A stretch of DNA of 64,000 nucleotides from an uncultured Gemmiger sp. (GTDB lineage: Bacteria; Bacillota; Clostridia; Oscillospirales; Ruminococcaceae), in NCBI GenBank assembly GCA_944386495.1, contig CALXBE010000005.1, positions 49,389 through 113,388 of the forward strand, read 5' to 3'. Every line of letters begins with the position of its first letter. The stretch's first letter is position 1. Shown here one piece after another: positions 1-64,000 of the stretch. The notes beneath the pieces were generated by a model. That model did no database searches, had not been told where the DNA came from, and saw nothing but the letters and a program-made list of their open reading frames with translations. The translations under genes and the position numbers were made by a program.

Positions 1-229
1 GGAACTTATCGGGGAGGTGCTGGGGGTCATTCAGCAGCTGGCCGCTGAGGGCCGGACCATGCTGGTGGTCACCCACGAAATGCGGTTTGCCCGGAATGTG
101 TCCACCCACACCCTCTTTATGGAGGGGGGCGTGGTGGTGGAGGAAGGCCCCACCAAAGAGGTGTTTGACCATCCCCGCCAGGAGCGGACCAAAGCCTTTT
201 TGCAGGGCCAGGAGGAATCCCGGGCCTGA
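1..229 (+). CDS. Amino-acid ABC transporter ATP-binding protein, C-terminal end (partial)
   Basis: This frame is already open at the left edge, so only about the last 75 residues are present. It ends in the typical tail of a GlnQ/HisP-type ATPase. An ELIGEV segment follows where the D-loop region would be, then the H-loop VVTHEM with its catalytic His, and finally the VVEEGPTKEVF and HPRQERTKAFL blocks common to polar amino-acid importers. The Walker A and B motifs lie upstream, outside the window. The next gene is a matching substrate-binding lipoprotein 33 bases downstream, so the two form one importer operon. The permease is presumably upstream. Confidence 0.9.
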   Translation, partial: ELIGEVLGVIQQLAAEGRTMLVVTHEMRFARNVSTHTLFMEGGVVVEEGPTKEVFDHPRQERTKAFLQGQEESRA

Positions 230-262
230 ATTTGAATTGAAAACAGAGAAGGAGAAACCAAA

Positions 263-1078
263 ATGAAAAAGAAACTTGCACTTTTGCTGGCAGCGGTACT
301 GCTGCTGGCCTTTACCGGCTGCGCTTCCACCCAGGAGACCCAGACTCAGGAGGAATCCCAGGCTGTGGACCAGCTGACCGCCATCCAGGAAAAGGGTGAA
401 ATCGTCATTGCCATGGAGGGGACCTGGGCTCCCTGGACCTACCACGACGACACCGATACCCTGGTAGGATTTGACACTGAGGTGGGCCAGGCTATCGCCG
501 AGAAGCTGGGAGTCAAGGCTACCTTTGTGGAGGGTGAATGGGACAGCCTTTTCGCTGGTCTGGACAGCGGCCGGTATGACATTGTCATCAACGGGGTGGA
601 GGTAACCGATGCCCGGGCCGAGAAATATGATTTCGGCACCCCCTACTGCTTTATCCGGACTGCTCTCATCGTCCGGGGAGACAACACCGACATTGCCTCC
701 TTTGAGGACCTGGAAGGAAAGACCACCTGCAACAGCATTGCCAGCACCTACATGGACCTGGCCGAAAGCTACGGCGCTACTGCCACCGGCGTGGATACCC
801 TGGAAGAGACCCTCCAGATGGTGCTGGCCGGCCGGGCTGATGCCACCCTCAACGCAGATGTCTCCTTCTATGACTACATGAATGTACATCCCGAGGCTGA
901 CCTGAAAGTGGTGGCCCTGACCGAGGAAGCCAGCCAGGTTGCCATCCCGGTGCGGAAAGGGGAGGAGAGCGCTTCCCTCCGGGCAGCCATTGACACCGCC
1001 ATTGAGGAACTGCGGGAGGACGGCACTCTGGCCCAGCTGAGCGAGAAGTACTTCGGCAGCGACATTACCGCTGAATAA
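263..1078 (+). CDS. Amino-acid ABC transporter substrate-binding lipoprotein
   Basis: The 271-residue protein has a Lys-rich N-terminus, a hydrophobic stretch and the lipobox LAFTGC (Cys at residue 20), so it should be a lipoprotein anchored outside the membrane. The mature part is a bacterial solute-binding family 3 domain. It shows the usual blocks: AMEGTWAPWTYHD near the start, GFDTEVGQAIAEKLG, FAGLDSGRYDIVINGVEVTDARAEKYDF and a C-terminal LSEKYFGSDIT. The family binds polar amino acids; the exact ligand cannot be read from the sequence. It follows the ATPase end and its stop overlaps the next start by one base. Confidence 0.93.
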   Translation: MKKKLALLLAAVLLLAFTGCASTQETQTQEESQAVDQLTAIQEKGEIVIAMEGTWAPWTYHDDTDTLVGFDTEVGQAIAEKLGVKATFVEGEWDSLFAGLDSGRYDIVINGVEVTDARAEKYDFGTPYCFIRTALIVRGDNTDIASFEDLEGKTTCNSIASTYMDLAESYGATATGVDTLEETLQMVLAGRADATLNADVSFYDYMNVHPEADLKVVALTEEASQVAIPVRKGEESASLRAAIDTAIEELREDGTLAQLSEKYFGSDITAE

Positions 1079-2469
1079 TGGGAAACAGATATCTGGAGCA
1101 AATGCGGGCAGGAGAAACTCTTTCTCCTGCCCAGCAGCTCTGTATGACGGTCCAGCTGAGCATTCCGGCCATGCTGGCCCAGGTATCCTCCATCGCCATG
1201 CAGTATATTGATGCTTCCATGGTGGGACATCTGGGCGCCAACGCCAGCGGGTCCATTGGCCTGGTGTCCAGCACTACCTGGCTGTTCGGAGGGCTGTGCA
1301 GCGCCGCGGCCATCGGTTTTACTGTCCAGGTGGCCCAGAGCATCGGAGCCGGGAAGGACCAGCAGGCCCGGAGCCTGGTGCGCCAGGGTCTGGTGGCTAC
1401 CCTTGGGTTCAGCCTTCTTCTGCTGGGAATCGGGGTCTCCCTCAGCAGCGGCCTTCCCGCCTGGCTGGGAGGCGAGCCGGACATCTGCCCGGATGCCAGC
1501 CGGTATTTTCTGGTGTACAGCCTTACCCTCCCGGTGACCATGTCCAACTACCTGACCGGAGGAATGATTCAGTGCAGCGGAAACATGAAGCTGCCCAGCT
1601 TCCTCCATGTGGTCATGTGTCTGCTGGATGTGGTGTTCAACAGCCTGCTCATTTTCCCCACCCGCCAGGTGTGGGGCTTCACTCTCCCCGGCGCCGGGCT
1701 GGGGGTGATGGGGGCAGCCCTGGGAACCTCTCTGGCCCAGCTGACGGTGGGAATTATCCTTCTCGGGTATCTGCTGGCAGGTCCCCAGGTCCTGGCCCTT
1801 CGCCGGGAGGAAAAGCTGGTATTCTCTCCTCAGCAGCTGAAACGGGCGGTGAAAATCAGCCTGCCGGTGGGCTGTGAGCAGTTCATTATGTGCAGCGCCT
1901 ATGTTATGGCTACCCGAATCGTCAGCCCCCTGGGGACCATTGCCATTGCGGCCAACAGCTTTGCTGTAACGGCGGAAAGCCTTTGTTATATGCCGGGATA
2001 TGGCATCGGAACAGCTGCCACCACCCTCATCGGTCAGAGCGTAGGGGCAGGCCGGAAGGACCTGACCCGCCGCCTGGCCTGGCTGACCACCGGCCTGGGC
2101 GTGGGAATCATGACGGTGAGCGGGGCGCTTATGTATCTCTTTGCCCCTGCCATGATGGCTCTGCTCACCCCCGACCCTTCCATCCGGGCGCTGGGAGCGG
2201 CCATGCTACGGATCGAAGCCTTTGCGGAACCCCTTTACGGAGCCTCCATTGTGGCGGCAGGCGCTTTCCGGGGCGCAGGGGACACCTTTATGCCCAGCTG
2301 CTTTAACTTTTTGAGCATGTGGTGTGTCCGGATCCCCCTGTCTGCTTTCCTGGCACCCCGGATGGGATTGCAGGGAGTATGGCTGGCCATGTGCATTGAA
2401 CTCTGCTTCCGGGGCCTTTTGTATCTGGGACGGATGAAAGGCCGGGGCTGGATGAAAGAAAAACTGTAA
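1078..2469 (+). CDS. MATE family efflux transporter
   Basis: This 463-residue polytopic membrane protein is a multidrug and toxic-compound extrusion transporter (DinF/NorM-like), which exports small molecules using an Na+ or H+ gradient. It has the two-fold repeated 12-helix pattern of the family, with paired blocks such as QYIDASMVGHLGANASGSIG in the first half and IGTAATTLIGQSVGAGRKD in the second. The ATG shares its A with the stop of the binding-protein gene (TAATG), so translation is coupled. A link to amino-acid uptake is possible but not shown. A terminator follows directly. A second MATE gene lies at 5755-7140. Confidence 0.93.
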   Translation: MGNRYLEQMRAGETLSPAQQLCMTVQLSIPAMLAQVSSIAMQYIDASMVGHLGANASGSIGLVSSTTWLFGGLCSAAAIGFTVQVAQSIGAGKDQQARSLVRQGLVATLGFSLLLLGIGVSLSSGLPAWLGGEPDICPDASRYFLVYSLTLPVTMSNYLTGGMIQCSGNMKLPSFLHVVMCLLDVVFNSLLIFPTRQVWGFTLPGAGLGVMGAALGTSLAQLTVGIILLGYLLAGPQVLALRREEKLVFSPQQLKRAVKISLPVGCEQFIMCSAYVMATRIVSPLGTIAIAANSFAVTAESLCYMPGYGIGTAATTLIGQSVGAGRKDLTRRLAWLTTGLGVGIMTVSGALMYLFAPAMMALLTPDPSIRALGAAMLRIEAFAEPLYGASIVAAGAFRGAGDTFMPSCFNFLSMWCVRIPLSAFLAPRMGLQGVWLAMCIELCFRGLLYLGRMKGRGWMKEKL

Positions 2470-2507
2470 AAGAAAGCCCTGGCTGAAAAAGTCGGGGCTT
2501 CTTTTTT
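2470..2507 (+). terminator. Rho-independent terminator after the MATE gene
   Basis: A hairpin with arms AAGAAAGCCC (2470-2479, one bulged A) and GGGCTTCTT (2495-2503) is followed by a run of T. It ends the amino-acid transporter/MATE transcript. Confidence 0.75.
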
Positions 2508-2515
2508 CCGAATTG

Positions 2516-2544
2516 TTGCCAAGGGGTAAACACCGGGGTATAAT
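2516..2544 (+). promoter_or_regulatory. Sigma-A-type promoter of the VTC/DUF4956/CotH operon
   Basis: A TTGCCA -35 box (2516-2521), a 17-base spacer and a perfect TATAAT -10 box (2539-2544) lie just upstream of the VTC-domain gene. Confidence 0.7.
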
Positions 2545-2580
2545 AATAGCATTGTGAAAAAAGACGAAGGAGGAAGAAGA

Positions 2581-3261
2581 TTGCTGCGGGTAGAAGATAA
2601 ATATTGCTGCTCGGAACAGGAGCTGACCCTCCTTCAAAGGCGGCTGGAAGTGGTGTTGGCCGCAGACACCAACCAGAAATCCCCCTTGGGATACAAGGTG
2701 ACCAGCGTGTATTTTGATGATTACCGGGACTCCAAGCTGGGGGACAATATCAGCGGGGTGAGCCACCGGAACAAATACCGCATCCGGATTTATGACGACA
2801 GCTTTGATACCATCAAGCTGGAAGTCAAATACAAGGCATATAACCGGGTGGCAAAGCTGGGGAGGACCATCACCTACGAGGAGATGGCACAGCTGCTCCG
2901 GGGCAGAAAAATACCGGATTCCAATCCGGGACCGGACAACCCGGTCACCCTGTTCAACCTGGCCATAGAGCAGGATATGCTCCGGCCCAAGGTCATTGTG
3001 GAGTATGACCGGAAAGCCTTTATTTACCCGGCAGGGAATGTGCGGATCACCCTGGACCGGAATGTGCGGCGGAGCCGGGACCTGGAAAAATTTCTGGAAG
3101 GGAACAAGGGCGTTTATTCCCCCGTTCCGGGAACCGACCGGGTATTGGAAGTAAAATATGATTCTTTCCTGCCCGACTTTGTGGCAGGGCTTCTGGAAAC
3201 GGGAAACCTGAACCAGAGCAGTTATTCAAAATACGGCATGAGCCGGATAATGGAGGGATAA
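2581..3261 (+). CDS. VTC-domain (polyphosphate polymerase-like) protein
   Basis: The 226-residue protein resembles the VTC catalytic tunnel domain, which in yeast Vtc4 makes polyphosphate from ATP. The expected charged residues are in order: RVEDKY at the N-terminus, SVYFDDY, HRNKYRIRIYD, IKLEVKYK, KVIVEYDRKAF, VRITLDRNV and a C-terminal LEVKYDSFLPD. I place the start at TTG 2581 because AAGGAGG (2567-2573) is 7 bases upstream; a GTG at 2554 is in frame but has no ribosome site. Four bases separate it from the DUF4956 gene, and CotH follows. Bacterial VTC/DUF4956/CotH trios are common, but the product of the bacterial enzyme is not well established. Confidence 0.88.
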   Translation: MLRVEDKYCCSEQELTLLQRRLEVVLAADTNQKSPLGYKVTSVYFDDYRDSKLGDNISGVSHRNKYRIRIYDDSFDTIKLEVKYKAYNRVAKLGRTITYEEMAQLLRGRKIPDSNPGPDNPVTLFNLAIEQDMLRPKVIVEYDRKAFIYPAGNVRITLDRNVRRSRDLEKFLEGNKGVYSPVPGTDRVLEVKYDSFLPDFVAGLLETGNLNQSSYSKYGMSRIMEG

Positions 3262-3265
3262 GACC

Positions 3266-3949
3266 ATGTCCTTTAAGGATATTTTCAAGTCAAGCGTATA
3301 CGAAGCCTTTGCAGGAGGCGCCACCCAGCTGGATGGGGTGGGTATCCTGGTGATTCTGGCAGTGGCCGGATTGATTGGCATTTATATCTATTGGATTTAC
3401 CGGCTTTCCTCCAAGGCAGCCTTTTATTCCCGGGACCTGAATGTGTCCCTGGCCATTATGCCGGTCATCATTGCCTCCATCATGGTGGCCATGCAGGCCA
3501 GCCTTCTGGTCTCTCTGGGCATGGTGGGTGCCTTGTCCATTGTCCGTTTCCGGAATGCGGTGAAGAATCCCATGGACCTGGTCTACCTGTTCTGGAGTGT
3601 CAGCGCCGGCATTATCTGCGGAGTAGGACTGCACACCCTGGCTGTCTGCCTCTGCGTTATCACTACCCTGCTGCTTATGGGGCTTCAGTCTCTTCCCAGC
3701 ATCAAGGCATCCTCGGTGCTGGTCCTGCGCAGCCGGGAACGGAATCTGGACTGGGAAGCCATTGAAAAGATGGTCAAGGAAAACACTTCCCGCTGCAAGC
3801 AGAAGGCCCGGAGCTTCCAGGCTGGGGAAACGGAAGTAATTTACGAACTGACCACCAAGAAAGAACAGGAACTTTTGGACCAGCTTCAGAGTGTACCGGG
3901 ACTTCAGTATGTGGGAATCCTCTCCCATGACGGGGAATACCGGGTCTGA
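3266..3949 (+). CDS. DUF4956 family membrane protein
   Basis: The 227 residues include about four hydrophobic helices in the first 150, containing the family block LVSLGMVGALSIVRFRNAVKNP, followed by a soluble C-terminal domain of about 75 residues. The function is unknown. DUF4956 proteins are usually encoded with VTC-domain and CotH proteins, as here, so this may be the membrane partner of a polymer-synthesis or export system. That role is inferred from gene order only. Confidence 0.88.
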   Translation: MSFKDIFKSSVYEAFAGGATQLDGVGILVILAVAGLIGIYIYWIYRLSSKAAFYSRDLNVSLAIMPVIIASIMVAMQASLLVSLGMVGALSIVRFRNAVKNPMDLVYLFWSVSAGIICGVGLHTLAVCLCVITTLLLMGLQSLPSIKASSVLVLRSRERNLDWEAIEKMVKENTSRCKQKARSFQAGETEVIYELTTKKEQELLDQLQSVPGLQYVGILSHDGEYRV

Positions 3950-3960
3950 GGGCAGGAGGA

Positions 3961-5697
3961 ATGATCAAGAAAATTGCCCTTCTGGTGATGCTGGGGGCGG
4001 CCGCAGCGGTGCTGGGTCTGGGACTGTGGTATGAAAGTATTCCCCTCCGGTTTGAGGAGGGCCGGTCTGATCTTCCTGCCCTGGCCTTCAACGACCAGAT
4101 GATGGATGAAACCATAGAGCCTTTCTGTCAGGATGGGGTCTGGTACTATTGCCTGCCTGGGTATATTGAAACGCAGAAAATCCTTCTGCCCTGGGGTACG
4201 GAAAAGGAACTGCAGGTGGACGGAAAATCCGCTTCCCTGGTTTGGAGCTGGGAAGAGGAAAAAACCTATACATTCACCTGGAAAGGTCAGGACTATCAGG
4301 TCCAGTTCCTCCGTAATTCTCAGCTGCCCACCCTTTTTATCCATACAGAGAGCGGCAGCCTGGAAGAGATTCACCGGAGCAAAAACCATGAGGAGACCGG
4401 GCATCTGCTGGCGCTGGATGCATCCGGAACGGTGGAATATCAAGGCGACCTGAAACGGATCAAGGGCCGGGGAAACAGTACCTTTTCCGATTATGACAAG
4501 AAGCCCTATTCCATCAAACTGGAGGAGTCCTTCTCCCTGGCAGGGCTGGAGGAGTCCAAGGACTATACCCTTCTGGCACTGGCTTTTGACGGAGACAAAA
4601 TCCACTCCAAACTGGGATTGGAGGTGGCTTCGGCTCTGGGAGAAAATGATACCGAAGCCCAGTGGGTGGCGCTCTATATCAACGGGGAATGGCGTGGCCT
4701 TTACCTGCTGGCTACCTCGGTGTCTCACCTGGACCAGTTCCAGGAGGAGGGGGCTGTCCTGCTGGAAAAGGATATGGAGAGCCGATATCTGGAATCCGGG
4801 AACGGATTTACTACCCAGGACGGGAACCACTTCTCCGTTAAGCGGCCTCAGGAAATCAATGAAAATGATTTGACCCAGCTGGAGAACAGAATCAACCAGA
4901 TAGAAACCTCTATCCTGGCGGGTAAGCCGGATTTTGAGATGATGGACCTGGACTCCTTCGCAGTGCAGATTCTTACGGAGGAAGTAACCCGGAATTTTGA
5001 TGCCTACAAAACCAGCAGTTTTTATTACTATCTGCCCGGGGATGATACCCTCTATGCCGGTCCCATGTGGGACTATGACGGAGCCTTTGGAGAATTTACC
5101 CGGCTGGGAATTTGGTGGAATGACCCGGCGGGCATCCTGCTGGAGGATACTCCGGAAATGTTTGCCGCCGACGGCCGGCTGACCTGGCCGGTCTACCTGT
5201 ACCAGAATGAAACCTTCAAAAAGCGGATGAAGGAAATCTATGCCCAGTCTCTGACAGAACTGAGGGCTTTGGCAGAGAAAATTCCGCAGTACGAAGAGTT
5301 TATCCAGGATTCCGTCCTGTGTGACCAGCTTCGCTGGCCGGCCAGTTCCGGCCTGGCCCACGAGGGAAAATATGTCAAGTGGGAAAATAATGTCCGGTAT
5401 CTGAGATACTTCTTCGGGCAGCGGCTGAACAGCCTGTGTGAAGCCTGGAATATTTCCTGGGACCCCATTTCCTTTATGGGAAACGGGTCGGTCCACACCG
5501 TCACCTTTACCCGGGACGGGGAACAGGTGGCACAGATGGAGGTGAAGGACGGCACCCTGCTGGGATGGCAGGATACGGAATCGTTCTACCCTCAGGGGTA
5601 TTACCTGATTACCCAGTATGGGGGACTGTTCACCCTGGACCTCCCGGTGCTGGAGGACTGCACCCTGGATATCGTGCTGAATCCTCCTGCAAATTGA
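3961..5697 (+). CDS. CotH kinase family protein, membrane-anchored
   Basis: The 578-residue protein has an N-terminal signal anchor (MIKKIALLVMLGAAAAVLGL) and a long extracytoplasmic CotH domain. CotH proteins are atypical kinases; Bacillus CotH phosphorylates spore coat proteins. Visible family marks are the RIKGRGNSTF block with DKKPYSIKLEE, the ALYINGEWRGLYLL segment and the MWDYDGAFGEF segment carrying metal-binding Asp residues. AGGAGG lies only one base before the ATG, which is unusually close, so the true start could be slightly downstream. It is the last gene of the VTC operon and is followed by a terminator. Confidence 0.9.
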   Translation: MIKKIALLVMLGAAAAVLGLGLWYESIPLRFEEGRSDLPALAFNDQMMDETIEPFCQDGVWYYCLPGYIETQKILLPWGTEKELQVDGKSASLVWSWEEEKTYTFTWKGQDYQVQFLRNSQLPTLFIHTESGSLEEIHRSKNHEETGHLLALDASGTVEYQGDLKRIKGRGNSTFSDYDKKPYSIKLEESFSLAGLEESKDYTLLALAFDGDKIHSKLGLEVASALGENDTEAQWVALYINGEWRGLYLLATSVSHLDQFQEEGAVLLEKDMESRYLESGNGFTTQDGNHFSVKRPQEINENDLTQLENRINQIETSILAGKPDFEMMDLDSFAVQILTEEVTRNFDAYKTSSFYYYLPGDDTLYAGPMWDYDGAFGEFTRLGIWWNDPAGILLEDTPEMFAADGRLTWPVYLYQNETFKKRMKEIYAQSLTELRALAEKIPQYEEFIQDSVLCDQLRWPASSGLAHEGKYVKWENNVRYLRYFFGQRLNSLCEAWNISWDPISFMGNGSVHTVTFTRDGEQVAQMEVKDGTLLGWQDTESFYPQGYYLITQYGGLFTLDLPVLEDCTLDIVLNPPAN

Positions 5698-5702
5698 ATA
5701 AA

Positions 5703-5736
5703 AAATACCCGGCTCAAGAGAACCGGGTATTTTTTT
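5703..5736 (+). terminator. Rho-independent terminator after cotH
   Basis: Arms AAATACCCGG (5703-5712) and CCGGGTATTT (5723-5732) are followed by a T-run. The leading A-run means it could also work for the convergent MATE gene. Confidence 0.88.
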
Positions 5737-5754
5737 ATGGTCTGTTAATCAATC

Positions 5755-7140
5755 TTAATCGTGGTGGACGGGAAGCTGGGCTTCCTTTTCCGCTTTTACA
5801 AATACGCTGCGGATGGCAAAGATGGCGGCAATGGCCATGACCAGCTCAGCGGCGGGCTGGGCGTAGGGCAGGCCGTAGAGGGGGACCAGGAAATTGAGCA
5901 GGTACATGAGGGGAATTTCCAGCACCAGTTTCCGGGCCAGGGCAAAGAAGAGGGCGTAGCTGCCCATGCCCACAGCCTGGTAAAGACCCAGCCCCAGGAA
6001 ATCCAGGCCCAGCAGGGGAACGCTGAGGCACATTCCTTTCAGGAACACGGAACCGTAGGCGATGGTTTCGGGGTCATCAATAAAGAGCCGGACGGCGTAA
6101 TCGCTGAACAGGAAGAAGATGACACAGCAGGAAATCAGGGCTGTCATGCAGATTTTCAGGGTGAAGTTGAAAGCGCTCTTCATCCGCTGGGGCTTTTTGG
6201 CAGCGTAGGTATAGCTGACCAGGGGCATGATGCCCTGGCTCATGCCCTGCATCACATAGAAGGGGACCATGTTCAGCTTGCTGCAGATTCCCATGGCGGC
6301 CAGAACGGCGGCGCCATAGGGGGCGGCCAGATTGTTGAGGATGGTGCTGCCAATCACATTGAGAATGTTCTGGACCGAGGCGGGAACACCCACGGCAAAA
6401 ACGCCGGTGACCACCATTCCCCGCAGGTGAAGCAGTTCCCGGGGATCGATGCAGACCAGGGTCTTGCCCCGGCGGACGGCAAAGTAGACCAGGAAGTAGA
6501 GAACTGCAAAGCAGTTGCTCAGGAAGGTGGCAAGGGCGGCGCCGGTGCTGCCCATCTCAAAGCCGATGATAAAGATGGGGTCCAGAATAATGTTGAGGAA
6601 GCAGCCGCTCATGGTGCCGATACTGGCATGGAGGGCACTGCCCTCGCTTCGCACCATGTAGGCGCAAACCACATTCAGAATAGCGGGGATGGCGCCCAGG
6701 CTTACGGTCCAGCCCAGGTAGGTGCTGGTGGGGTCGGCGGTGGTGGCATCACAGCCCAGCAGGGCCAGCAGCGGGGCCATAAACAGGGTGGCCAGAATGC
6801 TGAAAATAAGGCCTCCGGCCAGTGACCCCCAGAATCCGAAAGAACTGCTTTGGCGCAGGGTCTTGTAATCGCCCCGGCCCAGGGCACGGCTCATCATGCT
6901 GCTGCAGCCTACCCCGAACAGATTGTTGACGGCGTTAAAGGCAAGCAATACCGGGGCAGCCAGGGTGACGGCGGCGGTCTGGACCGGGTCGTTGAGCAGA
7001 CCTACGAAATAGGTGTCCGCCATGCTGTAGGCTAAGGACACCAGACTGCCCGCAACGGTGGGCAGAGACAGGGTGAAAACCGCTCTGGGGATGGAATAAT
7101 TTTCAAACAGATCCAGGCGGGCAGATTGGGTTCCGGCCAT
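5755..7140 (-). CDS. MATE family efflux transporter
   Basis: The 461-residue, 12-helix protein has the MATE marks near the N-terminus (SLAYSMADTYFVGLLND), a FGVGCSSMMSRALGRGDY block and SYTYAAKKPQRMKSAF in the second half. It is more like the MepA/YPNT clade than the first MATE protein at 1078-2469, so the two are not a recent duplication. It is transcribed alone, convergent with cotH and divergent from the ketopantoate-reductase gene, with its own promoter. Confidence 0.93.
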   Translation of the reverse strand: MAGTQSARLDLFENYSIPRAVFTLSLPTVAGSLVSLAYSMADTYFVGLLNDPVQTAAVTLAAPVLLAFNAVNNLFGVGCSSMMSRALGRGDYKTLRQSSSFGFWGSLAGGLIFSILATLFMAPLLALLGCDATTADPTSTYLGWTVSLGAIPAILNVVCAYMVRSEGSALHASIGTMSGCFLNIILDPIFIIGFEMGSTGAALATFLSNCFAVLYFLVYFAVRRGKTLVCIDPRELLHLRGMVVTGVFAVGVPASVQNILNVIGSTILNNLAAPYGAAVLAAMGICSKLNMVPFYVMQGMSQGIMPLVSYTYAAKKPQRMKSAFNFTLKICMTALISCCVIFFLFSDYAVRLFIDDPETIAYGSVFLKGMCLSVPLLGLDFLGLGLYQAVGMGSYALFFALARKLVLEIPLMYLLNFLVPLYGLPYAQPAAELVMAIAAIFAIRSVFVKAEKEAQLPVHHD

Positions 7141-7180
7141 AGTTACACTCCTATTCCTTTGATTTTATCCGATTCTATCT

Positions 7181-7208
7181 ATTATATTACAACCAAAAAC
7201 AAAATCAA
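7181..7208 (-). promoter_or_regulatory. Promoter of the minus-strand MATE gene
   Basis: Read on the minus strand: TTGATT (7208-7203), a 16-base spacer and TATAAT (7186-7181), about 40 bases before the ATG at 7140. Confidence 0.65.
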
Positions 7209-7230
7209 GGGCGTGGCTGGAAAGAAAGGA

Positions 7231-7259
7231 TGGTCATTTCTTCCAGGCTGTGGTATGAT
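7231..7259 (+). promoter_or_regulatory. Promoter of the PanE-like gene, with a leader hairpin
   Basis: TGGTCA (7231-7236), a 17-base spacer and TATGAT (7254-7259) preceded by TGG, an extended -10. In the leader, CTGTCT (7278-7283) can pair with AGACAG (7292-7297) just before the ribosome site. Confidence 0.55.
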
Positions 7260-7311
7260 GAAACTGTAATTATGACACTGTCTGCCCTTATAGACAGAGA
7301 AGGAGCATATC

Positions 7312-8217
7312 ATGAATGAAATCCGCCGGACGGCTGTTTTGGGACTGGGAGCACTGGGAATCCTGTTCGGAATCCCCATGCAGGAACATTCGCAGGTCCA
7401 GGTGATTGCGGATGAAGACCGAATCCGCCGGTATCAGGCCCAGCCGGGCCGGTGCAACGGCAAGCCCTACGCCTTCGACTATGTTCTGCCCAGCCGGGGG
7501 GAACCGGTGGACCTGATTCTGGTGGCCACCAAGGCCACTGCCCTGGAACAGGCCCTGCCTCAGCTGGAACACTTTGTGGGCCCGGATACCGTGATTCTCA
7601 GTCTCCTCAACGGAATCACCAGCGAGGAAAAAATCGAGGCCCGGTACCCCGGCCATACCCTCTGGAGCGTAGCCATCGGAATGGACGCCACCCGGATGGG
7701 GCGGGACCTGGAATACAAAAATATGGGAATGATTCAGTTCGGGGAGAAAGATGGTTCCCTCACCCCCAGACTGGAACGGGTGAAGGAATACTTTGACCGG
7801 TGCGGCATTGAAAGCCAGGTCTGCACCGACATCCTCTACAAGCAGTGGCATAAGCTGATGGTGAATGTGGGACTGAACCAGACCTCCGCCGCTTTCGGCC
7901 TGACCTATGGGGGGCTTTGCAAAAAAGGGAAAGCCTATGATACCATGCTCCGGGCCATGGAGGAGACCATTGCCCTGGCCAATGCCAAGGGAATCCCTCT
8001 GCCCCCGGACAACCATACCCGGTGGCTGGATGCCAACCTGCCCACCTTCAAGGAGGACGGGCGGCCCAGCATGGGTCAGGATATTCTGGCGGGGCGGCCC
8101 ACCGAGGTGGAGGAATTCTCGGGAATCGTCCGCCGACTGGGCCGGGAATGCGGAATTCCCACCCCGGCCAACGACTTTTTCTATGCGACCATCCGGAACC
8201 TGGAGGAGAAGAACTGA
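7312..8217 (+). CDS. Ketopantoate reductase (PanE/ApbA) family protein
   Basis: The 301-residue enzyme-like protein has an N-terminal Rossmann fold with GLGALG at residues 11-16 for NAD(P)H, and the family's C-terminal helical domain. A KQWHKLMVN segment around residue 181 carries the conserved catalytic Lys. PanE reduces 2-dehydropantoate to pantoate in coenzyme A synthesis, but many relatives act on other 2-keto acids, and no panB/panC/panD genes are nearby. A family-level name is therefore safest. The start ATG has AAGGAG 7 bases upstream. Confidence 0.85.
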   Translation: MNEIRRTAVLGLGALGILFGIPMQEHSQVQVIADEDRIRRYQAQPGRCNGKPYAFDYVLPSRGEPVDLILVATKATALEQALPQLEHFVGPDTVILSLLNGITSEEKIEARYPGHTLWSVAIGMDATRMGRDLEYKNMGMIQFGEKDGSLTPRLERVKEYFDRCGIESQVCTDILYKQWHKLMVNVGLNQTSAAFGLTYGGLCKKGKAYDTMLRAMEETIALANAKGIPLPPDNHTRWLDANLPTFKEDGRPSMGQDILAGRPTEVEEFSGIVRRLGRECGIPTPANDFFYATIRNLEEKN

Positions 8218-8265
8218 ATTTCCTCCGGCATAACAGAGGCATAACAGAGGAAAGGGGGCAGAGCC

Positions 8266-8934
8266 ATGGACCCTGCCGTTTTTATCCCCGCTTTGGGTGT
8301 GTACGGAATCCTGCTTGCCAGACTGGTGGCCCGGATCAAGGACGAGGAAAAAGGGTACGGTAAGGAAAAAACGGCCTGCAGCATGGGGTTTGTGGCCCTG
8401 GCGGCCATTGCAGCCTTGGCGGGCAGCCGCCCCCGGGCCTTCCGGCAGCTGCTTCCGGCCCTTCTTCTCTGCCTTGCCGGGGATGTGATTTTGGCCCTTT
8501 ATAACCATGACCGCCGCCCCGGCCTTTTCCTGGGCGGACTGGTCAGCTTCCTGGGGGGCCACGCCTTTTTCATCTGGGGCCTCTGCCGGGTCCAGCCTCT
8601 GGGCTGGCCGGTTTTCCTGGCCGCCCTTCTGGGAGGATGCGGGGTGCTGGCCCTCAGCCGGCTGCCCTGCCTGAAACTGGGAAAAATGCTCCCCTGGACG
8701 GTGGTCTACGGCGGAGTGGTATCGGCCCTGGTGGGGAAAGCCTGCCAGCTGGCCTTTGGCATGGGGGAACCCTGGTGCTTTTTGGTGCTGGCAGGAGCGG
8801 TCCTGTTCTGGATTTCCGACCTGCTTATCCTCTTTCTCTACTTCTGGCCGGGCCGTCATCCCCGGATTCACGCTGCCAACCTGATCACCTACTATCTGGC
8901 TATGGCCTTCCTGGCCGTCAGCCTGGGATTCTGA
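8266..8934 (+). CDS. YhhN/TMEM86 family (lysoplasmalogenase-like) membrane protein
   Basis: The 222-residue protein has about eight hydrophobic helices. The conserved family positions are visible: LCLAGDVILAL in the third helix, FLGGLVSFLGGHAFFI, GAVLFWISDLLILFLYF with the SD pair, and a C-terminal TYYLAMAFLAVS. Animal TMEM86 members hydrolyse lysoplasmalogen; the bacterial function is mostly unknown. It lies 48 bases after the PanE-like gene on the same strand and probably shares its transcript. Confidence 0.78.
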   Translation: MDPAVFIPALGVYGILLARLVARIKDEEKGYGKEKTACSMGFVALAAIAALAGSRPRAFRQLLPALLLCLAGDVILALYNHDRRPGLFLGGLVSFLGGHAFFIWGLCRVQPLGWPVFLAALLGGCGVLALSRLPCLKLGKMLPWTVVYGGVVSALVGKACQLAFGMGEPWCFLVLAGAVLFWISDLLILFLYFWPGRHPRIHAANLITYYLAMAFLAVSLGF

Positions 8935-9000
8935 ATGATTTCGGCGCTCTCTGACAGATTCTGCCAGGGGGCGCCCTCTCTTTTGGGAGAGGGGAAAAGA

Positions 9001-9029
9001 TTGAAATATCCTGATAGGTATGATATAAT
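9001..9029 (+). promoter_or_regulatory. Promoter of the ruvCAB operon
   Basis: TTGAAA (9001-9006), a 17-base spacer and TATAAT (9024-9029), with TGA just upstream of the -10. It sits about 29 bases before the ruvC ATG. A G/C-rich hairpin (CCCTCTC...GAGAGGG, about 8974-8993) lies just upstream but lacks a T-run. I saw no clear LexA box. Confidence 0.8.
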
Positions 9030-9057
9030 CTAATGATTAAACTGGAGAGGTGTGGGT

Positions 9058-9573
9058 ATGCGGATTTTGGGGATAGACCCCGGCTATGCCATTGTGGGAT
9101 GGGGTGTTGTGGACTATGTGGGCAACCGGTTTACCCCGGTGGGCTTCGGGTCCATTACCACCCCGGCGGGGATTCCCTTTGAGCGGCGGCTGAAGGAAGT
9201 GTATGAGGGGATGGAGGAGATACTCTCCACCTACCAGCCCCAGGCCCTGGCCATTGAGCAGCTGTTCTACCAGCATAACCAGACCACCGTCATAGGGGTG
9301 GCGGAAGCCCGGGGGGTCATTCTTCTGGCGGCTGCCCAGGCGGGGGTCCCCATCTATGAATACACCCCCATGCAGGTGAAGCAGAGCGTTACCGGCTACG
9401 GAAAGGCGGTCAAAAAGCAGGTGCAGGAGATGACCCGGCGGCTGCTGGGCCTGGAAAAAGTCCCGAAACCCGATGACACGGCAGACGCCCTGGCCATGGC
9501 CATCACCCATGGGCATTGCAGCCGGAGCCAGATCCAGCAGACTCCCGGTTCCCGGTTTGGCCGGGCTTATTGA
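9058..9573 (+). CDS. ruvC: Holliday junction endonuclease RuvC
   Basis: RuvC cuts Holliday junctions made by homologous recombination, working with RuvAB. The 171-residue product has the RNase H-like fold marks MRILGIDPG (Asp7), ALAIEQLFY (Glu67) and a C-terminal PDDTADALAMAITH with acidic residues at about 140 and 143, giving the four-carboxylate metal site. I choose ATG 9058, not the GTG at 9052, because GGAGAGG (9044-9050) is 7 bases from the ATG and only one from the GTG. It is the first gene of ruvCAB. Confidence 0.97.
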   Translation: MRILGIDPGYAIVGWGVVDYVGNRFTPVGFGSITTPAGIPFERRLKEVYEGMEEILSTYQPQALAIEQLFYQHNQTTVIGVAEARGVILLAAAQAGVPIYEYTPMQVKQSVTGYGKAVKKQVQEMTRRLLGLEKVPKPDDTADALAMAITHGHCSRSQIQQTPGSRFGRAY

Positions 9574-9590
9574 GAAATTAGGAGAAGACC

Positions 9591-10187
9591 ATGATCTATT
9601 GTCTGGAAGGAAAAATCCTGAAAAAGACCCTGGACACCGCAGTGATAAGCTGCGGCGGGGTGGGATACCTGGTCCAGCTTCCCGCTTCGGTGGCCGGTCA
9701 GCTGCCGGGACCGGGAGCTCAGGCCACCCTCTATACCTATATGAATATTACCGAAAACGACATCAGTCTCTTTGGCTTTTCTTCCGAGGAACAGCGCAGT
9801 TGCTTTGAAATGCTCATCGGGGTGTCGGGGGTGGGGCCCAAGGCCGGGCTGGCCATCCTCAGCGTTCTTACCCCGGACAAGGTGGCCCTGGCTATTTCCG
9901 CCGGGGACCATAAGGCCTTTACCGCCGCCAATGGCGTAGGCCCCAAGCTGGCCCAGCGCATTACCCTGGAACTGAAGGACAAGGTAGGGAAGGGCCTGGC
10001 TGTGGGCCAGGGCTTCGGCCCTGCTGCTTCGGGAGCACCTGCCCCCGGCACCGCCCAGGCAGTGGCGGCGCTGGTCAGCCTGGGATACACCCAGAGCGAG
10101 GCTGCCGGGGCTGTGTCCCGGATCGACGATACCCTGCCGGTGGAGGAGATCATCAAAATCGCCCTCCGGCAGATGAGCAGGAGGTAA
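9591..10187 (+). CDS. ruvA: Holliday junction branch migration protein RuvA
   Basis: The 198-residue protein has the three RuvA parts: an N-terminal OB-fold (MIYCLEGKIL, GVGYLVQLP), tandem helix-hairpin-helix segments (LIGVSGVGPKAGLAIL and ANGVGPKLAQRITLELKDK), and a C-terminal domain joined by an Ala/Gly/Pro-rich linker that binds RuvB. RuvA tetramers hold the junction and load RuvB. It begins 17 bases after ruvC and ends 3 bases before ruvB. Confidence 0.97.
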   Translation: MIYCLEGKILKKTLDTAVISCGGVGYLVQLPASVAGQLPGPGAQATLYTYMNITENDISLFGFSSEEQRSCFEMLIGVSGVGPKAGLAILSVLTPDKVALAISAGDHKAFTAANGVGPKLAQRITLELKDKVGKGLAVGQGFGPAASGAPAPGTAQAVAALVSLGYTQSEAAGAVSRIDDTLPVEEIIKIALRQMSRR

Positions 10188-10190
10188 TCC

Positions 10191-11249
10191 ATGGCAGTAG
10201 AAAACGGATACTCGGTGGAATCCAGCCGCCTGGTCAGCCCCCAGGAAATCAGGGGGGACACCGAGGAAAACAATCTCCGCCCCAAAACCCTGGCCGACTA
10301 TGTGGGCCAGGAAAAGGTAAAGGAGAACCTGAAAGTTTATCTGGAGGCCGCCCGCCTGCGGGGAGAGCCTATGGACCATATCCTTCTCTACGGTCCTCCC
10401 GGACTGGGCAAAACCACCCTGGCCGGAATCGTGGCGGCAGAGATGGGGGTCCAGATTCGCATTACCAGCGGCCCCGCCATTGAAAAGCCGGGGGACCTGG
10501 CTGCCCTCCTCACCAGTCTGCAGGAGGGGGATGTGCTCTTTATTGACGAGATTCACCGCCTCTCCCGTCAGGTGGAGGAAGTGCTCTACCCGGCTCTGGA
10601 AGACTATGCCCTGGACATTATGATTGGAAAGGGCCCCAGCGCCCAGAGCATCCGGATCAACCTGCCCCGGTTCACCCTCATTGGGGCCACCACCCGGGCG
10701 GGACAGCTTACCGGGCCTTTGCGGGACCGGTTCGGGGTGCTCCTCAAGCTGGAACTGTATAGCCCGGACGAGCTGGCCAGCATCATCTACCGGAGTGCCG
10801 GTATCCTGGGCCAGGACTGCACCCGGGAAGGTGCCTATGAGCTGGCCAAATGCGCCCGGGGAACCCCCCGTGTGGCCAACCGGCTTCTCAAGCGGGTGCG
10901 GGATTTCGCCACTGTGCTGGGGGACGGCATTGTGGACAAGGAGACTGCCCAGCTGGCCCTGAAACGGATGGACATTGACCGCCTGGGTCTGGACGAGCTG
11001 GACCGGAGCCTGCTTCGGGCCATCATTGAACTGTACGGGGGTGGCCCCGTGGGCCTGGATACCCTGGCCGCCGCTTTGGGTGAGGAGGCCGTCACCCTGG
11101 AGGATGTCTGCGAGCCCTATCTTATGCAGATGGGATTCCTTACCCGGACTCCCCGGGGTCGGTGTGTCACCCGGCTGGCCTACACCCATCTGGGACTGCC
11201 CCTGCCCAAAGAGCTGGATGAGGAAAACGGCCAGCAATCCATGTTTTGA
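10191..11249 (+). CDS. ruvB: Holliday junction DNA helicase RuvB
   Basis: RuvB is the hexameric AAA+ motor that drives branch migration. The 352-residue product shows Walker [10 protein letters not shown] at about residue 68, Walker B FIDEIHR, sensor 1 GATTRAG, an arginine-finger region GPLRDRFG, and the C-terminal winged-helix ([25 protein letters not shown]). AGGAGG precedes the ATG. It closes the ruvCAB set; glmM follows after 66 bases. Confidence 0.98.
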
Positions 11250-11315
11250 TTTCCCGGAAATTTGAATATACAAGATAGTAAAACTAACCTGAAAAAGGAA
11301 AGCGAGGAACCTGTT

Positions 11316-12662
11316 ATGGGTAGATTGTTTGGTACTGACGGAGTACGCGGAATTGCCGGTCAGGATTTGTCCTGTGAGCTGGCTATGAAAATCGGTCGTG
11401 GCACCGCAGCGGTGCTGGCCGCCGACTGCCAGGGCCGTAAGCCCCGGATTCTCATTGGCAAGGACACCCGGATTTCCGGCGATATGCTGGAGTCTGCACT
11501 GGCCGCCGGTCTTTGCAGCGTAGGCGCCGATGTGGAACTGCTGGGGGTCATCCCCACTCCCGCCGTGGCTTACCTGGTACGGAAGTACGGTGCAGATGCC
11601 GGTGTGGTCATCAGCGCCAGCCATAACCCGGTAGAGTTCAACGGAATCAAAATCTTCAAAGGGGACGGCTACAAGCTCCCCGATGAGGAGGAAAACAAAA
11701 TCGAGGACTATCTGGAAAGCACTCCCGAACTGAAAGTGGGGGAGGAAGTGGGCAGCATTACCCGGCGGGACACCGCTGTGGAAGACTATGTGGAGTACCT
11801 GGCCGAGCATATCGGCGCAGACCTGACCGGCCTGAAGGTAGCCTTTGACTGCGCCAACGGTGCTTCCAGCGCTGTAGCCCAGAAGCTGTTCCCCCGGCTG
11901 GGGGCTGAGTGCCTCTTTGTGGGGGCAGAGCCCGACGGCACCAACATCAACAAGGAGTGCGGCAGCACCTACCTGGAAAACCTGGAAAAGTTCGTGGTGG
12001 CCAACGGCTGCGACTGCGGCATTGCCTTTGACGGTGACGCCGACCGGTGCCTGGCCTGCGACGAGAAGGGCCAGGAAATCGACGGCGACAAAATCATTGC
12101 CCTTATTGCCACCGACATGAAGGAACGGGGCCGTCTGGACGGGGACACCGCCGTGGTCACCGTTATGTCCAACCTGGGCTTTATGAAGTATATGGAAAAG
12201 CAGGGCATCCGCACCGAGAAAACTGCGGTGGGTGACCGGTATGTGCTGGAGAATATGCGGGAAAACAGCTACGCCATCGGCGGCGAGCAGAGCGGCCATG
12301 TGATTCTCCTCCACCACTCCACCACCGGCGACGGAGAACTGACCGCCGGCAAGCTGCTGGCTCTGGTGGCCCGGAAGAAGGTCCCTGTCAGCCAGCTCAA
12401 CGCTGTATACACCAAGTTCCCCCAGGTGCTGGTCAACCTGGTGGCCAACAAGGAACAGAAGGCCGCCTACCGGGATGACGAGTACATTGCCGGCTACATT
12501 GAGAGCCAGCAGCAGAACCTGATGGGAATGGGCCGTGTTCTGGTCCGGCCCTCCGGCACCGAGCCCAAGATTCGGGTCATGGTGGAGGGCGAGGACCTGG
12601 AAGCCATCAACCTGGCTGCCCAGCGAATTGCCGATATGATCACCAAGAGAATTCTGAAGTAA
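11316..12662 (+). CDS. glmM: Phosphoglucosamine mutase GlmM
   Basis: GlmM converts glucosamine-6-phosphate to glucosamine-1-phosphate for UDP-GlcNAc and peptidoglycan synthesis. The 448-residue product starts MGRLFGTDGVRG, has the phosphoserine loop ISASHNPVEFNG with the catalytic Ser at residue 102 (the canonical position), the metal loop FDGDADR, the sugar loop GEQSGH and the phosphate loop RPSGTEPKIR. An upstream in-frame TTG at 11262 would add 18 residues with no family match, so I use ATG 11316, preceded by GAGGAA. Confidence 0.98.
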   Translation: MGRLFGTDGVRGIAGQDLSCELAMKIGRGTAAVLAADCQGRKPRILIGKDTRISGDMLESALAAGLCSVGADVELLGVIPTPAVAYLVRKYGADAGVVISASHNPVEFNGIKIFKGDGYKLPDEEENKIEDYLESTPELKVGEEVGSITRRDTAVEDYVEYLAEHIGADLTGLKVAFDCANGASSAVAQKLFPRLGAECLFVGAEPDGTNINKECGSTYLENLEKFVVANGCDCGIAFDGDADRCLACDEKGQEIDGDKIIALIATDMKERGRLDGDTAVVTVMSNLGFMKYMEKQGIRTEKTAVGDRYVLENMRENSYAIGGEQSGHVILLHHSTTGDGELTAGKLLALVARKKVPVSQLNAVYTKFPQVLVNLVANKEQKAAYRDDEYIAGYIESQQQNLMGMGRVLVRPSGTEPKIRVMVEGEDLEAINLAAQRIADMITKRILK

Positions 12663-12683
12663 GAAAAGCAAGGAGAAACTGCC

Positions 12684-13547
12684 ATGCGGCCTGCGGACCA
12701 GTGGAAAGACTATGAATTGATCGATGCCACCCAGGGCAACCGCCTGGAACGGTGGGGCTCGGTGGTGCTGGTGCGCCCCGACCCTCAGGTGGTCTGGGGC
12801 CTGCCCCGGGCCAGCAGCCTGTGGGATAAGGCGGATGCGGTCTATCACCGGAGCACCAAGGGGGGCGGACAGTGGGAAATCCGCCGAAAGCTCCCCCAGC
12901 GGTGGAAGATACACGCCGGGGACCTGACCCTGGTGGTCAGCCCCACCGGGTTCAAACATACGGGAGTTTTCCCGGAACAGGCGGTCAACTGGGCCTGGTA
13001 CCGGGAGAAAATCAAGGCAGCAGGACGGCCCATCCGGGTGCTCAACCTGTTCGGGTATACAGGAGGCGCCACCCTGGCCTGCGCTGCAGCAGGGGCGGCG
13101 GTCTGCCATGTGGACGCCAGCAAGGGAATCGTGGCCTGGGCCCGGGAAAACGCCCAGGCCAGCGGCCTGGAGGACCGGCCCATCCGGTGGATCGTGGACG
13201 ACTGTGCCAAGTTTGTGGCCCGGGAGATTCGCCGGGGCAGCCGGTACGACGCCATCATCATGGACCCGCCCAGCTACGGTCGGGGCCCGGGTGGCGAAGT
13301 GTGGAAGCTGGAGGACAACATCTATGACCTGATTGCCCTTTGCAGCCAGGTCCTCAGCGACCAGCCCCTCTTTGTGGCAGTCAACAGCTATACCACCGGG
13401 CTTTCTCCGGCGGTAATGGAGTATATTCTCAAAGCCACCCTCTGCAAAAAGTACGGAGGCCGGACCTCCAGTGATGAGATCGGCCTGCCCGTTACCGCCA
13501 CCGGCGGGGTGGTCCCCTGCGGGGCCACCAGCATTTGGGAGGAATAA
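12684..13547 (+). CDS. Class I SAM-dependent rRNA methyltransferase-like protein
   Basis: The 287-residue protein belongs to the Methyltrans_SAM group related to RlmI/RlmK, which methylate 23S rRNA bases. It has the SAM-binding block VLNLFGYTGGATLACAAAGA around residues 120-140, the acidic HVDASKGIVAWARENA, DDCAKFVAREIRRG, and the catalytic-region motif IMDPPSYGRG. No PUA domain is apparent. It starts 21 bases after glmM with AAGGAG upstream. The exact target base is unknown. Confidence 0.85.
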   Translation: MRPADQWKDYELIDATQGNRLERWGSVVLVRPDPQVVWGLPRASSLWDKADAVYHRSTKGGGQWEIRRKLPQRWKIHAGDLTLVVSPTGFKHTGVFPEQAVNWAWYREKIKAAGRPIRVLNLFGYTGGATLACAAAGAAVCHVDASKGIVAWARENAQASGLEDRPIRWIVDDCAKFVAREIRRGSRYDAIIMDPPSYGRGPGGEVWKLEDNIYDLIALCSQVLSDQPLFVAVNSYTTGLSPAVMEYILKATLCKKYGGRTSSDEIGLPVTATGGVVPCGATSIWEE

Positions 13548-13641
13548 CCGGCGCAGTTTGCGCCCCAAACCAAGGAAGGGACAAAAGCCAGACGGGAAAA
13601 AGAGCCGCCGGGTTTATTGTCCGAAAGAGGAAAGAAAAGCC

Positions 13642-14478
13642 ATGAGCAAAATGATCGACGCAGATCAGATCCGGTTCCGGTATGACCCGGAAGTGGACAA
13701 CTGGGCGGTGGACGGCGCCAGCCTGAAGGTGGAAAAGGGAGAGTTCGTGGCGGTGCTGGGAGCCAACGGGTGTGGAAAATCCACCCTGGCCAAGCACCTG
13801 AACGCCATCCTGCTCCCCGAAGCCGGCACAGTCCTGGTGGAGGAAATGGACACCAAGGACGAGGAACAGCTTTTCCAGATACGCCAGACAGTGGGAATGG
13901 TGTTCCAGAATCCAGACAACCAAATTGTAGCCACCGTGGTGGAGGAAGATGTAGCCTTCGCTTTGGAAAACCTGGGCGTTCCCAGTGACCAGATTCGCCA
14001 GAGAATCGACCAGGCCATGAAGATGGCCGGTATCTACCAGCACCGGAACAAAGCCCCCCACAAGCTGTCGGGGGGACAGAAACAGCGGGTAGCCATTGCG
14101 GGTGTCATCGCCATGCGCCCCGACTGTCTGGTGCTGGACGAAGCCACCGCTATGCTGGACCCCCGGGGCCGGGAGGTGGTCATGGACACCATCCGCACCC
14201 TCAACCGGGAGTACGGAATCACGGTAGTGGCCATCACCCACTATATGGAGGAGGCCGCCCAGGCCGACCGGGTGGTGGTAATGAACGGAGGCAAGGTGGT
14301 GCTGGAAGGCACTCCTGCCCAGGTGTTCAGCCAGGCAGACCTGCTCCGGGAATATCACCTGGATGTGCCCCAGGCCACCGAGCTGCGGGACGAACTGGTC
14401 AAGCTGGGGTACGACCTGCCCCAGGGGATCATCTCCATTGAGGAGTGTGCCCAGGCCATTTACAAGCTGTTTCAATAA
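13642..14478 (+). CDS. ecfA1: Energy-coupling factor transporter ATPase EcfA1
   Basis: The 278-residue ATPase is one of two in the shared energy-coupling module for vitamin and metal uptake. It has Walker A GANGCGKST at about residue 40, Q-loop MVFQNPDNQ, signature LSGGQKQR, Walker B CLVLDEATAMLDPRGR (typical of EcfA1), and the H-loop AITHYMEEA. The frame is open from 13471 but the upstream part has no homology; ATG 13642 follows an AGAGGAAAG ribosome site. ecfA2, ecfT and truA follow in the usual order. No substrate-binding S component is in this window. Confidence 0.94.
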   Translation: MSKMIDADQIRFRYDPEVDNWAVDGASLKVEKGEFVAVLGANGCGKSTLAKHLNAILLPEAGTVLVEEMDTKDEEQLFQIRQTVGMVFQNPDNQIVATVVEEDVAFALENLGVPSDQIRQRIDQAMKMAGIYQHRNKAPHKLSGGQKQRVAIAGVIAMRPDCLVLDEATAMLDPRGREVVMDTIRTLNREYGITVVAITHYMEEAAQADRVVVMNGGKVVLEGTPAQVFSQADLLREYHLDVPQATELRDELVKLGYDLPQGIISIEECAQAIYKLFQ

Positions 14479-14541
14479 TAGAAAGCGGGCGTTCTACCCC
14501 GGATAAGGCCGGGGAGGGCAGTTTGCGAAAGGGAAAGATTT

Positions 14542-15417
14542 ATGTCAGCAATGATTCAGGTCGAACATTTGACCTATGTGTATAATCCGGGGATGCCGGA
14601 TGCCACCACCGCCCTGGACGATGTTTCCTTTGAAATTGAGGAAGGGCAGTTTGTGGGAATCATCGGCTCCACCGGAAGCGGAAAATCAACCTTGATCACC
14701 CATTTCAACGGTCTCCACCGCCCCACTTCGGGACGAATCCTCATTGACGGGGTGGACCTGTGGGAAAAGCCAGAGAAAATCCGGGATTTCCGGTTCAAGG
14801 TGGGCCTGGTGTTCCAGTACCCGGAATATCAGCTTTTTGAGGAGACCTGTTACAAGGATATTGCCTACGGCCCCAAGAATATGGGACTGGATGCCCAGGA
14901 AATCGACCGGCGGGTCCGGCAGGCTGCCGGGTTTGTAGGGCTTTCTCCCCAGCTGCTGGAGCGGAATCCCTTTGAGCTGTCCGGCGGTCAGAAACGCCGG
15001 GTAGCCATTGCGGGAGTCCTGGCCATGGAGCCTAAAGTCCTGGTGCTGGACGAGCCTGCCGCCGGGCTGGACCCGGAAGGCCGGGACACCATTCTGGGGG
15101 CGGTAAAGGCCTACCACAAGGCCACCGGCATCACGGTGGTGCTGGTAAGCCACAGCATGGAGGATATTGCCCGGTATGCGGACAAGGTCCTGGTCATGGA
15201 CCAGCGTAAGCTGGCTATCTATGACGATGTGGACAAGGTGTTTGCCCAGGCACCCCGGCTGTTGGAGCTGGGGCTGAGCGTTCCTCAGGTGACCAAGATA
15301 TTCCTTCGGCTCAAGGAGCTGGGACTGGATATTGACACCGATGTGTACACCATGCCCTATGCGGTAAAGACCCTGCAGAAGGCGCTGGAAAAGAGAAAGG
15401 GGGAGGCAGAATGCTGA
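14542..15417 (+). CDS. ecfA2: Energy-coupling factor transporter ATPase EcfA2
   Basis: The second ECF ATPase, 291 residues. Walker A GSTGSGKST lies at about residue 42, Q-loop LVFQYPEYQLFEET (the YPEYQLF form marks EcfA2), signature LSGGQKRR, Walker B VLVLDEPAAGLDPEGR, and H-loop LVSHSMEDI. It pairs with EcfA1 and docks on EcfT through coupling helices. The gene overlaps ecfT by 7 bases. A small GC-rich hairpin sits in the 63-base gap after ecfA1. Confidence 0.95.
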   Translation: MSAMIQVEHLTYVYNPGMPDATTALDDVSFEIEEGQFVGIIGSTGSGKSTLITHFNGLHRPTSGRILIDGVDLWEKPEKIRDFRFKVGLVFQYPEYQLFEETCYKDIAYGPKNMGLDAQEIDRRVRQAAGFVGLSPQLLERNPFELSGGQKRRVAIAGVLAMEPKVLVLDEPAAGLDPEGRDTILGAVKAYHKATGITVVLVSHSMEDIARYADKVLVMDQRKLAIYDDVDKVFAQAPRLLELGLSVPQVTKIFLRLKELGLDIDTDVYTMPYAVKTLQKALEKRKGEAEC

Positions 15418-16229
15418 AGGATATCACCATCGGCCAGCACTTCCCCGGGAACAGCGTGGTCCACAAAATGGACCCCCGGCTGAAAATCATCATCACCATC
15501 TGCTATATTGTGGTGCTGTTTATGGCCGCCAATCCCCTGGGGGTGGCACTCTCCATCCTTTTGCTGCTGGGACTGTATCTGGTGGCAAAAATCCCCCTTA
15601 AAATGATTGGAAGGAGCTTGAAGCCCATCCTTCCCATTGTTTTGTTCACCTGTATCCTCAACCTGTTCTTTGTGGTGGGGGAGGGGGAGCCTCTGTTTGA
15701 CTGGTGGATTTTCACCATCTATCCCAAGGGAGTGCAGTATGCGGTCCTTATGGGTGTCCGGGTGCTGGCCCTGATTGCAGGCACCAGCCTGCTCACCTAC
15801 ACCACCAGCCCCATCACCCTCACCGATGCCATTGAGCGGCTGCTCTCCCCCTTTGCAAAGCTCCATCTGCCGGTCCACGAACTGGCCATGATGATGAGCA
15901 TTGCCCTTCGGTTTATCCCCACCCTGATTGAGGAGACCGACAAAATCATGAATGCCCAGAAGGCCCGGGGCGCCATGCTGGACAACGGCAACCTGAAAGA
16001 GCGGGTCATGGCCCTGGTGCCGGTCCTGATTCCTCTCTTTATCTCAGCTTTCCGCCGGGCGGATGAGCTGGCCATGGCCATGGAATGCCGTTGCTACCAC
16101 GGCGGAGAGGGCCGTACCCGGCTGAAAGTCCTCCGGTTCACCCGGCAGGATTTCATCAGCGGGGCGGTGTCCTTCCTGGCTTTGGGAATCATCTTCTCCA
16201 CCCGCTTCTTTGTGCCGGGGCTCCAGTAA
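15411..16229 (+). CDS. ecfT: Energy-coupling factor transporter membrane subunit EcfT
   Basis: The 272-residue membrane protein links the two ATPases to interchangeable S components. It has several N-terminal helices and the long amphipathic coupling helices near residues 130-200, with the Ala-Arg-Gly signature visible in NAQKARGAML. It starts inside the end of ecfA2 (ATGCTGA overlap), and its stop shares one base with the truA start, so the four genes are translationally coupled. Confidence 0.95.
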   Translation: MLKDITIGQHFPGNSVVHKMDPRLKIIITICYIVVLFMAANPLGVALSILLLLGLYLVAKIPLKMIGRSLKPILPIVLFTCILNLFFVVGEGEPLFDWWIFTIYPKGVQYAVLMGVRVLALIAGTSLLTYTTSPITLTDAIERLLSPFAKLHLPVHELAMMMSIALRFIPTLIEETDKIMNAQKARGAMLDNGNLKERVMALVPVLIPLFISAFRRADELAMAMECRCYHGGEGRTRLKVLRFTRQDFISGAVSFLALGIIFSTRFFVPGLQ

Positions 16230-16978
16230 TGAATATCTGTCTGCACCTGGCTTTTGACGGCACCAACTATTGCGGATTTCAGGTTCAGCCCAACGGGGTC
16301 AGCGTATGCCAGACCCTCCAGGATGCCCTGGAACAGGTGGTGGGCAGCCGCCCGGATGTGAAGGGCTGCTCCCGCACCGACAGCGGGGTACATGCCCTGG
16401 ACTATGTGCTGAACTTTCATGCTCAGATAAAAATGCCATTGTACCGGCTTCCCCTGGCCCTCAATGCCCACCTGCCCCCGGATATCCGGGTAAAGAGCGC
16501 AGAGGAGGCAGCAGAGGATTTCCATGCCCGGTACTCTGCCCACCAGAAAACCTACCGGTACCGAATCCGGAACAGCGCCATCGACGACCCCTTTACCCGG
16601 GCCTACTACCATAAAGTGCCGGGAAAACTGGATGTGGCGGCTATGGACCGGGCGGCCCGTACCCTGGAGGGCACCTATGACTTCCTGGCCTTCTGTGCGG
16701 CAGGCAGCTCGGTGGCGGCTCACGGGGACACGGTCCGGACCATTACCCGGTGCCGGGTGGAACAGCAAGGGGAAATGGTCTTCATATCTGCCACAGCGGA
16801 CGGATATCTCTATAATATGGTCCGGATTCTGGCCGGGACCCTGCTGGAAGTAGGCCAGGGAAAACGGGACCCGGATTCCCTGCCTGCTCTGCTGGAAAGC
16901 AGAGACCGGGGCAAAGCGGGGCCCACCCTGCCGGGAAAGGGACTTTTCCTGGAACGGGTGGAATACCCGCAGCCCTGA
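16229..16978 (+). CDS. truA: tRNA pseudouridine synthase A
   Basis: TruA converts uridines 38-40 of tRNA anticodon stems to pseudouridine. The 249-residue product starts NICLHLAFDGTNYCGFQ, has the catalytic Asp51 in SRTDSGVHAL, and retains the HARYSAHQKTYRYRI and FLYNMVR-like (GYLYNMVRILAGTLLEVG) segments. The frame is open upstream to 16085, inside ecfT, but the TAATG overlap at 16227-16231 and homology fix the start at 16229. The ecf-truA order is common in Firmicutes. Confidence 0.96.
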   Translation: MNICLHLAFDGTNYCGFQVQPNGVSVCQTLQDALEQVVGSRPDVKGCSRTDSGVHALDYVLNFHAQIKMPLYRLPLALNAHLPPDIRVKSAEEAAEDFHARYSAHQKTYRYRIRNSAIDDPFTRAYYHKVPGKLDVAAMDRAARTLEGTYDFLAFCAAGSSVAAHGDTVRTITRCRVEQQGEMVFISATADGYLYNMVRILAGTLLEVGQGKRDPDSLPALLESRDRGKAGPTLPGKGLFLERVEYPQP

Positions 16979-17006
16979 ATTTTTTAAAGGAAAGGAGAGA
17001 TGGTGG

Positions 17007-18446
17007 TTGGAAAGACCCAAGCGTAACCTGGAACGGGCCCGTCGCCTGGCGGAAAAAACTGCGGAAGAATCCGCCCGGAAGGTACGGGAAAAGTCCCAGG
17101 TCCAGCCCCCTCAGCCTTCCCAACCCATTCAGCCTTCCCAGCCTGCTCACGCAAAGGAACCGGGAAAAGGAAAAGTTGTCTGGTTCCAGCCTCCCAAACC
17201 CAAGGCAGTCCGGCTTCGGCCTGCTGCACCGGGTAAGAAGGCAGTCAAGGCGCCCAAGGCAGCCCCTAAACCGGTTTTCCACCCTGAAAGCGAAGTAGAA
17301 CTGCGGATTCAGGAGATCCGTCGCCGGCGCAGCCGCAGGAAAATGCGGTGGCTGGCTCTGATCGGAGGAATTTTTGCCCTTCTCCTGGCCTGGGCCACCG
17401 GATTGTACGGTGTCTCTCTCAGCCTGCTGGGGGATGTGGTGGAGGGATTCCAGGTCACCCTGGACCAGAGCGGCAGCTGGCCTGCCCGCACCGGCATCTC
17501 CAACCCTCTTCAGGTGGAGGAACTGAGCGGAGGCGTAGTGATTCTGGGCAAGGAAGACCTGGTGGTCTACTCTCCCACCGGCGCCAAGCTCCGGAGCATT
17601 CAGCATGGCTACGGCCGCCCTGTGGTGGCGGTAGGCTCCAACCGGTTCTGCCTGTATAACCGGGCCGGGACCCAGCTCCGGGTGGAAAGCCGGACCAAAA
17701 CGGTGGCCACCAAAACCACCGATGAACCCATCATCCTCTGCCAGCTCAGCGACAACGGCTTGCTGGCGGTGATCACCCAGTCTCAGCGGTATGCGGCCAA
17801 GCTGACGGTGTACAGCCGGGATATGCTTCCCATCTATCAATGGGAACTGTCCGACGATCAGGGCGTTCCGGTCCGGGTGGATTTCTCACCCAATAACGGA
17901 ATGCTGGCGGTGGCCTGCCTGGTGGCCCGGGAAGGTCAGCTCTGCACCCAGATCCACTTTACTGACCTGGGCAGCAGCGAGGACCCCCTTACGGTGGAAA
18001 TTCCCGGAAGCACAGCCCTTCATCTGGAATGGCTTACCGGCTCCACGGTGCTGGCCCTTTTTGAGAACAGTGCCGGAGTGTACAACACCCAGGGCGAGCA
18101 GGTGTCCTTTTATGACTACCAGGGTTACACCTTGGAAGACTACTCCATGGACGGAAAGGAAACCGCCCTCCTTCTGGGCACTACCGCCGGAAGCAAGGCT
18201 GTGGTTCTGGACCGGTACCTGACTGAAAAATCTTCTGTCACCGTGGAGTCTGCCAACCAGATCGCCTATGCTTCGGGTGTGGTTTACCTGGTCCGGGATG
18301 AATCCATTGTGGGTTATAACTCTCAGGGAGACATGGTTCAGAAACAGAACTTTGAGGCAGTACCCCGGGCGCTGGTGCGGGCCCGCTCTCTCCTGGTCTT
18401 TACGGACGGAGTGGCGGATAAGCTGAAACCGGGTATCCAAGAATAA
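17007..18446 (+). CDS. DUF5711 family single-pass membrane protein
   Basis: The 479-residue protein has a cytoplasmic, very basic and Pro/Gln-rich N-terminus (about residues 1-110), one transmembrane helix at about 112-140 (WLALIGGIFALLLAWATGLYG), and a large extracytoplasmic beta-rich domain with repeated strands resembling a beta-propeller. The function is unknown. I choose TTG 17007 because AAAGGAGAG ends 7 bases upstream and no other in-frame start exists. It is followed 14 bases later by a CvpA gene, a frequent neighbour that may indicate an envelope role. Confidence 0.78.
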   Translation: MERPKRNLERARRLAEKTAEESARKVREKSQVQPPQPSQPIQPSQPAHAKEPGKGKVVWFQPPKPKAVRLRPAAPGKKAVKAPKAAPKPVFHPESEVELRIQEIRRRRSRRKMRWLALIGGIFALLLAWATGLYGVSLSLLGDVVEGFQVTLDQSGSWPARTGISNPLQVEELSGGVVILGKEDLVVYSPTGAKLRSIQHGYGRPVVAVGSNRFCLYNRAGTQLRVESRTKTVATKTTDEPIILCQLSDNGLLAVITQSQRYAAKLTVYSRDMLPIYQWELSDDQGVPVRVDFSPNNGMLAVACLVAREGQLCTQIHFTDLGSSEDPLTVEIPGSTALHLEWLTGSTVLALFENSAGVYNTQGEQVSFYDYQGYTLEDYSMDGKETALLLGTTAGSKAVVLDRYLTEKSSVTVESANQIAYASGVVYLVRDESIVGYNSQGDMVQKQNFEAVPRALVRARSLLVFTDGVADKLKPGIQE

Positions 18447-18460
18447 TCACGAGGTTTTTT

Positions 18461-19150
18461 ATGACACAAGAACTATTTCAAACTGGCTTTATCTTTGACC
18501 TTCTGGCTCTTGCCCTGCTGGTAGGGGTAGCCATCTATTACATGACCCAGGGCTTCCTGGCAGGACTTGTGGGACTGGTAGGAAACATTTTCTCCATCCT
18601 CTGCGCCAACTGGATCGCCAAGGCATTTACCCCCGGTCTCTTCCAGTGGCTGTTCGGCGGCTCCCTCATTGACGGGATCACCGATGCCATTGCCAGCGGC
18701 GGGGACGGAATTGCCCAGGTCATGGAACGGTACGGCAGCTTTATCCCCCAGTCCATCCAGGAATCCATCCTGGAACAGGTGAACCAGGCGGCCCAGGGTT
18801 CTGCCGCAGAAACCGCTTCCCAGATCGTCTCCCAGGTCATTGAGCCGCTGCTGGCTCCCATCCTGAACATTGTGGTGTTCCTGGTGGTCTACCTGGTGCT
18901 TCGTCTGGTGGTGGTCCTTATCATCAATCTGCTTCGGATGGCAAACCATATTCCCCTGGTGGGAGGAGCCAACCGGGCCATGGGCCTGGTGCTGGGTCTG
19001 GGCGCCGGCGTAGTGGATGTATTTCTTTTTATGTGTGTGCTTTGGGCGGTGGTCTCCATCACCAACAACCAGCTGGATTGGCTCAACCATTCCCTGCTGG
19101 AGACCAGCCGCTGCTATACTTTGTTCACCCAGGTGAACCCGTTTATGTAA
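18461..19150 (+). CDS. CvpA family membrane protein
   Basis: The 229-residue protein has four hydrophobic helices, two near the N-terminus (FDLLALALLVGVAIYYMTQGFLAG with the conserved G-x-x-x-G turn) and two after residue 125 (VVFLVVYLVLRLVVVLIINL, GLVLGLGAGVVDVFLFM). CvpA was named for colicin V production in E. coli; its general job is probably envelope maintenance. It lies between the DUF5711 gene and the ClpE-like gene. Confidence 0.82.
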   Translation: MTQELFQTGFIFDLLALALLVGVAIYYMTQGFLAGLVGLVGNIFSILCANWIAKAFTPGLFQWLFGGSLIDGITDAIASGGDGIAQVMERYGSFIPQSIQESILEQVNQAAQGSAAETASQIVSQVIEPLLAPILNIVVFLVVYLVLRLVVVLIINLLRMANHIPLVGGANRAMGLVLGLGAGVVDVFLFMCVLWAVVSITNNQLDWLNHSLLETSRCYTLFTQVNPFM

Positions 19151-19167
19151 AGAGGTGAAAAATCAGA

Positions 19168-21462
19168 ATGCTTTGTGTCCGTTGCAACAAGAGAACTGCT
19201 GTAGTGTTTGTCCAGCGCAATGAAGGTGGACAGACCAAACAGGAGGGCTACTGCATGACCTGTGCCCGCCAGCTGGGAATCAAGCCGGTGGAAGACATTA
19301 TGAAGCGCTTCGGCATTTCCGACCAGGACCTGGAGGGAATGGAGGAGCAGATGAATCAATTTATGCAGGAGGGGGGCGGCGGAATGTTCCCCTTCATGAA
19401 CCCGGGGGACGACGGAGCCATGGATGCCCTTACCTCTGATGCAGAGGGAGAGGAGGGATTCTCCGCAGGAGGAAACGCCACCTTTCCCTTTGCCTTCGGG
19501 GTCCAGAAACAGGACGAGGGAAAGAAGAACGAGAAAAAAGGCCCCCGTCCTCCCCAGCGGAAGTTTTTGGATAACTACTGCGATAACCTGACCGCTAAGG
19601 CTAAGGCAGGAAAGCTGGACCGGATCATCGGCCGGGACCGGGAAATTTACCGGACCATTCAGATCCTCTGCCGCCGCCAGAAAAATAACCCCTGCCTGAT
19701 TGGTGAGGCAGGCGTGGGCAAAACCGCCATTGCAGAGGGAATCGCCCAGCGGATCGTGGCAGGACAGGTGCCTGCCCGGCTCCAGAATAAGGAAATCTAC
19801 CTGCTGGACCTGGCCGCCCTGGTGGCCGGAACCCAGTTCCGGGGCCAGTTTGAGCAGCGGGTCAAGGGCCTTATCTCGGAGGTAAAGAAGGATGGGAACA
19901 TCATCCTTTTCATTGACGAAATTCACAACATCACCGGCGCCGGGGACAGCGAGGGGGCAATGAATGCCGCCAACCTGATGAAGCCCGCTCTCAGCCGGGG
20001 GGAGATTCAGGTCATCGGTGCCACCACCTTCGGGGAATACCGGAAATATATTGAAAAGGACCAGGCCCTGGAACGCCGGTTCCAGCCGGTCCGGGTGGAG
20101 GAACCCAACATCGCCGACACCATCACCATGATGGAAGGTATCAAAGAGTATTACGAGAATTACCACACCGTCAAGATTCCCCAGGAGATTCTGGGGGCAG
20201 TGGTTCGGCTGTCCGAACGGTATATCAGCGACCGGTTCCTGCCGGATAAGGCCATCGACCTGCTGGACGAAGCCTGTGCCTGCTGCAACCTGCGCCATCC
20301 GGAAATCACCCGGTACCTCAAGGCCCAGAAGGACCTGGAAACCCTGAAACAGCAGGAGCAGAACCTGGAAAACCCGGCAGGGGAGGACCAGCAGATCGAC
20401 TACGAAAAGCTGGCCACCGTCAAGACCCAGCTGGCCAAGGTGACCCAGGAACTATCTGACCTGGAAGACCAGGTGGCCGATATTCCGGTGACCATGGAAG
20501 ATGTGGCCAAGGTCATTGAGCTTTGGACCGGAATCCCGGCGGTAAAAATCAAGGAGAGCGAGTTTGTGAAACTCCAGGGCCTGGAAAGCGCCCTCTCCTC
20601 CAAAATCATTGGCCAGGACGAGGCGGTCCATCTGGTGGCTCAGGCCATCAAGCGGAGCCGTGCCGACTTGGCAGGTCAGCGCCGTCCCGCCAGCTTTATC
20701 TTTGTAGGACCCACCGGCGTGGGTAAGACCGAGCTGGTCAAGCAGCTGGCCCAGCAGCTTTTCGACAGTGTGGACCCCCTTATCCGGATTGATATGAGTG
20801 AGTATATGGAGAAGCACACCGTCAGCCGCCTGATTGGCTCTCCTCCGGGATATGTGGGCTATGACGAGGCAGGCCAGCTTACCGAAAAGGTCCGCCGGAA
20901 GCCTTACAGCGTGGTCCTCTTTGACGAAATCGAGAAGGCTCACCCGGATGTAATGAACATCCTCCTTCAGATTCTGGACGAGGGCAAAATCAACGACGCC
21001 CAGGGCCGGAGCGTGGATTTCTCCAACACCGTCATCTGCATGACCTCCAACGCCGGCAGCACCGACAAGACCGGCAGCTTCGGCTTCGGCTCCACCCAGG
21101 AAGCCGCCAGCAAGGAGCGGAGCATGAAGGGACTGCAGGAGTTCCTCCGTCCCGAATTCCTGGGCCGGGTGGATGAAATCATCACCTTCCGTCCCCTGGA
21201 ACAGGCCGACCTGGAGCGGATCGCCGCCCTTATGCTGGAGGAATATAAGCCGGGTATGGCTGCCCGGGGCATCCAGCTCAGCTGGACCCCCGCCGCCCTG
21301 ACCGCTCTGGCCAGGAAAGCCGGAGCCAAGTTTGGGGCCCGGGACCTGCGCCGGACCATCCGGAAAGAGGTGGAGGACCCCATCGCCCAGCGGCTGGTGG
21401 ACGGGGAAGTCCCCGGCCAGATCATTCTGGATGCAGAGGAAGACACACTTCTCTTTAAGTAA
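19168..21462 (+). CDS. ClpE/ClpC-type ATP-dependent Clp protease ATP-binding subunit with N-terminal zinc finger
   Basis: The 764-residue AAA+ unfoldase starts with a four-Cys zinc finger (CVRC at residues 3-6 and CMTC at about 29-32) in place of the usual Clp_N domain, then an acidic/Gly-rich linker to about residue 130. NBD1 has Walker [10 protein letters not shown] at about 179 and LFIDEIHN. A short coiled M-domain follows at about 385-435. NBD2 has GPTGVGKTE at about 514 and [20 protein letters not shown] loop near 640 is a candidate ClpP-docking loop. This is the architecture of Bacillus ClpE; the finger also resembles McsA. A terminator follows. Confidence 0.93.
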
Positions 21463-21470
21463 AATCACCC

Positions 21471-21500
21471 TTCCCCTGTGCCTGGCACAGGGGAATTTTT
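21471..21500 (+). terminator. Rho-independent terminator after the ClpE-like gene
   Basis: Arms TTCCCCTGTGC (21471-21481) and GCACAGGGGAA (21485-21495), a CTG loop, then TTTTT. Confidence 0.9.
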
Positions 21501-21520
21501 GAGGGAAGGAGGAAACCGCC

Positions 21521-22366
21521 TTGGGAAAAAGAAAACTGCTTTTGGGACTGGTCCTCCTTCTTTTGGGAGCCGGGGCAGCGGTGATGCTGCTGCGGCCCTC
21601 CGCCCCCGACCCTATGGGAAGCGTGGGTCTGATTACCCAGCCCACCGCCCTCTACTCCGTTTACCTGGATTTTGAGGAAAACGCCTGGACCCCGGAGGAC
21701 CGGCAGTTCCAGGCTGGACAGCTCTCCCTGGCCCTGGACTGGCTCCGGGAACAGGGGAAAGAGTACGGGGCAGACCTGAACCTTACCACCCAGCAGGAGG
21801 ACCCGGCCCTGGCCTGTCAGGCTTCCTACGACGGACCCATAGGGGACGGGGAATCCCCCCTGGTATCGGAGTTTGACCGGTGGACCCAGGAAGTCTGCCG
21901 CCAGCTGAGTGAGGAATCTGACCAGGAACGGGTGGGAGTTCTTTTCTTTCTCCCGGCCACGGGACAAAGCTACACGGTAGTATACAAACCGGAGTATGAA
22001 AATGATTATTACTATGAGTATAGCGTGATCTTCCAGTATCGTCCCCATACCCTGGAAAATCAGTGGCCGGGACCGGCTGTCCTGGCCCATGAAATCCTTC
22101 ACCTGTTTGGGGCGGTGGACCTTTACCCGGGGCAGCAGTCCCTCTCACAGGAGCTGGCTGAGCAGGTGATTCATCGGTATCCTGACGAAATCATGTATAC
22201 GGTCTACCAGGAGGGGGAGACGGTCAGCCTGGAAGAAATCTCCCAGCAGCTCAGCCCTTTCACCGCCTATCGGGTGGGATTGACCCGGGATCTGGAAGAC
22301 TTGTCGGACCTGGAAGGGCTGACCGCAGAGTCCCCCGGAGTATGGGAACCGGTTTCCCAGCCATAG
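21521..22366 (+). CDS. Membrane-anchored putative metallopeptidase with HExxH motif
   Basis: I do not recognise a named family. The 281-residue product has an N-terminal signal or anchor (GLVLLLLGAGAAVMLL) and an exported domain. Its striking feature is VLAHEILHLFGAVDLYP with His190, Glu191 and His194, followed by Gly and Asp, an HExxHxxGxxD zinc site like that of metzincin-type peptidases. TTG 21521 is the start because AAGGAGG lies just upstream and no ATG or GTG fits. It sits between the ClpE terminator and an ABC exporter pair 16 bases downstream, so it may be co-transcribed with them. Confidence 0.72.
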   Translation: MGKRKLLLGLVLLLLGAGAAVMLLRPSAPDPMGSVGLITQPTALYSVYLDFEENAWTPEDRQFQAGQLSLALDWLREQGKEYGADLNLTTQQEDPALACQASYDGPIGDGESPLVSEFDRWTQEVCRQLSEESDQERVGVLFFLPATGQSYTVVYKPEYENDYYYEYSVIFQYRPHTLENQWPGPAVLAHEILHLFGAVDLYPGQQSLSQELAEQVIHRYPDEIMYTVYQEGETVSLEEISQQLSPFTAYRVGLTRDLEDLSDLEGLTAESPGVWEPVSQP

Positions 22367-22382
22367 CCAACAAAGGAATGGA

Positions 22383-24134
22383 ATGTCTATGAAGAAACTT
22401 TTGGTATATCTGAAAGAGTACACCCTGGAATGTATCGTCAGCCCCCTGTTCAAAATGCTGGAAGCGGGCTTTGACCTCTGTGTGCCCCTGGTGGTGGCGG
22501 CGGTCATTGATGTGGGCATTGCAGGAAACGACCGGAGCTATATCCTCTGGATGTGTCTGGTGCTGGTGGTGCTGGGCCTGGTAGGACTGACCTGCAGCCT
22601 GATTGCCCAGTGGTTTGCGGCCAAGGCGGCGGTAGGGTTTGCGGCCAAGGTCCGCCACGCCCTTTTTGAACACATCCTTTCCCTCAGCTACACCCAGCAG
22701 GACAACCAGGGAACCGCCACCCTCATCACCCGGATGACCAGCGACATCAACCAGCTTCAGAACGGGGTGAACATGGCCCTGCGGCTTATGCTCCGCAGTC
22801 CCTTTGTGGTGTTTGGCGCCATGGTCATGGCCTTCACCATCGACCTGCAGGCGGCCCTGATTTTTGTGGTGGTCATCCCTCTGCTCTGTGTAGTCATCTT
22901 TGGAATCATGGCTCTGAGCATGCCCCTCCAGAAACAGGTGCAGGCAGGGCTGGACCAGGTGCTGGGAATCGCCCGGGAGAACCTTACCGGTGTCCGGGTC
23001 ATCCGGGCTTTCAACCGCCAGGAAGCGGAAGGGGAACGGTTCCGGGGGGCCAACCAGGCTCTGGACCGGCTCCAGCAGTTTACGGGAAAAATCAGCGGGG
23101 CCACCAACCCCATCACCTTTGTCATCATCAACCTGGGCATTGTGGCCATCCTTTACACCGGAGGCGTCCGGGTAAATACCGGCAGTCTGACCCAGGGCCA
23201 GGTGGTGGCCCTGGTCAATTACATGAGCCAGATTCTGGTGGAACTTATCAAGATGGCCAACACCATTGTGTTGGAAGTCAAGGCCATGGCCAGCGCCGCC
23301 CGGGTCCAGGCCGCTTTGGAACTGCCGGTGGGCCAGGAAAAGCCCCAGGCAGGCAAAACCGGAGACCCTGCCCATCCTGTGGCGGTGGAGTTCCGGGATG
23401 TGTCTGCCCGATATGATGGGGCAGGGGCCGACAGCCTGACCGGAATTTCTTTCCGGGCACTCCGGGGCCAGACCATCGGTGTTATTGGAGGAACCGGCTG
23501 CGGCAAGACCACCCTGGTCAACCTGATTCCCCGGTTCTACGATGTCTCTCAGGGCCAGGTCCTGGTGGACGGCACCGATGTGAGGGAATATGACCTGGAG
23601 ACCCTCCGCCGGAAAATCGGGGTGGTTCCCCAGAAGGCGGTGCTTTTCCGGGGAACCATCCGGGAAAACCTGCTCTGGGGAAATCCGGATGCCACCGATG
23701 AGGAGCTTTGGACCGCCCTGGAGACTGCCCAGGCTGCCCAGGTGGTCCGGGATAAGCCCGGCGGCCTGGACGAAGAGGTGGAACAGGGGGGACGGAACTT
23801 TTCCGGCGGCCAGCGCCAGCGGCTTACCATTGCCCGGGCTCTGGTCCGTCAGCCGGAGATTCTGATTCTGGACGACAGCGCCTCCGCCCTGGATTTTGCC
23901 ACCGATGCCGCCCTGCGGAAGGCCATCCGGGCCCTGCCTCAGGACCCCACCCTCTTTATCGTCTCTCAGCGGGCCGCTTCCATCCGGTTTGCGGACCAGA
24001 TCCTGGTGCTGGAGGACGGGGTGCCCGCAGGGCTGGGGACCCATGACCAGCTGCTGGAATCCTGCCCAGTCTACAAGGAAATTTACGATTCCCAGTTCAA
24101 GCTTCCGGGAGAGGAGGAAAAGAAAAATGGCTAA
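22383..24134 (+). CDS. ABC exporter half, degenerate-site subunit (TM287-like)
   Basis: The 583-residue half-transporter has a six-helix ABC exporter domain (about residues 1-310) and a C-terminal ATPase with Walker A GGTGCGKTT, Q-loop VVPQKAVLF, signature FSGGQRQR and Walker B LILDDSASALD. The catalytic Glu after Walker B is Asp, the pattern of the non-catalytic half in heterodimeric exporters such as TM287/288 or BmrCD. The substrate is unknown, probably drugs or lipids. It overlaps its partner by 8 bases. A second ATG at 22389 is also possible. Confidence 0.92.
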   Translation: MSMKKLLVYLKEYTLECIVSPLFKMLEAGFDLCVPLVVAAVIDVGIAGNDRSYILWMCLVLVVLGLVGLTCSLIAQWFAAKAAVGFAAKVRHALFEHILSLSYTQQDNQGTATLITRMTSDINQLQNGVNMALRLMLRSPFVVFGAMVMAFTIDLQAALIFVVVIPLLCVVIFGIMALSMPLQKQVQAGLDQVLGIARENLTGVRVIRAFNRQEAEGERFRGANQALDRLQQFTGKISGATNPITFVIINLGIVAILYTGGVRVNTGSLTQGQVVALVNYMSQILVELIKMANTIVLEVKAMASAARVQAALELPVGQEKPQAGKTGDPAHPVAVEFRDVSARYDGAGADSLTGISFRALRGQTIGVIGGTGCGKTTLVNLIPRFYDVSQGQVLVDGTDVREYDLETLRRKIGVVPQKAVLFRGTIRENLLWGNPDATDEELWTALETAQAAQVVRDKPGGLDEEVEQGGRNFSGGQRQRLTIARALVRQPEILILDDSASALDFATDAALRKAIRALPQDPTLFIVSQRAASIRFADQILVLEDGVPAGLGTHDQLLESCPVYKEIYDSQFKLPGEEEKKNG

Positions 24135-25884
24135 GGAAAAACTCTCTCCTCAAAAACGGAATGACACCCTCCGGAAGGTGCTGGACCGGGTGCTGGTGTA
24201 TAAGCTCCAGCTTCTGCTCAGCCTGGTTCTGGCTGCGGTGGTGGTGGCGGGAAGCCTTTACCTGCCTATCCTTACCGGCCAGGGGGTGGACTGTATTCTG
24301 GGGCCGGGCCAGGTGGATTTCAAGACCCTTATGGGAATCCTCCTCCAAATGGCGGTTACCATCCTGATTACGGCAGTGGCCCAGTGGTTCATGAACCGGT
24401 GCAATAACCAGATCACCTACCATGTAAGCCGTGACCTGCGGAACCAGGCCATGGATAAAATCCAGGTCATGCCCCTCAGCTACCTGGACACCCACAGTGT
24501 GGGCAGTATCATCAGCCGGATGATTGCGGATGTGGACCAGCTGGCTGACGGCCTTCTGCTGGGCTTTACTCAGCTGTTCAGCGGGGTGCTTACCATCCTG
24601 GGAACATTGGTTTTCATGTTCCGGGTCAGCCCCCTTATCACCCTGCTGGTAGTCTGCCTGACCCCTCTCAGTCTGCTGGTGGCCTCCTTCATTGCCAAAC
24701 AGACCTACCACCTGTTCCTGGAACAGAGCCAGGTCCGGGGCCGGCAGACCGCCATCATTGACGAAATGATTGGCAACCAGAAGGTGGTCCAGGCGTTCAG
24801 CCGGGAAGGGGCGGTGCTGGAAGAATTTGATGAAGTCAACGAGACACTTCGTCAGTGCAGCGGAAAGGCCACCTTTTTCAGCAGCCTGACCAACCCCTGC
24901 ACCCGGTTTGTAAACAATATGGTGTATGCGGCGGTCTGCGTGGCCGGGGCCCTGCTGGTATTGGCAGGACGACTGACGGTGGGCAGTCTGTCCGCCCTTC
25001 TCAGCTATGCCAACCAGTACACCAAGCCCTTCAATGAGATTTCCGGGGTGGTCACCGAACTCCAGAACGCTCTGGCCTGCGGGGCCCGGGTGCTGGAAAT
25101 CATCGAGGCTCCCGCCCAAGTGCCGGAAGTCCCCGGAGCCAGGACCCTGGAACCGGACGGCCGGGTGGAGCTGGACCATGTTTCCTTCAGCTATACCCCC
25201 GACCGGCCCCTTATCCAGGACTACTGCCTCCAGGTCAAGCCGGGCCAGCGGGTGGCCCTGGTAGGACCTACCGGCTGCGGCAAGACCACCGTCATCAATC
25301 TGCTCATGCGGTTTTATGATGTGGACAGCGGAGCCGTGCGGGTGGCAGGGGAGGACATCCGGGAGCTTACCCGGGAAAGCCTTCGGGCCAGTTATGGCAT
25401 GGTGCTCCAGGAAACCTGGCTGAAACGGGGTACCATCCGGGAAAACCTGACCATGGGCAAACCGGATGCCACCGACGAGGAAATCATTGCTGCCGCCAAG
25501 GCCAGCCACGCCCACAGCTTTATCCAGCGGCTTCCCCAGGGGTACGATACCATCATCGGGGAGGATGGGGGCTCTTTGAGCCAGGGCCAAAAGCAGCTTC
25601 TCTGCATTGCCCGGGTCATGCTCTGTCTGCCTCCCATGCTGATTCTGGACGAGGCCACCAGCAGCATTGACACCCGTACCGAAATCAAGATTCAGCAGGC
25701 CTTTGCCACCATGATGAAGGGGCGGACCAGCTTTATTGTGGCTCACCGCCTTTCCACCATCCGCCAGGCGGATGTGATCCTGGTCATGAAGGACGGCCAG
25801 ATCATTGAGCAGGGGAACCACGAATCCCTTTTGGCCCAGAACGGGTTCTATGCCCAGCTTTACAACAGCCAGTTTGAAGAATAA
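24127..25884 (+). CDS. ABC exporter half, catalytic subunit (TM288-like)
   Basis: The 585-residue partner has six transmembrane helices, then an ATPase with GPTGCGKTT, VLQETWLKRGTIREN, a deviant signature LSQGQKQLL and a canonical Walker B with Glu (LILDEATSSIDTRTE). The deviant signature pairs with the partner's ATP site, so one of the two composite sites should be catalytically weak, as in TM288. The frame is open from 23896, but ATG 24127 overlaps the previous stop and gives a normal N-terminus. A bidirectional terminator follows. Confidence 0.93.
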   Translation: MAKEKLSPQKRNDTLRKVLDRVLVYKLQLLLSLVLAAVVVAGSLYLPILTGQGVDCILGPGQVDFKTLMGILLQMAVTILITAVAQWFMNRCNNQITYHVSRDLRNQAMDKIQVMPLSYLDTHSVGSIISRMIADVDQLADGLLLGFTQLFSGVLTILGTLVFMFRVSPLITLLVVCLTPLSLLVASFIAKQTYHLFLEQSQVRGRQTAIIDEMIGNQKVVQAFSREGAVLEEFDEVNETLRQCSGKATFFSSLTNPCTRFVNNMVYAAVCVAGALLVLAGRLTVGSLSALLSYANQYTKPFNEISGVVTELQNALACGARVLEIIEAPAQVPEVPGARTLEPDGRVELDHVSFSYTPDRPLIQDYCLQVKPGQRVALVGPTGCGKTTVINLLMRFYDVDSGAVRVAGEDIRELTRESLRASYGMVLQETWLKRGTIRENLTMGKPDATDEEIIAAAKASHAHSFIQRLPQGYDTIIGEDGGSLSQGQKQLLCIARVMLCLPPMLILDEATSSIDTRTEIKIQQAFATMMKGRTSFIVAHRLSTIRQADVILVMKDGQIIEQGNHESLLAQNGFYAQLYNSQFEE

Positions 25885-25886
25885 AA

Positions 25887-25919
25887 AAAACGGGGACGAA
25901 TTTTCGTCCCCGGTTTTTT
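25887..25919. terminator. Bidirectional terminator between the ABC exporter and the HAD gene
   Basis: Arms CGGGGACGAA (25891-25900) and TTCGTCCCCG (25903-25912) are flanked by an A-run on the left and a T-run on the right, so both convergent genes can use it. Confidence 0.9.
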
Positions 25920-25931
25920 GCTCCGGTATTA

Positions 25932-26747
25932 TTACTCGCGGAGGATAAACTTCTCAATGGCCAGCCCGACCCCGTCGTGGTCATTGTCCAGGGTGATAAA
26001 GTTGGCAACAGCCTTGACTTCAGGTACGGCGTTGGCCATGGCCACACCCATGCCGGCCAGCTGAATCATCCCCTTGTCATTCCAGCCGTCACCGCAGGCC
26101 ATCAGGTTTTCCGGTGTCAGGCCCAGGGTGGTCAGCAGCCGTTCCAGACTGGCGGCCTTGTCCACCCCCAGAGGCATAGCCTCCAGGAAGTAGGGCATGC
26201 TCCTGTAAACCGAAAGCCGCCCCTCGAACTGCTTGGCCAGAAGAGGCTCCAGGGAAGCCAGTTTCTCCGGCTCTCCCGCCAGGAGAAATTTGTTTACGGG
26301 ATAGTTCACATACTTCACCAGGTCTTTTACCCCGTAGGCCTGGATCTTGTTGATCATGCACTCCACCTTTACATAGTGGTCCTCCGGACTTTCGGTAACG
26401 ATTCCCCGGTCATCGTAGGTAAGAATGGTCACCTCATGCTCCCGGGCAAAGGCGCAGAGTTCCTCAATATAGGGGGAAGGAAACCGAATCTCCACCGGTA
26501 CCTCCCCGGTGGCACAGTTGGTGATTTTTCCACCGTTGTAACTTAAAATGTATCCGCCGGAGGAAGCCAGATCCAGCTCCTCGGCCAAAGGGCGGATGCC
26601 TACTGTGGGCCGGCCGCTGGCCAGCAGGATTCGGGTGCCGGCCTTGGCAGCGGCAGCCAGAGCGGCCTTGGTGCGGGGGGTGATGATTTTTTGGGTATTG
26701 GTCAGGGTTCCGTCCAGATCCAGGGCCAGAACTTTATACTTCGACAT
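25932..26747 (-). CDS. Cof-type HAD-IIB family phosphatase
   Basis: The 271-residue protein is a HAD phosphatase of the Cof/YidA group, which dephosphorylates sugar phosphates or other small metabolites. Motif I is LALDLDGTLTN with the nucleophilic Asp, motif II is ILLASGRPT, the Lys is in the VDKAASL segment, and motif IV is ACGDGWNDKGMI. The start is ATG 26747 with AAGGAG upstream; an in-frame extension to 26795 has no homology. A weak promoter with TACAAT (26789-26784) is possible. Confidence 0.9.
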   Translation of the reverse strand: MSKYKVLALDLDGTLTNTQKIITPRTKAALAAAAKAGTRILLASGRPTVGIRPLAEELDLASSGGYILSYNGGKITNCATGEVPVEIRFPSPYIEELCAFAREHEVTILTYDDRGIVTESPEDHYVKVECMINKIQAYGVKDLVKYVNYPVNKFLLAGEPEKLASLEPLLAKQFEGRLSVYRSMPYFLEAMPLGVDKAASLERLLTTLGLTPENLMACGDGWNDKGMIQLAGMGVAMANAVPEVKAVANFITLDNDHDGVGLAIEKFILRE

Positions 26748-26823
26748 GATTTGCAACGCTCCTTTTCCGTCTCTCCTGGGGGTATTGTAGCACAAAATGT
26801 CCCGGGGTGGAACCGTTTTTTTC

Positions 26824-26853
26824 TTGATTTGGTCCGGAAAAATTTGATATAAT
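26824..26853 (+). promoter_or_regulatory. Promoter of the EamA/MBL gene pair
   Basis: TTGATT (26824-26829), an 18-base spacer and TATAAT (26848-26853) with an extended -10 TGA, 24 bases before the EamA start. Confidence 0.75.
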
Positions 26854-26877
26854 TAACCCCGGAGGAAGTGGGGAAAA

Positions 26878-27747
26878 ATGAAAAAAGGCGGATGGCTGGT
26901 GCTTCTGGCAGGCTGCTTTTGGGGCAGCATGGGACTGTTCGTCCGGGGACTGGGTGAATACGGGTTCGACTCGGTCCAGGTGGCAGCCCTGCGGATGACA
27001 GTGGCAGCAGCGCTCTTTCTGATTTTAATGGTGCCCCGGAAAAAGGCAAAAATTTCTCTTAAAGACCTGCCGCTTTTTCTGGGCCTGGGCCTTTGCAGCG
27101 TATTGTTTTTCACGGTCTGCTATTTCCTGGCCATCCAGGCAATGAGCATGTCCACCGCTGCCATCCTGCTGTATACCTCCCCGGTCTGGGTGATGATACT
27201 GTCAGTGGCCTTCCTGGGAGAGAAAATCACCCTTCGGAAGCTGGCAGCTCTGGTGCTGGCCTTCGGAGGCTGTGTGCTGGTGTCGGGACCGGGCGGAACA
27301 GTCACCTTTCAGGGAATCCTCTTCGGCCTGGGCTCCGGGATAGGGTATGCCCTCTACAGCATCCTGGGAACAGTGGCTCTGCGGAAATATTCCACCCTCA
27401 CCGTCACCGGATGGACCTTTCTGGTGGCGGCGGCGGGAAGCTGGGTAGTCTGCCGCCCGGGGGAAATGCTCTGCCTTTTGGGGGCGGCGCCCCAGAAAGC
27501 ACCTTTGGCAGCGCTGCTGCTGGGGGCCGGGCTTATCTCGGCAGTGATTCCTTACCTCTGCTATACCCGGGGAATGGAGGAAATCGGTGCCGGCCGGGCA
27601 GCCATTCTTGCCACGGTGGAACCTTTAATGGCCACCCTTCTGGGGTGGCTGGTGTATCATGAATCCATTACCTTCCTGGGTGCCTGGGGCATCCTGGCCA
27701 TCCTGGGAGCGGTAGTGCTGCTGAATCAAAAGGAGAAAGAATCATGA
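26878..27747 (+). CDS. EamA (DMT superfamily) transporter
   Basis: The 289-residue protein has ten hydrophobic helices in two EamA repeats. Marks include GCFWGSMGLFVRGL at the start, AAILLYTSPVWVMILSVAFLGEKIT closing the first repeat, and AAILATVEPLMATLLGWLVYHE closing the second. These exporters move metabolites such as amino acids; the substrate is unknown. The gene overlaps the next by 4 bases (ATGA). Confidence 0.9.
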   Translation: MKKGGWLVLLAGCFWGSMGLFVRGLGEYGFDSVQVAALRMTVAAALFLILMVPRKKAKISLKDLPLFLGLGLCSVLFFTVCYFLAIQAMSMSTAAILLYTSPVWVMILSVAFLGEKITLRKLAALVLAFGGCVLVSGPGGTVTFQGILFGLGSGIGYALYSILGTVALRKYSTLTVTGWTFLVAAAGSWVVCRPGEMLCLLGAAPQKAPLAALLLGAGLISAVIPYLCYTRGMEEIGAGRAAILATVEPLMATLLGWLVYHESITFLGAWGILAILGAVVLLNQKEKES

Positions 27748-28544
27748 AAATGATCGTACTGGGCACCGGCAATGCGGTGGTGACCAAATGCTATAATACC
27801 TGCTTTGCCCTCACCGAGGGGGAGGAAATTTTCCTGGTGGACGGGGGCGGCGGAAACACCATTCTCTCCCGTCTGAAAGAGGCGGGACTGGACTGGAAGA
27901 ATATTTCCACTGTCTTTGTCACCCATAAACACATGGACCATATCCTGGGAATCCTCTGGATTCTCCGGATGTTCTGTCAGGGTCTGGCCCGGGGTCAGTA
28001 CCAGGGCAGACCGGTGATTTACGCCAATCAGGAGGTGGCCCGTCTTTTGAAGGAGATGGCCGGAAGCCTGCTGGGCAAGAAGGAAGCGGCCTACCTGGGC
28101 CGGGAAGTAAAGATCCTGCCAGTGGAGGACGGGGATAAGGTCCAGGTCCTGGGCCGGGAGGTGACCTTCTTTGACATCCGCTCTACCAAAGCAGATCAGT
28201 TTGGCTTCTCCATCCGGCTGGACCAGGACCGGAAGCTCACCTGCTGCGGGGATGAACCCTACAACCCGGCGGAGGAACCCTACGCCAAGGGAAGCGCCTG
28301 GCTGCTGCACGAGGCTTTCTGCCTTTATTCCCAGGCGGACCGGTTCAAGCCCTATGAGAAAAACCACTCCACCGCCCGGGATGCTGCACGGCTGGCCCGG
28401 GAACTGGGAGTGGAAAATCTGGTGATCTACCACACCGAGGACCAGAACCTGGAACAGCGGCAGAAGCTGTATACCGCCGAGGCGCGGGAGGAGTTTTCCG
28501 GAAACATTTATGTTCCCTATGACCTGGATGTGCTGGAACTGTAA
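27744..28544 (+). CDS. Metallo-beta-lactamase-fold hydrolase (RNase Z/ElaC-like group)
   Basis: The 266-residue protein has the MBL zinc motif THKHMDHILG, an N-terminal LGTGNAVVTK segment with a VDGGGG loop, and a late HSTARDAARLARELG region that supplies a His. It is shorter than RNase Z and lacks a clear exosite arm, so a general phosphodiesterase or hydrolase role is as likely as tRNA processing. It is translationally coupled to the EamA gene and followed by a terminator. Confidence 0.85.
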   Translation: MKMIVLGTGNAVVTKCYNTCFALTEGEEIFLVDGGGGNTILSRLKEAGLDWKNISTVFVTHKHMDHILGILWILRMFCQGLARGQYQGRPVIYANQEVARLLKEMAGSLLGKKEAAYLGREVKILPVEDGDKVQVLGREVTFFDIRSTKADQFGFSIRLDQDRKLTCCGDEPYNPAEEPYAKGSAWLLHEAFCLYSQADRFKPYEKNHSTARDAARLARELGVENLVIYHTEDQNLEQRQKLYTAEAREEFSGNIYVPYDLDVLEL

Positions 28545-28585
28545 TCGGCAGGGAAAACTATTTAACACTTAATATAAGAAGATTG

Positions 28586-28615
28586 ATTCCCGGGCAGGAT
28601 GCCCGGGAATTTTTT
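28586..28615 (+). terminator. Rho-independent terminator before the pst operon
   Basis: Arms ATTCCCGGGCA (28586-28596) and TGCCCGGGAAT (28600-28610) with a GGA loop and a T-run. It isolates the pst operon from the MBL gene. Confidence 0.92.
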
Positions 28616-28648
28616 GTGCATTTTTCTCCTCAAAAATATAGCGGGAAT

Positions 28649-28714
28649 TTTACATTGGTTTACAAATCTTTTCCCTGGTTTGGGTGGTGGACTTTACACG
28701 CTCGCCTGTATACT
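28649..28714 (+). promoter_or_regulatory. Candidate Pho-box-type promoter of pstSCAB-phoU
   Basis: Two TTTACA hexamers 10 bases apart (28649-28654, 28659-28664) are followed by a TTTTCC at the same period (28669-28674) and a third TTTACA (28693-28698). That last hexamer is 10 bases before a TATACT -10 box (28709-28714). No normal -35 box is present, which fits an activator-dependent promoter. Tandem TTTACA-like repeats resemble Firmicute PhoP boxes, but no phoP/phoR genes are in the window. About 83 bases of leader follow before the pstS ATG. Confidence 0.45.
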
Positions 28715-28796
28715 GGCATTGTGCCCGGGAGATGAGGAAAGCTCACCGGAGCAAGAAAAAGAAAAGTTACCAACCATAAAGGAGAGAATCTTAACC

Positions 28797-29684
28797 ATGA
28801 AAAAGATTATTGCTATGGTGCTCAGCCTCTGCCTGGCCGGCGCCCTTCTGACTGCTTGCGGCTCTCAGACCACTGAGACTGCCGGCGACACTGCCGAAGC
28901 TACCACTGCTCCCACCGCTGCTGCTGAAGAACAGGAAGAGACCGCTACCGTCAGCGGCACCGTGACCACCGGTGGTTCCACCTCTGTTGAGAAGGTGGTA
29001 GGCGCTTTCATCGAGGCTTTTATGCAGGCTAACCCCGATGTTGATGTTACTTATGATCCCACTGGTTCCGGCGCCGGCATCACTGGTGCTTCCGAGGAAA
29101 CCCTGGACATCGGCCTTTCCAGCCGTGCTCTGAAGGATGAGGAAGCTCAGAGCGGCCTCACCGGCACCACCTTCGCCCTGGACGGCATTGCCATCATTGT
29201 GAACAATGAGAACACCGTTGAGGACCTGACCCTGGAGCAGATCAAGGGCCTGGCTACCGGCGAAATCACCAACTGGAGCGAGGTCGGCGGACCTGACGCC
29301 CCTGTAGTTCTCATCGGCCGTGAGGCTGGCTCCGGCACCCGTGACGGCTTCGAGAGCATCGTTGATGTAGAGGATGCCTGCAAGTACGAGCAGGAGCTGA
29401 ACTCCACCGGCGGCGTCATCGCTGCTGTAGCTTCCAACCCCAACGCTTTTGGTTACGCTTCCCTGTCTGCTGTGGAGGATACCGTTAAGGCTGTTACCGT
29501 CGGCGGCGTAGCTGCTACCGAGGAGACCGTTCAGGACGGAACCTACCAGATCCAGCGTCCCTTCGTATTCGTCACCAAGGACGGTGCCGAGCAGAGCGAG
29601 GCTGTCAAGGCTTTCATGGAGTTTGCTCTCAGCGCTGATGCCGCTGACCTGATCCGGAACGCCGGCGCTGTTCCGCTGGCCTGA
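28797..29684 (+). CDS. pstS: Phosphate ABC transporter substrate-binding lipoprotein PstS
   Basis: The 295-residue protein binds inorganic phosphate outside the cell. It has lipobox LLTACG, a Thr/Ala/Glu-rich linker, then the PstS domain with TTGGSTSVEKVVGAF, DPTGSGAGITG, IGLSSRALKDEE and the phosphate loop REAGSGTRDGFES. Codon choice shifts to more GCT, GTT and CGT than its neighbours, as expected for a highly expressed gene. The ATG at 28797 has AAAGGAGAG upstream; the open frame reaches back to 28599 without homology. A hairpin terminator follows. Confidence 0.96.
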   Translation: MKKIIAMVLSLCLAGALLTACGSQTTETAGDTAEATTAPTAAAEEQEETATVSGTVTTGGSTSVEKVVGAFIEAFMQANPDVDVTYDPTGSGAGITGASEETLDIGLSSRALKDEEAQSGLTGTTFALDGIAIIVNNENTVEDLTLEQIKGLATGEITNWSEVGGPDAPVVLIGREAGSGTRDGFESIVDVEDACKYEQELNSTGGVIAAVASNPNAFGYASLSAVEDTVKAVTVGGVAATEETVQDGTYQIQRPFVFVTKDGAEQSEAVKAFMEFALSADAADLIRNAGAVPLA

Positions 29685-29724
29685 GTTCCATAGGGAAGAA
29701 CAAAATCCCCACAATAAATTGAAG

Positions 29725-29757
29725 AAGGGGCCGGCTGCTTGCTGCCGGCCCCTTTTT
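29725..29757 (+). terminator. Intercistronic (leaky) terminator between pstS and pstC
   Basis: Arms AAGGGGCCGGC (29725-29735) and GCCGGCCCCTT (29744-29754) with a T-run. It lies inside the operon, so it probably lowers pstCAB-phoU expression relative to pstS. Confidence 0.8.
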
Positions 29758-29789
29758 CCAGGGGGATAACTGCTGAAAGGGGCGTGAAA

Positions 29790-30764
29790 ATGGAAATGGA
29801 ACAAGTAAAGAAACCCCTGGGCGGAACTGTCCTTCAGACTGCACATGAGACCCAGGAAAAGGTGAATAACGAGGCCACCACCCGGAACATGCGGAAGGTT
29901 CTGCGGGACGGAGTGGAAAAGGTGATGAACGGATTGTTCTTTGCCTGTGGCATGGTGGCCATTATGGCCGTGCTTCTCATTACAGGATATATGGTGGTGG
30001 CGGGACTGCCTGCCATCGGGGAAATCGGCGTGACGGAATTCCTCTTTGGCACCCAGTGGGCTTCCACCGCTGCCGAACCCAAATTCGGGATTCTGCCCTT
30101 CATTCTTACCAGTGTCTGGGGCACCCTGGGCGCCATCCTCATCGGTGTGCCGGTGGGTCTGCTCACTGCTGTATTCCTGGCCAAAGTGGCCAGTCCCGAG
30201 GTGGCGGCTGTGGTCCGTCCTGCGGTGGAGCTTCTGGCCGGAATCCCCAGCGTAGTCTACGGCCTCATCGGCATGATGGTCCTGGTCCCCGCCATGATGG
30301 ATATTTTCAATCTGAATAACGGCACCTGTCTGCTGGCAGCCATTCTGGTCCTGGCCATTATGATCCTGCCCTCCATTATCTCGGTGAGTGAGACGGCTCT
30401 GCGGGCTGTCCCCCGGGAATACGAGGAAGCCAGTCTGGCCTTGGGGGCCACCAAGATCGAGACCATCTTCAAAGTGAGCATCCCCGCCGCCAAAAGCGGC
30501 ATTGTAGCCGGTGTGGTTCTGGGCGTAGGCCGTGCCATCGGCGAAGCCATGGCCGTTATGATGGTGGCCGGCAATGTAGCCAATATGCCCGGCCTTTTCA
30601 AGAGCGTGACCTTCCTGACCACTGCGGTGGCCAAGGAAATGAGCTATGCCAGCGGCCTGCAGCGTCAGGCACTGTTCAGCATTGCCCTGGTCCTCTTTAT
30701 CTTCATCATGATCATCAATGCTCTGCTGAATTTTGTGCTGAAAAAGGGAGACAAACATGATTGA
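29790..30764 (+). CDS. pstC: Phosphate ABC transporter permease PstC
   Basis: The 324-residue permease has an N-terminal cytoplasmic extension, six helices and the EAA loop SETALRAVPREYEEASLALGATKIET that contacts PstB. Family marks such as GIPSVVYGLIGMMVLVP and GVGRAIGEAMAVMMVAGN are present. ATG 29790 has AAAGGGG 7 bases upstream. It overlaps pstA by 8 bases. Confidence 0.96.
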   Translation: MEMEQVKKPLGGTVLQTAHETQEKVNNEATTRNMRKVLRDGVEKVMNGLFFACGMVAIMAVLLITGYMVVAGLPAIGEIGVTEFLFGTQWASTAAEPKFGILPFILTSVWGTLGAILIGVPVGLLTAVFLAKVASPEVAAVVRPAVELLAGIPSVVYGLIGMMVLVPAMMDIFNLNNGTCLLAAILVLAIMILPSIISVSETALRAVPREYEEASLALGATKIETIFKVSIPAAKSGIVAGVVLGVGRAIGEAMAVMMVAGNVANMPGLFKSVTFLTTAVAKEMSYASGLQRQALFSIALVLFIFIMIINALLNFVLKKGDKHD

Positions 30765-31620
30765 AACTGAAAAGCGCAGTCTGAAACGCCGGGTATATGA
30801 GAGCGTGTTCAAGACCCTGGTTTATGCCAGCGCTCTGCTTACTGTGGCCCTGTTGGTGGTGCTGATCGGGTATGTATTCGTGCGGGGAATCCCCCATATC
30901 ACCGCCCAGCTTCTTTTCACCGCCCCCAGCGCTATCAAGGATACCATCGGCATCCTGCCTAATATTCTCAATACTCTTTACATTATCATTTTCACCCTGA
31001 TCATTGCCCTGCCCATTGGCGTGGGCGCAGCGGTCTACCTTACCGAGTACGCCACCAACCGGCGGCTGATCTCGGTGGTGGAGTTTGCCACCGAGACCCT
31101 GGCCGGCATCCCCTCCATTATCTATGGTCTGGTGGGTATGCTCTTCTTTGCCCAGATGCTGGGCTTTAAGACCAGCCTTCTTTCCGGCGGATGCACCCTG
31201 GTCATTATGATCCTGCCCACCATCATCCGTACCACCCAGGAATCCCTGAAAACCGTTCCCGCCAGCTACCGGGAAGGGGCTCTGGGACTGGGAGCTACCA
31301 AATGGTATATGATCCGGACCATCATCCTGCCCTCCTCCCTCAACGGTATCGTTACCGGCTGTATCCTTTCCATCGGCCGCATCGTGGGAGAAAGCGCCGC
31401 CCTCCTCTTTACCGCCGGCGTAGGCACTGTGGTTTCGGGCAGCATTATCCGGACCTTCAGCCGCAGCGGCGGCACCCTCAGCGTGGCTTTGTACATGTAT
31501 GTAAGCGAGCGGGGAGAATTTGATGTAGGCTTTGCCATTGCCGCCATCCTGATGATTCTGGTACTCATCATCAACGGCGGGGCAAAACTGGCCGGGAAAA
31601 AACTGAAAAACAAGGCTTAA
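30757..31620 (+). CDS. pstA: Phosphate ABC transporter permease PstA
   Basis: The 287-residue second permease subunit has six helices, ETLAGIPSIIYGLVGMLFF in the middle and the EAA loop TTQESLKTVPASYREGALGLGATKWYM. Together with PstC it forms the phosphate channel. It overlaps pstC by 8 bases and pstB starts 21 bases later. Confidence 0.96.
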   Translation: MIETEKRSLKRRVYESVFKTLVYASALLTVALLVVLIGYVFVRGIPHITAQLLFTAPSAIKDTIGILPNILNTLYIIIFTLIIALPIGVGAAVYLTEYATNRRLISVVEFATETLAGIPSIIYGLVGMLFFAQMLGFKTSLLSGGCTLVIMILPTIIRTTQESLKTVPASYREGALGLGATKWYMIRTIILPSSLNGIVTGCILSIGRIVGESAALLFTAGVGTVVSGSIIRTFSRSGGTLSVALYMYVSERGEFDVGFAIAAILMILVLIINGGAKLAGKKLKNKA

Positions 31621-31641
31621 AGATAGAAGGAGCAATTCGTA

Positions 31642-32403
31642 ATGGAAAACAACATTATTCTCCAGACCAATCAGCTCAAGCTGTATTACGGAGATTTCCT
31701 GGCCCTGAAGGGAATTGACATGAAAATCCCCCGTCAGGAGATCACCGCTTTCATCGGACCCAGCGGCTGCGGCAAATCCACCTTCCTGAAGACTCTCAAC
31801 CGGATGAATGATCTGGTGGAAGGGGTAAAGATCGAGGGCGAGGTGCTGTACAACGGCCAGGATATTTTTGATAAGAATGTGGATGTTACCTGGCTGCGGA
31901 AGAAGATCGGCATGGTATTCCAGAAGCCCAATCCCTTCCCCATGAGCATCTATGACAACATTGCCTACGGCCCCCGCCTCCACGGCACCCATTCCAAGGC
32001 GGAACTGGATGAACTGGTGGAGCGCTCTCTCCGGGGCGCTGCCCTCTGGGACGAGGTAAAGGACCGGCTCAAAAAGAGTGCCCTGGGCCTTTCCGGCGGC
32101 CAGCAGCAGCGTATGTGCATTGCCCGGGCTCTGGCTGTGGAACCGGATGTGCTGCTTATGGACGAACCCACCAGCGCCCTGGACCCTGCTTCCACCATGC
32201 GGATCGAGGAACTGATGAGTGAGCTGAAAAAGCAGTACACCGTGGTCATCGTTACCCATAACATGCAGCAGGCTGCCCGTATCAGCGATAAGTGCGCCTT
32301 CTTCCTGGTAGGTGAGCTCATCGAGATGGGGGAAACCAGCCAGATTTTCGGACATCCTCAGGATAAGCGGACCGAAGATTATATCAGCGGCCGGTTCGGC
32401 TAA
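31642..32403 (+). CDS. pstB: Phosphate ABC transporter ATPase PstB
   Basis: The 253-residue ATPase starts with the typical [16 protein letters not shown], has Walker [10 protein letters not shown] at about residue 39, the PstB-specific LNRMNDLV, Q-loop [12 protein letters not shown], signature LSGGQQQR and Walker [13 protein letters not shown], and ends with the H-loop VTHNMQQA. It energises phosphate import. phoU follows after 17 bases. Confidence 0.97.
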
Positions 32404-32420
32404 GGAAAGGGGAGAGCAGG

Positions 32421-33086
32421 ATGAAATTGCGCAGCAACTATAACAAGAGCCTGGAACAGCTGGACCAGATGATTCAGGAGATGGGCTCTCAGACCCTCAG
32501 TGCCCTGGAAAGCGCCATGGCAGCCTGGGAAGCCCAGGATCAGGAGCTGGCCCGGGAAATTATGGCTGGGGATGCACAGATCAACCGTCAGGAAAAACAG
32601 ATCGAACAGCTCTGCCTGGAACTGCTTCTTCGTCAGCAACCGGTAGCAGGGGACCTGCGCCGGGTAAGCGCCGGACTCAAGATGGTCACCGACCTGGAGC
32701 GGCTGGGAGACCACGCCCAGGATATTGCCCAGCTCAGCCTGGAGATGGGCAGCCCCCGGGAATATCCTCAGTGGTATGAACTGGTAAATACCATGGCCCG
32801 GACCGGTCGGGAGATGGTGGCCCAGGCCCTGGAGAGCGCCCGCACCGGCAATCTGGAACAGGCCATGGGGGTGTCTCAGCGGGACAATGAAGTGGATGAG
32901 GCATTCCAGAGCCTGAAAGGGCTGCTGGCCCAGAGCCTGGCCGCTCAGCCCGGCCAGATGGACGAGATTCTGGACTGGCTCATGCTGGCCAAATACCTGG
33001 AACGGGTGGCAGACCATGCCGTCAATCTGGGAGAATGGGTGGTTTTCAGAATTACCGGAAGCTATAAAAATACCCAGGTGCTGTAA
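32421..33086 (+). CDS. phoU: Phosphate signalling protein PhoU
   Basis: The 221-residue all-helical protein has two PhoU repeats, each with the E/D-rich metal-binding face (VAGDLRRVSAGLKMVTDLERLGDHAQDI and LDWLMLAKYLERVADHAVNLGEWV). PhoU restrains PstSCAB and represses the Pho response when phosphate is plentiful. It is the last gene of the operon and is followed by a terminator. Confidence 0.95.
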   Translation: MKLRSNYNKSLEQLDQMIQEMGSQTLSALESAMAAWEAQDQELAREIMAGDAQINRQEKQIEQLCLELLLRQQPVAGDLRRVSAGLKMVTDLERLGDHAQDIAQLSLEMGSPREYPQWYELVNTMARTGREMVAQALESARTGNLEQAMGVSQRDNEVDEAFQSLKGLLAQSLAAQPGQMDEILDWLMLAKYLERVADHAVNLGEWVVFRITGSYKNTQVL

Positions 33087-33103
33087 GGCACCCGGCAGAA
33101 AGA

Positions 33104-33132
33104 GCCGTCCCCTTGGGGGACGGCCCTTTTTT
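33104..33132 (+). terminator. Terminator of the pst operon
   Basis: Arms GCCGTCCCC (33104-33112) and GGGGACGGC (33116-33124) with a TTG loop, then six T. Confidence 0.92.
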
Positions 33133-33158
33133 ATAAGGGAGAAGAAGGAAAAGAATGG

Positions 33159-33186
33159 TTGAGTTTTATGGAAATTCTGGTATAAT
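33159..33186 (+). promoter_or_regulatory. Promoter of trkAH
   Basis: TTGAGT (33159-33164), a 16-base spacer and TATAAT (33181-33186) with an extended TGG before the -10. Confidence 0.75.
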
Positions 33187-33247
33187 GTTAGGAAAATATG
33201 GCTTGCATACAGGTACCAAAAGTTAACAGCAGAAGGAGCGCATAGGC

Positions 33248-34609
33248 TTGAAAATTTTGATTGCAGGAGACGGTAAGGTGGGCGCAGCCCTGACCCGCCA
33301 GCTGTCTGCCGAAGGGTATGACCTTACCCTTATCGACAATAATCCCGAGGTATTGGCCAATACTGTAAACCAGTACGATGTTATGGCAGTGGAGGGCAAC
33401 TGTGCTGCTATGGATGTGCTGGAGGAGGCGGGGGTCAAGGAGGCAGACCTTCTCATTGCCGCTACCAGTTCGGACGAGGTGAACATGATTTGCTGCCTTA
33501 CCGCCCATGCCATGAACAAAAAGCTGCATACCATTGCCCGAATCAGAACTCCTGAATATGCCAATCAGCTTTACCTGATGCGGGGAATCTTTGCCCTGTC
33601 CATGAGTGTGAATCCGGAAAAGCAGGCTGCCCGGGAAATGCTCCGGCTGCTGCAATACCCTGGATTCCTCCACCGTGAAACCTTTGCCAAAGGCCGGGTG
33701 GAAATCGTGGAACTGAGAATTGATGAGGACAGCCCCCTGAAAAACCATCCCCTCAGCCAGCTGCCTGAAATTGTGGGATGCCGGGTACTGGTCTGTACCG
33801 TGGTGCGGGCCGGCGTAGCCAGCGCTCCCAGCGGTGACTTTGTCCTGAAAGCAGGGGACCGCATCTATGTGACTGCGCCCACCCATAACCTGGCCACCCT
33901 GCTGAAAAACCTGAAAATCATTGCCCGCCCCGTAAAACGGGTCATGCTCTGCGGTGCAGGACGAATCAGCTACTATCTGGCGGACCTGCTGCTCCGGGCC
34001 GGAATGCAGGTAAAAATTGTGGAGAAGGAATACGCTGCCTGCCGCCAGATTTCCGAACTGCTGCCCAGGGCAGAGGTGATTCAGGGAGATGCCAGCCGCC
34101 AGGCCACCCTGGAAAATGAAGGACTCCAGGATTATGATGCCCTGGTCAGCCTGACCGGTCTGGATGAGCTGAACATGGTCATCAGCATGATCGGCAGCAG
34201 CCTGAAGGTGCCGCATATCATCACCAAGCTGGGACACATGGAGAGCACCCCCATCCTCAACGAGCTTCCCATCGGAAGCATCGTCTACCCCAAGGAACTT
34301 TGCAGCAATACCATTGTCCGGTATGTGCGGGCACTGAAAAACCAGACCGGCGCTGCGGTGGCCGTCCATTCCATTGCGGACGGTCAGGCGGAGGCGGTGG
34401 AGTTCCTGGTGGACAAGGACACCCCCTGCTGCGGTGTTCCCCTGAAAGACCTGAAACTGAAAAACAATGTGCTCATCGTCTGCATCAGTCACGGGGAAAA
34501 CATTGAGATCCCCCACGGCGATTCCTCCTACCAGGAGGGTGACACCCTGATCCTGGTCACCAGCGGAGATCATATCATTTACAGCCTGAATGATATTTTC
34601 CAGAGCTAA
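33248..34609 (+). CDS. trkA: Trk system potassium uptake regulator TrkA
   Basis: The 453-residue peripheral protein gates the TrkH potassium channel in response to nucleotides. It contains two RCK repeats, each with a Rossmann domain and a TrkA_C domain: MKILIAGDGKVGAALTRQL starts the first, and RVMLCGAGRISYYLADLL starts the second near residue 230. TTG 33248 is the start, with AAGGAG 9 bases upstream. trkH follows after 12 bases. Confidence 0.94.
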   Translation: MKILIAGDGKVGAALTRQLSAEGYDLTLIDNNPEVLANTVNQYDVMAVEGNCAAMDVLEEAGVKEADLLIAATSSDEVNMICCLTAHAMNKKLHTIARIRTPEYANQLYLMRGIFALSMSVNPEKQAAREMLRLLQYPGFLHRETFAKGRVEIVELRIDEDSPLKNHPLSQLPEIVGCRVLVCTVVRAGVASAPSGDFVLKAGDRIYVTAPTHNLATLLKNLKIIARPVKRVMLCGAGRISYYLADLLLRAGMQVKIVEKEYAACRQISELLPRAEVIQGDASRQATLENEGLQDYDALVSLTGLDELNMVISMIGSSLKVPHIITKLGHMESTPILNELPIGSIVYPKELCSNTIVRYVRALKNQTGAAVAVHSIADGQAEAVEFLVDKDTPCCGVPLKDLKLKNNVLIVCISHGENIEIPHGDSSYQEGDTLILVTSGDHIIYSLNDIFQS

Positions 34610-34621
34610 GGAGGAGGGACC

Positions 34622-36073
34622 ATGAACTATAAAATGATCGGGAAATTCATTTCCCGTATCCTGATTCTGGAAGCCGCCTTTATGCTGGTCCCCCTGGTCA
34701 TTGCCCTGGTGGAGGGGACCCGGGCGGATGCGTTCGGCTTTATCTGGTCCATCCTTCTCACGGTGGCTGCCGGTACCCTGCTGGGAGTTCTCTGCCGGAA
34801 CGAAAACAGCCGGTTCCAGGCTCGGGATGGTCTGGTCTGCGTGGGATGCAGCTGGATCGCCATGAGCATCTTTGGCTGTCTGCCCTTCTATCTGAGCGGT
34901 TCCATCCCCCACTTTGTGGATGCCCTTTTTGAAATCGTCTCTGGCTTCACCACCACCGGTTCTTCCATCCTGTCGGATGTGGAAGCTCTTTCCCGGAGCA
35001 TTCTCTACTGGCGCAGTTTCAGCCACTGGGTAGGAGGCATGGGCGTTCTGGTCTTCCTGCTGGGCCTTACCAGCCCGGGCGTGCGGGGCAGCGGCTTTAC
35101 CATGCACCTGCTCCGGGCGGAAAGCCCCGGACCGGATGTAGGCAAACTGGTTCCCCACATGCGGGACACTGCCAAAATCCTCTACCTTATCTATATCGGA
35201 CTTACAGTCCTGAACTTCTTCTTCCTGAAACTGGGAGACATGGATACCTTCGAGGCCATCTGTACCGCCTTCGGAACGGCGGGCACCGGCGGCTTCGGGG
35301 TGAAAAACGACAGCATTGCCGGGTACAGCCCCTATATCCAGAATGTCTGTACCGTGTTTATGCTCCTGTTCGGAATCAACTTCAGCTGTTACTTCCTGCT
35401 CCTGGTGGGGCATGTGAAGGAAGTGTTCAAGGATGAGGAGCTGCGGTGCTACCTGGGAATGGTCCTGGCCAGTATCGCACTTATTGCCTTCAATATCCGG
35501 GGAATGTATGAGACCCTGGAGGAGACGGTCCGCCACGCCGCCTTTCAAGTGGCTTCCATTGTCACCACCACCGGTTTTGCCACCACCGACTTTGACCTCT
35601 GGCCCAGTTTCAGCAAGACCATCCTGCTATGCCTTATGTTTGTGGGCGCCTGTGCAGGCAGTACCGGCGGCGGCATGAAGGTGGGACGGCTCCTCCTCAT
35701 CTTCAAAAACCTGCGGAGAAGCGTCCACCGGTTTGTCAGCCCTAGCCAGGTCCAGGTGGTCCGGAACAATGACCGGGTCATCAGTGAGGAAGTCCTCAAC
35801 AACACCAACGCCTATCTGGCCGCTTACGGTGTGCTGGTCATCCTCAGCTTCATTATTGTAAGCCTGGACGGTTTCAGCATTACCACCAACTTCAGTGCGG
35901 TGGTTTCCTGCTTCAACAACATCGGCCCCGGCCTGGAGGCAGTGGGCCCCACCTGCAACTTCGGCGGGTACAGCGATTTGAGCAAAATCGTTCTGACCCT
36001 GGATATGCTGGCCGGCCGTCTGGAGATTTTTCCCATTCTGGTCCTGTTCAGCCGCCGCACCTGGAAACGATAA
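34622..36073 (+). CDS. trkH: Trk-type potassium channel subunit TrkH
   Basis: The 483-residue membrane protein has four pore repeats with selectivity-filter glycines: VSGFTTTGSS, FGTAGTGGFG, IVTTTGFATTD and a last degenerate one around SCFNNIGPGLEAVG. The conserved SHWVGGMGVLVFLL block is present. It imports K+ with TrkA bound on the cytoplasmic side. A perfect palindromic terminator follows. Confidence 0.95.
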   Translation: MNYKMIGKFISRILILEAAFMLVPLVIALVEGTRADAFGFIWSILLTVAAGTLLGVLCRNENSRFQARDGLVCVGCSWIAMSIFGCLPFYLSGSIPHFVDALFEIVSGFTTTGSSILSDVEALSRSILYWRSFSHWVGGMGVLVFLLGLTSPGVRGSGFTMHLLRAESPGPDVGKLVPHMRDTAKILYLIYIGLTVLNFFFLKLGDMDTFEAICTAFGTAGTGGFGVKNDSIAGYSPYIQNVCTVFMLLFGINFSCYFLLLVGHVKEVFKDEELRCYLGMVLASIALIAFNIRGMYETLEETVRHAAFQVASIVTTTGFATTDFDLWPSFSKTILLCLMFVGACAGSTGGGMKVGRLLLIFKNLRRSVHRFVSPSQVQVVRNNDRVISEEVLNNTNAYLAAYGVLVILSFIIVSLDGFSITTNFSAVVSCFNNIGPGLEAVGPTCNFGGYSDLSKIVLTLDMLAGRLEIFPILVLFSRRTWKR

Positions 36074-36083
36074 GACCAATCAA

Positions 36084-36117
36084 AAAAGACCTGACAGAAA
36101 TTTCTGTCAGGTCTTTT
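36084..36117. terminator. Bidirectional terminator between trkH and ade
   Basis: A perfect 34-base palindrome: AAAAGACCTGACAGAAA (36084-36100) and its exact reverse complement (36101-36117). It has A-runs and T-runs on the two sides and serves both convergent genes. Confidence 0.92.
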
Positions 36118-36120
36118 CTG

Positions 36121-37857
36121 TTATACATATCTTTGGGTGGCCACATCAATGACTCCCCGGGTGGTGAGCCGAAGGGTGGGAATCACCGGCAGAGCCATAA
36201 AGCTCAGGGTCATGAAGGGGTCGATTCCCCGGTTTACCCCCAGGGCGAAGGCCGCTTCCTTGGCCCGTTCCAGCAGAGTATTTACCTCGACCAGGTCCTG
36301 GTTGGTCATCAGGCCCGCAATGGGCAGGGCCAGCTGGGCCACCGGCTTGCCCTTGGACCAGACCACAATGCCGCCCCGGTTTTCCACCACCTGGTTGACG
36401 GCCCGGGCCATCTCCTCCTCACTGGTGCCCACCACAATAATGTTGTGGCTGTCATGGGAAATGCTGGTGGCAACGGCACCCTCCCGGAGCCCGTAGCCCT
36501 GGATGTACCCCATTCCGATGTGATGGGTGTTCTTGTGCCGCTCCACCACTGCGATTTTCAGAATGTCCTTCTCAACATCAATGGCCTGGGCATAGCCCAA
36601 ATCCCGGGAAAGAATTTCGCCGGGAATCAGCCCGATCAGTCCCCGGGGCCGCTGGTCGGTCAGGTCCTCCGGGGTGAGGGAAGAGAGGCGGAAGGTGTCG
36701 GCGGCCAGAGCCTCCAGACGGGGCTCAATGGCCGGGTCGGGAAAGGCCTTCATCTGGCCGTCCTCATACCAGACCTGTCCTTCCTTGGCCACCATCAGGA
36801 CCTGGAAGTTCTCGAAGTTGTCTACCGCCACAAAATCCGCCAGATAGCCGGGAGCAATGGCGCCCCGGTTGTTCAGCAGAAAATACCGGGCGGCGTAATG
36901 GCTGGCCGCCTTTACCGCCACAATGGGGTCCACTCCCTGCTGGATGGCCCGGCGGACCATGTAGTCAATGTGCCCCCGCTCCAGCAGGTCGCTGGGATGT
37001 TTGTCGTCGCAGGCGAACATGCACCGTTCCTGATACCTGGTGGTGAGCAGGGGAAGAAGGGCATCCAGATTCTGGGCGGCAGTGCCCTCCCGAATCATAA
37101 TGAATTGGCCCAGCCGCAGCTTGTTCAGGGCATCTTCCAGGGAGTAGCACTCGTGGTCGGAGTAAACCCCGGCGGCTACATAGGCGTTCAGGTCCTTCCC
37201 CGCAAGGCCGGGGGCGTGACCGTCGATTTTCTTGTGGTGAGCCTGGGCGGCTACGATTTTTTCCAGGGCAGTCCGGTCACCTCCCGCAACCCCCACAAAG
37301 TTCATCATTTCCGCCAGCCCCAGCACCCGGGGATGGTCGTAGAAGGAGTCAATGGCCCGGTAGTCCAGCACCGCCCCGCTCTCATCCATGGGGGTGGCAG
37401 GGACGCAGGAGGGAAGCATAAAGAATACATCCAGAGGCAGATCCTGGGTGGCCTGGAGCATATAGTCGATGCCCTCGTTTCCCATTACATTGGCAATTTC
37501 GTGAGGGTCAGTGATGACGGTGGTGGTGCCGTGGGGGACCACTGCCCGGGCAAACTGGGCGGGGGAGACCAGGGCGCTTTCCAGGTGTACATGGGCGTCA
37601 ATAAAGCCGGGAAGAAGGATTTTACCGGTCATGTCCAGCTGGGTCAGACCCTCATAGTGGTCCGAGATACCCGCAAACAGTCCCTGGGTGATGGCAATGT
37701 CTCCGGTGGCAAGTTCATTGGAAAACACATTCACATAGGTACAGTTTTTCAGAACCAGATCAGCAGGCCGGCGCCCGGCGGCCACCTCCACCACCTGCCG
37801 CTTGATTTCCAGGCGGCGGCTGATTTTTCCGGTGTAGCTCTCCTGATAATTGGCCAT
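36121..37857 (-). CDS. ade: Adenine deaminase
   Basis: Ade deaminates adenine to hypoxanthine in purine salvage. The 578-residue amidohydrolase has the metal motif GFIDAHVHLESALVSPAQFA, HGTTTVITDPHEIANV, DGHAPGLAGKDLNAY, FACDDKHPSDLL and a C-terminal SHDSHNIIVVGTSEEEMARAVN, all typical of bacterial adenine deaminases. The start is ATG 37857 (MANYQES) with GAGGTGAT upstream; a 3-residue upstream extension is in frame. A small TACCC-GTTA-GGGTA palindrome (37883-37896) lies in the promoter region and might be an operator. Confidence 0.95.
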   Translation of the reverse strand: MANYQESYTGKISRRLEIKRQVVEVAAGRRPADLVLKNCTYVNVFSNELATGDIAITQGLFAGISDHYEGLTQLDMTGKILLPGFIDAHVHLESALVSPAQFARAVVPHGTTTVITDPHEIANVMGNEGIDYMLQATQDLPLDVFFMLPSCVPATPMDESGAVLDYRAIDSFYDHPRVLGLAEMMNFVGVAGGDRTALEKIVAAQAHHKKIDGHAPGLAGKDLNAYVAAGVYSDHECYSLEDALNKLRLGQFIMIREGTAAQNLDALLPLLTTRYQERCMFACDDKHPSDLLERGHIDYMVRRAIQQGVDPIVAVKAASHYAARYFLLNNRGAIAPGYLADFVAVDNFENFQVLMVAKEGQVWYEDGQMKAFPDPAIEPRLEALAADTFRLSSLTPEDLTDQRPRGLIGLIPGEILSRDLGYAQAIDVEKDILKIAVVERHKNTHHIGMGYIQGYGLREGAVATSISHDSHNIIVVGTSEEEMARAVNQVVENRGGIVVWSKGKPVAQLALPIAGLMTNQDLVEVNTLLERAKEAAFALGVNRGIDPFMTLSFMALPVIPTLRLTTRGVIDVATQRYV

Positions 37858-37936
37858 TAGAATCACCTCGCAATCATTCTGTTACCCGTTAGGGTAGCAC
37901 AACCAAAATCAAAAGTAAACCCTTTTTCCAAAAGCG

Positions 37937-37965
37937 TTGAAAAGCCGGGGAAAGGGACATATAAT
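37937..37965 (+). promoter_or_regulatory. Promoter of the unknown gene at 38000
   Basis: TTGAAA (37937-37942), a 17-base spacer and TATAAT (37960-37965). Confidence 0.75.
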
Positions 37966-37999
37966 AAGGGTAAAATCACCCGGGGACAGGAGGAGACCC

Positions 38000-38656
38000 A
38001 TGGCTTACGAAAAACTGCTCAACGAGATCTATGCGGCCCTTTCCCTGGAATATGTCTGGCCGGAATACCGCCCTGCCTTCCGGAAAAGCGAGTCCCCCGA
38101 CTGGGTCAACCCGGCCATGGAATTGGGGCTGGAGGTAAGCCAGGCCCTTATGCCGGAGGACGGCCAGACCGAGAGCTTTATTGAACAGTACCTGGGCAAA
38201 CCCCGGGAAGAAATTCCCCTGGCCGCCCTGGAACGGTACAAGGGCCGGCTTCATTTCTATAACGGTCGGTTCTGGGCCATCCTCCCAGGAGAAAATGAAA
38301 AGTACACCGACTTTGAAAAGGCGACCTTCCGGTTTGAGAAAAAGCTGGAAAAGCTGAACACCAACTACCAGAAAATGAAGTACAATGGGCTTTACCTCTT
38401 TGTCCACCCGGCAGGGGAGCAAGGCCCTGATATGGCCGGACTGTTCCACTGGATGAAGGACCGACAGAGCCGGGAAAAGGTCCGGTTTGACTGGGTGTTC
38501 CTTCTCTGCCGCAACCGGCTTACTGTCCTGGATTTCCAAAAGGACAGGATGGAAGCCTACCGGATCTCCGCCCGGGGAGAGAACTTTCTCACCCATGAGG
38601 CGGAACGAATCCGGGAGGTGGGAATCTGGAAAGACGGGGTCCCTTTCCGGGACTGA
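38000..38656 (+). CDS. Hypothetical protein with a possible PD-(D/E)xK-like motif
   Basis: I do not recognise this 218-residue soluble protein. Around residues 31-49 it reads ESPDW...GLEVSQA. This spacing of Asp34 and Glu45 resembles the core of restriction-nuclease-fold (PD-(D/E)xK) proteins that carry a PDF...GIEVT pattern, although the Lys is replaced. The middle is rich in Lys, Tyr and Phe (FEKKLEKLNTNYQKMKYNGLYLFV), and a late WVFLLCRNRLTVLDF strand follows. ATG 38000 has AGGAGG upstream. It is monocistronic, with its own promoter, convergent with the esterase gene. A nuclease role is speculation. Confidence 0.7.
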   Translation: MAYEKLLNEIYAALSLEYVWPEYRPAFRKSESPDWVNPAMELGLEVSQALMPEDGQTESFIEQYLGKPREEIPLAALERYKGRLHFYNGRFWAILPGENEKYTDFEKATFRFEKKLEKLNTNYQKMKYNGLYLFVHPAGEQGPDMAGLFHWMKDRQSREKVRFDWVFLLCRNRLTVLDFQKDRMEAYRISARGENFLTHEAERIREVGIWKDGVPFRD

Positions 38657-38662
38657 CCGGGG

Positions 38663-39430
38663 TCATTCTCCGGCCATGACCCGGGCCGCCTGCCGCCCTG
38701 CCTGGTCGTAGGCGGGCTGATGGTAGTGGAACTGGTCCTTCATTAGGTCAAGGCTGTCCGCAAAGGTAGCGGCCAGGACCAGGCCGGGCTCCTCCCGGCA
38801 AAGTTCCTCCTGGGCCTGACGAATCAGGGCATACCGCTCTTCCAGCTGGGCCCCGGTGAGACCGTCCCGCCCCTGAGGATAGACGGGATAATTGAAGTGG
38901 CCGATTTGAATGAGGCCGCACCGCTGAATGCCTGCGGCCCGGAACCGCTCCCAGAGGACCAGGAAGTTCTTCTTGTATTCCTGAACGGTAAGGCCCTTGT
39001 CCCCGTCGGTCTCCCCCTGACACCAGAGCATGTAGATGCGGGCAGGTTCCCCCTGGTTGGCCCGGAGCCAGGCCAGGGCATCCTGAAACCGGGTCAGGGC
39101 GTCCTTGGCCAGATAATCCAGCCACTGGCCGGTGGAGGTGCCTCCTTCGGAAGCAGAGACCCCCACCACCGAACGGCCGGTGAGGGCATAATATTCCGCT
39201 ACAAAGGCCGAGACAAGACTGCCGGTTTTCTTGGCGCCGTCATCCAGTCCGCCGGGACGGTTTTCCTTTTCCCCGAAAGGCTCTTCCAGAGGAAACAGCT
39301 GACCCGGGGCAGTGACGGCCCGGTATTCCCAGCCGCTTTCCGGAGGGCAGAGAGGAGCCAGTGAGGCATCTCCCCGCCCTGCCATGTTGGACTGGCCTGC
39401 AAACAAAATCAAATCATAGGGATGTTTCAT
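38663..39430 (-). CDS. Sialate O-acetylesterase-like (SASA, CE6-type) SGNH esterase
   Basis: The 255-residue product begins MKHPYDLILFAGQSNMAGRG, where GQSNM carries the nucleophilic Ser of the SASA/CE6 esterase group. Later come VVGVSASEGGTSTGQWL, MLWCQGETDGD with the block III residues and a C-terminal DQFHYHQPAYDQAG that should provide the catalytic His. These enzymes remove acetyl groups from sialic acid or plant polysaccharide. No signal peptide is seen, so it should be cytoplasmic. CAGGAG precedes ATG 39430; the frame is open much further upstream without homology. Confidence 0.88.
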   Translation of the reverse strand: MKHPYDLILFAGQSNMAGRGDASLAPLCPPESGWEYRAVTAPGQLFPLEEPFGEKENRPGGLDDGAKKTGSLVSAFVAEYYALTGRSVVGVSASEGGTSTGQWLDYLAKDALTRFQDALAWLRANQGEPARIYMLWCQGETDGDKGLTVQEYKKNFLVLWERFRAAGIQRCGLIQIGHFNYPVYPQGRDGLTGAQLEERYALIRQAQEELCREEPGLVLAATFADSLDLMKDQFHYHQPAYDQAGRQAARVMAGE

Positions 39431-39517
39431 GGTAAACTCCTGTAAAAATACTTTTCCCAAGTATACCACCGCTGGGGCAGGAATGGTATCCCGCACCCGG
39501 AAAAAGGAGGAGAAAAG

Positions 39518-39913
39518 ATGGACTTGGAAGCCCTGAGCATGGACGAGCTGTTCTTTTTTGACCAGAAACGGGAGGCCCTGCCCCTTTACTTGGCTCTCCG
39601 GGACAGGATGGAAAAGGCCGGGATTCCCGGAACATTCCAGGCCAAAAAAACTCAGATATCCTTTATCAACCGTCACCTGTTCGGGGCGGCCTCCTTTCTG
39701 CCGGTGCTGAAAGCAAAAGACCGGCCGGGGCCTTTTCTTACGGTCACTTTCGGGCTGGACCATCGGCTGGATTCTCCCCGGATTCACGGGGTGGTGGAGG
39801 CTTATCCCAACCGCTGGACCCATCATATTGTCATCGGAAAAGAGGAAGAACTGGACCGGGAACTGATGGACTGGCTGATGGAAGCCTCCCTTTTTGCGGC
39901 TGGCAAACGGTGA
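39518..39913 (+). CDS. DUF5655 domain-containing protein
   Basis: The 131-residue soluble protein matches the DUF5655 pattern: a KTQISFINRHLFGAAS segment, FLTVTFGLDHRLDSPRI, PNRWTHHIVI, and an acidic C-terminal ELDRELMDWLMEAS. The function is unknown; related domains bind or modify small ligands or peptides. AAAGGAGGAG precedes the ATG. It leads a short pair with the next gene. Confidence 0.72.
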   Translation: MDLEALSMDELFFFDQKREALPLYLALRDRMEKAGIPGTFQAKKTQISFINRHLFGAASFLPVLKAKDRPGPFLTVTFGLDHRLDSPRIHGVVEAYPNRWTHHIVIGKEEELDRELMDWLMEASLFAAGKR

Positions 39914-39944
39914 AAAGCCGGACTGAGATAAAAAGGAGAAAACA

Positions 39945-40385
39945 GTGAAAACATCCTGGAAAAAGCGGGTGGGGCAGCTTCTTTTGGAGATTGCCCTGAC
40001 CACCCTGATACTGGTGGGAATCAAAATTTTTATGGAGGGAATGTACCTGCTGGGGGTCCCTCAGCAGGAGGAGGTGACCCGGGTCACCCTGTCTTACCCT
40101 CAGCGTACCCAGGAAATAAAGGAGGTGGAGGACCCGGAAGAAATTCTTCTGGCGGTCCAGCTTACCGCTTTCTTGAAGTACAGGCCCCTGGCTGGGGCAG
40201 ACCTGGCAGACCAGCCTTTAGTGACCATCACCTATTACACCGCAGAAGGAAAGGAAATCACCCTTTCCGCCAGTGAAGATACCGTCTGGTGGAAGGGAAG
40301 GGCCCATCCCCTGAAACATCCAGGGAACTTTATCAAGATGACGGAGGGGATCTTCTTTCTGCCCGAAGTACAGGCGGAAGCCTGA
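39945..40385 (+). CDS. Hypothetical membrane-anchored protein
   Basis: This 146-residue protein is not recognised. It has a Lys/Arg-rich start, one transmembrane helix at about residues 13-33 (LLLEIALTTLILVGIKIFM) and an extracytoplasmic domain rich in beta-strand-like runs (DLADQPLVTITYYTAEGKEITL). The start is GTG 39945, with AAAGGAG upstream. It lies 31 bases after the DUF5655 gene. Confidence 0.65.
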   Translation: MKTSWKKRVGQLLLEIALTTLILVGIKIFMEGMYLLGVPQQEEVTRVTLSYPQRTQEIKEVEDPEEILLAVQLTAFLKYRPLAGADLADQPLVTITYYTAEGKEITLSASEDTVWWKGRAHPLKHPGNFIKMTEGIFFLPEVQAEA

Positions 40386-40401
40386 TAAAGTAAATCCATT
40401 T

Positions 40402-40443
40402 AAAAAGACTGCCCCCGCTTCGGATATTCCGGAGCGGGGGCAG
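40402..40443 (-). terminator. Terminator of the bil-like operon
   Basis: Arms CTGCCCCCGCTTCGG (40409-40423) and CCGGAGCGGGGGCAG (40429-40443) form a long hairpin with one wobble. On the minus strand it is followed by a T-run (plus-strand AAAAA at 40402-40406), so it ends the flavodoxin-containing operon. On the plus strand no T-run follows. Confidence 0.85.
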
Positions 40444-40463
40444 AAGCGTAAGGAAAATCCTTT

Positions 40464-40955
40464 TCAGGATAGCGTAGAGGAGAGGGCGGCTTTCAGCCGG
40501 GCCAGGTCCCCCTCATCCGGGTGGGAGAGGGCCTGGTCAAAGTTTTCCAGCATGGCGGTCCGCCGGGGACTGTCCTCCATGACCTGATACCGGTCACGGA
40601 CAGCCTGGGGCATTTTCCCCTGGCACATATACTGCCCGGCCAGCTTGACCTGAGAGGGCAGCAGGGCAGAGACCCGGCCCAGGATCTGGTCAAAGTAGGC
40701 GGGAGAACCGCCGAACCCGGCGGTGCCGAACAGGAACACCTGCTGGCCGGTGAGGGTTTTCAGGAAATCAGCCACGGACTCATCGCAGCTGCCTTTGTCA
40801 GTCCAGAATCCTACATAAAGGGTCTGGGCTTCCAGAGCCTTGGGGTCGGGCTGACCAAAATAAATGCACTCTTCCGGGGGCAGAGCCTCCCGAATGGTCT
40901 GAGCCAGCAGGGCAGTGTTGCCGGTGCGGCTGGAAAAAACAATGGCGTAGCTCAT
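40464..40955 (-). CDS. bilS: Flavodoxin family protein, BilS-like
   Basis: The 163-residue protein starts MSYAIVFSSRTGNTALLAQ, where SSRTGNT is the FMN phosphate loop of flavodoxins. It also has TLYVGFWTDKGSCDE, VFLFGTAGFGGSPAYFDQIL and a C-terminal helical tail with MCQGKMPQAVRDRYQ. It overlaps the reductase gene by 4 bases, so the two are coupled. In the bilirubin reductase operon of gut bacteria a flavodoxin of this kind (BilS) accompanies BilR and probably helps supply electrons. The symbol is assigned mainly by operon context. Confidence 0.78.
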   Translation of the reverse strand: MSYAIVFSSRTGNTALLAQTIREALPPEECIYFGQPDPKALEAQTLYVGFWTDKGSCDESVADFLKTLTGQQVFLFGTAGFGGSPAYFDQILGRVSALLPSQVKLAGQYMCQGKMPQAVRDRYQVMEDSPRRTAMLENFDQALSHPDEGDLARLKAALSSTLS

Positions 40956-42064
40956 AGGAATTCCTCCTTTTCAAAGATGCAGCGGGCGCCCTGGTGGGAC
41001 ATCATTCCCTTGAGGCATTGGTTGCACCGCCGGCAGAAATTTATACCCCTGACCTGACCGGAAAAGGCCTTCCGGGGCCAGGCTGGGTCAGCCAGAAGTG
41101 CCCGGCTGAGGGCGGCACAGTCTATCCGCCTCTGGGCCAGCTGCTCTTCCACAAAATCAGGATGGGTCAGTCCGCCTACCCCGCAGATGGGGAGCCGGGT
41201 CAGGGAACGGACCTGGTCGCAGAACTTGAGGAAACAGCCCTCCTCCCCAAAATCCGGGTGGTTCTTGGGCGGGATGGTGTCGGACAATTTCCCGTGGTCG
41301 GCCAGGGTCACATGAAAACTGGTGACACCGGCTTTTTCCAGCAGGGGAACAAAGACGGAAAGCTCCGATTCAGGGACCCCGGCTTTCCCGTAGTGGGGGT
41401 CTTCCTGAATCACTGCCAGCTTGTAATCAATGGGTATCTGGGGAAGGGCTTCCCGGATGGCGGACACGGCCTCCACTCCAAACCGGGCCCGATTCCGGGC
41501 GCTTCCCCCGTACTGGTCGGTGCGGCGGTTGAAGTAGGGGGAACTGAAACTGCCGCACATCCGGTCCCCGTGGACCTGGACCATGTCAAACCCGGCCTGG
41601 ACAGCCAGCTGGGCCGCCTGACCGAAAGCCTGGGTGATTTGGGAGACCCTTTGGGCGGAAAGGCCGGTAATGTAGGGGCCCACCTCCTGATTCAGAAGTT
41701 CCCGCAGCTGGTCGTGGGAAATCTTTTTGGTCAGCACTCCGGGAAGATATTTCACCATCCCTTTGATATTGGAATCGGACTGGTGAAGCTGGGCGCAGAG
41801 AAGGCACCCTTCCTGGTGGACTGCCTGGGCCAAAGCCTGGTAAAAGGCAAATCCCTTTTTGGTGTAAAGGGAAGGCCCGAATTTCTGGGGCAGCACCGGC
41901 ACATCGCCCAGGATGATCATGGAGCAGCCCCCGGCGGCAACCTGCCGCAGTTTCTCAATAAGGGCCTGCCCGGAAAGTCCCAGGGTGGTGGGGGCAAAGA
42001 TGATTCGGTTTTTTAAGGTGATTCCCCCATAGTTGACGGGGGTGTTCAGGGATTGGCAGATGAT
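40952..42064 (-). CDS. bilR: Candidate bilirubin reductase BilR (short old-yellow-enzyme type)
   Basis: The ~370-residue flavoprotein has an OYE TIM barrel: TPVNYGGITLKNRIIFAPTT at the N-terminus, VQVHGDRMCGSFSSPYFNRR, then YGGSARNRARFG, and a C-terminal GVGGLTHPDFVEEQL. The usual HGYL of OYEs is replaced by HGDR; an Asp-Arg pair here is, as I recall, the diagnostic of BilR. A CRRC-x2-C cluster plus a later Cys suggests Fe-S binding. The second FAD/NADPH domain of 2,4-dienoyl-CoA reductases is absent. No ATG, GTG or TTG exists in frame from 42127 down to 41920. The start given is ATC 42064, 6 bases after AGAGGG. Starting at ATG 41920 would lose the first barrel strand. Confidence 0.8.
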   Translation of the reverse strand: MICQSLNTPVNYGGITLKNRIIFAPTTLGLSGQALIEKLRQVAAGGCSMIILGDVPVLPQKFGPSLYTKKGFAFYQALAQAVHQEGCLLCAQLHQSDSNIKGMVKYLPGVLTKKISHDQLRELLNQEVGPYITGLSAQRVSQITQAFGQAAQLAVQAGFDMVQVHGDRMCGSFSSPYFNRRTDQYGGSARNRARFGVEAVSAIREALPQIPIDYKLAVIQEDPHYGKAGVPESELSVFVPLLEKAGVTSFHVTLADHGKLSDTIPPKNHPDFGEEGCFLKFCDQVRSLTRLPICGVGGLTHPDFVEEQLAQRRIDCAALSRALLADPAWPRKAFSGQVRGINFCRRCNQCLKGMMSHQGARCIFEKEEFL

Positions 42065-42471
42065 GTTCCGCCCTCTTTCTTTTGTATTTTTGCCAGAAGG
42101 GCGAAAAGCTGTTCCTGCTCCGGTTGGCTAAGAGCGGAAAGGACTTCCTGGTCCCAGTCGAAAAAGACCTGGTGACTTACCTGAAAGGCTTCCTGGCCCT
42201 TGTCGCTCAGTTCCAGATGAAAGGCCCGGCCCTCTTTGGCCCGGGTGAGGAAGCCATCCTCTACCAGCCGGGTAATGCACCGCTGAGAATACCCCCAGTC
42301 CATCCCCAGGGCAGCGGTAAGCTGGGCCTGGGTGCAGCCGGGGTGCTTCCCTACATAAATCACCGGGAAAAGGGAACCGAAACTCAGCCCCAGCTCCTGG
42401 AGCCTTTCGGAGGTGTAAGCGGTAAACTGGCGGTGAAACCGGGTGGTATAGTAGGCTAAGGTCCCAAACAT
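42046..42471 (-). CDS. bilQ: MarR family regulator, BilQ-like
   Basis: The 141-residue winged-helix protein has the MarR shape: an N-terminal dimer helix, HTH around GCTQAQLTAALGMDWGYSQRCITRLVEDGFLTR, the wing KEGRAFHLELSDKG and a C-terminal dimer helix (LSQPEQEQLFALLAKIQKK). It is first in the operon and its end overlaps the reductase start region. Two palindromes in its promoter are probable autoregulatory sites. The ligand is not known; bilirubin or a tetrapyrrole is a reasonable guess. In described bil operons a MarR-type gene, bilQ, occupies this place. Confidence 0.85.
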   Translation of the reverse strand: MFGTLAYYTTRFHRQFTAYTSERLQELGLSFGSLFPVIYVGKHPGCTQAQLTAALGMDWGYSQRCITRLVEDGFLTRAKEGRAFHLELSDKGQEAFQVSHQVFFDWDQEVLSALSQPEQEQLFALLAKIQKKEGGTSSANP

Positions 42472-42488
42472 GGATCTTCACTCCTTTT

Positions 42489-42533
42489 ACTTGACTAGGT
42501 CAAGTATACTCCAAAATCTTGACGAAGTCAAGT
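42489..42533 (-). promoter_or_regulatory. bil operon promoter with two MarR-type operators
   Basis: On the minus strand, TTGACT (42531-42526), a 17-base spacer and TATACT (42508-42503) form a good promoter. Two 17-base palindromes overlap it: ACTTGAC-N3-GTCAAGT at 42489-42505, covering the end of the -10 and the transcription start, and TCTTGAC-N3-GTCAAGT at 42517-42533, covering the -35. Their centres are 28 bases apart. This layout fits direct repression by a MarR dimer at each site. Confidence 0.82.
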
Positions 42534-42571
42534 GTTTTGCCTGCTTTTTTTCGGGAAAACCGGGCGCAGCC

Positions 42572-42601
42572 TTGCAGGAAAATAGGAATCTATGGTATTA
42601 T
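42572..42601 (+). promoter_or_regulatory. Promoter of the AI-2E family permease gene
   Basis: TTGCAG (42572-42577), an 18-base spacer and TATTAT (42596-42601) with a TGG extension. Confidence 0.6.
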
Positions 42602-42669
42602 AACGATAATTGAAATTCCCTGTCTTTTAATGTAACAACCAGGACAGGGCAAAAGGAGTAAAAAAGTAT

Positions 42670-43788
42670 ATGAAGTGGGGAAAGCCTTGGTTATACCTTA
42701 TAGGTGCGGCGGTTCTTGTCCTGATGATCAAGTACAGCGACGCCATCATCCAGGGGGGAAGCTCCCTGATTTCCATTATCACTCCCATGCTGGTGGGCTG
42801 TGCCATCGCCTATGTGCTGAATATTCTGGTGGATAAGGTGGAATCCCTTCCGCCCTTCCGGAATGAGACAAGTCCTCTGTATAAAGGCCGCCGGGCCATC
42901 AGCATCCTTGCATCCCTGGCAGTGCTGATTCTGACTGTGGTACTGCTGGTCCTCATCATTATCCCTCAGCTGGTGGATGCGTTCCGGGTGGTCCTGGCAG
43001 GCATTCCCCCTCTGCTGGAGCAGATTTCCAAGTGGGCGGTGGAGCAGGATATCGCCCTGCCTGAGATTCAGACTTGGCTCAGCGGGGTAAACTGGTCCCA
43101 GATGGCGGAAAAAATCATCAGCTCCTTCACCATGGGAATCGGCAGCCTCTTCAGTTCCACCGTCACCATCCTCAGTGGGTTGGGCAGTGTGCTGGTACGG
43201 ACCGTAGTAGGGTTCATTTTTGCCCTTTACCTGCTGGCCGGAAAGGAAAAGCTGGGCGGCCAGATTCGGATTCTGGCCCGTACTTACCTGAAAGAGAAAA
43301 CCTGCCGGAAGCTCGCTTACCTGTTCCACACTGCCAACGATGTGTTCACCCGGTTTATTGTGGGCCAGTGTACTGAGGCTGTCATCATCGGGGCGCTCTG
43401 CACCCTGGGCATGATCCTCTTCCGGTTCCCCTATGCCACCATGGTGGGTGTCCTGATCGGTGCTACCGCCCTTCTCCCCATTGTGGGTGCTTATCTGGGC
43501 GCGGGAATCGGCGCATTCATGATTTTCACCGTCAATCCTCTCCAGGCTGTGGCTTTCCTGATTTTCATTGTGGTCCTCCAGCAGCTGGAAGGCAACCTGA
43601 TTTATCCCCGGGTGGTGGGCTCCTCCATCGGCCTGCCCGGAATCTGGGTGCTGGCGGCAGTCACCGTGGGCGGCGGCCTGGGGGGAATCGTGGGTATGCT
43701 TCTGGCAGTGCCTGCCACCGCTACCGCATACAAGCTGATTCGGCAGGATGTGATTCGGCGCAAGTCCGGTCAGCAGCCCGAAAATTAA
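42670..43788 (+). CDS. AI-2E family transporter (YdiK/PerM-like permease)
   Basis: The 372-residue protein has about eight hydrophobic helices and a central soluble segment. Family marks are AYVLNILVDKVE in the first part, VGFIFALYLLAGKEKL before the DVFTRFIVGQCTEAVIIG segment, and GSSIGLPGIWVLAAVTVGGGLGGIVGMLLAVPATAT near the end. The family exports autoinducer-2 in E. coli (TqsA) or exchanges ions; the role here is unknown. It is monocistronic with its own promoter and terminator. Confidence 0.9.
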   Translation: MKWGKPWLYLIGAAVLVLMIKYSDAIIQGGSSLISIITPMLVGCAIAYVLNILVDKVESLPPFRNETSPLYKGRRAISILASLAVLILTVVLLVLIIIPQLVDAFRVVLAGIPPLLEQISKWAVEQDIALPEIQTWLSGVNWSQMAEKIISSFTMGIGSLFSSTVTILSGLGSVLVRTVVGFIFALYLLAGKEKLGGQIRILARTYLKEKTCRKLAYLFHTANDVFTRFIVGQCTEAVIIGALCTLGMILFRFPYATMVGVLIGATALLPIVGAYLGAGIGAFMIFTVNPLQAVAFLIFIVVLQQLEGNLIYPRVVGSSIGLPGIWVLAAVTVGGGLGGIVGMLLAVPATATAYKLIRQDVIRRKSGQQPEN

Positions 43789-43801
43789 AGAGTTTCAAGG
43801 C

Positions 43802-43832
43802 AAAAGCCTCCGAGTTTTTCGGAGGCTTTTTT
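43802..43832 (+). terminator. Terminator after the AI-2E permease gene
   Basis: Arms AAAAGCCTCCGA (43802-43813) and TCGGAGGCTTTT (43819-43830), then TT. Confidence 0.9.
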
Positions 43833-43856
43833 CTTATGGGAAAGTGGTTTCTATGC

Positions 43857-43886
43857 TTGCGGAGTATAGGATGGGGGAGATATAAT
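43857..43886 (+). promoter_or_regulatory. Promoter of the LysR gene
   Basis: TTGCGG (43857-43862), an 18-base spacer and TATAAT (43881-43886). Confidence 0.6.
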
Positions 43887-43909
43887 AAAGGCAAAAGGAG
43901 GGATTTTGT

Positions 43910-44803
43910 ATGGAACTTCGGGTGCTTCAATATTTTCTGGCAGTGGCCAGGGAACAGAGTATTTCCGGGGCGGCCCAGTCCCTCCACCTGACCCAGCCCA
44001 CCCTCTCCCGGCAGATGAAGGAGCTGGAGACCGAGCTGGGCAAACAGCTGATGATACGGGGAAGCCGCAAGGTCACCCTTACCCCGGAAGGGATGATTCT
44101 CCGGAAACGGGCGGAGGAGATCCTCAACCTGGTGGGCCGGACCCAGCAGGAAATCACCGGTCCGGAAGATACCGTATCCGGGGAAATCTATATAGGCGCC
44201 GGAGAGACCCAAGGGTTCCGGCATATAGCACGGCTGGCCCGGAACCTGCAACAGGAATACCCGGGAATACGGTTCCAGATGATCAGCGGGGATATCTCCG
44301 AGATTTGCGAGCAGCTGGACAAGGGATTGCTGGATTTCGGGCTCCTGTTGGGGGAGATGGATAAAAGCCGGTACTGCTTCCGGGAAATGCCGGTCCGGGA
44401 CACCTGGGGCGTTTTAATGCGAAAGGACAGCCCTCTGGCCCAGAAGGAGGGGATAACGCCCCAGGACCTGTGGGATAAGCCCCTTATCCTGTCCCGGCAG
44501 ATGGAAAACAAGGGGGCCCTCTACCGGTGGCTGGGGCGGGAACCGGCTCAGCTGACCACCGTGGCCACCTATAACCTGATTTATAACGCCTCCCTCATGG
44601 TGGAGGAGGGGATGGGCTATGCCTTCTCCCTGGACGGGCTGGTCAACATGACCCGGAATTCCCTGGTGTTCCGGCCCCTGGCTCCCCGGCTGGAACTGGG
44701 GATGAACCTGGCCTGGAAAAAGTCCCAGGTATTCTCCAAAGCGGCGGCCCTTTTCCTGGAACGGCTGGAAAAGGAACTGCCCAGGTGGGAAGAGAAATCC
44801 TGA
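43910..44803 (+). CDS. LysR family transcriptional regulator
   Basis: The 297-residue protein has an N-terminal HTH (ELRVLQYFLAVAREQSISGAAQSLHLTQPTLSRQMKELE), a linker helix and a periplasmic-binding-like effector domain (GEIYIGAGETQGFRHIA, LDFGLLLGEMDKSRYCF). LysR proteins respond to a small metabolite. It is followed by a frameshifted ABC half-transporter on the same strand, which may have been its target. Confidence 0.92.
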   Translation: MELRVLQYFLAVAREQSISGAAQSLHLTQPTLSRQMKELETELGKQLMIRGSRKVTLTPEGMILRKRAEEILNLVGRTQQEITGPEDTVSGEIYIGAGETQGFRHIARLARNLQQEYPGIRFQMISGDISEICEQLDKGLLDFGLLLGEMDKSRYCFREMPVRDTWGVLMRKDSPLAQKEGITPQDLWDKPLILSRQMENKGALYRWLGREPAQLTTVATYNLIYNASLMVEEGMGYAFSLDGLVNMTRNSLVFRPLAPRLELGMNLAWKKSQVFSKAAALFLERLEKELPRWEEKS

Positions 44804-44828
44804 ATTTCAGAAATAATCAAAGGAAGAA

Positions 44829-46606
44829 GTGGGCTTTCAGATGAAACAGACCGCAGAATTCCGGAGCCTGGCAAAACAGCTGTATGGTTTGCTGGACAGC
44901 CGCCGGAAACGGAATTTTATCTATATCCTGGTGGCTATGGCCCTGTCGGCGGTGCTGACCCAGGTCACTCCCAAGGCCATCGGCTGGCTGACAGACGATA
45001 TCCTGCTCCGGGAACAGATTCAGTTTGGAGCCATCCTCCCGGTGCTGGGAGTGATTCTGGTGGTGAATGTGGCCAACCAGCTGGTGATTATCTTCCGCAG
45101 GCTTCTGGTGGAGGACACAGCCACCCGAACCGAGAAAAGGCCCGGGGCCTGGCCATTGCCTCTCTTTTGAAGGCACCCCTCTCCTTTTACAGGGACAATA
45201 TGACCGGGAACATCCATGGCCGGCTGAACCGGTGCCTGGAGGGAACGGTCCGGATGGAAAAACTTCTTTTCATGGACTTTGCCCCCGCCATCTTCAACAG
45301 CTTGGCGGCAGTGGTGGTCATTTTCACCACCCTCCCGGCGGTGCTGGCTCTCCCCATGATGCTGGTTATCCCCATCGGGGTGGGGATTGTGCTGCGGCAG
45401 ATTCATACCCAGCGGGGAATCCGGGTGGAATTGCTGGACACCAAGGCCGCCATGGACGGGTCCCTGGTGGAGCTGCTGGGAGGAATCCAGGTGATTCGGG
45501 TCACCGACAGCACGGCGGCGGAAGAACGCCGGTTTGAGGGAAAATCCGAGACCCTCCGGGCCAAGGAGATGACCCACCATATAGCTATGGCCAAGTATGA
45601 CTGCCTGAAATTTCTGAATCAGGTGCTTTTTACCGTCCTGATGATTGGAGTGTCCGCCTGGCTGGCCACCCGGGGAATTATCACGGTGGGCGCCGTGCTG
45701 ACCGCCTATCTCTGTTTTAACCAGCTTCTCAAACCCCTGGAGGAACTGCACCGGATTCTGGATGAATTGTCCGAGAGCATGATTCTGGCCCAGGACTTTT
45801 TCCGGATGGCCCGGCTGGACCCCGACTTCTCCTATGAGAAAGTTGCCCTGCCTGCCCATTCCGGGACTGAAACAGCTCCGCTCCTGGAACTGGAAGATTT
45901 GCGGCTGGCTTATGGCCCGGACCGGGAAGTGCTCCGGGGAATTGACCTGAAAGTGGAACAGGGGACCTTCCTGGGATTGGCCGGCCCCAGCGGCTGCGGG
46001 AAATCCTCCCTCATCAAGGCGGTCTGCCGGCTGGAACCCTGCAAGGGGAAACTGCTGCTGGAGAGCCGGGAACTGGAATCCTGGAGCCGGGAGGAGCTGG
46101 CACGGGTGATTACCCTGGTGCCCCAGACTCCCTTCCTGATAGCGGGAACCATCCGGGAGAATATCTGCTACGGCCTTAAAGAGACTCCTGCCCTGGGGGA
46201 AGTGGAGGAAGCTGCCCGGAAGGCCTGCCTGGGGGATTTCCTGGAAGGGCTGCCCCAGGGGCTGGATACCATCCTCTCCGAGGGAGGAAGCAACCTGTCC
46301 GGAGGTCAGCGGCAGAGAATCGCCCTGGCCCGGATTTTCCTTCGCCGCCCCCGGCTCCTGATTCTGGACGAGGCCACCTCGGCCCCGGACAATACCTCGG
46401 AGCGGTTTGTTCAGAACCAGATCGAAGCCTTACAGCGGGAGACCGGAATGACCGTCCTCTCCATTGCCCACCGGCTGACCACCCTGCAAAATGCCCACCG
46501 GATCCTGGTCATGGATAAGGGAAAACTGGTCCAGGAGGGCAGCTATAAGGAACTGGTGGAGACACCGGGAATTTTCCAGGATATGTATTACGGGCGGCTG
46601 AAATGA
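44829..46606 (+). pseudogene. ABC exporter half-transporter, frameshifted
   Basis: Two frames together encode one ABC exporter half. The first (to 45170) holds the N-terminal helices and stays in register to RTEK. The second carries ARGLAIASLLKAPLSFYRDN onward, through the rest of the membrane domain and the ATPase ([28 protein letters not shown]). The register is lost at GAGAAAAGG (45132-45140); one extra A would restore EKKARGL, so a base was lost from the A-run. The D-loop also has Pro for the usual Leu (SAPD). The start is GTG 44829 or ATG 44841. It is probably a dead gene; slippage or an assembly error is possible. Confidence 0.8.
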
Positions 46607-46643
46607 ACCGCTTTGAAGGAATATAAAAAAGGAGGAAACCGGT

Positions 46644-47390
46644 ATGAAGAGACTCGGAAAAATAGTGCTCACAGTCCTCTGTCTGTCTCTGCTGGCAGGC
46701 TGCGGGAAAACAGGTCAGGAACCTGCCTCCACCCGGACACCGGCCCCGGCAGTCACCGCTGCCCCGGAAACAGCTGTTACCCCGCAGCCTGAGGAAACCG
46801 CAGCCCCGGAGGAGCCTCTGGTGGGGGAGGCCCTGCGGTATCAGCGGGAGGTGGTGGATACTAATCATGAGGATTATCCCTTCAATGACCACCAGCTGGT
46901 CATCCCCAAAATCAATCGGGGCGGGGAGGGGGCCCAGGCCCTGAACCAGAAAATCTACGATACCTATGCCCCCATCTATCAGGAATTGCAGGAGTATCAG
47001 GAGGAAAACCGCCTTTACAACATCACCTGCACCAGCCGGATGGCGGGGGACCTGGTGGGAATCATTATGACAGAGTCGGTGGCCTGGCAATATTCAGAGG
47101 GAGAGGTGGACTATACCGCCTTCTACTACGACGCGGCCCAGGACCGGGAACTGACCTTTGAAGAATACATTACTGCCCTGGGTTTTGACCTGCCCACCCT
47201 GGAAACCAAGGTCCTGGCCATGGAGGACACTGGCGAGACCCAGAATCACACCAGCCTGGGAGATGCGCCCCAGCTTACCGGCTGCATTGCAGATGAAGAG
47301 GGAACCACCATTATTGTCTCCCATGTATACAGCGAGATGATAGGGGATTACAGCGGCGTCCGGTGCTATAATGTGGGGCCTGTCCTGTAA
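46644..47390 (+). CDS. Predicted lipoprotein, RsiV/DUF3298-like
   Basis: The 248-residue protein has a lipobox (LLAGCG, Cys at about residue 21), a Thr/Pro/Ala-rich low-complexity linker to about residue 55 and a folded domain. Segments such as FNDHQLVIPKINRGGEGAQALNQKIY and AFYYDAAQDRELTFEEYI resemble the DUF3298/RsiV-type extracellular domain. The match is by eye and not certain. AAAGGAGG precedes the ATG. It lies 37 bases after the ABC pseudogene. Confidence 0.7.
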   Translation: MKRLGKIVLTVLCLSLLAGCGKTGQEPASTRTPAPAVTAAPETAVTPQPEETAAPEEPLVGEALRYQREVVDTNHEDYPFNDHQLVIPKINRGGEGAQALNQKIYDTYAPIYQELQEYQEENRLYNITCTSRMAGDLVGIIMTESVAWQYSEGEVDYTAFYYDAAQDRELTFEEYITALGFDLPTLETKVLAMEDTGETQNHTSLGDAPQLTGCIADEEGTTIIVSHVYSEMIGDYSGVRCYNVGPVL

Positions 47391-47471
47391 AAGGCCAGGG
47401 TGAACTGGTCACAGAAGAAGGGACCGGAACCGGGTATACTGGAGACAAACAAAACAAAGGAGGCCCCTTCC

Positions 47472-47687
47472 ATGAAAGCAATCCTGAAAAAACTTCTTCG
47501 CCCGGCCCTCTTTACCCTGGGCGGTGCCCTGGCAGGTCTGGCTTACTATTATCTGGTGGGCTGCTCCACCGGAAGCTGTGCCATCACCTCCAGCCCCTTC
47601 ACCACCATGGCTTATGTGGGGCTGATTGGCCTGCTCCTCTCCACCGCCTTTGGAAAAGGCTGCTGCGGAGGAAGCTGCAGAAGATAA
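47472..47687 (+). CDS. Small DUF6132-like membrane protein
   Basis: The 71-residue protein has two transmembrane helices and a characteristic GCSTGSCAITSSPF loop between them, then a Cys-rich tail GKGCCGGSCRR. This matches the DUF6132 pattern (GC-x2-G-x-C-x-(I/L)-x3-P), of unknown function but often near thioredoxin or sulphur-handling genes. ATG 47472 has AAAGGAGG 8 bases upstream. It is easily missed because of its size. Confidence 0.75.
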   Translation: MKAILKKLLRPALFTLGGALAGLAYYYLVGCSTGSCAITSSPFTTMAYVGLIGLLLSTAFGKGCCGGSCRR

Positions 47688-47701
47688 GTTTTAACTGACA
47701 C

Positions 47702-47735
47702 AAAAAAGCCGCTGGTAAAACCCAGCGGCTTTTTT
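47702..47735. terminator. Bidirectional terminator
   Basis: Arms AAAAAAGCCGCTGG (47702-47715) and CCAGCGGCTTTTTT (47722-47735) with a TAAAAC loop. It separates the DUF6132 gene from the convergent ABC-2 operon. Confidence 0.92.
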
Positions 47736-48463
47736 TATTCCGACGGTATTTCCCGCCAGTGAAGATATCCCAGGGCAAGGGTCACAAAAAGCACAAGGTA
47801 GCTCAGGGCTGAAAGAAGGAAGGGAACCAGGTCCAGCTCCATCTGGGGATTGTTGGCCCGCATTCCCAGACAGAGCAGGGAATAGGGAAAAGCGTATCCC
47901 CAGCCCTGGGCAGTGAGCATAAGCCCCAGGATTCCGCCGCACAGGCCAAAGGCCACCGGGGGCGCAAAGGGGCGGATGATCAGGCTGACAAAAAGCTGCA
48001 CCCCGCAGACCGCGATACCCCCTAAGGTCCCCCACAAAAGCCAGCCGGGAAACTCCGGAGGGATGGGAGCGGTTATCCCCGCAATTTTTCCGCTGACCAA
48101 GAAAAGCACCCCAATGCACCCCTGGGCCAGCAGGGACATCCCGGCGGCCAGAATCAGCTTGGCGGCGTAAAGGTCCCGCACCGGCACCGGGGCGGTGAGA
48201 AAGCTGTTCCAGTTGTGGTCGGTGTGTTCCAGCCTCCACTGCCAGCCGCAGAATACCCCCAGCAGGGCAGGGAGAAAAAAGGTGGAGGAGAACAGGGTAT
48301 GCTGGCTCCAGAGACTGTACCAGTCACTGTCCAACACTTCCAGATTGGCAAGATAATTTCCCGTTCCCAGAATGGCAGGAAAAACAGGCAGCAGCAGAAA
48401 AGCCACCCAAACCGGTGACCGGCGGCATTTTTGCAGTTCTGCTTTGAGACAGCGCAGCAGCAT
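47735..48463 (-). CDS. ABC-2 type permease, lantibiotic-immunity/bacitracin-type (second permease)
   Basis: The 242-residue protein has six hydrophobic helices and the LanG/BcrB-like layout: a short cytoplasmic LKAELQKCRRSPVWVAFLLLP start and WRLEHTDHNWNSFLTAPVPVRDLYAAKLI in the first third. It is the last gene of a minus-strand operon with a second permease 3 bases upstream and an ATPase before that. Such transporters pump or sense peptide antibiotics. Confidence 0.82.
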   Translation of the reverse strand: MLLRCLKAELQKCRRSPVWVAFLLLPVFPAILGTGNYLANLEVLDSDWYSLWSQHTLFSSTFFLPALLGVFCGWQWRLEHTDHNWNSFLTAPVPVRDLYAAKLILAAGMSLLAQGCIGVLFLVSGKIAGITAPIPPEFPGWLLWGTLGGIAVCGVQLFVSLIIRPFAPPVAFGLCGGILGLMLTAQGWGYAFPYSLLCLGMRANNPQMELDLVPFLLSALSYLVLFVTLALGYLHWREIPSE

Positions 48464-48466
48464 GGT

Positions 48467-49216
48467 TCATACCTCCTTTTTCACAAACAGGGTCCGGCCC
48501 AAAACCAAAAAGGCCACCGTCCAGACCAGAAGAAGGGCCAGGTCAACGGGCAGAGGCCATATCCAGTAAAAGGTGCTGACCCTGGTGACCGGGTCCCAGT
48601 CCATTCCGGAAAGGGACATAAGCCCATAATATCCCCAGGGAACACACCGGATGAGCGCCTGTGGAAAGAGCAGGGACAAAAGCCCCAGAAAGCTGCCCGA
48701 AATACCAAAAATCAAGGGTACTGCCTGGTTGGCAAAGTAAAGGGATAACCCCTGTTGAAGAGTATAGAGCATAAGGGATACCCCCCAGGACAGGAGGGTG
48801 AAAAATCCCAGCTGTGACCAGGGAATGGGTCTGGAAAACTGAAGGAAAATCCCTACTCCCAGAAAAAGCCCCAAACGGATAAGGAGCAATCCGCCCAGTA
48901 TCAGTGCGCCCCAACATATCTTGGCGGCATAAAGCCCACCGGGGGAGGTCATAGTTTCCAGCAGTTTCCAGGTGTTCCCTTTGTGTTCCAGCTCACAGTT
49001 CCGGCTGGCCAGGGTAGCTATGCCCAGAGGAAGGATAATGGAATCCACCATGCTCAGATTGTATAAAAGCAGCATCCAGCCTTCGGTCATTTCTTCCGGC
49101 TCCATCCGGGCGAAGTATACCCCCATCCAGAGCAGCTCCATCCCCAGCACGGCGGCACAAATCAGCAGGATTTTCCGTCGGCGGCATTTGTAGAATTCCA
49201 GCTTCAACAGTTTCAT
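48467..49216 (-). CDS. ABC-2 type permease, lantibiotic-immunity/bacitracin-type (first permease)
   Basis: The 249-residue paralogue of the next gene has the same plan: LKLEFYKCRRRKILLIC at the start, CELEHKGNTWKLLETMTSPGGLYAAKI and five more helices. The paired permeases and the ATPase resemble LanFEG/BcrAB-type exporters. Its start overlaps the ATPase stop by 4 bases (ATGA). Confidence 0.82.
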   Translation of the reverse strand: MKLLKLEFYKCRRRKILLICAAVLGMELLWMGVYFARMEPEEMTEGWMLLLYNLSMVDSIILPLGIATLASRNCELEHKGNTWKLLETMTSPGGLYAAKICWGALILGGLLLIRLGLFLGVGIFLQFSRPIPWSQLGFFTLLSWGVSLMLYTLQQGLSLYFANQAVPLIFGISGSFLGLLSLLFPQALIRCVPWGYYGLMSLSGMDWDPVTRVSTFYWIWPLPVDLALLLVWTVAFLVLGRTLFVKKEV

Positions 49217-50124
49217 AAACTTGCCGCCTTTCCCGTCAGTTCCAGGAAAATATCCTCCAGGCTTTTCTGGCGTTCTTCCAGCCGGACGACCCCCAAATCC
49301 TTCTCCCCCAGAAAACAGGTGAGCCGGGCGGCAGTCTCGTCGGTAAGAAGGGGCAGGATGAGATATCCATTTTCCTCCCGGCAGGGAACCGATTTTTCAC
49401 TGAGCAGACGAAGGGCCTCCTGGTTTTGGGTGGTCCGCAAAGCCAGGTGATGGCGGCTCCGGCTGTGGAGCACTTCCAGGGAATCCTGGAACACCAGCTC
49501 TCCCTCCCGGATAATGGCCAGATGATCGGCCATCTGGTCTATCTCGCTGAGAAGGTGGCTGGACACCACCACCGTGATCCCCAGCCGCCGGGGCAGGTCC
49601 CGGATCAGTTCCCGCATTTCCTGAATTCCCGCCGGGTCCAGGCCGTTGGTGGGCTCGTCCAATATTAGAAGCCGGGGATAGCCCAGGAGGGCTGCGGCTA
49701 ATCCCAGCCGCTGCTTCATTCCCAGGGAGTAGTGGGCCACCTTCTTTCCGCTCTGGCCATCCAGCCGGACGATTTGAAGCACCTCCTGGATATTCTTTTC
49801 AGGAGCGCCCCGGAGGGTCTGCACGATTCGAAGATTCTCCTCCCCGGTGAGATGCCCGTAGTAGCTGGGACTCTCAATCAGGCTCCCCACCTGGCGCAGG
49901 ATTTCCAGGCGGTGGGAGGAATCCATCCTCTTCCCCAGTACCTGGATTTTCCCGGCGGTGGGGCGGACCAGCCCCAGAATCATTTTCAGGGTGGTGGACT
50001 TTCCGGCCCCGTTGGGACCCAGGAAGCCGTAGACGCTCCCTTCCGGCACCGCCAGGTCCAGGTGGGACACCCGGAGGGCGCTCCCGTATTGCTTGCAAAG
50101 ATTATGAGTTTCAATGATGTTCAT
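49213..50124 (-). CDS. ABC transporter ATPase, BcrA/LanF-like
   Basis: The 303-residue ATPase has Walker A GFLGPNGAGKSTT, the signature YSLGMKQRLGLA, Walker B LLILDEPTNGLDP, the H-loop VSSHLLSEI and the C-terminal domain of about 80 residues typical of BcrA-type ATPases. It is divergent from a response regulator/sensor kinase pair, so this is probably a peptide-antibiotic or envelope-stress resistance system. The first gene of its operon, with AGGAGG upstream. Confidence 0.92.
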   Translation of the reverse strand: MNIIETHNLCKQYGSALRVSHLDLAVPEGSVYGFLGPNGAGKSTTLKMILGLVRPTAGKIQVLGKRMDSSHRLEILRQVGSLIESPSYYGHLTGEENLRIVQTLRGAPEKNIQEVLQIVRLDGQSGKKVAHYSLGMKQRLGLAAALLGYPRLLILDEPTNGLDPAGIQEMRELIRDLPRRLGITVVVSSHLLSEIDQMADHLAIIREGELVFQDSLEVLHSRSRHHLALRTTQNQEALRLLSEKSVPCREENGYLILPLLTDETAARLTCFLGEKDLGVVRLEERQKSLEDIFLELTGKAASL

Positions 50125-50217
50125 GGAAAAACCTCCTTCCGTTTTCCATCATAGGAAGCGGCCCTTACATCCCCATGAAGCCTTCCTTACGATTACCTGA
50201 AATTGAAGCCGGATTTA

Positions 50218-50246
50218 TGGACGGAAGAAAGGCTTTTTCCTATAAT
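50218..50246 (+). promoter_or_regulatory. Promoter of the two-component operon
   Basis: TGGACG (50218-50223), a 17-base spacer and TATAAT (50241-50246), in the 155-base gap shared with the divergent ABC operon. Confidence 0.6.
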
Positions 50247-50279
50247 AAAGACAACCTGAATCAAAGGAGGCCCCTGAAC

Positions 50280-50966
50280 ATGGCCTATGAAATATTGATC
50301 GTGGACGATGAACCCGCCCTCCAGAGGATGGTGGGGGAGATCCTGGCCCAGGCAGGGTACAGGACCCGGTCTGCTTCCACCTGCGCCCAGGCTCTGGAAC
50401 AGGTGAAGGCCGCTCCCCCGGACGGGGTGCTGCTGGATGTCATGCTCCCGGACGGGGACGGATTCTCTTTGCTGGGAAAGCTGCGGGCGGTCCGGGATTT
50501 CCCGGTGCTTTTCCTCTCAGCCCGGGACGAGGATGAAGCCCGGCTGCGGGGGCTGGGCCTGGGGGCGGACGACTATATTACCAAGCCTTTCCTGCCCCAG
50601 GAACTTCTTCTCCGGCTGGGGGCGGTGCTTCGCCGGGTCTACCGGGAGGAACCCTCCGCACCCTGGCTGGGGGACACCCGCATCGACTGGGGCAAGGGGA
50701 CCCTCCGGCGGCAGGGGGAGGAAATCTCCCTTACCGCCAAGGAATATGCCCTTCTGAAAAAGCTGTGGGAAGCCCGGGGGAACATTGTCACGGTGGATGC
50801 CCTCTGCTCCGCTCTCTGGGAGGGGCCTTTGGTGGGGTATGATAACACCCTTATGGTCCATATCCGCCGACTGCGGGAGAAGCTGGAAGCCGACCCTTCC
50901 CATCCCCGGTATCTCCTTACTGTCCGGGGGCTGGGCTACCGGCTGAAACAGGAGGATAAACCATGA
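50280..50966 (+). CDS. OmpR/PhoB-type response regulator
   Basis: The 228-residue regulator has a receiver domain with LIVDDEP, the phospho-acceptor Asp53 in VLLDVMLPDG, the switch Ser in LFLSARDEDEA and Lys in ADDYITKPFLPQEL, followed by a winged-helix domain (LTAKEYALLKKLWEARGNIV, DNTLMVHIRRLREKLE, VRGLGYRL). ATG 50280 has AAAGGAGG upstream; the frame is open to 50175 without homology. It overlaps the kinase gene by 4 bases. Confidence 0.95.
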   Translation: MAYEILIVDDEPALQRMVGEILAQAGYRTRSASTCAQALEQVKAAPPDGVLLDVMLPDGDGFSLLGKLRAVRDFPVLFLSARDEDEARLRGLGLGADDYITKPFLPQELLLRLGAVLRRVYREEPSAPWLGDTRIDWGKGTLRRQGEEISLTAKEYALLKKLWEARGNIVTVDALCSALWEGPLVGYDNTLMVHIRRLREKLEADPSHPRYLLTVRGLGYRLKQEDKP

Positions 50967-52168
50967 AGCTGCGAAGTCTCTGGAAGGGGATTCTTCTGGT
51001 CACCCTTTTCGCTTTCCTGATATTCTTTATTACGGCGGCAGGCTGCTTTGCCTTCGGCTGTTATATTTCCGACTGGGGCCGGGGGTGGAGCGCCCCGGTG
51101 GCTCAAATCTCTGCCACCCTTACCCGGGGGGAGAAAGGCTATACCTTTAGCGGGGACGATCTGCTGGGGGACCGGTGGGCCATGCTCCTGAACCAGGAGG
51201 GGCAGGTGGTCTGGTCCCAAAATAAGCCGGAGGAACTGCCCGAGGAATACACCCTCCAGGATGTGGTCTCCTTTACCCGGTGGTACCTGGAGGATTATCC
51301 TGTCCTGTGCTGGACTCGGGAGGACGGCGTTCTGGTGGTGGGCTCTCCCAAGGGAAGTGTCTGGAAACATGATATGAATATGGAGATGAGTTACCTTCTC
51401 AAGATGCCCTACTGGTTCCTGGGAATATTTCTTCTGGCCCTTGTGGGAGTGCTGGGGCTGGCCCGGGCAGCACTGGGCCGGTGGTCCCGTCAGGAACAGC
51501 AGGTCCGGGATGCAGCCCGGTCCGGGTGGATCAACGGGGTGTCCCACGATATCCGCACCCCTCTTTCGGTGGTGATGGGATATGCGGCCCAGATGGAGCA
51601 GTCTCCCGCCCTGCCTCCGGAGGAAAAACACCGGGCCTCCGCCATCCGCACCCAGAGTCAGATGATTCGGGATTTGGTGAATGACCTGAACCTGACCATG
51701 CGGCTGGACTGTGACATGCAGGCGCTCCGGAAAGAATCCCTCCAGCCGGAGGTTTTTCTCCGGCAGATTGCGGCGGACTTCCTCAACGGGGGAATGGGGG
51801 ACGGGTATAATCTGGAAATGGATCTGCCCCAGACCCCGCTGCCCCGGCTTTTGGGGGATCCCTTCCTTCTGCGGCGGGCGGTGAATAATCTGCTCACCAA
51901 CTGTGTCCGCCATAACCCGGACGGCTGTACCATCTGCCTGGGTGCAAAGGAGGAGAAGGGACGGCTGGTTCTCTGGGTGGAAGGGGGAACCGTGAAAAAA
52001 GCACAGTCCCCGGAGCCCTCCCAGCCTTTGGACTCAGAGGGAGAACCCGCCCACGGCACCGGCCTGCGGCTGGTAGCCCAAATTGCTGCCGCCCACGGAG
52101 GAAAGGCGGAGTTCCGGGCCGGTCCTCCTTACCGGTGCATCCTCCGGCTGCCTTTCGCAAAGAAATAA
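50963..52168 (+). CDS. Sensor histidine kinase
   Basis: The 401-residue membrane kinase has a first helix at about 10-32, an extracytoplasmic loop of about 110 residues, and a second helix at about 150-170. A HisKA box follows, with the phospho-accepting His195 in GVSHDIRTPLSVVMGY, then the N-box RAVNNLLTNCVRHNPD and G2 box GTGLRLVAQIAAAHGG. A clear G1 DxGxG is not seen (LWVEGGTV takes its place), so ATP binding may be unusual. Together with the response regulator it probably controls the divergent ABC transporter. Confidence 0.9.
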   Translation: MKLRSLWKGILLVTLFAFLIFFITAAGCFAFGCYISDWGRGWSAPVAQISATLTRGEKGYTFSGDDLLGDRWAMLLNQEGQVVWSQNKPEELPEEYTLQDVVSFTRWYLEDYPVLCWTREDGVLVVGSPKGSVWKHDMNMEMSYLLKMPYWFLGIFLLALVGVLGLARAALGRWSRQEQQVRDAARSGWINGVSHDIRTPLSVVMGYAAQMEQSPALPPEEKHRASAIRTQSQMIRDLVNDLNLTMRLDCDMQALRKESLQPEVFLRQIAADFLNGGMGDGYNLEMDLPQTPLPRLLGDPFLLRRAVNNLLTNCVRHNPDGCTICLGAKEEKGRLVLWVEGGTVKKAQSPEPSQPLDSEGEPAHGTGLRLVAQIAAAHGGKAEFRAGPPYRCILRLPFAKK

Positions 52169-52173
52169 AGGGA

Positions 52174-52202
52174 TTGCCCCGGGAACCATCCCGTGGTATC
52201 AT
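52174..52202 (+). promoter_or_regulatory. Promoter of the DUF2200 gene
   Basis: TTGCCC (52174-52179), a 17-base spacer and TATCAT (52197-52202). The -35 lies just after the kinase stop. Confidence 0.55.
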
Positions 52203-52226
52203 AGCAAGAAAAAGGAGGTGTCCTTT

Positions 52227-52577
52227 ATGCCCCGTGCAGATGTGACCCAGATGGCCTTTGGAAAGCTGTATTCTCTCTTGGTGGCAAAGGCGGTCAAGAA
52301 AGGCCGGACCCGGCAGGAGGTAGACCAGGTCACCGGCTGGCTTACCGGGTATACCCCCGACGACCTGGCCCGGCTGGAACAGTCGGACACCAGCTACGGA
52401 GATTTTTTCCGGAACGCCCCCGCCATGAACTCGGACCGGTCCCTGATCACTGGAAAAATCTGCGGGATAGCGGTGGAGGAAATAGAGGACCCTCTTATGC
52501 GGGATATCCGGTATCTGGACAAGCTGGTGGATGAGCTGGCTAAGGGAAAGCCCATGGAAAAAATTCTGAGAAAATAA
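52227..52577 (+). CDS. DUF2200 family protein
   Basis: The 116-residue soluble protein matches DUF2200: MAFGKLYSLLVAKAVKKGRTRQEVDQVTGWLTGYTP, an FFRNAPAMN segment and a C-terminal EEIEDPLMRDIRYLDKLVDELAKGKPMEKIL. The function is unknown. ATG 52227 has AAGGAGG upstream; a longer in-frame extension into the kinase gene has no homology. A strong terminator follows. Confidence 0.88.
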   Translation: MPRADVTQMAFGKLYSLLVAKAVKKGRTRQEVDQVTGWLTGYTPDDLARLEQSDTSYGDFFRNAPAMNSDRSLITGKICGIAVEEIEDPLMRDIRYLDKLVDELAKGKPMEKILRK

Positions 52578-52627
52578 AAAGACTGCCCGGCAGAACCCAT
52601 AGGGGAACTGCCGGGCAGTCTTTTTTT
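52576..52627. terminator. Bidirectional terminator
   Basis: Long arms AAAAAGACTGCCCGGCAG (52576-52593) and its reverse complement (52608-52625) plus a T-run. It serves the DUF2200 gene and the convergent eight-gene minus-strand operon. Confidence 0.93.
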
Positions 52628-53141
52628 ATTGGTTGGATAGGGCGGACAGGGTCAGGGCCATCCGGTCCAAAGCCCGGCCCAGTCCTTCAAAGCCCACACA
52701 CCGGCTGGGGCGGGTGTTTACTTCCCGGTCCAGCAGGGGCTGCGCCTGGGCGGATGGGTCCAGACAAAGGTCCAGGGCCAGCACATCCTCCCAGGCCCGG
52801 TTGAGGAAAGCCACCTCCCGGCGGCCATGAGTGCGGGTGATTTCAGGGGCAGAGACCAGGGCCAGGTAACCCTCCACCACCCGGGTAGGAAACCCGGCGG
52901 CAAGTAGGCTCTCCTCAAGCCCTTCCCGGAAAAGTCCGGTCAGGTCCTGCCACTGGAAGGGGAACAGGTCGTACCGGACAAAGGTGTACCGGGTGTGACA
53001 ATGGACCGCCAGCAGGGAGCTTCGTCCCCGGAGCTGAATCACATGCAGGTCCCAGCAGAACCGTCGGTCCGGCTCCTGCCCATAAAGGGGCGTTTTGCGT
53101 TTCAGAAACCGCTGCAAAGGAAAGGTCAGGCCCAGCTCCAT
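52626..53141 (-). CDS. Hypothetical protein, possibly DUF6933-like
   Basis: The 171-residue soluble protein is only weakly recognised. It has WDLHVIQLRGRSSLLAVHCHTRYTFVRYDL near the N-terminus, a helix-rich middle (FREGLEESLLAAGFPTRVVEGYLAL), a TRTHGRREVAFLNRAWEDV segment and RPSRCVGFEGLGRALDRM at the end. This resembles DUF6933 but may be chance. ATG 53141 overlaps the flavodoxin stop by one base (TGATG) with GGGAGG upstream; it is the last gene of the operon. Confidence 0.65.
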   Translation of the reverse strand: MELGLTFPLQRFLKRKTPLYGQEPDRRFCWDLHVIQLRGRSSLLAVHCHTRYTFVRYDLFPFQWQDLTGLFREGLEESLLAAGFPTRVVEGYLALVSAPEITRTHGRREVAFLNRAWEDVLALDLCLDPSAQAQPLLDREVNTRPSRCVGFEGLGRALDRMALTLSALSNQ

Positions 53142-53599
53142 CAAAGCGCCTCCCAGGCCCGGACCATTTCACGGTAGAAAGCCCTGGCATTTTCCAGGTC
53201 TTTCTGGTCCGGGTGACCTTTGGCGATTCCCCCTATTATTTTGAAGGGGCCAAAGGTGTCAAACCCCTTGCAGGAAAATTCACCCAGAATGGGGCAGCCT
53301 TTCTCCCGGGCCACTTCTGCCACGGCCTTGGCGCCGGTGCCCTTGAACCCGCCGTAGGTATAGAGGAAAAATACCGGCTTGCCCTGGGGCAGATACTGCC
53401 GGGCAAACTCCACCACCGCTTTCTGGAATTCAAAGCCGTAAATGCCGGAAGCAAGGCCGATACAGTCGTACCCTTCCAGCCGGACCGCCTGGCGGGTGGT
53501 CACATCGATCAGGTCCACCTCTCCCTCCAGGGCCATGGCCTGGGCCACCTTCAGGGTGTTTCCGTGATGGCGGGAATAGTAGCAGATAGCGGTTTTCAT
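53141..53599 (-). CDS. Flavodoxin family protein
   Basis: The 152-residue protein starts MKTAICYYSRHHGNTLKVAQ with the YSRHHGNT FMN loop, then CIGLASGIYGFEFQKAVVEFA and FFLYTYGGFKGTGAKAVAE, both flavin-contacting segments. It is a small electron carrier or quinone-type reductase. It is distinct from the BilS-like flavodoxin at 40464-40955. Confidence 0.87.
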   Translation of the reverse strand: MKTAICYYSRHHGNTLKVAQAMALEGEVDLIDVTTRQAVRLEGYDCIGLASGIYGFEFQKAVVEFARQYLPQGKPVFFLYTYGGFKGTGAKAVAEVAREKGCPILGEFSCKGFDTFGPFKIIGGIAKGHPDQKDLENARAFYREMVRAWEAL

Positions 53600-53615
53600 A
53601 AGGTGTTGCCTCCTT

Positions 53616-54239
53616 TTAGATGGTACGGTAGAAATCTTTTATCAGCCGGGCCAGTTCTTCCGGGGCTTCCTGGTTCAGTTCGTGACCGGCGCCTTCCAGG
53701 ATTTGAAGCTCGCCCCGGGGAAGAAGCCGGGCCAGCCGGGTGCAGGCGTTCAAATTGGCCCGGTCCCGGCTGCCGCAGACCACCAATACAGGGCAGACAA
53801 TGGCACTCAGCCTTTCCGTGAAATCCAGGGATTCCATGCTGGCGCAAAGCCGGATAAACTGCTCCTTGGAAAAACCAGTCCCCTGAAAGAGGGAAGATGG
53901 CATAAAACGAAAGAGAACATTTTGCGCCCGCAAAAGGTTCCGGGGCATCTTGTACTGGGGAGCCGCAAGGACAAGAGAATTTACTTTTCCAGGGTGTTCT
54001 GCGGCATAGTGCAAAGCCAGCACCCCACCCAGAGAAAGGCCGCAGAGATTCAGGGGAGATTCCAGGTTTTTGCAAATCCTGACAACAGAATGGTAGAGAT
54101 TCCCGTAAGTGGCTTCTTCCGAAGAAACCATGGCGGCAAGGTCGGGACAGAGGGCTGTTTTCTCACATCCAAGCTGGCGGAGTACAGTATCCCAACTGGC
54201 AGGGGTTTGGCCCAGTCCGTGCAGAAAGAGTTGATTCAT
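53616..54239 (-). CDS. Alpha/beta hydrolase
   Basis: The 207-residue protein has the LHGLGQTPASW oxyanion region, the nucleophile elbow GLSLGGVLAL, an Asp in VVCGSRDRANL and the catalytic His in EGAGHELNQEAPEEL, so the triad is complete. The substrate is unknown. It overlaps the next upstream gene by 4 bases. Confidence 0.9.
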   Translation of the reverse strand: MNQLFLHGLGQTPASWDTVLRQLGCEKTALCPDLAAMVSSEEATYGNLYHSVVRICKNLESPLNLCGLSLGGVLALHYAAEHPGKVNSLVLAAPQYKMPRNLLRAQNVLFRFMPSSLFQGTGFSKEQFIRLCASMESLDFTERLSAIVCPVLVVCGSRDRANLNACTRLARLLPRGELQILEGAGHELNQEAPEELARLIKDFYRTI

Positions 54240-54556
54240 TCCTGTCCGGCCTCCTGGTCCAGGGCTTCCACCAGAAAACTTACCGGGCGGAACCCATCGT
54301 TGCAGGAGAGCATGGCGGACCGGGGATTCTTCATCCAGCCCTCATAAAAATTTTCGGCCCCATGGCTCAAAGCCAGCACAAAGGGGGAAAGGGTATCCCA
54401 GGCACTCTGGCAGAATCCCTCCGGTTTTTTCCAGCCGTTGGCAATGAATACCTGCCCCTCCACCATATCACAGGCGTGAGCGATGGGATTCTCGTACCGG
54501 GACATCAGGTCCTCATACCGGGCCACCCGCATAACGGTGATTCTGCATTTTTTCAT
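54236..54556 (-). CDS. TIGR04076 family protein
   Basis: The 106-residue protein matches the TIGR04076 pattern: CRITVMRVARYEDL, an ACDMVEGQVFI segment, KKPEGFCQSAWDTLSPFVLALSHGA and a C-terminal LSCNDGFRPVSFLVEAL with conserved Cys. The function is unknown. It overlaps both neighbours by 4 bases. Confidence 0.85.
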   Translation of the reverse strand: MKKCRITVMRVARYEDLMSRYENPIAHACDMVEGQVFIANGWKKPEGFCQSAWDTLSPFVLALSHGAENFYEGWMKNPRSAMLSCNDGFRPVSFLVEALDQEAGQE

Positions 54557-54963
54557 ATAATGATTCCCTCGCAGTGGTCGATCTCGTGCTGGATGATCTG
54601 GGCGGTCCAGCCGGTGAAGGTTTTGATCCGCTCCTGAAACTTTTCATTTTCCCAGCGGACCTTGATGGTTTTCCACCGCTTGGCGGGCCGGACTCCGGTA
54701 AGGGAGAGACAGCCTTCTTCGGTGTCATAGGGATCGGATTTCTTGATGATTTCCGGGTTGAACATGACCATGTAGGAGCCTTCATTCTCAAAGGCAATGA
54801 TACGCTTGTTCACCCCGATCATGTTGGCGGCCATCCCTACACAGCCCTCCTGGTGGTGTTCCAGGGTCTCCAGCAGGTCGGTGGCCACGGCCAAATCCTC
54901 CGGGGTGGACCGCTGGGCTTTCTGTGCCAGGAAGGCTTCATCTTTACAAATATCCCGAATCAT
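54553..54963 (-). CDS. Peptide deformylase family protein (variant)
   Basis: Peptide deformylase removes the N-formyl group from nascent proteins. The 136-residue product keeps motif II EEGCLSL (Cys85) and motif III QHEIDH (His126, Glu127, His130), so the metal site is complete. Motif I reads GMAANMIG, with Met48 where classical enzymes have a catalytic Gln. It is shorter than the typical 150-170 residues and sits in an operon of small hydrolases, away from fmt, so it is probably a paralogue of the main Def. Confidence 0.88.
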   Translation of the reverse strand: MIRDICKDEAFLAQKAQRSTPEDLAVATDLLETLEHHQEGCVGMAANMIGVNKRIIAFENEGSYMVMFNPEIIKKSDPYDTEEGCLSLTGVRPAKRWKTIKVRWENEKFQERIKTFTGWTAQIIQHEIDHCEGIII

Positions 54964-55532
54964 AAATGTTTCTCCTTATCTTCCAGAATTACCCGGGCAA
55001 TGGCTTGGGCAGCAAGGCGGGAACCCTCCCGGCTGGGATGAACTCCGTCAGGGGCGTATAGATCCCGGGCAGGGGAGAGCCGGTAAAACAGGTCCCCCAC
55101 CGGTGCCAGGAGAGCCTGGTTTTCCTCCGCAGCCCGGGAATAAGCCAGGGAAAGATTCCGGGCCATCCCGTCATAGTCCCATCCTTTGGCTGCCAATCGG
55201 GGGCTGTCTTTTTGGTAAGCCCAGGTGGAATAGAAAACAGGGACGGCTCCGGCTTCCCGAATCAGGCGACAAAGTTCTTTTGCGCTCTCCTGAAAGCTCC
55301 CTGGGGAGGTGATGGGGCCGCAGCTCATCTCCTGAAGCACCACATAATCCCAGCCCTTTTCCCACAAGGCCGCCAGAGTCCGGGCGCCCAGCCTGGTCTT
55401 GGGGTTCAGCTGTTCTGCCAGCCGGGCCCCGCCCCGGGTATGATATGTTACCTGGGCTCCGGTCAGTTCCTCTATCAGAAGGGGAAGCTGACCGGCGGAA
55501 GTGAGGCTGTTCCCCAGCATCAAAATACGCAT
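54960..55532 (-). CDS. SGNH/GDSL-type hydrolase
   Basis: The 190-residue protein has the block I MRILMLGNSLTSAG (catalytic Ser), a YVVLQEMSCGPI segment, and the C-terminal DGVHPSREGSRLAA with the Asp-x-x-His pair. It is an esterase of unknown substrate. AAAAGGA precedes the ATG. It overlaps the deformylase gene by 4 bases. Confidence 0.87.
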   Translation of the reverse strand: MRILMLGNSLTSAGQLPLLIEELTGAQVTYHTRGGARLAEQLNPKTRLGARTLAALWEKGWDYVVLQEMSCGPITSPGSFQESAKELCRLIREAGAVPVFYSTWAYQKDSPRLAAKGWDYDGMARNLSLAYSRAAEENQALLAPVGDLFYRLSPARDLYAPDGVHPSREGSRLAAQAIARVILEDKEKHL

Positions 55533-55573
55533 ACATTTAATCCTTTTTTACCAAGATGGAAGCCGAGATTCGG

Positions 55574-55951
55574 TCACTCAATATCGTAGGGCCAGGTGTT
55601 GATTCCGCCGAACTCATAGATGTTGGTGTAACCCAGCTCTGCCAGAGCGGAGGAAGCAGTTTTGCTCCGGTTGCCGCTGCGGCAGTAGACCAGCACGGTG
55701 GAGTCCTTTTCGGGTATTGCCTGGGCGGCGGTGTTCTCATCAATAGTCCCCACCGGCAGCAGGACAGCGCCGGGAATATGGCCGCTGTCATATTCCTCCT
55801 GCTCCCGCACATCCAGAACAATGACCTCCTGAGTGTCCATCATCTCTTTGGCTTCTTCCTGGGTGATTTGGTTGTAGGAACTGTCGGCCTGGCTTCCACC
55901 GCAGCCGGTGAGAAGGAAAAGGGCCAACAGAATGGCTAAAATGCGTTTCAT
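55574..55951 (-). CDS. Rhodanese-like domain lipoprotein
   Basis: The 125-residue protein has a lipobox (LLTGCG) and a rhodanese domain with VIVLDVREQEEYDSGHIPGAVLLP and the active loop VYCRSGNRSK, where Cys should carry persulfide. The domain therefore sits outside the membrane. It overlaps the next upstream gene by 4 bases. The role is probably sulfur handling or redox. Confidence 0.92.
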   Translation of the reverse strand: MKRILAILLALFLLTGCGGSQADSSYNQITQEEAKEMMDTQEVIVLDVREQEEYDSGHIPGAVLLPVGTIDENTAAQAIPEKDSTVLVYCRSGNRSKTASSALAELGYTNIYEFGGINTWPYDIE

Positions 55952-56481
55952 TTCAATACCTCCAAAAGTTTTGCGGCAAAGGTCCGGTGACCTTGCTCTG
56001 TAAAGTGTACCCCGTCATGGGCAAGGGAAATATTCCATTCCCCCGCATTGGCAAAAGAAATCCCGTGCCGGTGGGCTATGGCGGCGCAAAGCTGGGAAAA
56101 AACGGCGGAATCCTCTATCAGCTGCTCATTCGGTACCCATTCCCCCAAAGCCAGGGATGGCGGAGCAATCAGAAGAATTTTTCCGGGCTCCGGGGAAAGC
56201 CCTGCAAGAAACCGGTCCAGAGCCTGGGCGGCCTGCTGAGGACTGCGGCCAAGAAGAAGGTCGTTGGTCCCCAGCATTAGAATGAGAAGGCCGGTGTCCT
56301 GGGGGAAAACCGGGGTGTGCCGGGGAATTTCCCGCCCGTTCAGCCCCATGTTCAGAACATCCCAGCCGGTGCCGGCAGCCAGAAGGTCCACCCAGCGGGA
56401 GTGGGCCGGATACCGCTCCCCCAGCCAGGAACGCGGGTCATAACCGTATGTATTGGAATCGCCAAAACAGACAACCTTCAT
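55948..56481 (-). CDS. SGNH/GDSL arylesterase-type hydrolase
   Basis: The 177-residue protein has VVCFGDSNTYGYDP with the catalytic Ser, LNMGLNGREIP (block II), LILMLGTNDLLLG (block III Asn) and DGVHFTEQGHRTFA (Asp and His). It is related to TesA/aryl-esterase types. It leads the eight-gene operon; ATG 56481 has AGGAGG upstream and a TATAAT -10 lies at 56532-56527, though its -35 falls in the preceding terminator and is weak. Confidence 0.9.
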   Translation of the reverse strand: MKVVCFGDSNTYGYDPRSWLGERYPAHSRWVDLLAAGTGWDVLNMGLNGREIPRHTPVFPQDTGLLILMLGTNDLLLGRSPQQAAQALDRFLAGLSPEPGKILLIAPPSLALGEWVPNEQLIEDSAVFSQLCAAIAHRHGISFANAGEWNISLAHDGVHFTEQGHRTFAAKLLEVLK

Positions 56482-56546
56482 GACGGGGCACCTCCTGGAA
56501 CTGCGGAATATTTTCCGGATGGTTTTATTATACATACTCCCCCGAA

Positions 56547-56585
56547 AAAAGAAACCCTCCTGAAAGGCTCAGGAGGGTTTCTTTT
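56547..56585. terminator. Terminator between the PadR operon and the SGNH-led operon
   Basis: Arms AAAAGAAACCCTCCTGA (56547-56563) and TCAGGAGGGTTTCTTTT (56569-56585). It ends the alpha/beta hydrolase transcript on the minus strand. Confidence 0.9.
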
Positions 56586-56588
56586 GGA

Positions 56589-57314
56589 TTACTGCCGGGG
56601 GTCCCGGGCGAGAAAATCCGCAATGGCGGCGACAGTCTGGGCCTGCTGTTCCTGGGCCGTGATGGTGGCAGGCGGGTCACCCTTCTGGGGACCATAGTTG
56701 CCGAACTGTGCGTGGTTGCCCCCCTGAATCTCCACCACATTTTCAGTGTAGTCCAGATGGTCTTCCACACTCTGGTTCAAAGACCCGTAGACGGTCAGGG
56801 CGTTCTCCGGGGGATAATCCCCGTAAATGTAAGCTCCCATGAGAATGAGCCCTTCCACCTGATCCGGGTGTTCTGTCGCAAACTGGGAAGCCATGGCGCC
56901 GCCCATGGAATGGCCTGCCATGTACCAGTGCTCTACCTGGGGAAACCGGGAAATCACCGACTCCGCTGCGTTGGAATCAAAGATGGCCATATTGAAAGGC
57001 ATCTCGACCAAAATGCAGGTCACTCCGGTTTGACGGATCTGGTCCAGCAGGGGAAGGTAGGCTTCCGCCTCCACCTTGGCCCCCGGATAAAAGATGATGG
57101 CGGTGTCGGTGGGATAGGAGGGGGAGAGGATGGTCAGGTTATCCTGGACCGAAATATTCTCCCCCTGAGCCAGCACCTCCAGAGCCACATCCTGGGCGGG
57201 GTAGTAGTCGGTCAGATAAAAATAGGCCGCTCCGGACAGGATTACCAGAATCAGCAGGAAAATCCCGCAGCCCACCAGCAGCTTTTTGTGCAGGAATTTT
57301 GGCTTGGTGTTCAT
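56589..57314 (-). CDS. Membrane-anchored alpha/beta hydrolase
   Basis: The 241-residue protein has an N-terminal transmembrane anchor (LLVGCGIFLLILVILSGAAYF) and an extracytoplasmic hydrolase domain with the nucleophile elbow YMAGHSMGGAMAS, and a His in IQGGNHAQFGNYG. This is the alpha/beta hydrolase fold-5 group, esterase or lipase-like. It ends the padR operon; AAAGGGAGG precedes the ATG. Confidence 0.87.
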   Translation of the reverse strand: MNTKPKFLHKKLLVGCGIFLLILVILSGAAYFYLTDYYPAQDVALEVLAQGENISVQDNLTILSPSYPTDTAIIFYPGAKVEAEAYLPLLDQIRQTGVTCILVEMPFNMAIFDSNAAESVISRFPQVEHWYMAGHSMGGAMASQFATEHPDQVEGLILMGAYIYGDYPPENALTVYGSLNQSVEDHLDYTENVVEIQGGNHAQFGNYGPQKGDPPATITAQEQQAQTVAAIADFLARDPRQ

Positions 57315-57318
57315 GGGC

Positions 57319-58692
57319 TTACCTCCCTTTTGCAGTGCCGGAGTTCTGGCTGGCGGCCTGCTCCACGACCTTCTTATAAGGCCCTATAATGTACTGATTC
57401 ATCTGGCCTTTCATCTTCTTCTGTACGGAGGGGACCGCCAGCATGGCCCCTACCAGCTTCATCTGCAAAATCCGCTTTTTCTGCTTCTGGGGGAAGTCAT
57501 AGATTCCGTGCTCTTTGTAGAATTTGTGGTCGGCCTTCATCATTCCCTGCATGATATAGATAAGGTCACGGAAAATCTTCATGCCGCCCACCCCGTAAAA
57601 ATTAGCCGGACGGGACAGCTTTTTCTCCAAAGCAAAGACCAAAGCATCAGCCAGAGCCTGAATGTTCTCTTTGGTATTCTCCTCATCGGTGGCTACCCCG
57701 CAGAGGTAATTGCCTCCCACCTCGCTGCGGCCTTCCAGAATCATCCGCAGGTTGCTCTCGTACTTATAGTCCCCGCTGACCAGATACCCGATGGGGGTGC
57801 CATGGGTGACAGTGCGGTGTCCGTTGCAGAACTGCCGGTCATCATAACACTTGAAGCTGGAATGGGTGTAATGGTCCGAGATGGTAAAGGCATACACAAA
57901 CCCGTCGGCGGACTGGATGGTGGTGCGGAGGAACTGGTCAAAACCGTCCTTGTAAACGCACTTCCCGGTAATGGCGCACCCGAAACAGCCCAGGCATCCC
58001 CCGTCAAAGGGGAACTCCCGCAGATTGACCACCCGGCTCTCGAAGGGAAGGGCAGCCCGGAAATCTGTGATCATGTTTTGCAGGTTGATGTCCTCGGGGC
58101 TGTAGTTGGTCACGATGACCACATCTTTCTTCCGGGTCTTGGGCACGCTGGCCAGACTGGGCTGGTAAACCTCCTTTTCCCGGCAGGGCACCTGGGGCGG
58201 AGGGGGAACAAACAACCCATGGTTACAGGAAAACATCAGCTGGTCAAAAAAGTTCCGGGCTTCCTGCTGACCTTGGGAAGTGAGCAAATCGTCCATGTCG
58301 GCAGACAGCCCCCGAATCACATTCATTCCCAGGTCGAAGCAGTTTTCTTCAATGTACCGGTGAGCAGTCACATCATAGAAATGCTTGGAGGTGGTAATTT
58401 GGGAGGCAAACTTACCGGAGAGATTTACTCCGTCCGCTTTGATCAGCTCAATGAGACGGTGAAGCTGATAGGGGGCAATGAAGGTGTAAACCGGATAACA
58501 GAACAAAATCAGGTCTGCCTGTTCCAATTCTGCCCGCAGAGGGGCAAAGTCTTTTTCATAGCTTCGGATGCGCTGCCCCACCGGCAGGAAGGTGAAGGAA
58601 TGCTCGGGATGGAGAGCCTGCAGGTAGAGGGCGGTATGTACTGTTGTGGAATTTTTTCCCTTGGGACTGGCGTTCAAAACAAGAATCTTCAT
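57319..58692 (-). CDS. Two-domain NADPH-dependent FMN reductase/flavodoxin-like protein
   Basis: The 457-residue protein contains two flavodoxin-like halves. The first starts MKILVLNASPKGKNSTTVHTAL with the FMN-loop style ASPKGKNST. The second starts near residue 190 (KKDVVIVTNYSP) and includes a Cys-rich segment, CLGCFGCAITGKCVYKDGFDQF, typical of the metal- or Fe-S-linked NAD(P)H-dependent oxidoreductase group, plus SDHYTHSSFKCYDDRQF. A Lys-rich helical tail follows. It overlaps padR by 4 bases and is the likely PadR-regulated gene, maybe a redox or drug-response enzyme. Confidence 0.84.
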   Translation of the reverse strand: MKILVLNASPKGKNSTTVHTALYLQALHPEHSFTFLPVGQRIRSYEKDFAPLRAELEQADLILFCYPVYTFIAPYQLHRLIELIKADGVNLSGKFASQITTSKHFYDVTAHRYIEENCFDLGMNVIRGLSADMDDLLTSQGQQEARNFFDQLMFSCNHGLFVPPPPQVPCREKEVYQPSLASVPKTRKKDVVIVTNYSPEDINLQNMITDFRAALPFESRVVNLREFPFDGGCLGCFGCAITGKCVYKDGFDQFLRTTIQSADGFVYAFTISDHYTHSSFKCYDDRQFCNGHRTVTHGTPIGYLVSGDYKYESNLRMILEGRSEVGGNYLCGVATDEENTKENIQALADALVFALEKKLSRPANFYGVGGMKIFRDLIYIMQGMMKADHKFYKEHGIYDFPQKQKKRILQMKLVGAMLAVPSVQKKMKGQMNQYIIGPYKKVVEQAASQNSGTAKGR

Positions 58693-59240
58693 GGTTGTTC
58701 CTCCAATTCAGAAAGAAGACGAGTGTACCACTCTATCTCAAAACGGGCAGAGTCGATGCCGTACTGTAGGGTGTATCCTTGGAACCGGAGCACCTGAGGC
58801 CAGTCGACCCCGGCGGGAAGCTCCTGCTGCCCCAACTGCTGGAAATGCTCCTGGATGGCGCAGAGAACCTCGTGGGTCTCTTCCAGCTGCCGGATGTAGT
58901 CCCGGATGGCGGTAATTCGTTCCTCCGGCTTGGCTAACCCGGCGAAAAACAACCGGGAAAGCTCCATATTTTTTACCTTCTCCACCTGCATGGGCTGAGC
59001 CACCCAATGAGAAAAGGCGAGGCGCCCGTCCGGGGTGATGGAAAATATTTTTTTCTGCCGCTTCCCCTGGGTGGCTTCCCGGGAAAAAATTTTGCCCTCC
59101 TTTTCCAGCTTGGAAAGGGCTGTCTGTACGCTGCCGGCACTGTGGGAACAAATCAGGGCGAGGTTTTTCCGGATAAACTGCTGCAGTTCATATCCCGTCA
59201 TGGGGGAGAGAATCAGCAGCCCTAAAATAAGATATTCCAT
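58689..59240 (-). CDS. PadR family transcriptional regulator
   Basis: The 183-residue regulator has an N-terminal winged helix (EYLILGLLILSPMTGYELQQFI, AGSVQTALSKLEKEGKIFSREATQGKRQKKIFSITPDGRLAF) and a C-terminal dimer helical part of the Vir_act_alpha_C type. PadR proteins repress detoxification genes and respond to phenolics or drugs. A perfect 21-base palindrome overlaps its promoter, so it is probably autoregulated. Confidence 0.92.
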   Translation of the reverse strand: MEYLILGLLILSPMTGYELQQFIRKNLALICSHSAGSVQTALSKLEKEGKIFSREATQGKRQKKIFSITPDGRLAFSHWVAQPMQVEKVKNMELSRLFFAGLAKPEERITAIRDYIRQLEETHEVLCAIQEHFQQLGQQELPAGVDWPQVLRFQGYTLQYGIDSARFEIEWYTRLLSELEEQP

Positions 59241-59250
59241 ACTGCCTCCA

Positions 59251-59296
59251 AATATATCTAATAGATATATTATAAAGGAAGGTTGAATTCTGTCAA
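59251..59296 (-). promoter_or_regulatory. padR promoter with palindromic operators
   Basis: On the minus strand: TTGACA (59296-59291), a 16-base spacer and TATAAT (59274-59269). A perfect 21-base palindrome AATATATCTA-A-TAGATATATT (59251-59271) overlaps the -10. A second inverted repeat GGTTGA-N6-TCAACC (59281-59298) overlaps the -35. Confidence 0.85.
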
Positions 59297-59319
59297 CCGG
59301 TTGAATGGCGGAGAAAACG

Positions 59320-59351
59320 AAAAGCCCGGCCTGAAAAAGGCCGGGCTTTTT
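59320..59351 (-). terminator. Terminator after degV
   Basis: Arms AAAAGCCCGGCCT (59320-59332) and AGGCCGGGCTTTT (59338-59350), with runs usable on the minus strand. It separates degV from padR. Confidence 0.88.
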
Positions 59352-59390
59352 GGCTTGATGGTGATGGTGCGCTCTGGCAGAGAACCGCCT

Positions 59391-60257
59391 TTAGCATTCC
59401 CGATTCAGGATGCCGATACCGGCGGCATTGATGCCCACATGACAGGCAATGCTGCAGGGAAGGTCCACATAGGACACAGAAAAATTCGGAAAGGCGGCCT
59501 GGACCTGGTCCCGCCACTGCCGGGCTTTCTCCGGATCTTCAAAGGTGCCTGCCGTTTCAATGGCGAGCTGTTCATCCGGCACTTGGGCGAACCGGTTTAA
59601 CCGGTCCTGTCGGGCCGCTTCAATCATCTTGATTTCCGCCTGCTTCATCCCCCGCACCTTGGCAAAGGCGTCCAGCTTATCCCCCTGTATGGTCAGGACC
59701 GGCTTCAAATTCAAAACCGAGGCAAACGCCGCCGCAGCCGGTGTGACCCGGCCTCCCTTTTTCAGGTATTCCATGGAATCCACCGTAATATAAATGCTGG
59801 CATCGAAGGCCCGGTCTTCCAGATATTTTTTGATTTCCCCCGCAGTCATTCCGCCCTCCATCAGACGGTGGGCGCTTAGAGCAGATTCCGCCTGGGTAAC
59901 GGAAATGCGGTGGTTGTCCACCACCTGTACCTTTCCGCCGTACCGCTCTGCCAGCAGCATGGCAGTGCTGCAGGAATTGCTCAATCCGCTGGACATGGGA
60001 ATATGGACGATTTCATCGTACCCACTTTTCAAGATGTCGTCCCAAAATTCCAGAAGCTGTCCGGGAGAGGGCTGGGAGGAAGAGAGGTCCAGATGATTCT
60101 GCATAGCTCCGTACAGCTGGGGATGGGTGATATCCACACCCTCAAAATAGGACTTTCCGTCCACAATCACCGGCATGGGCAGCACGAATATGCCGGCCTT
60201 TCCGGCGCTTTCCCGGGTGAGCCCGCTGTTTGTATCTGTTGAAATTGCTGTTCTCAT
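59391..60257 (-). CDS. DegV family fatty acid-binding protein
   Basis: The 288-residue protein is a DegV/FakB-type carrier. In Firmicutes FakB proteins present fatty acids to the FakA kinase. Visible marks are AISTDTNSGLTRESA, SSQPSPGQLLEFWDDIL, HIPMSSGLSNSC with the lipid-binding Ser, and SMEYLKKGGRV. No fakA is in the window. It is divergent from the TetR gene. Confidence 0.9.
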   Translation of the reverse strand: MRTAISTDTNSGLTRESAGKAGIFVLPMPVIVDGKSYFEGVDITHPQLYGAMQNHLDLSSSQPSPGQLLEFWDDILKSGYDEIVHIPMSSGLSNSCSTAMLLAERYGGKVQVVDNHRISVTQAESALSAHRLMEGGMTAGEIKKYLEDRAFDASIYITVDSMEYLKKGGRVTPAAAAFASVLNLKPVLTIQGDKLDAFAKVRGMKQAEIKMIEAARQDRLNRFAQVPDEQLAIETAGTFEDPEKARQWRDQVQAAFPNFSVSYVDLPCSIACHVGINAAGIGILNREC

Positions 60258-60360
60258 ATTTTAAGTACCTTTCCGCTCAAAAGCCCGCAACTGCGGGGAA
60301 TCCACAAGTATGATTTTTTTCCTGCGGCAGGGAACCACCCATGAGGAAGGTTGGCTTCCG

Positions 60361-60389
60361 TTGACAGGAGAGAATTTTTACTATAATAT
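60361..60389 (+). promoter_or_regulatory. Promoter of the TetR gene with a nearby palindrome
   Basis: TTGACA (60361-60366), a 17-base spacer and TAATAT (60384-60389), overlapping a TATAAT at 60382-60387. An 11-base perfect palindrome GAAACTGTTTC (60450-60460) sits between promoter and start codon and could be an operator. Confidence 0.6.
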
Positions 60390-60482
60390 GAGACAAGTGT
60401 ATCATTTTGCGGTGGCTTTATCAAGGAGACCACATGAGATAAAAACGGCGAAACTGTTTCACATTTACGAGGAAGGTCAGCC

Positions 60483-61019
60483 ATGGACAAGAGAAAAGAA
60501 GAAAACCTCCGGGTGAAAAAAAGCATCACAAAGGCGTTGTTTCGGATTATGCAGGACAAAAGCCTTTCGGAAATTACCATTACAGAGCTGATCAGGGAAG
60601 CGGATGTGGCCCGGGCCTCCTTTTACCGGAATTACAGCTCGAAAGAGGATGTGCTGCTCACCCTGATACGGGATGTTCTGGAACAGTTCCGCCATGACAT
60701 GGTGGAGGGACCGTACGGAATTTACACATACGAAAACATTCTTCTGAGCTTCCAATACTTTGAACGGTACAAAACTTATGCGCTGGACTTGTATCGTTCC
60801 GGATTCGGAGTTGCCATACTGGAGGAGATCAATCATTTCCATGAAAGTGTGGAGGGGACCATGCCCTCCTCGTCCATAGAAAAATATACGCTGTATATGT
60901 ATACCGGAGCGCTGTTCAATACAGCCATCACCTGGCTGCGGGAGGAAAAGCCGGCTTTCCCCCAGGACATTGCGGCCTGCTTCTTTAAGGAAGTGAGTAA
61001 ATTCCTGGGGATTGAGTAA
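60483..61019 (+). CDS. TetR/AcrR family transcriptional regulator
   Basis: The 178-residue regulator has the TetR HTH: ITKALFRIMQDKSLSEITITELIREADVARASFYRNYSSKEDVLLTLI, then a helical ligand domain. It belongs to the DhaS-like subgroup with a short C-terminal domain. AGGAAGG precedes the ATG. It is divergent from degV, with about 225 bases between them. Confidence 0.92.
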   Translation: MDKRKEENLRVKKSITKALFRIMQDKSLSEITITELIREADVARASFYRNYSSKEDVLLTLIRDVLEQFRHDMVEGPYGIYTYENILLSFQYFERYKTYALDLYRSGFGVAILEEINHFHESVEGTMPSSSIEKYTLYMYTGALFNTAITWLREEKPAFPQDIAACFFKEVSKFLGIE

Positions 61020-61035
61020 AAAATGATATGACAGG

Positions 61036-61079
61036 AAAACCGCCCTCTGAAAACCATAGGCTTTCAGAGGGCGGTTTTT
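61036..61079 (+). terminator. Terminator after the TetR gene
   Basis: Arms AAAACCGCCCTCTGAAA (61036-61052) and TTTCAGAGGGCGGTTTT (61062-61078). Confidence 0.92.
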
Positions 61080-61103
61080 CCATTTTGTTCTGCTTTTGGC
61101 AAT

Positions 61104-61388
61104 TCAGTTTTGGCAATAGAGTTTCAGAAAATTACAGATGCGTTCCTTTACCGCACCAAGGGACTGTTCATTCCCGTATTTGATGTTGATGCAGCGTTTT
61201 CCCTTTTTGCAGGCGGGGAGGCTCTCCGCCAAGCGATTTACAAACTCCTCATGGGAAAAATGAATGGAGAAATGATTCTTCGCAGCGGAAATGGCCACAT
61301 ATCCCTCATTCATCTTTTTCCCCACAAGCCACATGGGCATGGAAAAAGAAATCTTGCAGGTCAGCTGAGGATAATGTAGTAATCTTTT
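61104..61388 (-). pseudogene. 5'-truncated DUF1801 (YdhG-like) protein
   Basis: Reading on the minus strand from 61388 the frame gives KISFSMPMWLVGKKMNEGYVA, then AAKNHFSIHFSHEEFV and a C-terminal KKGKRCINIKYGNEQSLGAVKERICNFL. This is the C-terminal two thirds of a DUF1801 domain, which is related to iron-chaperone/YdhG proteins. The usual 35-45 N-terminal residues are missing and a stop is met at 61391. No ribosome site precedes any start. The break coincides with a fall in GC content, so it probably marks an insertion or deletion boundary. Confidence 0.7.
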
Positions 61389-61500
61389 TTATTATATCAT
61401 AGGATGTTTTTAGATTCTACTTCTTTAAGAACTACCGCTCAACGGGACTACGGGCAGCGTTTCATATATTCCAACAAGAAAGGAGTGGTACTCCCAACAG

Positions 61501-61524
61501 GCCAGCCGGCGGGCTGGCTTTTTC
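61501..61524 (+). terminator. Isolated terminator-like hairpin in the degraded region
   Basis: GCCAGCC (61501-61507), a four-base loop and GGCTGGC (61512-61518), then TTTTTC. No intact gene lies just upstream, so it is probably left over from the mobile element. Confidence 0.7.
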
Positions 61525-61550
61525 TATTTCACAACGAAGGAGGTTTTTAG

Positions 61551-61891
61551 GTGGCTGACGACAAAAAGAACATTCCAGACGCTGGAAAAGTGGCCGAGTC
61601 TCCCAAGTTGGGAAGTGTCCCCATTGCGGCGAAGCCGTCTACGAGGGCAAGAAAAACTATTACTGCGGAAACCGGGCCTGCCAGTTTGTCAGGTGGAAGA
61701 ATGACCGATTTTTTGAGGAACGGGGCAAGATGTTCGCCCCGAAGATCGCCGCCGCGCTGCTCAAAGACGGAAAGGCAAAGGTAAAGGGCCTACGCTTCAT
61801 GAAAACCGGCAAAACCTACGACGGGACGGTACTTTAGGTTGATGCCGGCGGGAAGTATGTCAATTACCGCGTGGAGAAAAGGAGCGGATGA
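61551..61891 (+). pseudogene. Conjugative-element zinc-ribbon domain protein, frameshifted
   Basis: A ribosome site (AAGGAGG) and GTG 61551 start MADDKKNIPDAGKVAESPKLG. The sequence then moves to the next frame, where CPHCGEAVYEGKKNYYCGNRAC (a zinc ribbon), FEERGKMFAPKIAAALLKDGKAKVKGL and KTGKTYDGTVL continue. A missing A at about 61614 (GGGAAGTGT) explains the shift. An in-frame TAG after GTVL then precedes VDAGGKYVNYRVEK to 61891. Such zinc-ribbon domains occur at the C-termini of topoisomerases and helicases of Firmicute conjugative elements. It is a dead remnant. Confidence 0.7.
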
Positions 61892-61937
61892 AGTAACATA
61901 AATCTCTGATCCGGCCACCCTGCCGGGTCGGGGACTT
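61892..61937 (+). repeat. Imperfect direct repeat, copy A
   Basis: Bases 61901-61934 match 62641-62674 at 30 of 34 positions, both preceded by a GTAACATA element (61893-61900). In copy B 33 extra bases separate that element from the repeat. The repeat is internally G/C-rich and partly self-complementary. The two copies flank the AT-rich gene at 62065. Confidence 0.7.
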
Positions 61938-61983
61938 AATGTATTAGGAAATCTGCCTGATCCCATGTTTTCTCTCGTTAAGT

Positions 61984-62025
61984 TTGCAATTATATATTGC
62001 AGGATGTGGCTATCCGTGATACGAT
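61984..62025 (+). promoter_or_regulatory. Promoter region of the AT-rich orphan gene
   Basis: TTGCAG (61997-62002), a 17-base spacer and TACGAT (62020-62025) with an extended TGA. A TGCAAT-N5-ATTGCA inverted repeat (about 61985-62001) overlaps the -35. Confidence 0.5.
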
Positions 62026-62064
62026 AAATTAAAAAAGCAAATTGAAATTTTAGGAGGTAAAATC

Positions 62065-62421
62065 ATGGGATTATTTGATAAGTTCAAAGGGAAAAAAGAG
62101 AGTATCGATTGGAGTGATGCTTATAATGCCATACCAAAGTTTTACATGAAACCTGATGGTAGTCCGTTTGGTTCCATAGCCTTAACTGAGGGAACTAAAA
62201 CTGCACTTCCTAAAAATCCACAGTTGGAGTACAAAGTTGATGGAAAGTCAGTAACCGAGTGGAAACTGGTGCTTGTTAGCACATCTAAAGCGACAGTTAT
62301 AGGTGCTACCGACTATTTTATTGCCTTGGAAAAAATTGGACAGTATTCTCTTGATGCAAATAGAAATGCAATATTGATTAAAGAACTTTCTTTAGTAGAA
62401 TTAGAAAATTTAGTAGAATAA
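62065..62421 (+). CDS. AT-rich orphan gene, hypothetical protein
   Basis: I do not recognise this 118-residue protein. It begins MGLFDKFKGKKESIDWSDAY and has YKVDGKSVTEWKLVLVSTSKATVIGATDYFIALEKIG. It is soluble, with no signal peptide. The codon choice (many TTA, AAA, ATA and GTT) is very unlike the GC-rich host, so it was probably acquired. AGGAGG and a promoter precede the ATG. It lies between the two direct repeats and between mobile-element fragments. A cargo or immunity-type gene is possible but unproven. Confidence 0.78.
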   Translation: MGLFDKFKGKKESIDWSDAYNAIPKFYMKPDGSPFGSIALTEGTKTALPKNPQLEYKVDGKSVTEWKLVLVSTSKATVIGATDYFIALEKIGQYSLDANRNAILIKELSLVELENLVE

Positions 62422-62521
62422 AGTTGTTTGCATATTTTGCATATCATAATTTATCATTTGTTGGGACTAGATGATTCAAACTTATAAACTTAATATCCGT
62501 CGCCCACCGGCGACACCACCC

Positions 62522-62557
62522 AGCAGGAAATCTTTCAAAGGTTTCCTGCTTTTCTTA
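62522..62557 (+). terminator. Terminator-like hairpin downstream of the orphan gene
   Basis: AGCAGGAAA (62522-62530) and TTTCCTGCT (62542-62550) followed by TTTCTT. Confidence 0.7.
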
Positions 62558-62599
62558 TGCCATTTTTCAGAAAGGAGGGTTGCCATAGAAGTTGGCGGA

Positions 62600-62674
62600 G
62601 TAACATAGCAAGCATCGGAAGTGTAGCCACATTTCCGATAAATCCCTGATCCAGCCACCTTGCCGGGCCGGGGA
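62600..62674 (+). repeat. Imperfect direct repeat, copy B
   Basis: The partner of the repeat at 61893-61934; the core 62641-62674 differs from copy A at 4 of 34 bases. This copy keeps 33 extra bases after the GTAACATA element. Confidence 0.7.
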
Positions 62675-62727
62675 TTTTGCTTGTTGGGGAAAGCCCCAAA
62701 CCCCTGTTCTTATCTACCAAGTACTAA

Positions 62728-63234
62728 CTCGGGCGCTCGGCAAAGGTGGCAGAAAATGCCCGGGTACGCAAGAAGCGGGAGCTGGATGGGCTACTGGCCC
62801 GGGACAGGGAGCTGGATATGCTCTTTGAACGGCTCTACGAGGACAATGTGTCCGGCAAAATCGACGATGCCCGGTTCGCCAAAATGTCCAAGCGGTATGA
62901 GCAGGAACAGGGCGAAAACGCCGGACGGATTAAGGTGTTGCGTCTGGAGCTAAAAAAGCTGGAAGATAAGCGGATGGATGTGGACACCTTCTTGGAAACG
63001 GTGCGGCGCTACACCGACGCCACCACCATCACCAAGCGGATGGTTGCCGAGCTCATTCAGTACATCGAGGTTTATCCGGCGGTCAAGGAGGACGGCATTA
63101 CCAATCAGCGGGTAACGATCCACTACAACTGCATCGGGGCTTTTGAGGTTCCGGATCGCCGGAAGATCCCCGAGCGGGACATTCTTTTGGAAACGAGAAA
63201 GGTAAGCTACGCCCCCACACAGATCGCTATATAA
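62728..63234 (+). pseudogene. Serine recombinase, C-terminal fragment (DUF4368-type)
   Basis: The frame (open from 62728) encodes the C-terminal ~165 residues of a large serine recombinase: a coiled KKRELDGLLARDRELDMLFERLYED segment, KIDDARFAKMSKRYEQEQGE, the LEDKRMDVDTFLETVRRYTD block and a TITKRMVAELIQYIEVYPAVK segment, then RVTIHYNCIGAF. The catalytic resolvase domain and its Ser are absent, and no start codon with a ribosome site is near. These recombinases mobilise Tn4451-like or conjugative elements. It is a relic. Confidence 0.8.
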
Positions 63235-63244
63235 ACTTGGAAAT

Positions 63245-63300
63245 AAAAAATGCGGAGTATTATCAACAGACCTTTTCAGATCCTATAAGGACACTCCGCA
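63245..63300 (-). terminator. Terminator of the tRNA-Pro gene
   Basis: On the minus strand, directly after the tRNA CCA end, TGCGGAGT (63300-63293) can pair with ACTCCGCA (63258-63251), followed by a T-run (plus-strand AAAAAA at 63245-63250). The native terminator shows that the left side is the original downstream flank of the tRNA gene. Confidence 0.75.
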
Positions 63301-63345
63301 TGGTCCGAGTGACAGGATTCGAACCTGCGGCATCCTGCTCCCAAA
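63301..63345 (-). tRNA. 3' half of a tRNA-Pro (probable attachment-site copy)
   Basis: The minus strand reads TTTGGGAGCAGG, then the variable region, the T-arm GCAGGTTCGAATCCTGT, the acceptor strand CACTCGG, and ACCA. This is the part of a proline tRNA (anticodon TGG) from the anticodon loop to the encoded CCA. The 5' half, including the D-arm and the 5' anticodon stem, is missing; the bases to the right do not continue the tRNA. The likely cause is site-specific integration at the tRNA 3' half, with the intact tRNA at the far end of the element, beyond the window. Confidence 0.82.
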
Positions 63346-63828
63346 CGTGTGTCGGAACTTTCAGACGGCACTCTGCCGCCCTCTTTGGCCCTTTCCTCTG
63401 CTCCGGCAGTTTATCTTTGACACTCTTTTGCCCTGCGTGTTTCAAGCAAAACTTTTCGTCTTTTGGGATTTGTGTGGGATTGAATTCTGTGTATTAAAAG
63501 ATATTCCGCCAGATTTGAGGGGCGATGACAGGCCAATCACCTCAGAGCAGAGGCGCAGAAACTGCGCCGCATAAACAAAGAATACAAGTGGAACCCGCCT
63601 TGACGCGAAAAGTTCTTTCCCTACTCTATTGTATTATTCTGCAGATTCAGTGCCGCTTCGGGACCTTAAGCTACAGATGTTTAGCAAAAAGCATACCATT
63701 TCATCAACGGCAGTTACCAAAATAAACAAGAAATATCATAGCTTAGCTTTTTGGTTATATAGATGGAGGATATAAGCGAAGGACCAAATAAAAAACTATA
63801 TTGTCTCCCAATGTTGATAGATGTTTCG
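63346..63828. other. Gene-free stretch at the presumed element end
   Basis: I see no supported gene. Several short frames are open but none has a good start or family match. A 17-base palindrome GGCGCAG-AAA-CTGCGCC lies at 63552-63568. From about 63590 the sequence becomes AT-rich. No integrase is readable here. Confidence 0.6.
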
Positions 63829-63857
63829 TTGACTGCCTATTTGCCAAGAGTTATAAT
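63829..63857 (+). promoter_or_regulatory. Near-consensus promoter of the last gene
   Basis: TTGACT (63829-63834), a 17-base spacer and TATAAT (63852-63857). Confidence 0.78.
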
Positions 63858-63923
63858 CATCGCATAAGAATCGCAAAGTGTGGTTTTTAAGATGACTATT
63901 TGATGCGCCCGGAGGAACAAGCC

Positions 63924-64000
63924 ATGATTGAGCAGGTAAGGGAAAAGGTTAAACGGCACATTAAAACACATTCTGAACGTTCTGTTGAGGACCGTTCTGC
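63924..64000 (+). CDS. Start of an unidentified gene (partial)
   Basis: ATG 63924 has GGAGGA (63911-63916) 7 bases upstream and a strong promoter 67 bases earlier. The first 25 residues are MIEQVREKVKRHIKTHSERSVEDRS, basic and helical in character, and the frame runs off the window. An in-frame ATG at 63903 is possible. Too little is present to name it; a regulatory or transfer gene of the adjacent element is one guess. Confidence 0.55.
   Translation, partial: MIEQVREKVKRHIKTHSERSVEDRS

Follow-up and report, generated by a model that had tools for sequence, protein, structure and literature searches.

Does a compact gene cluster in an uncultured Gemmiger species encode the bilirubin-reducing bilQRS system, and, if it does, what would the cluster make and how would it be controlled? 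The cluster lies in a 64,000-nucleotide stretch of DNA (the window), in which an earlier note had claimed MarR, old yellow enzyme (OYE) and flavodoxin genes in an overlapping minus-strand arrangement; coordinates and overlaps are as claimed there. The features of the locus are as follows.

42046–42471, minus strand: bilQ, MarR-family regulator of 141 amino acids; ATG start; NF045593; predicted MarR fold.
40952–42061, minus strand: bilR, short bilirubin reductase (OYE TIM barrel) of 369 amino acids; inferred ATC start at 42059–42061.
40464–40955, minus strand: bilS, flavodoxin-like putative electron carrier of 163 amino acids; ATG start; NF045594; Pfam Flavodoxin_3.
41561–41572, minus strand: HGDR active-site motif, H164 G165 D166 R167, from alignments.
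40979–41035, minus strand: C-terminal four-Cys cluster, C-x2-C-x2-C-x11-C, from alignments.
42518–42532, minus strand: candidate operator 1, perfect palindrome CTTGAC-TTC-GTCAAG, containing the −35 box.
42490–42504, minus strand: candidate operator 2, perfect palindrome CTTGAC-CTA-GTCAAG, adjoining the −10 box.
42503–42531, minus strand: predicted promoter TTGACT-17-TATACT, from a consensus scan and aligned blocks.
42059–42064, minus strand: two ATC codons, the second of which (42059–42061) aligns with the ATG of relatives.
40409–40443, minus strand: terminator hairpin 3′ of bilS followed by a T run, from RNA folding.

The open OYE frame of bilR spans 40952–42064 on the minus strand, sharing 4 nt with bilS (ATGA at 40952–40955) and, if bilR starts at 42061, 16 nt with bilQ. 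The entire stretch around the hairpin, 40396–40470, folds at −34.8 kcal/mol; the consensus scan of the window did not list this hairpin. The divergent neighbour (42670–43788, plus strand) encodes an AI-2E-transporter-family protein according to Pfam, with a score for NCBIfam YtvI under the cut-off.

Each of the three proteins scores above its curated NCBIfam cut-off: BilR scores 521.5 bits against NF045592 (cut-off 425), BilS 222.4 bits against NF045594 (cut-off 155) and BilQ 162.3 bits against NF045593 (cut-off 125). With E-values of 1.1e-156, 2.7e-66 and 4.9e-48, a chance match is excluded. BilR is a single-domain protein of about 370 amino acids, with bilS next to it and bilQ directly upstream; its frame stops at 40952, leaving it devoid of the second FAD/NADPH domain, as had been proposed. 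The assignment of bilS as a flavodoxin likewise holds, its product being above the NF045594 cut-off and containing a Flavodoxin_3 domain. BilQ scores 26.3 against Pfam MarR_2, just below the family cut-off of 27, and its model (mean pLDDT 88.9) has the MarR fold of PDB 3S2W and 3BPX, at 20% identity to both. Curated family models, motif alignment and tree all agree with the proposed bilQRS assignment. By its sequence, the locus is an authentic, ordinary member of the known, medically interesting system published in 2024 (PMC10769871), and that the three genes form a bilQRS operon, identity and reaction taken together, can be held with high confidence. As in the bilQRS of C. symbiosum and C. 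difficile (PMC10769871), the MarR, OYE and flavodoxin genes stand together, BilR is short, HGDR is present and the FAD/NADPH domain is absent; E. coli carrying bilRS of C. symbiosum or C. difficile showed activity (PMC10769871). The window differs from C. symbiosum in having ATC rather than ATG at bilR, a Cys loop shorter by one residue, and perfect rather than degenerate paired operators.

The HGDR motif that had been reported for the reductase is encoded at 41561–41572 (residues 164–167, counted from 42061). The Asp-Arg signature given in the earlier note is correct, the pair occupying residues 166–167 as in the BilR paper (PMC10769871), where mutation of R. gnavus BilR indicated its importance. 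HGDR occurs in 80 of 80 named relatives, a count partly built in, since HGDR formed part of one search pattern out of two. At the aligned place, the genome's own OYE paralogue C7 has CHGYL and 1PS9 has GSEGYL. The latter structure, the 2,4-dienoyl-CoA reductase FadH, is the best structural match of the BilR model (E 1e-21; TM 0.75 by query length; 25% identity), although FadH has extra domains and a Tyr where BilR has the Asp-Arg pair (PMC10769871). Paralogues C2 and C7, tried as BilR or BilV candidates, were rejected: they are without HGDR and AHAH and below the NCBIfam cut-offs. The C-terminal Cys cluster is kept, as had been claimed, in that all four cysteines are present, but its spacing is altered: C-x2-C-x2-C-x11-C, as against the 4Fe-4S spacing C-x2-C-x3-C-x11-C of relatives; the other 16 rows of the alignment carry an additional residue between the second and third Cys. 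The shortened spacing is common to the three rows of this genus; in the BilR model, pLDDT is under 50 from residue 347, covering the Cys loop.

A maximum-likelihood tree of BilR, which the earlier note had suggested, was built from 48 rows (the window's BilR together with 33 named short sequences, out of 80, and 14 others), without the C. difficile and R. gnavus proteins. It places the window within the short-BilR clade together with Clostridium symbiosum, with 99/99 support; the clade comprises 34 rows including C. symbiosum ATCC 14940, the assayed strains of that species having been others. Outside it fall the other OYEs, long BilR and four short proteins, of which two have HGDR but score below the cut-off and two lack HGDR; the five outermost rows (L002, L003, L035, L036 and L037) carry a long-branch warning, and their order is unsure. 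Long BilR (R. gnavus type, NF045599) has the HGDR TIM barrel in common with the window's protein, but forms a separate clade and has flavodoxin-like and NAD(P)H domains that the window's BilR lacks. The nearest BilR is that of L044, from an uncultured Clostridia metagenome-assembled genome (96% identity), the next in the clade is L052 (71%), and identity to BilR of C. symbiosum ATCC 14940 is 59%. Of the 297 genomes of the GTDB family, 22 contain a protein above the BilR cut-off, the short form in 16 of these. Viral contigs, scanned once, yielded no relative, and all plasmid matches were under 60% identity (34% for the best-ranked), so there is no sign of a mobile carrier. Among the other sequences, the short OYEs L032 and L033 are sister to the short-BilR clade and have LGGH or LGGN replacing HGDR; two bilR copies (L010 and L065) have an in-frame stop, near the C-terminal end in L010, and a third (L034) matches in three pieces.

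What the organism would make depends on a second enzyme. BilR reduces methine bridges only, vinyl groups being reduced by BilV, so that BilR alone yields divinyl-urobilinogen and full urobilinogen requires BilV (preprint 2026, PMC13252198); bilV is also present in 0.4% of species with short bilR (PMC13252198). BilV belongs to the OYE family and to the same pathway, and has AHAH where the window's BilR has HGDR (PMC13252198). A stand-in, L035, picked by its AHAH motif alone, served as the BilV query. Its best match in the three genomes of the genus was 34% identical, no AHAH reductase was among the matches, and the best match in the window's genome has HAVHEGYL where AHAH was expected; the search found no BilV-type vinyl reductase in this genome, which is 81% complete, or in two congeners. 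The proposal that the organism makes urobilinogen therefore needs qualifying: the BilR-type reduction is expected, full urobilinogen probably not. Since BilR alone reduces methine bridges and BilV was not found, the product is probably divinyl-urobilinogen.

The pigment that enters this reaction may differ from the one originally proposed. Biliverdin may take the place of bilirubin as the natural substrate, as it does in the guts of birds, a possible though less favoured reading: C. difficile BilR-S acts on biliverdin and short BilR accounts for 71–89% of bilR in avian metagenomes (both PMC13252198), and several relatives bear chicken-gut names (gallinarum, merdavium, pullicola). Yet the same enzyme class accepts both pigments, and the alternatives are not exclusive.

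The novelty of the locus resides in the control of its genes. Upstream of bilQ, two perfect CTTGAC-N3-GTCAAG palindromes, 28 bp apart, flank the promoter, and these are the only perfect copies in 1.89 Mb of the genome. The promoter scan, which alone proves nothing, found 2 promoter-like sites in the stretch, and shuffled sequences gave 0.9 ± 1.0; the TATA element and the half-sites are near-invariant across 55 aligned blocks. A pair, defined as two sites with at most two mismatches each and 26–29 bp apart, was found at 62 of 79 named bil loci (those of the 80 with an upstream stretch), with a single site at 10 and none at 7, and in 0 of 3,950 dinucleotide shuffles. Loci with no operator at these thresholds are C. 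symbiosum (L107), L112, L102 and L120, plus the bilQ-less L104, L113 and L122; L107 and L112 carry weaker, degenerate pairs at 27 bp. Seven loci have bilR without an adjoining bilQ ahead of it, and at 4 of them the pair precedes bilR itself. No paired operator was found at eight loci with long bilR or an AHAH reductase (0 of 5 for long bilR).

An exact double-site search of the 297 family genomes, allowing R at one position per palindrome, returned 16 places in 15 genomes, and the reversed pattern none. At 15 of the 16 the gene directly downstream is bilQ-like or bilR, and 11 of these places precede bilQRS or bilRS. Four further contexts were recognised by eye: a bilQ–bilS pair without bilR between (L130 and L138); bilQ with the gene of a small membrane protein behind it (L128, confirmed as L149); a bilQ-like start whose frame breaks off near a contig end (L134); and a small membrane protein alone (L139). 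L130 lies in genome G081, which has a long BilR elsewhere (L027), and L138 lies in G031. The alignment of the window with L044 breaks off within a base of operator 1. The intergenic sequence beyond it (42534–42669) is strongly diverged from that of this 96% relative, both flanks being conserved. A wider BilQ regulon in the window's own genome was considered and rejected: single palindromes with up to two mismatches number 134, and the reversed control gives more (220), so single imperfect sites mean nothing; one site with one mismatch, L006, lies inside an aminotransferase-like gene, as judged by eye.

The protein that binds the paired palindromes is very probably BilQ, and repression by BilQ at these predicted sites is highly likely. 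As the sites sit over a promoter, autoregulation by repression is the simplest reading: two BilQ dimers would occupy the palindromes, over the −35 box and beside the −10 box, and a bile pigment or related molecule would release BilQ from the DNA. That this ligand is a bilin is favoured with moderate confidence. In the literature searched, published mentions of BilQ come without an operator and no description of one was found; among the matches listed for the half-site letters together with MarR, none was evidently about such an operator, and the preprint PMC13252198 does not mention BilQ.

In some relatives the operator also marks a hydrophobic protein of about 108 residues, present in 15 of the 297 family genomes and without a Pfam or NCBIfam match. 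Its gene follows bilR–bilS in 3 of the 15 and a bilQ-like gene (34–61% identical to the window's) in 5, and stands alone behind a paired operator (at most one mismatch per site) in 4; the remaining 3 show neither context, one of them having a single site with two mismatches. Among the 80 named loci, it comes just after bilR or bilS in 5; in L093 and L099 it follows bilR, with no bilS detected. The loci concerned are L139/L140, L128/L149, L148, L150–L152, L156–L161, L117, L121, L085, L093 and L099. The protein was not found in the window's genome (81% complete) or in G189, and the preprint PMC13252198 contains no mention of 'membrane protein' or 'transporter'. On a reading of its sequence it would cross the membrane four times, and one may guess that it moves bilins.

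A second layer of control may lie at the start of bilR. The first ATG, GTG or TTG in the 40952–42064 frame is the Met codon at 41920, so bilR needs a non-canonical start. The second ATC of the window (42059–42061) aligns with the ATG of relatives, and an AAAG stretch lies 13 nt upstream of the start in the window, in L044 and in three relatives with ATG. ATC stands at this aligned position in all three genomes of the genus, L044 and L052 being identical to genus genomes G110 and G189 over the compared stretch. A canonical codon stands at the aligned position in 73 of the 80 named bilR genes and one codon earlier in 3, and is absent within eight codons in four (L044, L052, L046 and L119); no bilQ gene (of 72) and no bilS gene (of 69) is missing a canonical start within two codons. 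In L046 (Faecalibacterium gallinarum) and L119 (Anaerorhabdus furcosa), ATT is, by eye, suitably spaced from a sequence resembling a ribosome-binding site. Likewise by eye, infC of three genomes of the genus (L172, L173 and L174) has no canonical start and an ATC behind GGAGGTG. According to PMC5472188, Streptomyces infC starts at ATC and such starts are repressed by IF3; like infC and sigR there, the window's bilR has a start other than ATG, GTG or TTG, but it is a catabolic enzyme gene overlapping the gene of its regulator.

Initiation at AUC in this genus is weighed against a start elsewhere, an unlikely alternative, namely at the CTG of codon 5, at Met 41920 or by frameshifting out of bilQ. 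A gene caller limited to ATG, GTG and TTG chooses Met 41920, and in L022, the same sequence here as L044, the frame is open upstream through bilQ. Starting at 41920 would, however, remove 47 residues whose match to the family profile begins almost at the start of the profile. Against L052, change in these residues resembles that in the remainder of the gene: codons 2 to 48 contain 27 differing codons in 47 (11 silent, 16 not), and the remainder 146 in 282 (69 silent, 77 not), whereas the same frame upstream of the ATC has 3 silent and 16 non-silent differences in 24 codons. Against L044 the counts are 1 silent and 2 non-silent of 47, too few to tell, and 24 and 7 of 282 for the rest. In-frame stops precede the start in the window and in L052, and codon 5 is ATA in L052, while ATC is common to all three. 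Translation of bilR from AUC is therefore the likely reading of these alignments. Such a start, lying within the 3′ end of bilQ, would keep BilR scarce and its synthesis sensitive to IF3. If the AUC start is right, gene callers limited to the three canonical codons shorten BilR by 47 residues, which would mislead cloning.

The same features could also mark decay, BilR having lost its ATG and an Fe-S-loop residue so that a regulated operon yields little active enzyme; this is very unlikely. The ATC start and the shortened Cys loop do occur in the same three genomes, and in ungapped comparisons the dN/dS of bilR (0.15 against L044, 0.28 against L052) exceeds that of bilQ (0.08 and 0.09) and bilS (0.09 and 0.21). 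Even so, 0.15 and 0.28 remain purifying, HGDR and all four cysteines are retained across 29% protein divergence, and the bilR frames are open in all three genomes. Judged by these ratios, bilR is under purifying selection. Also very unlikely is an HGDR flavoenzyme for another substrate with incidental bilin reduction, for although short HGDR proteins under the cut-off (L030 and L031) exist outside the clade, all three genes have equivalog-level scores and the operon is complete. L030 and L031, which lie outside both short BilR and the non-HGDR group, may represent an early BilR branch.

BilR reduces bilirubin for excretion, and bilR is often absent from the metagenomes of young infants and, compared with healthy adults, is missing more frequently in patients with Crohn's disease or ulcerative colitis (PMC10769871); a trigger that switches the bil genes on was not found in the literature searched. 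We tentatively propose that BilQ is a bile-pigment-responsive autorepressor acting through two palindromes that flank one promoter, with a small regulon that in some relatives includes a membrane protein, perhaps a bilin carrier. In this genus bilR would also be restrained by a weakly read, IF3-controlled AUC start, a device that, among the bilR genes examined, could have evolved as many as three times (in the genus and, with ATT, in F. gallinarum L046 and A. furcosa L119). The earlier suggestion that the regulator is a tetrapyrrole sensor is now testable because of the paired operator. The conserved double operator is a DNA target for finding the BilQ ligand; it also marks further genes of the pathway and yields a membrane-protein candidate.
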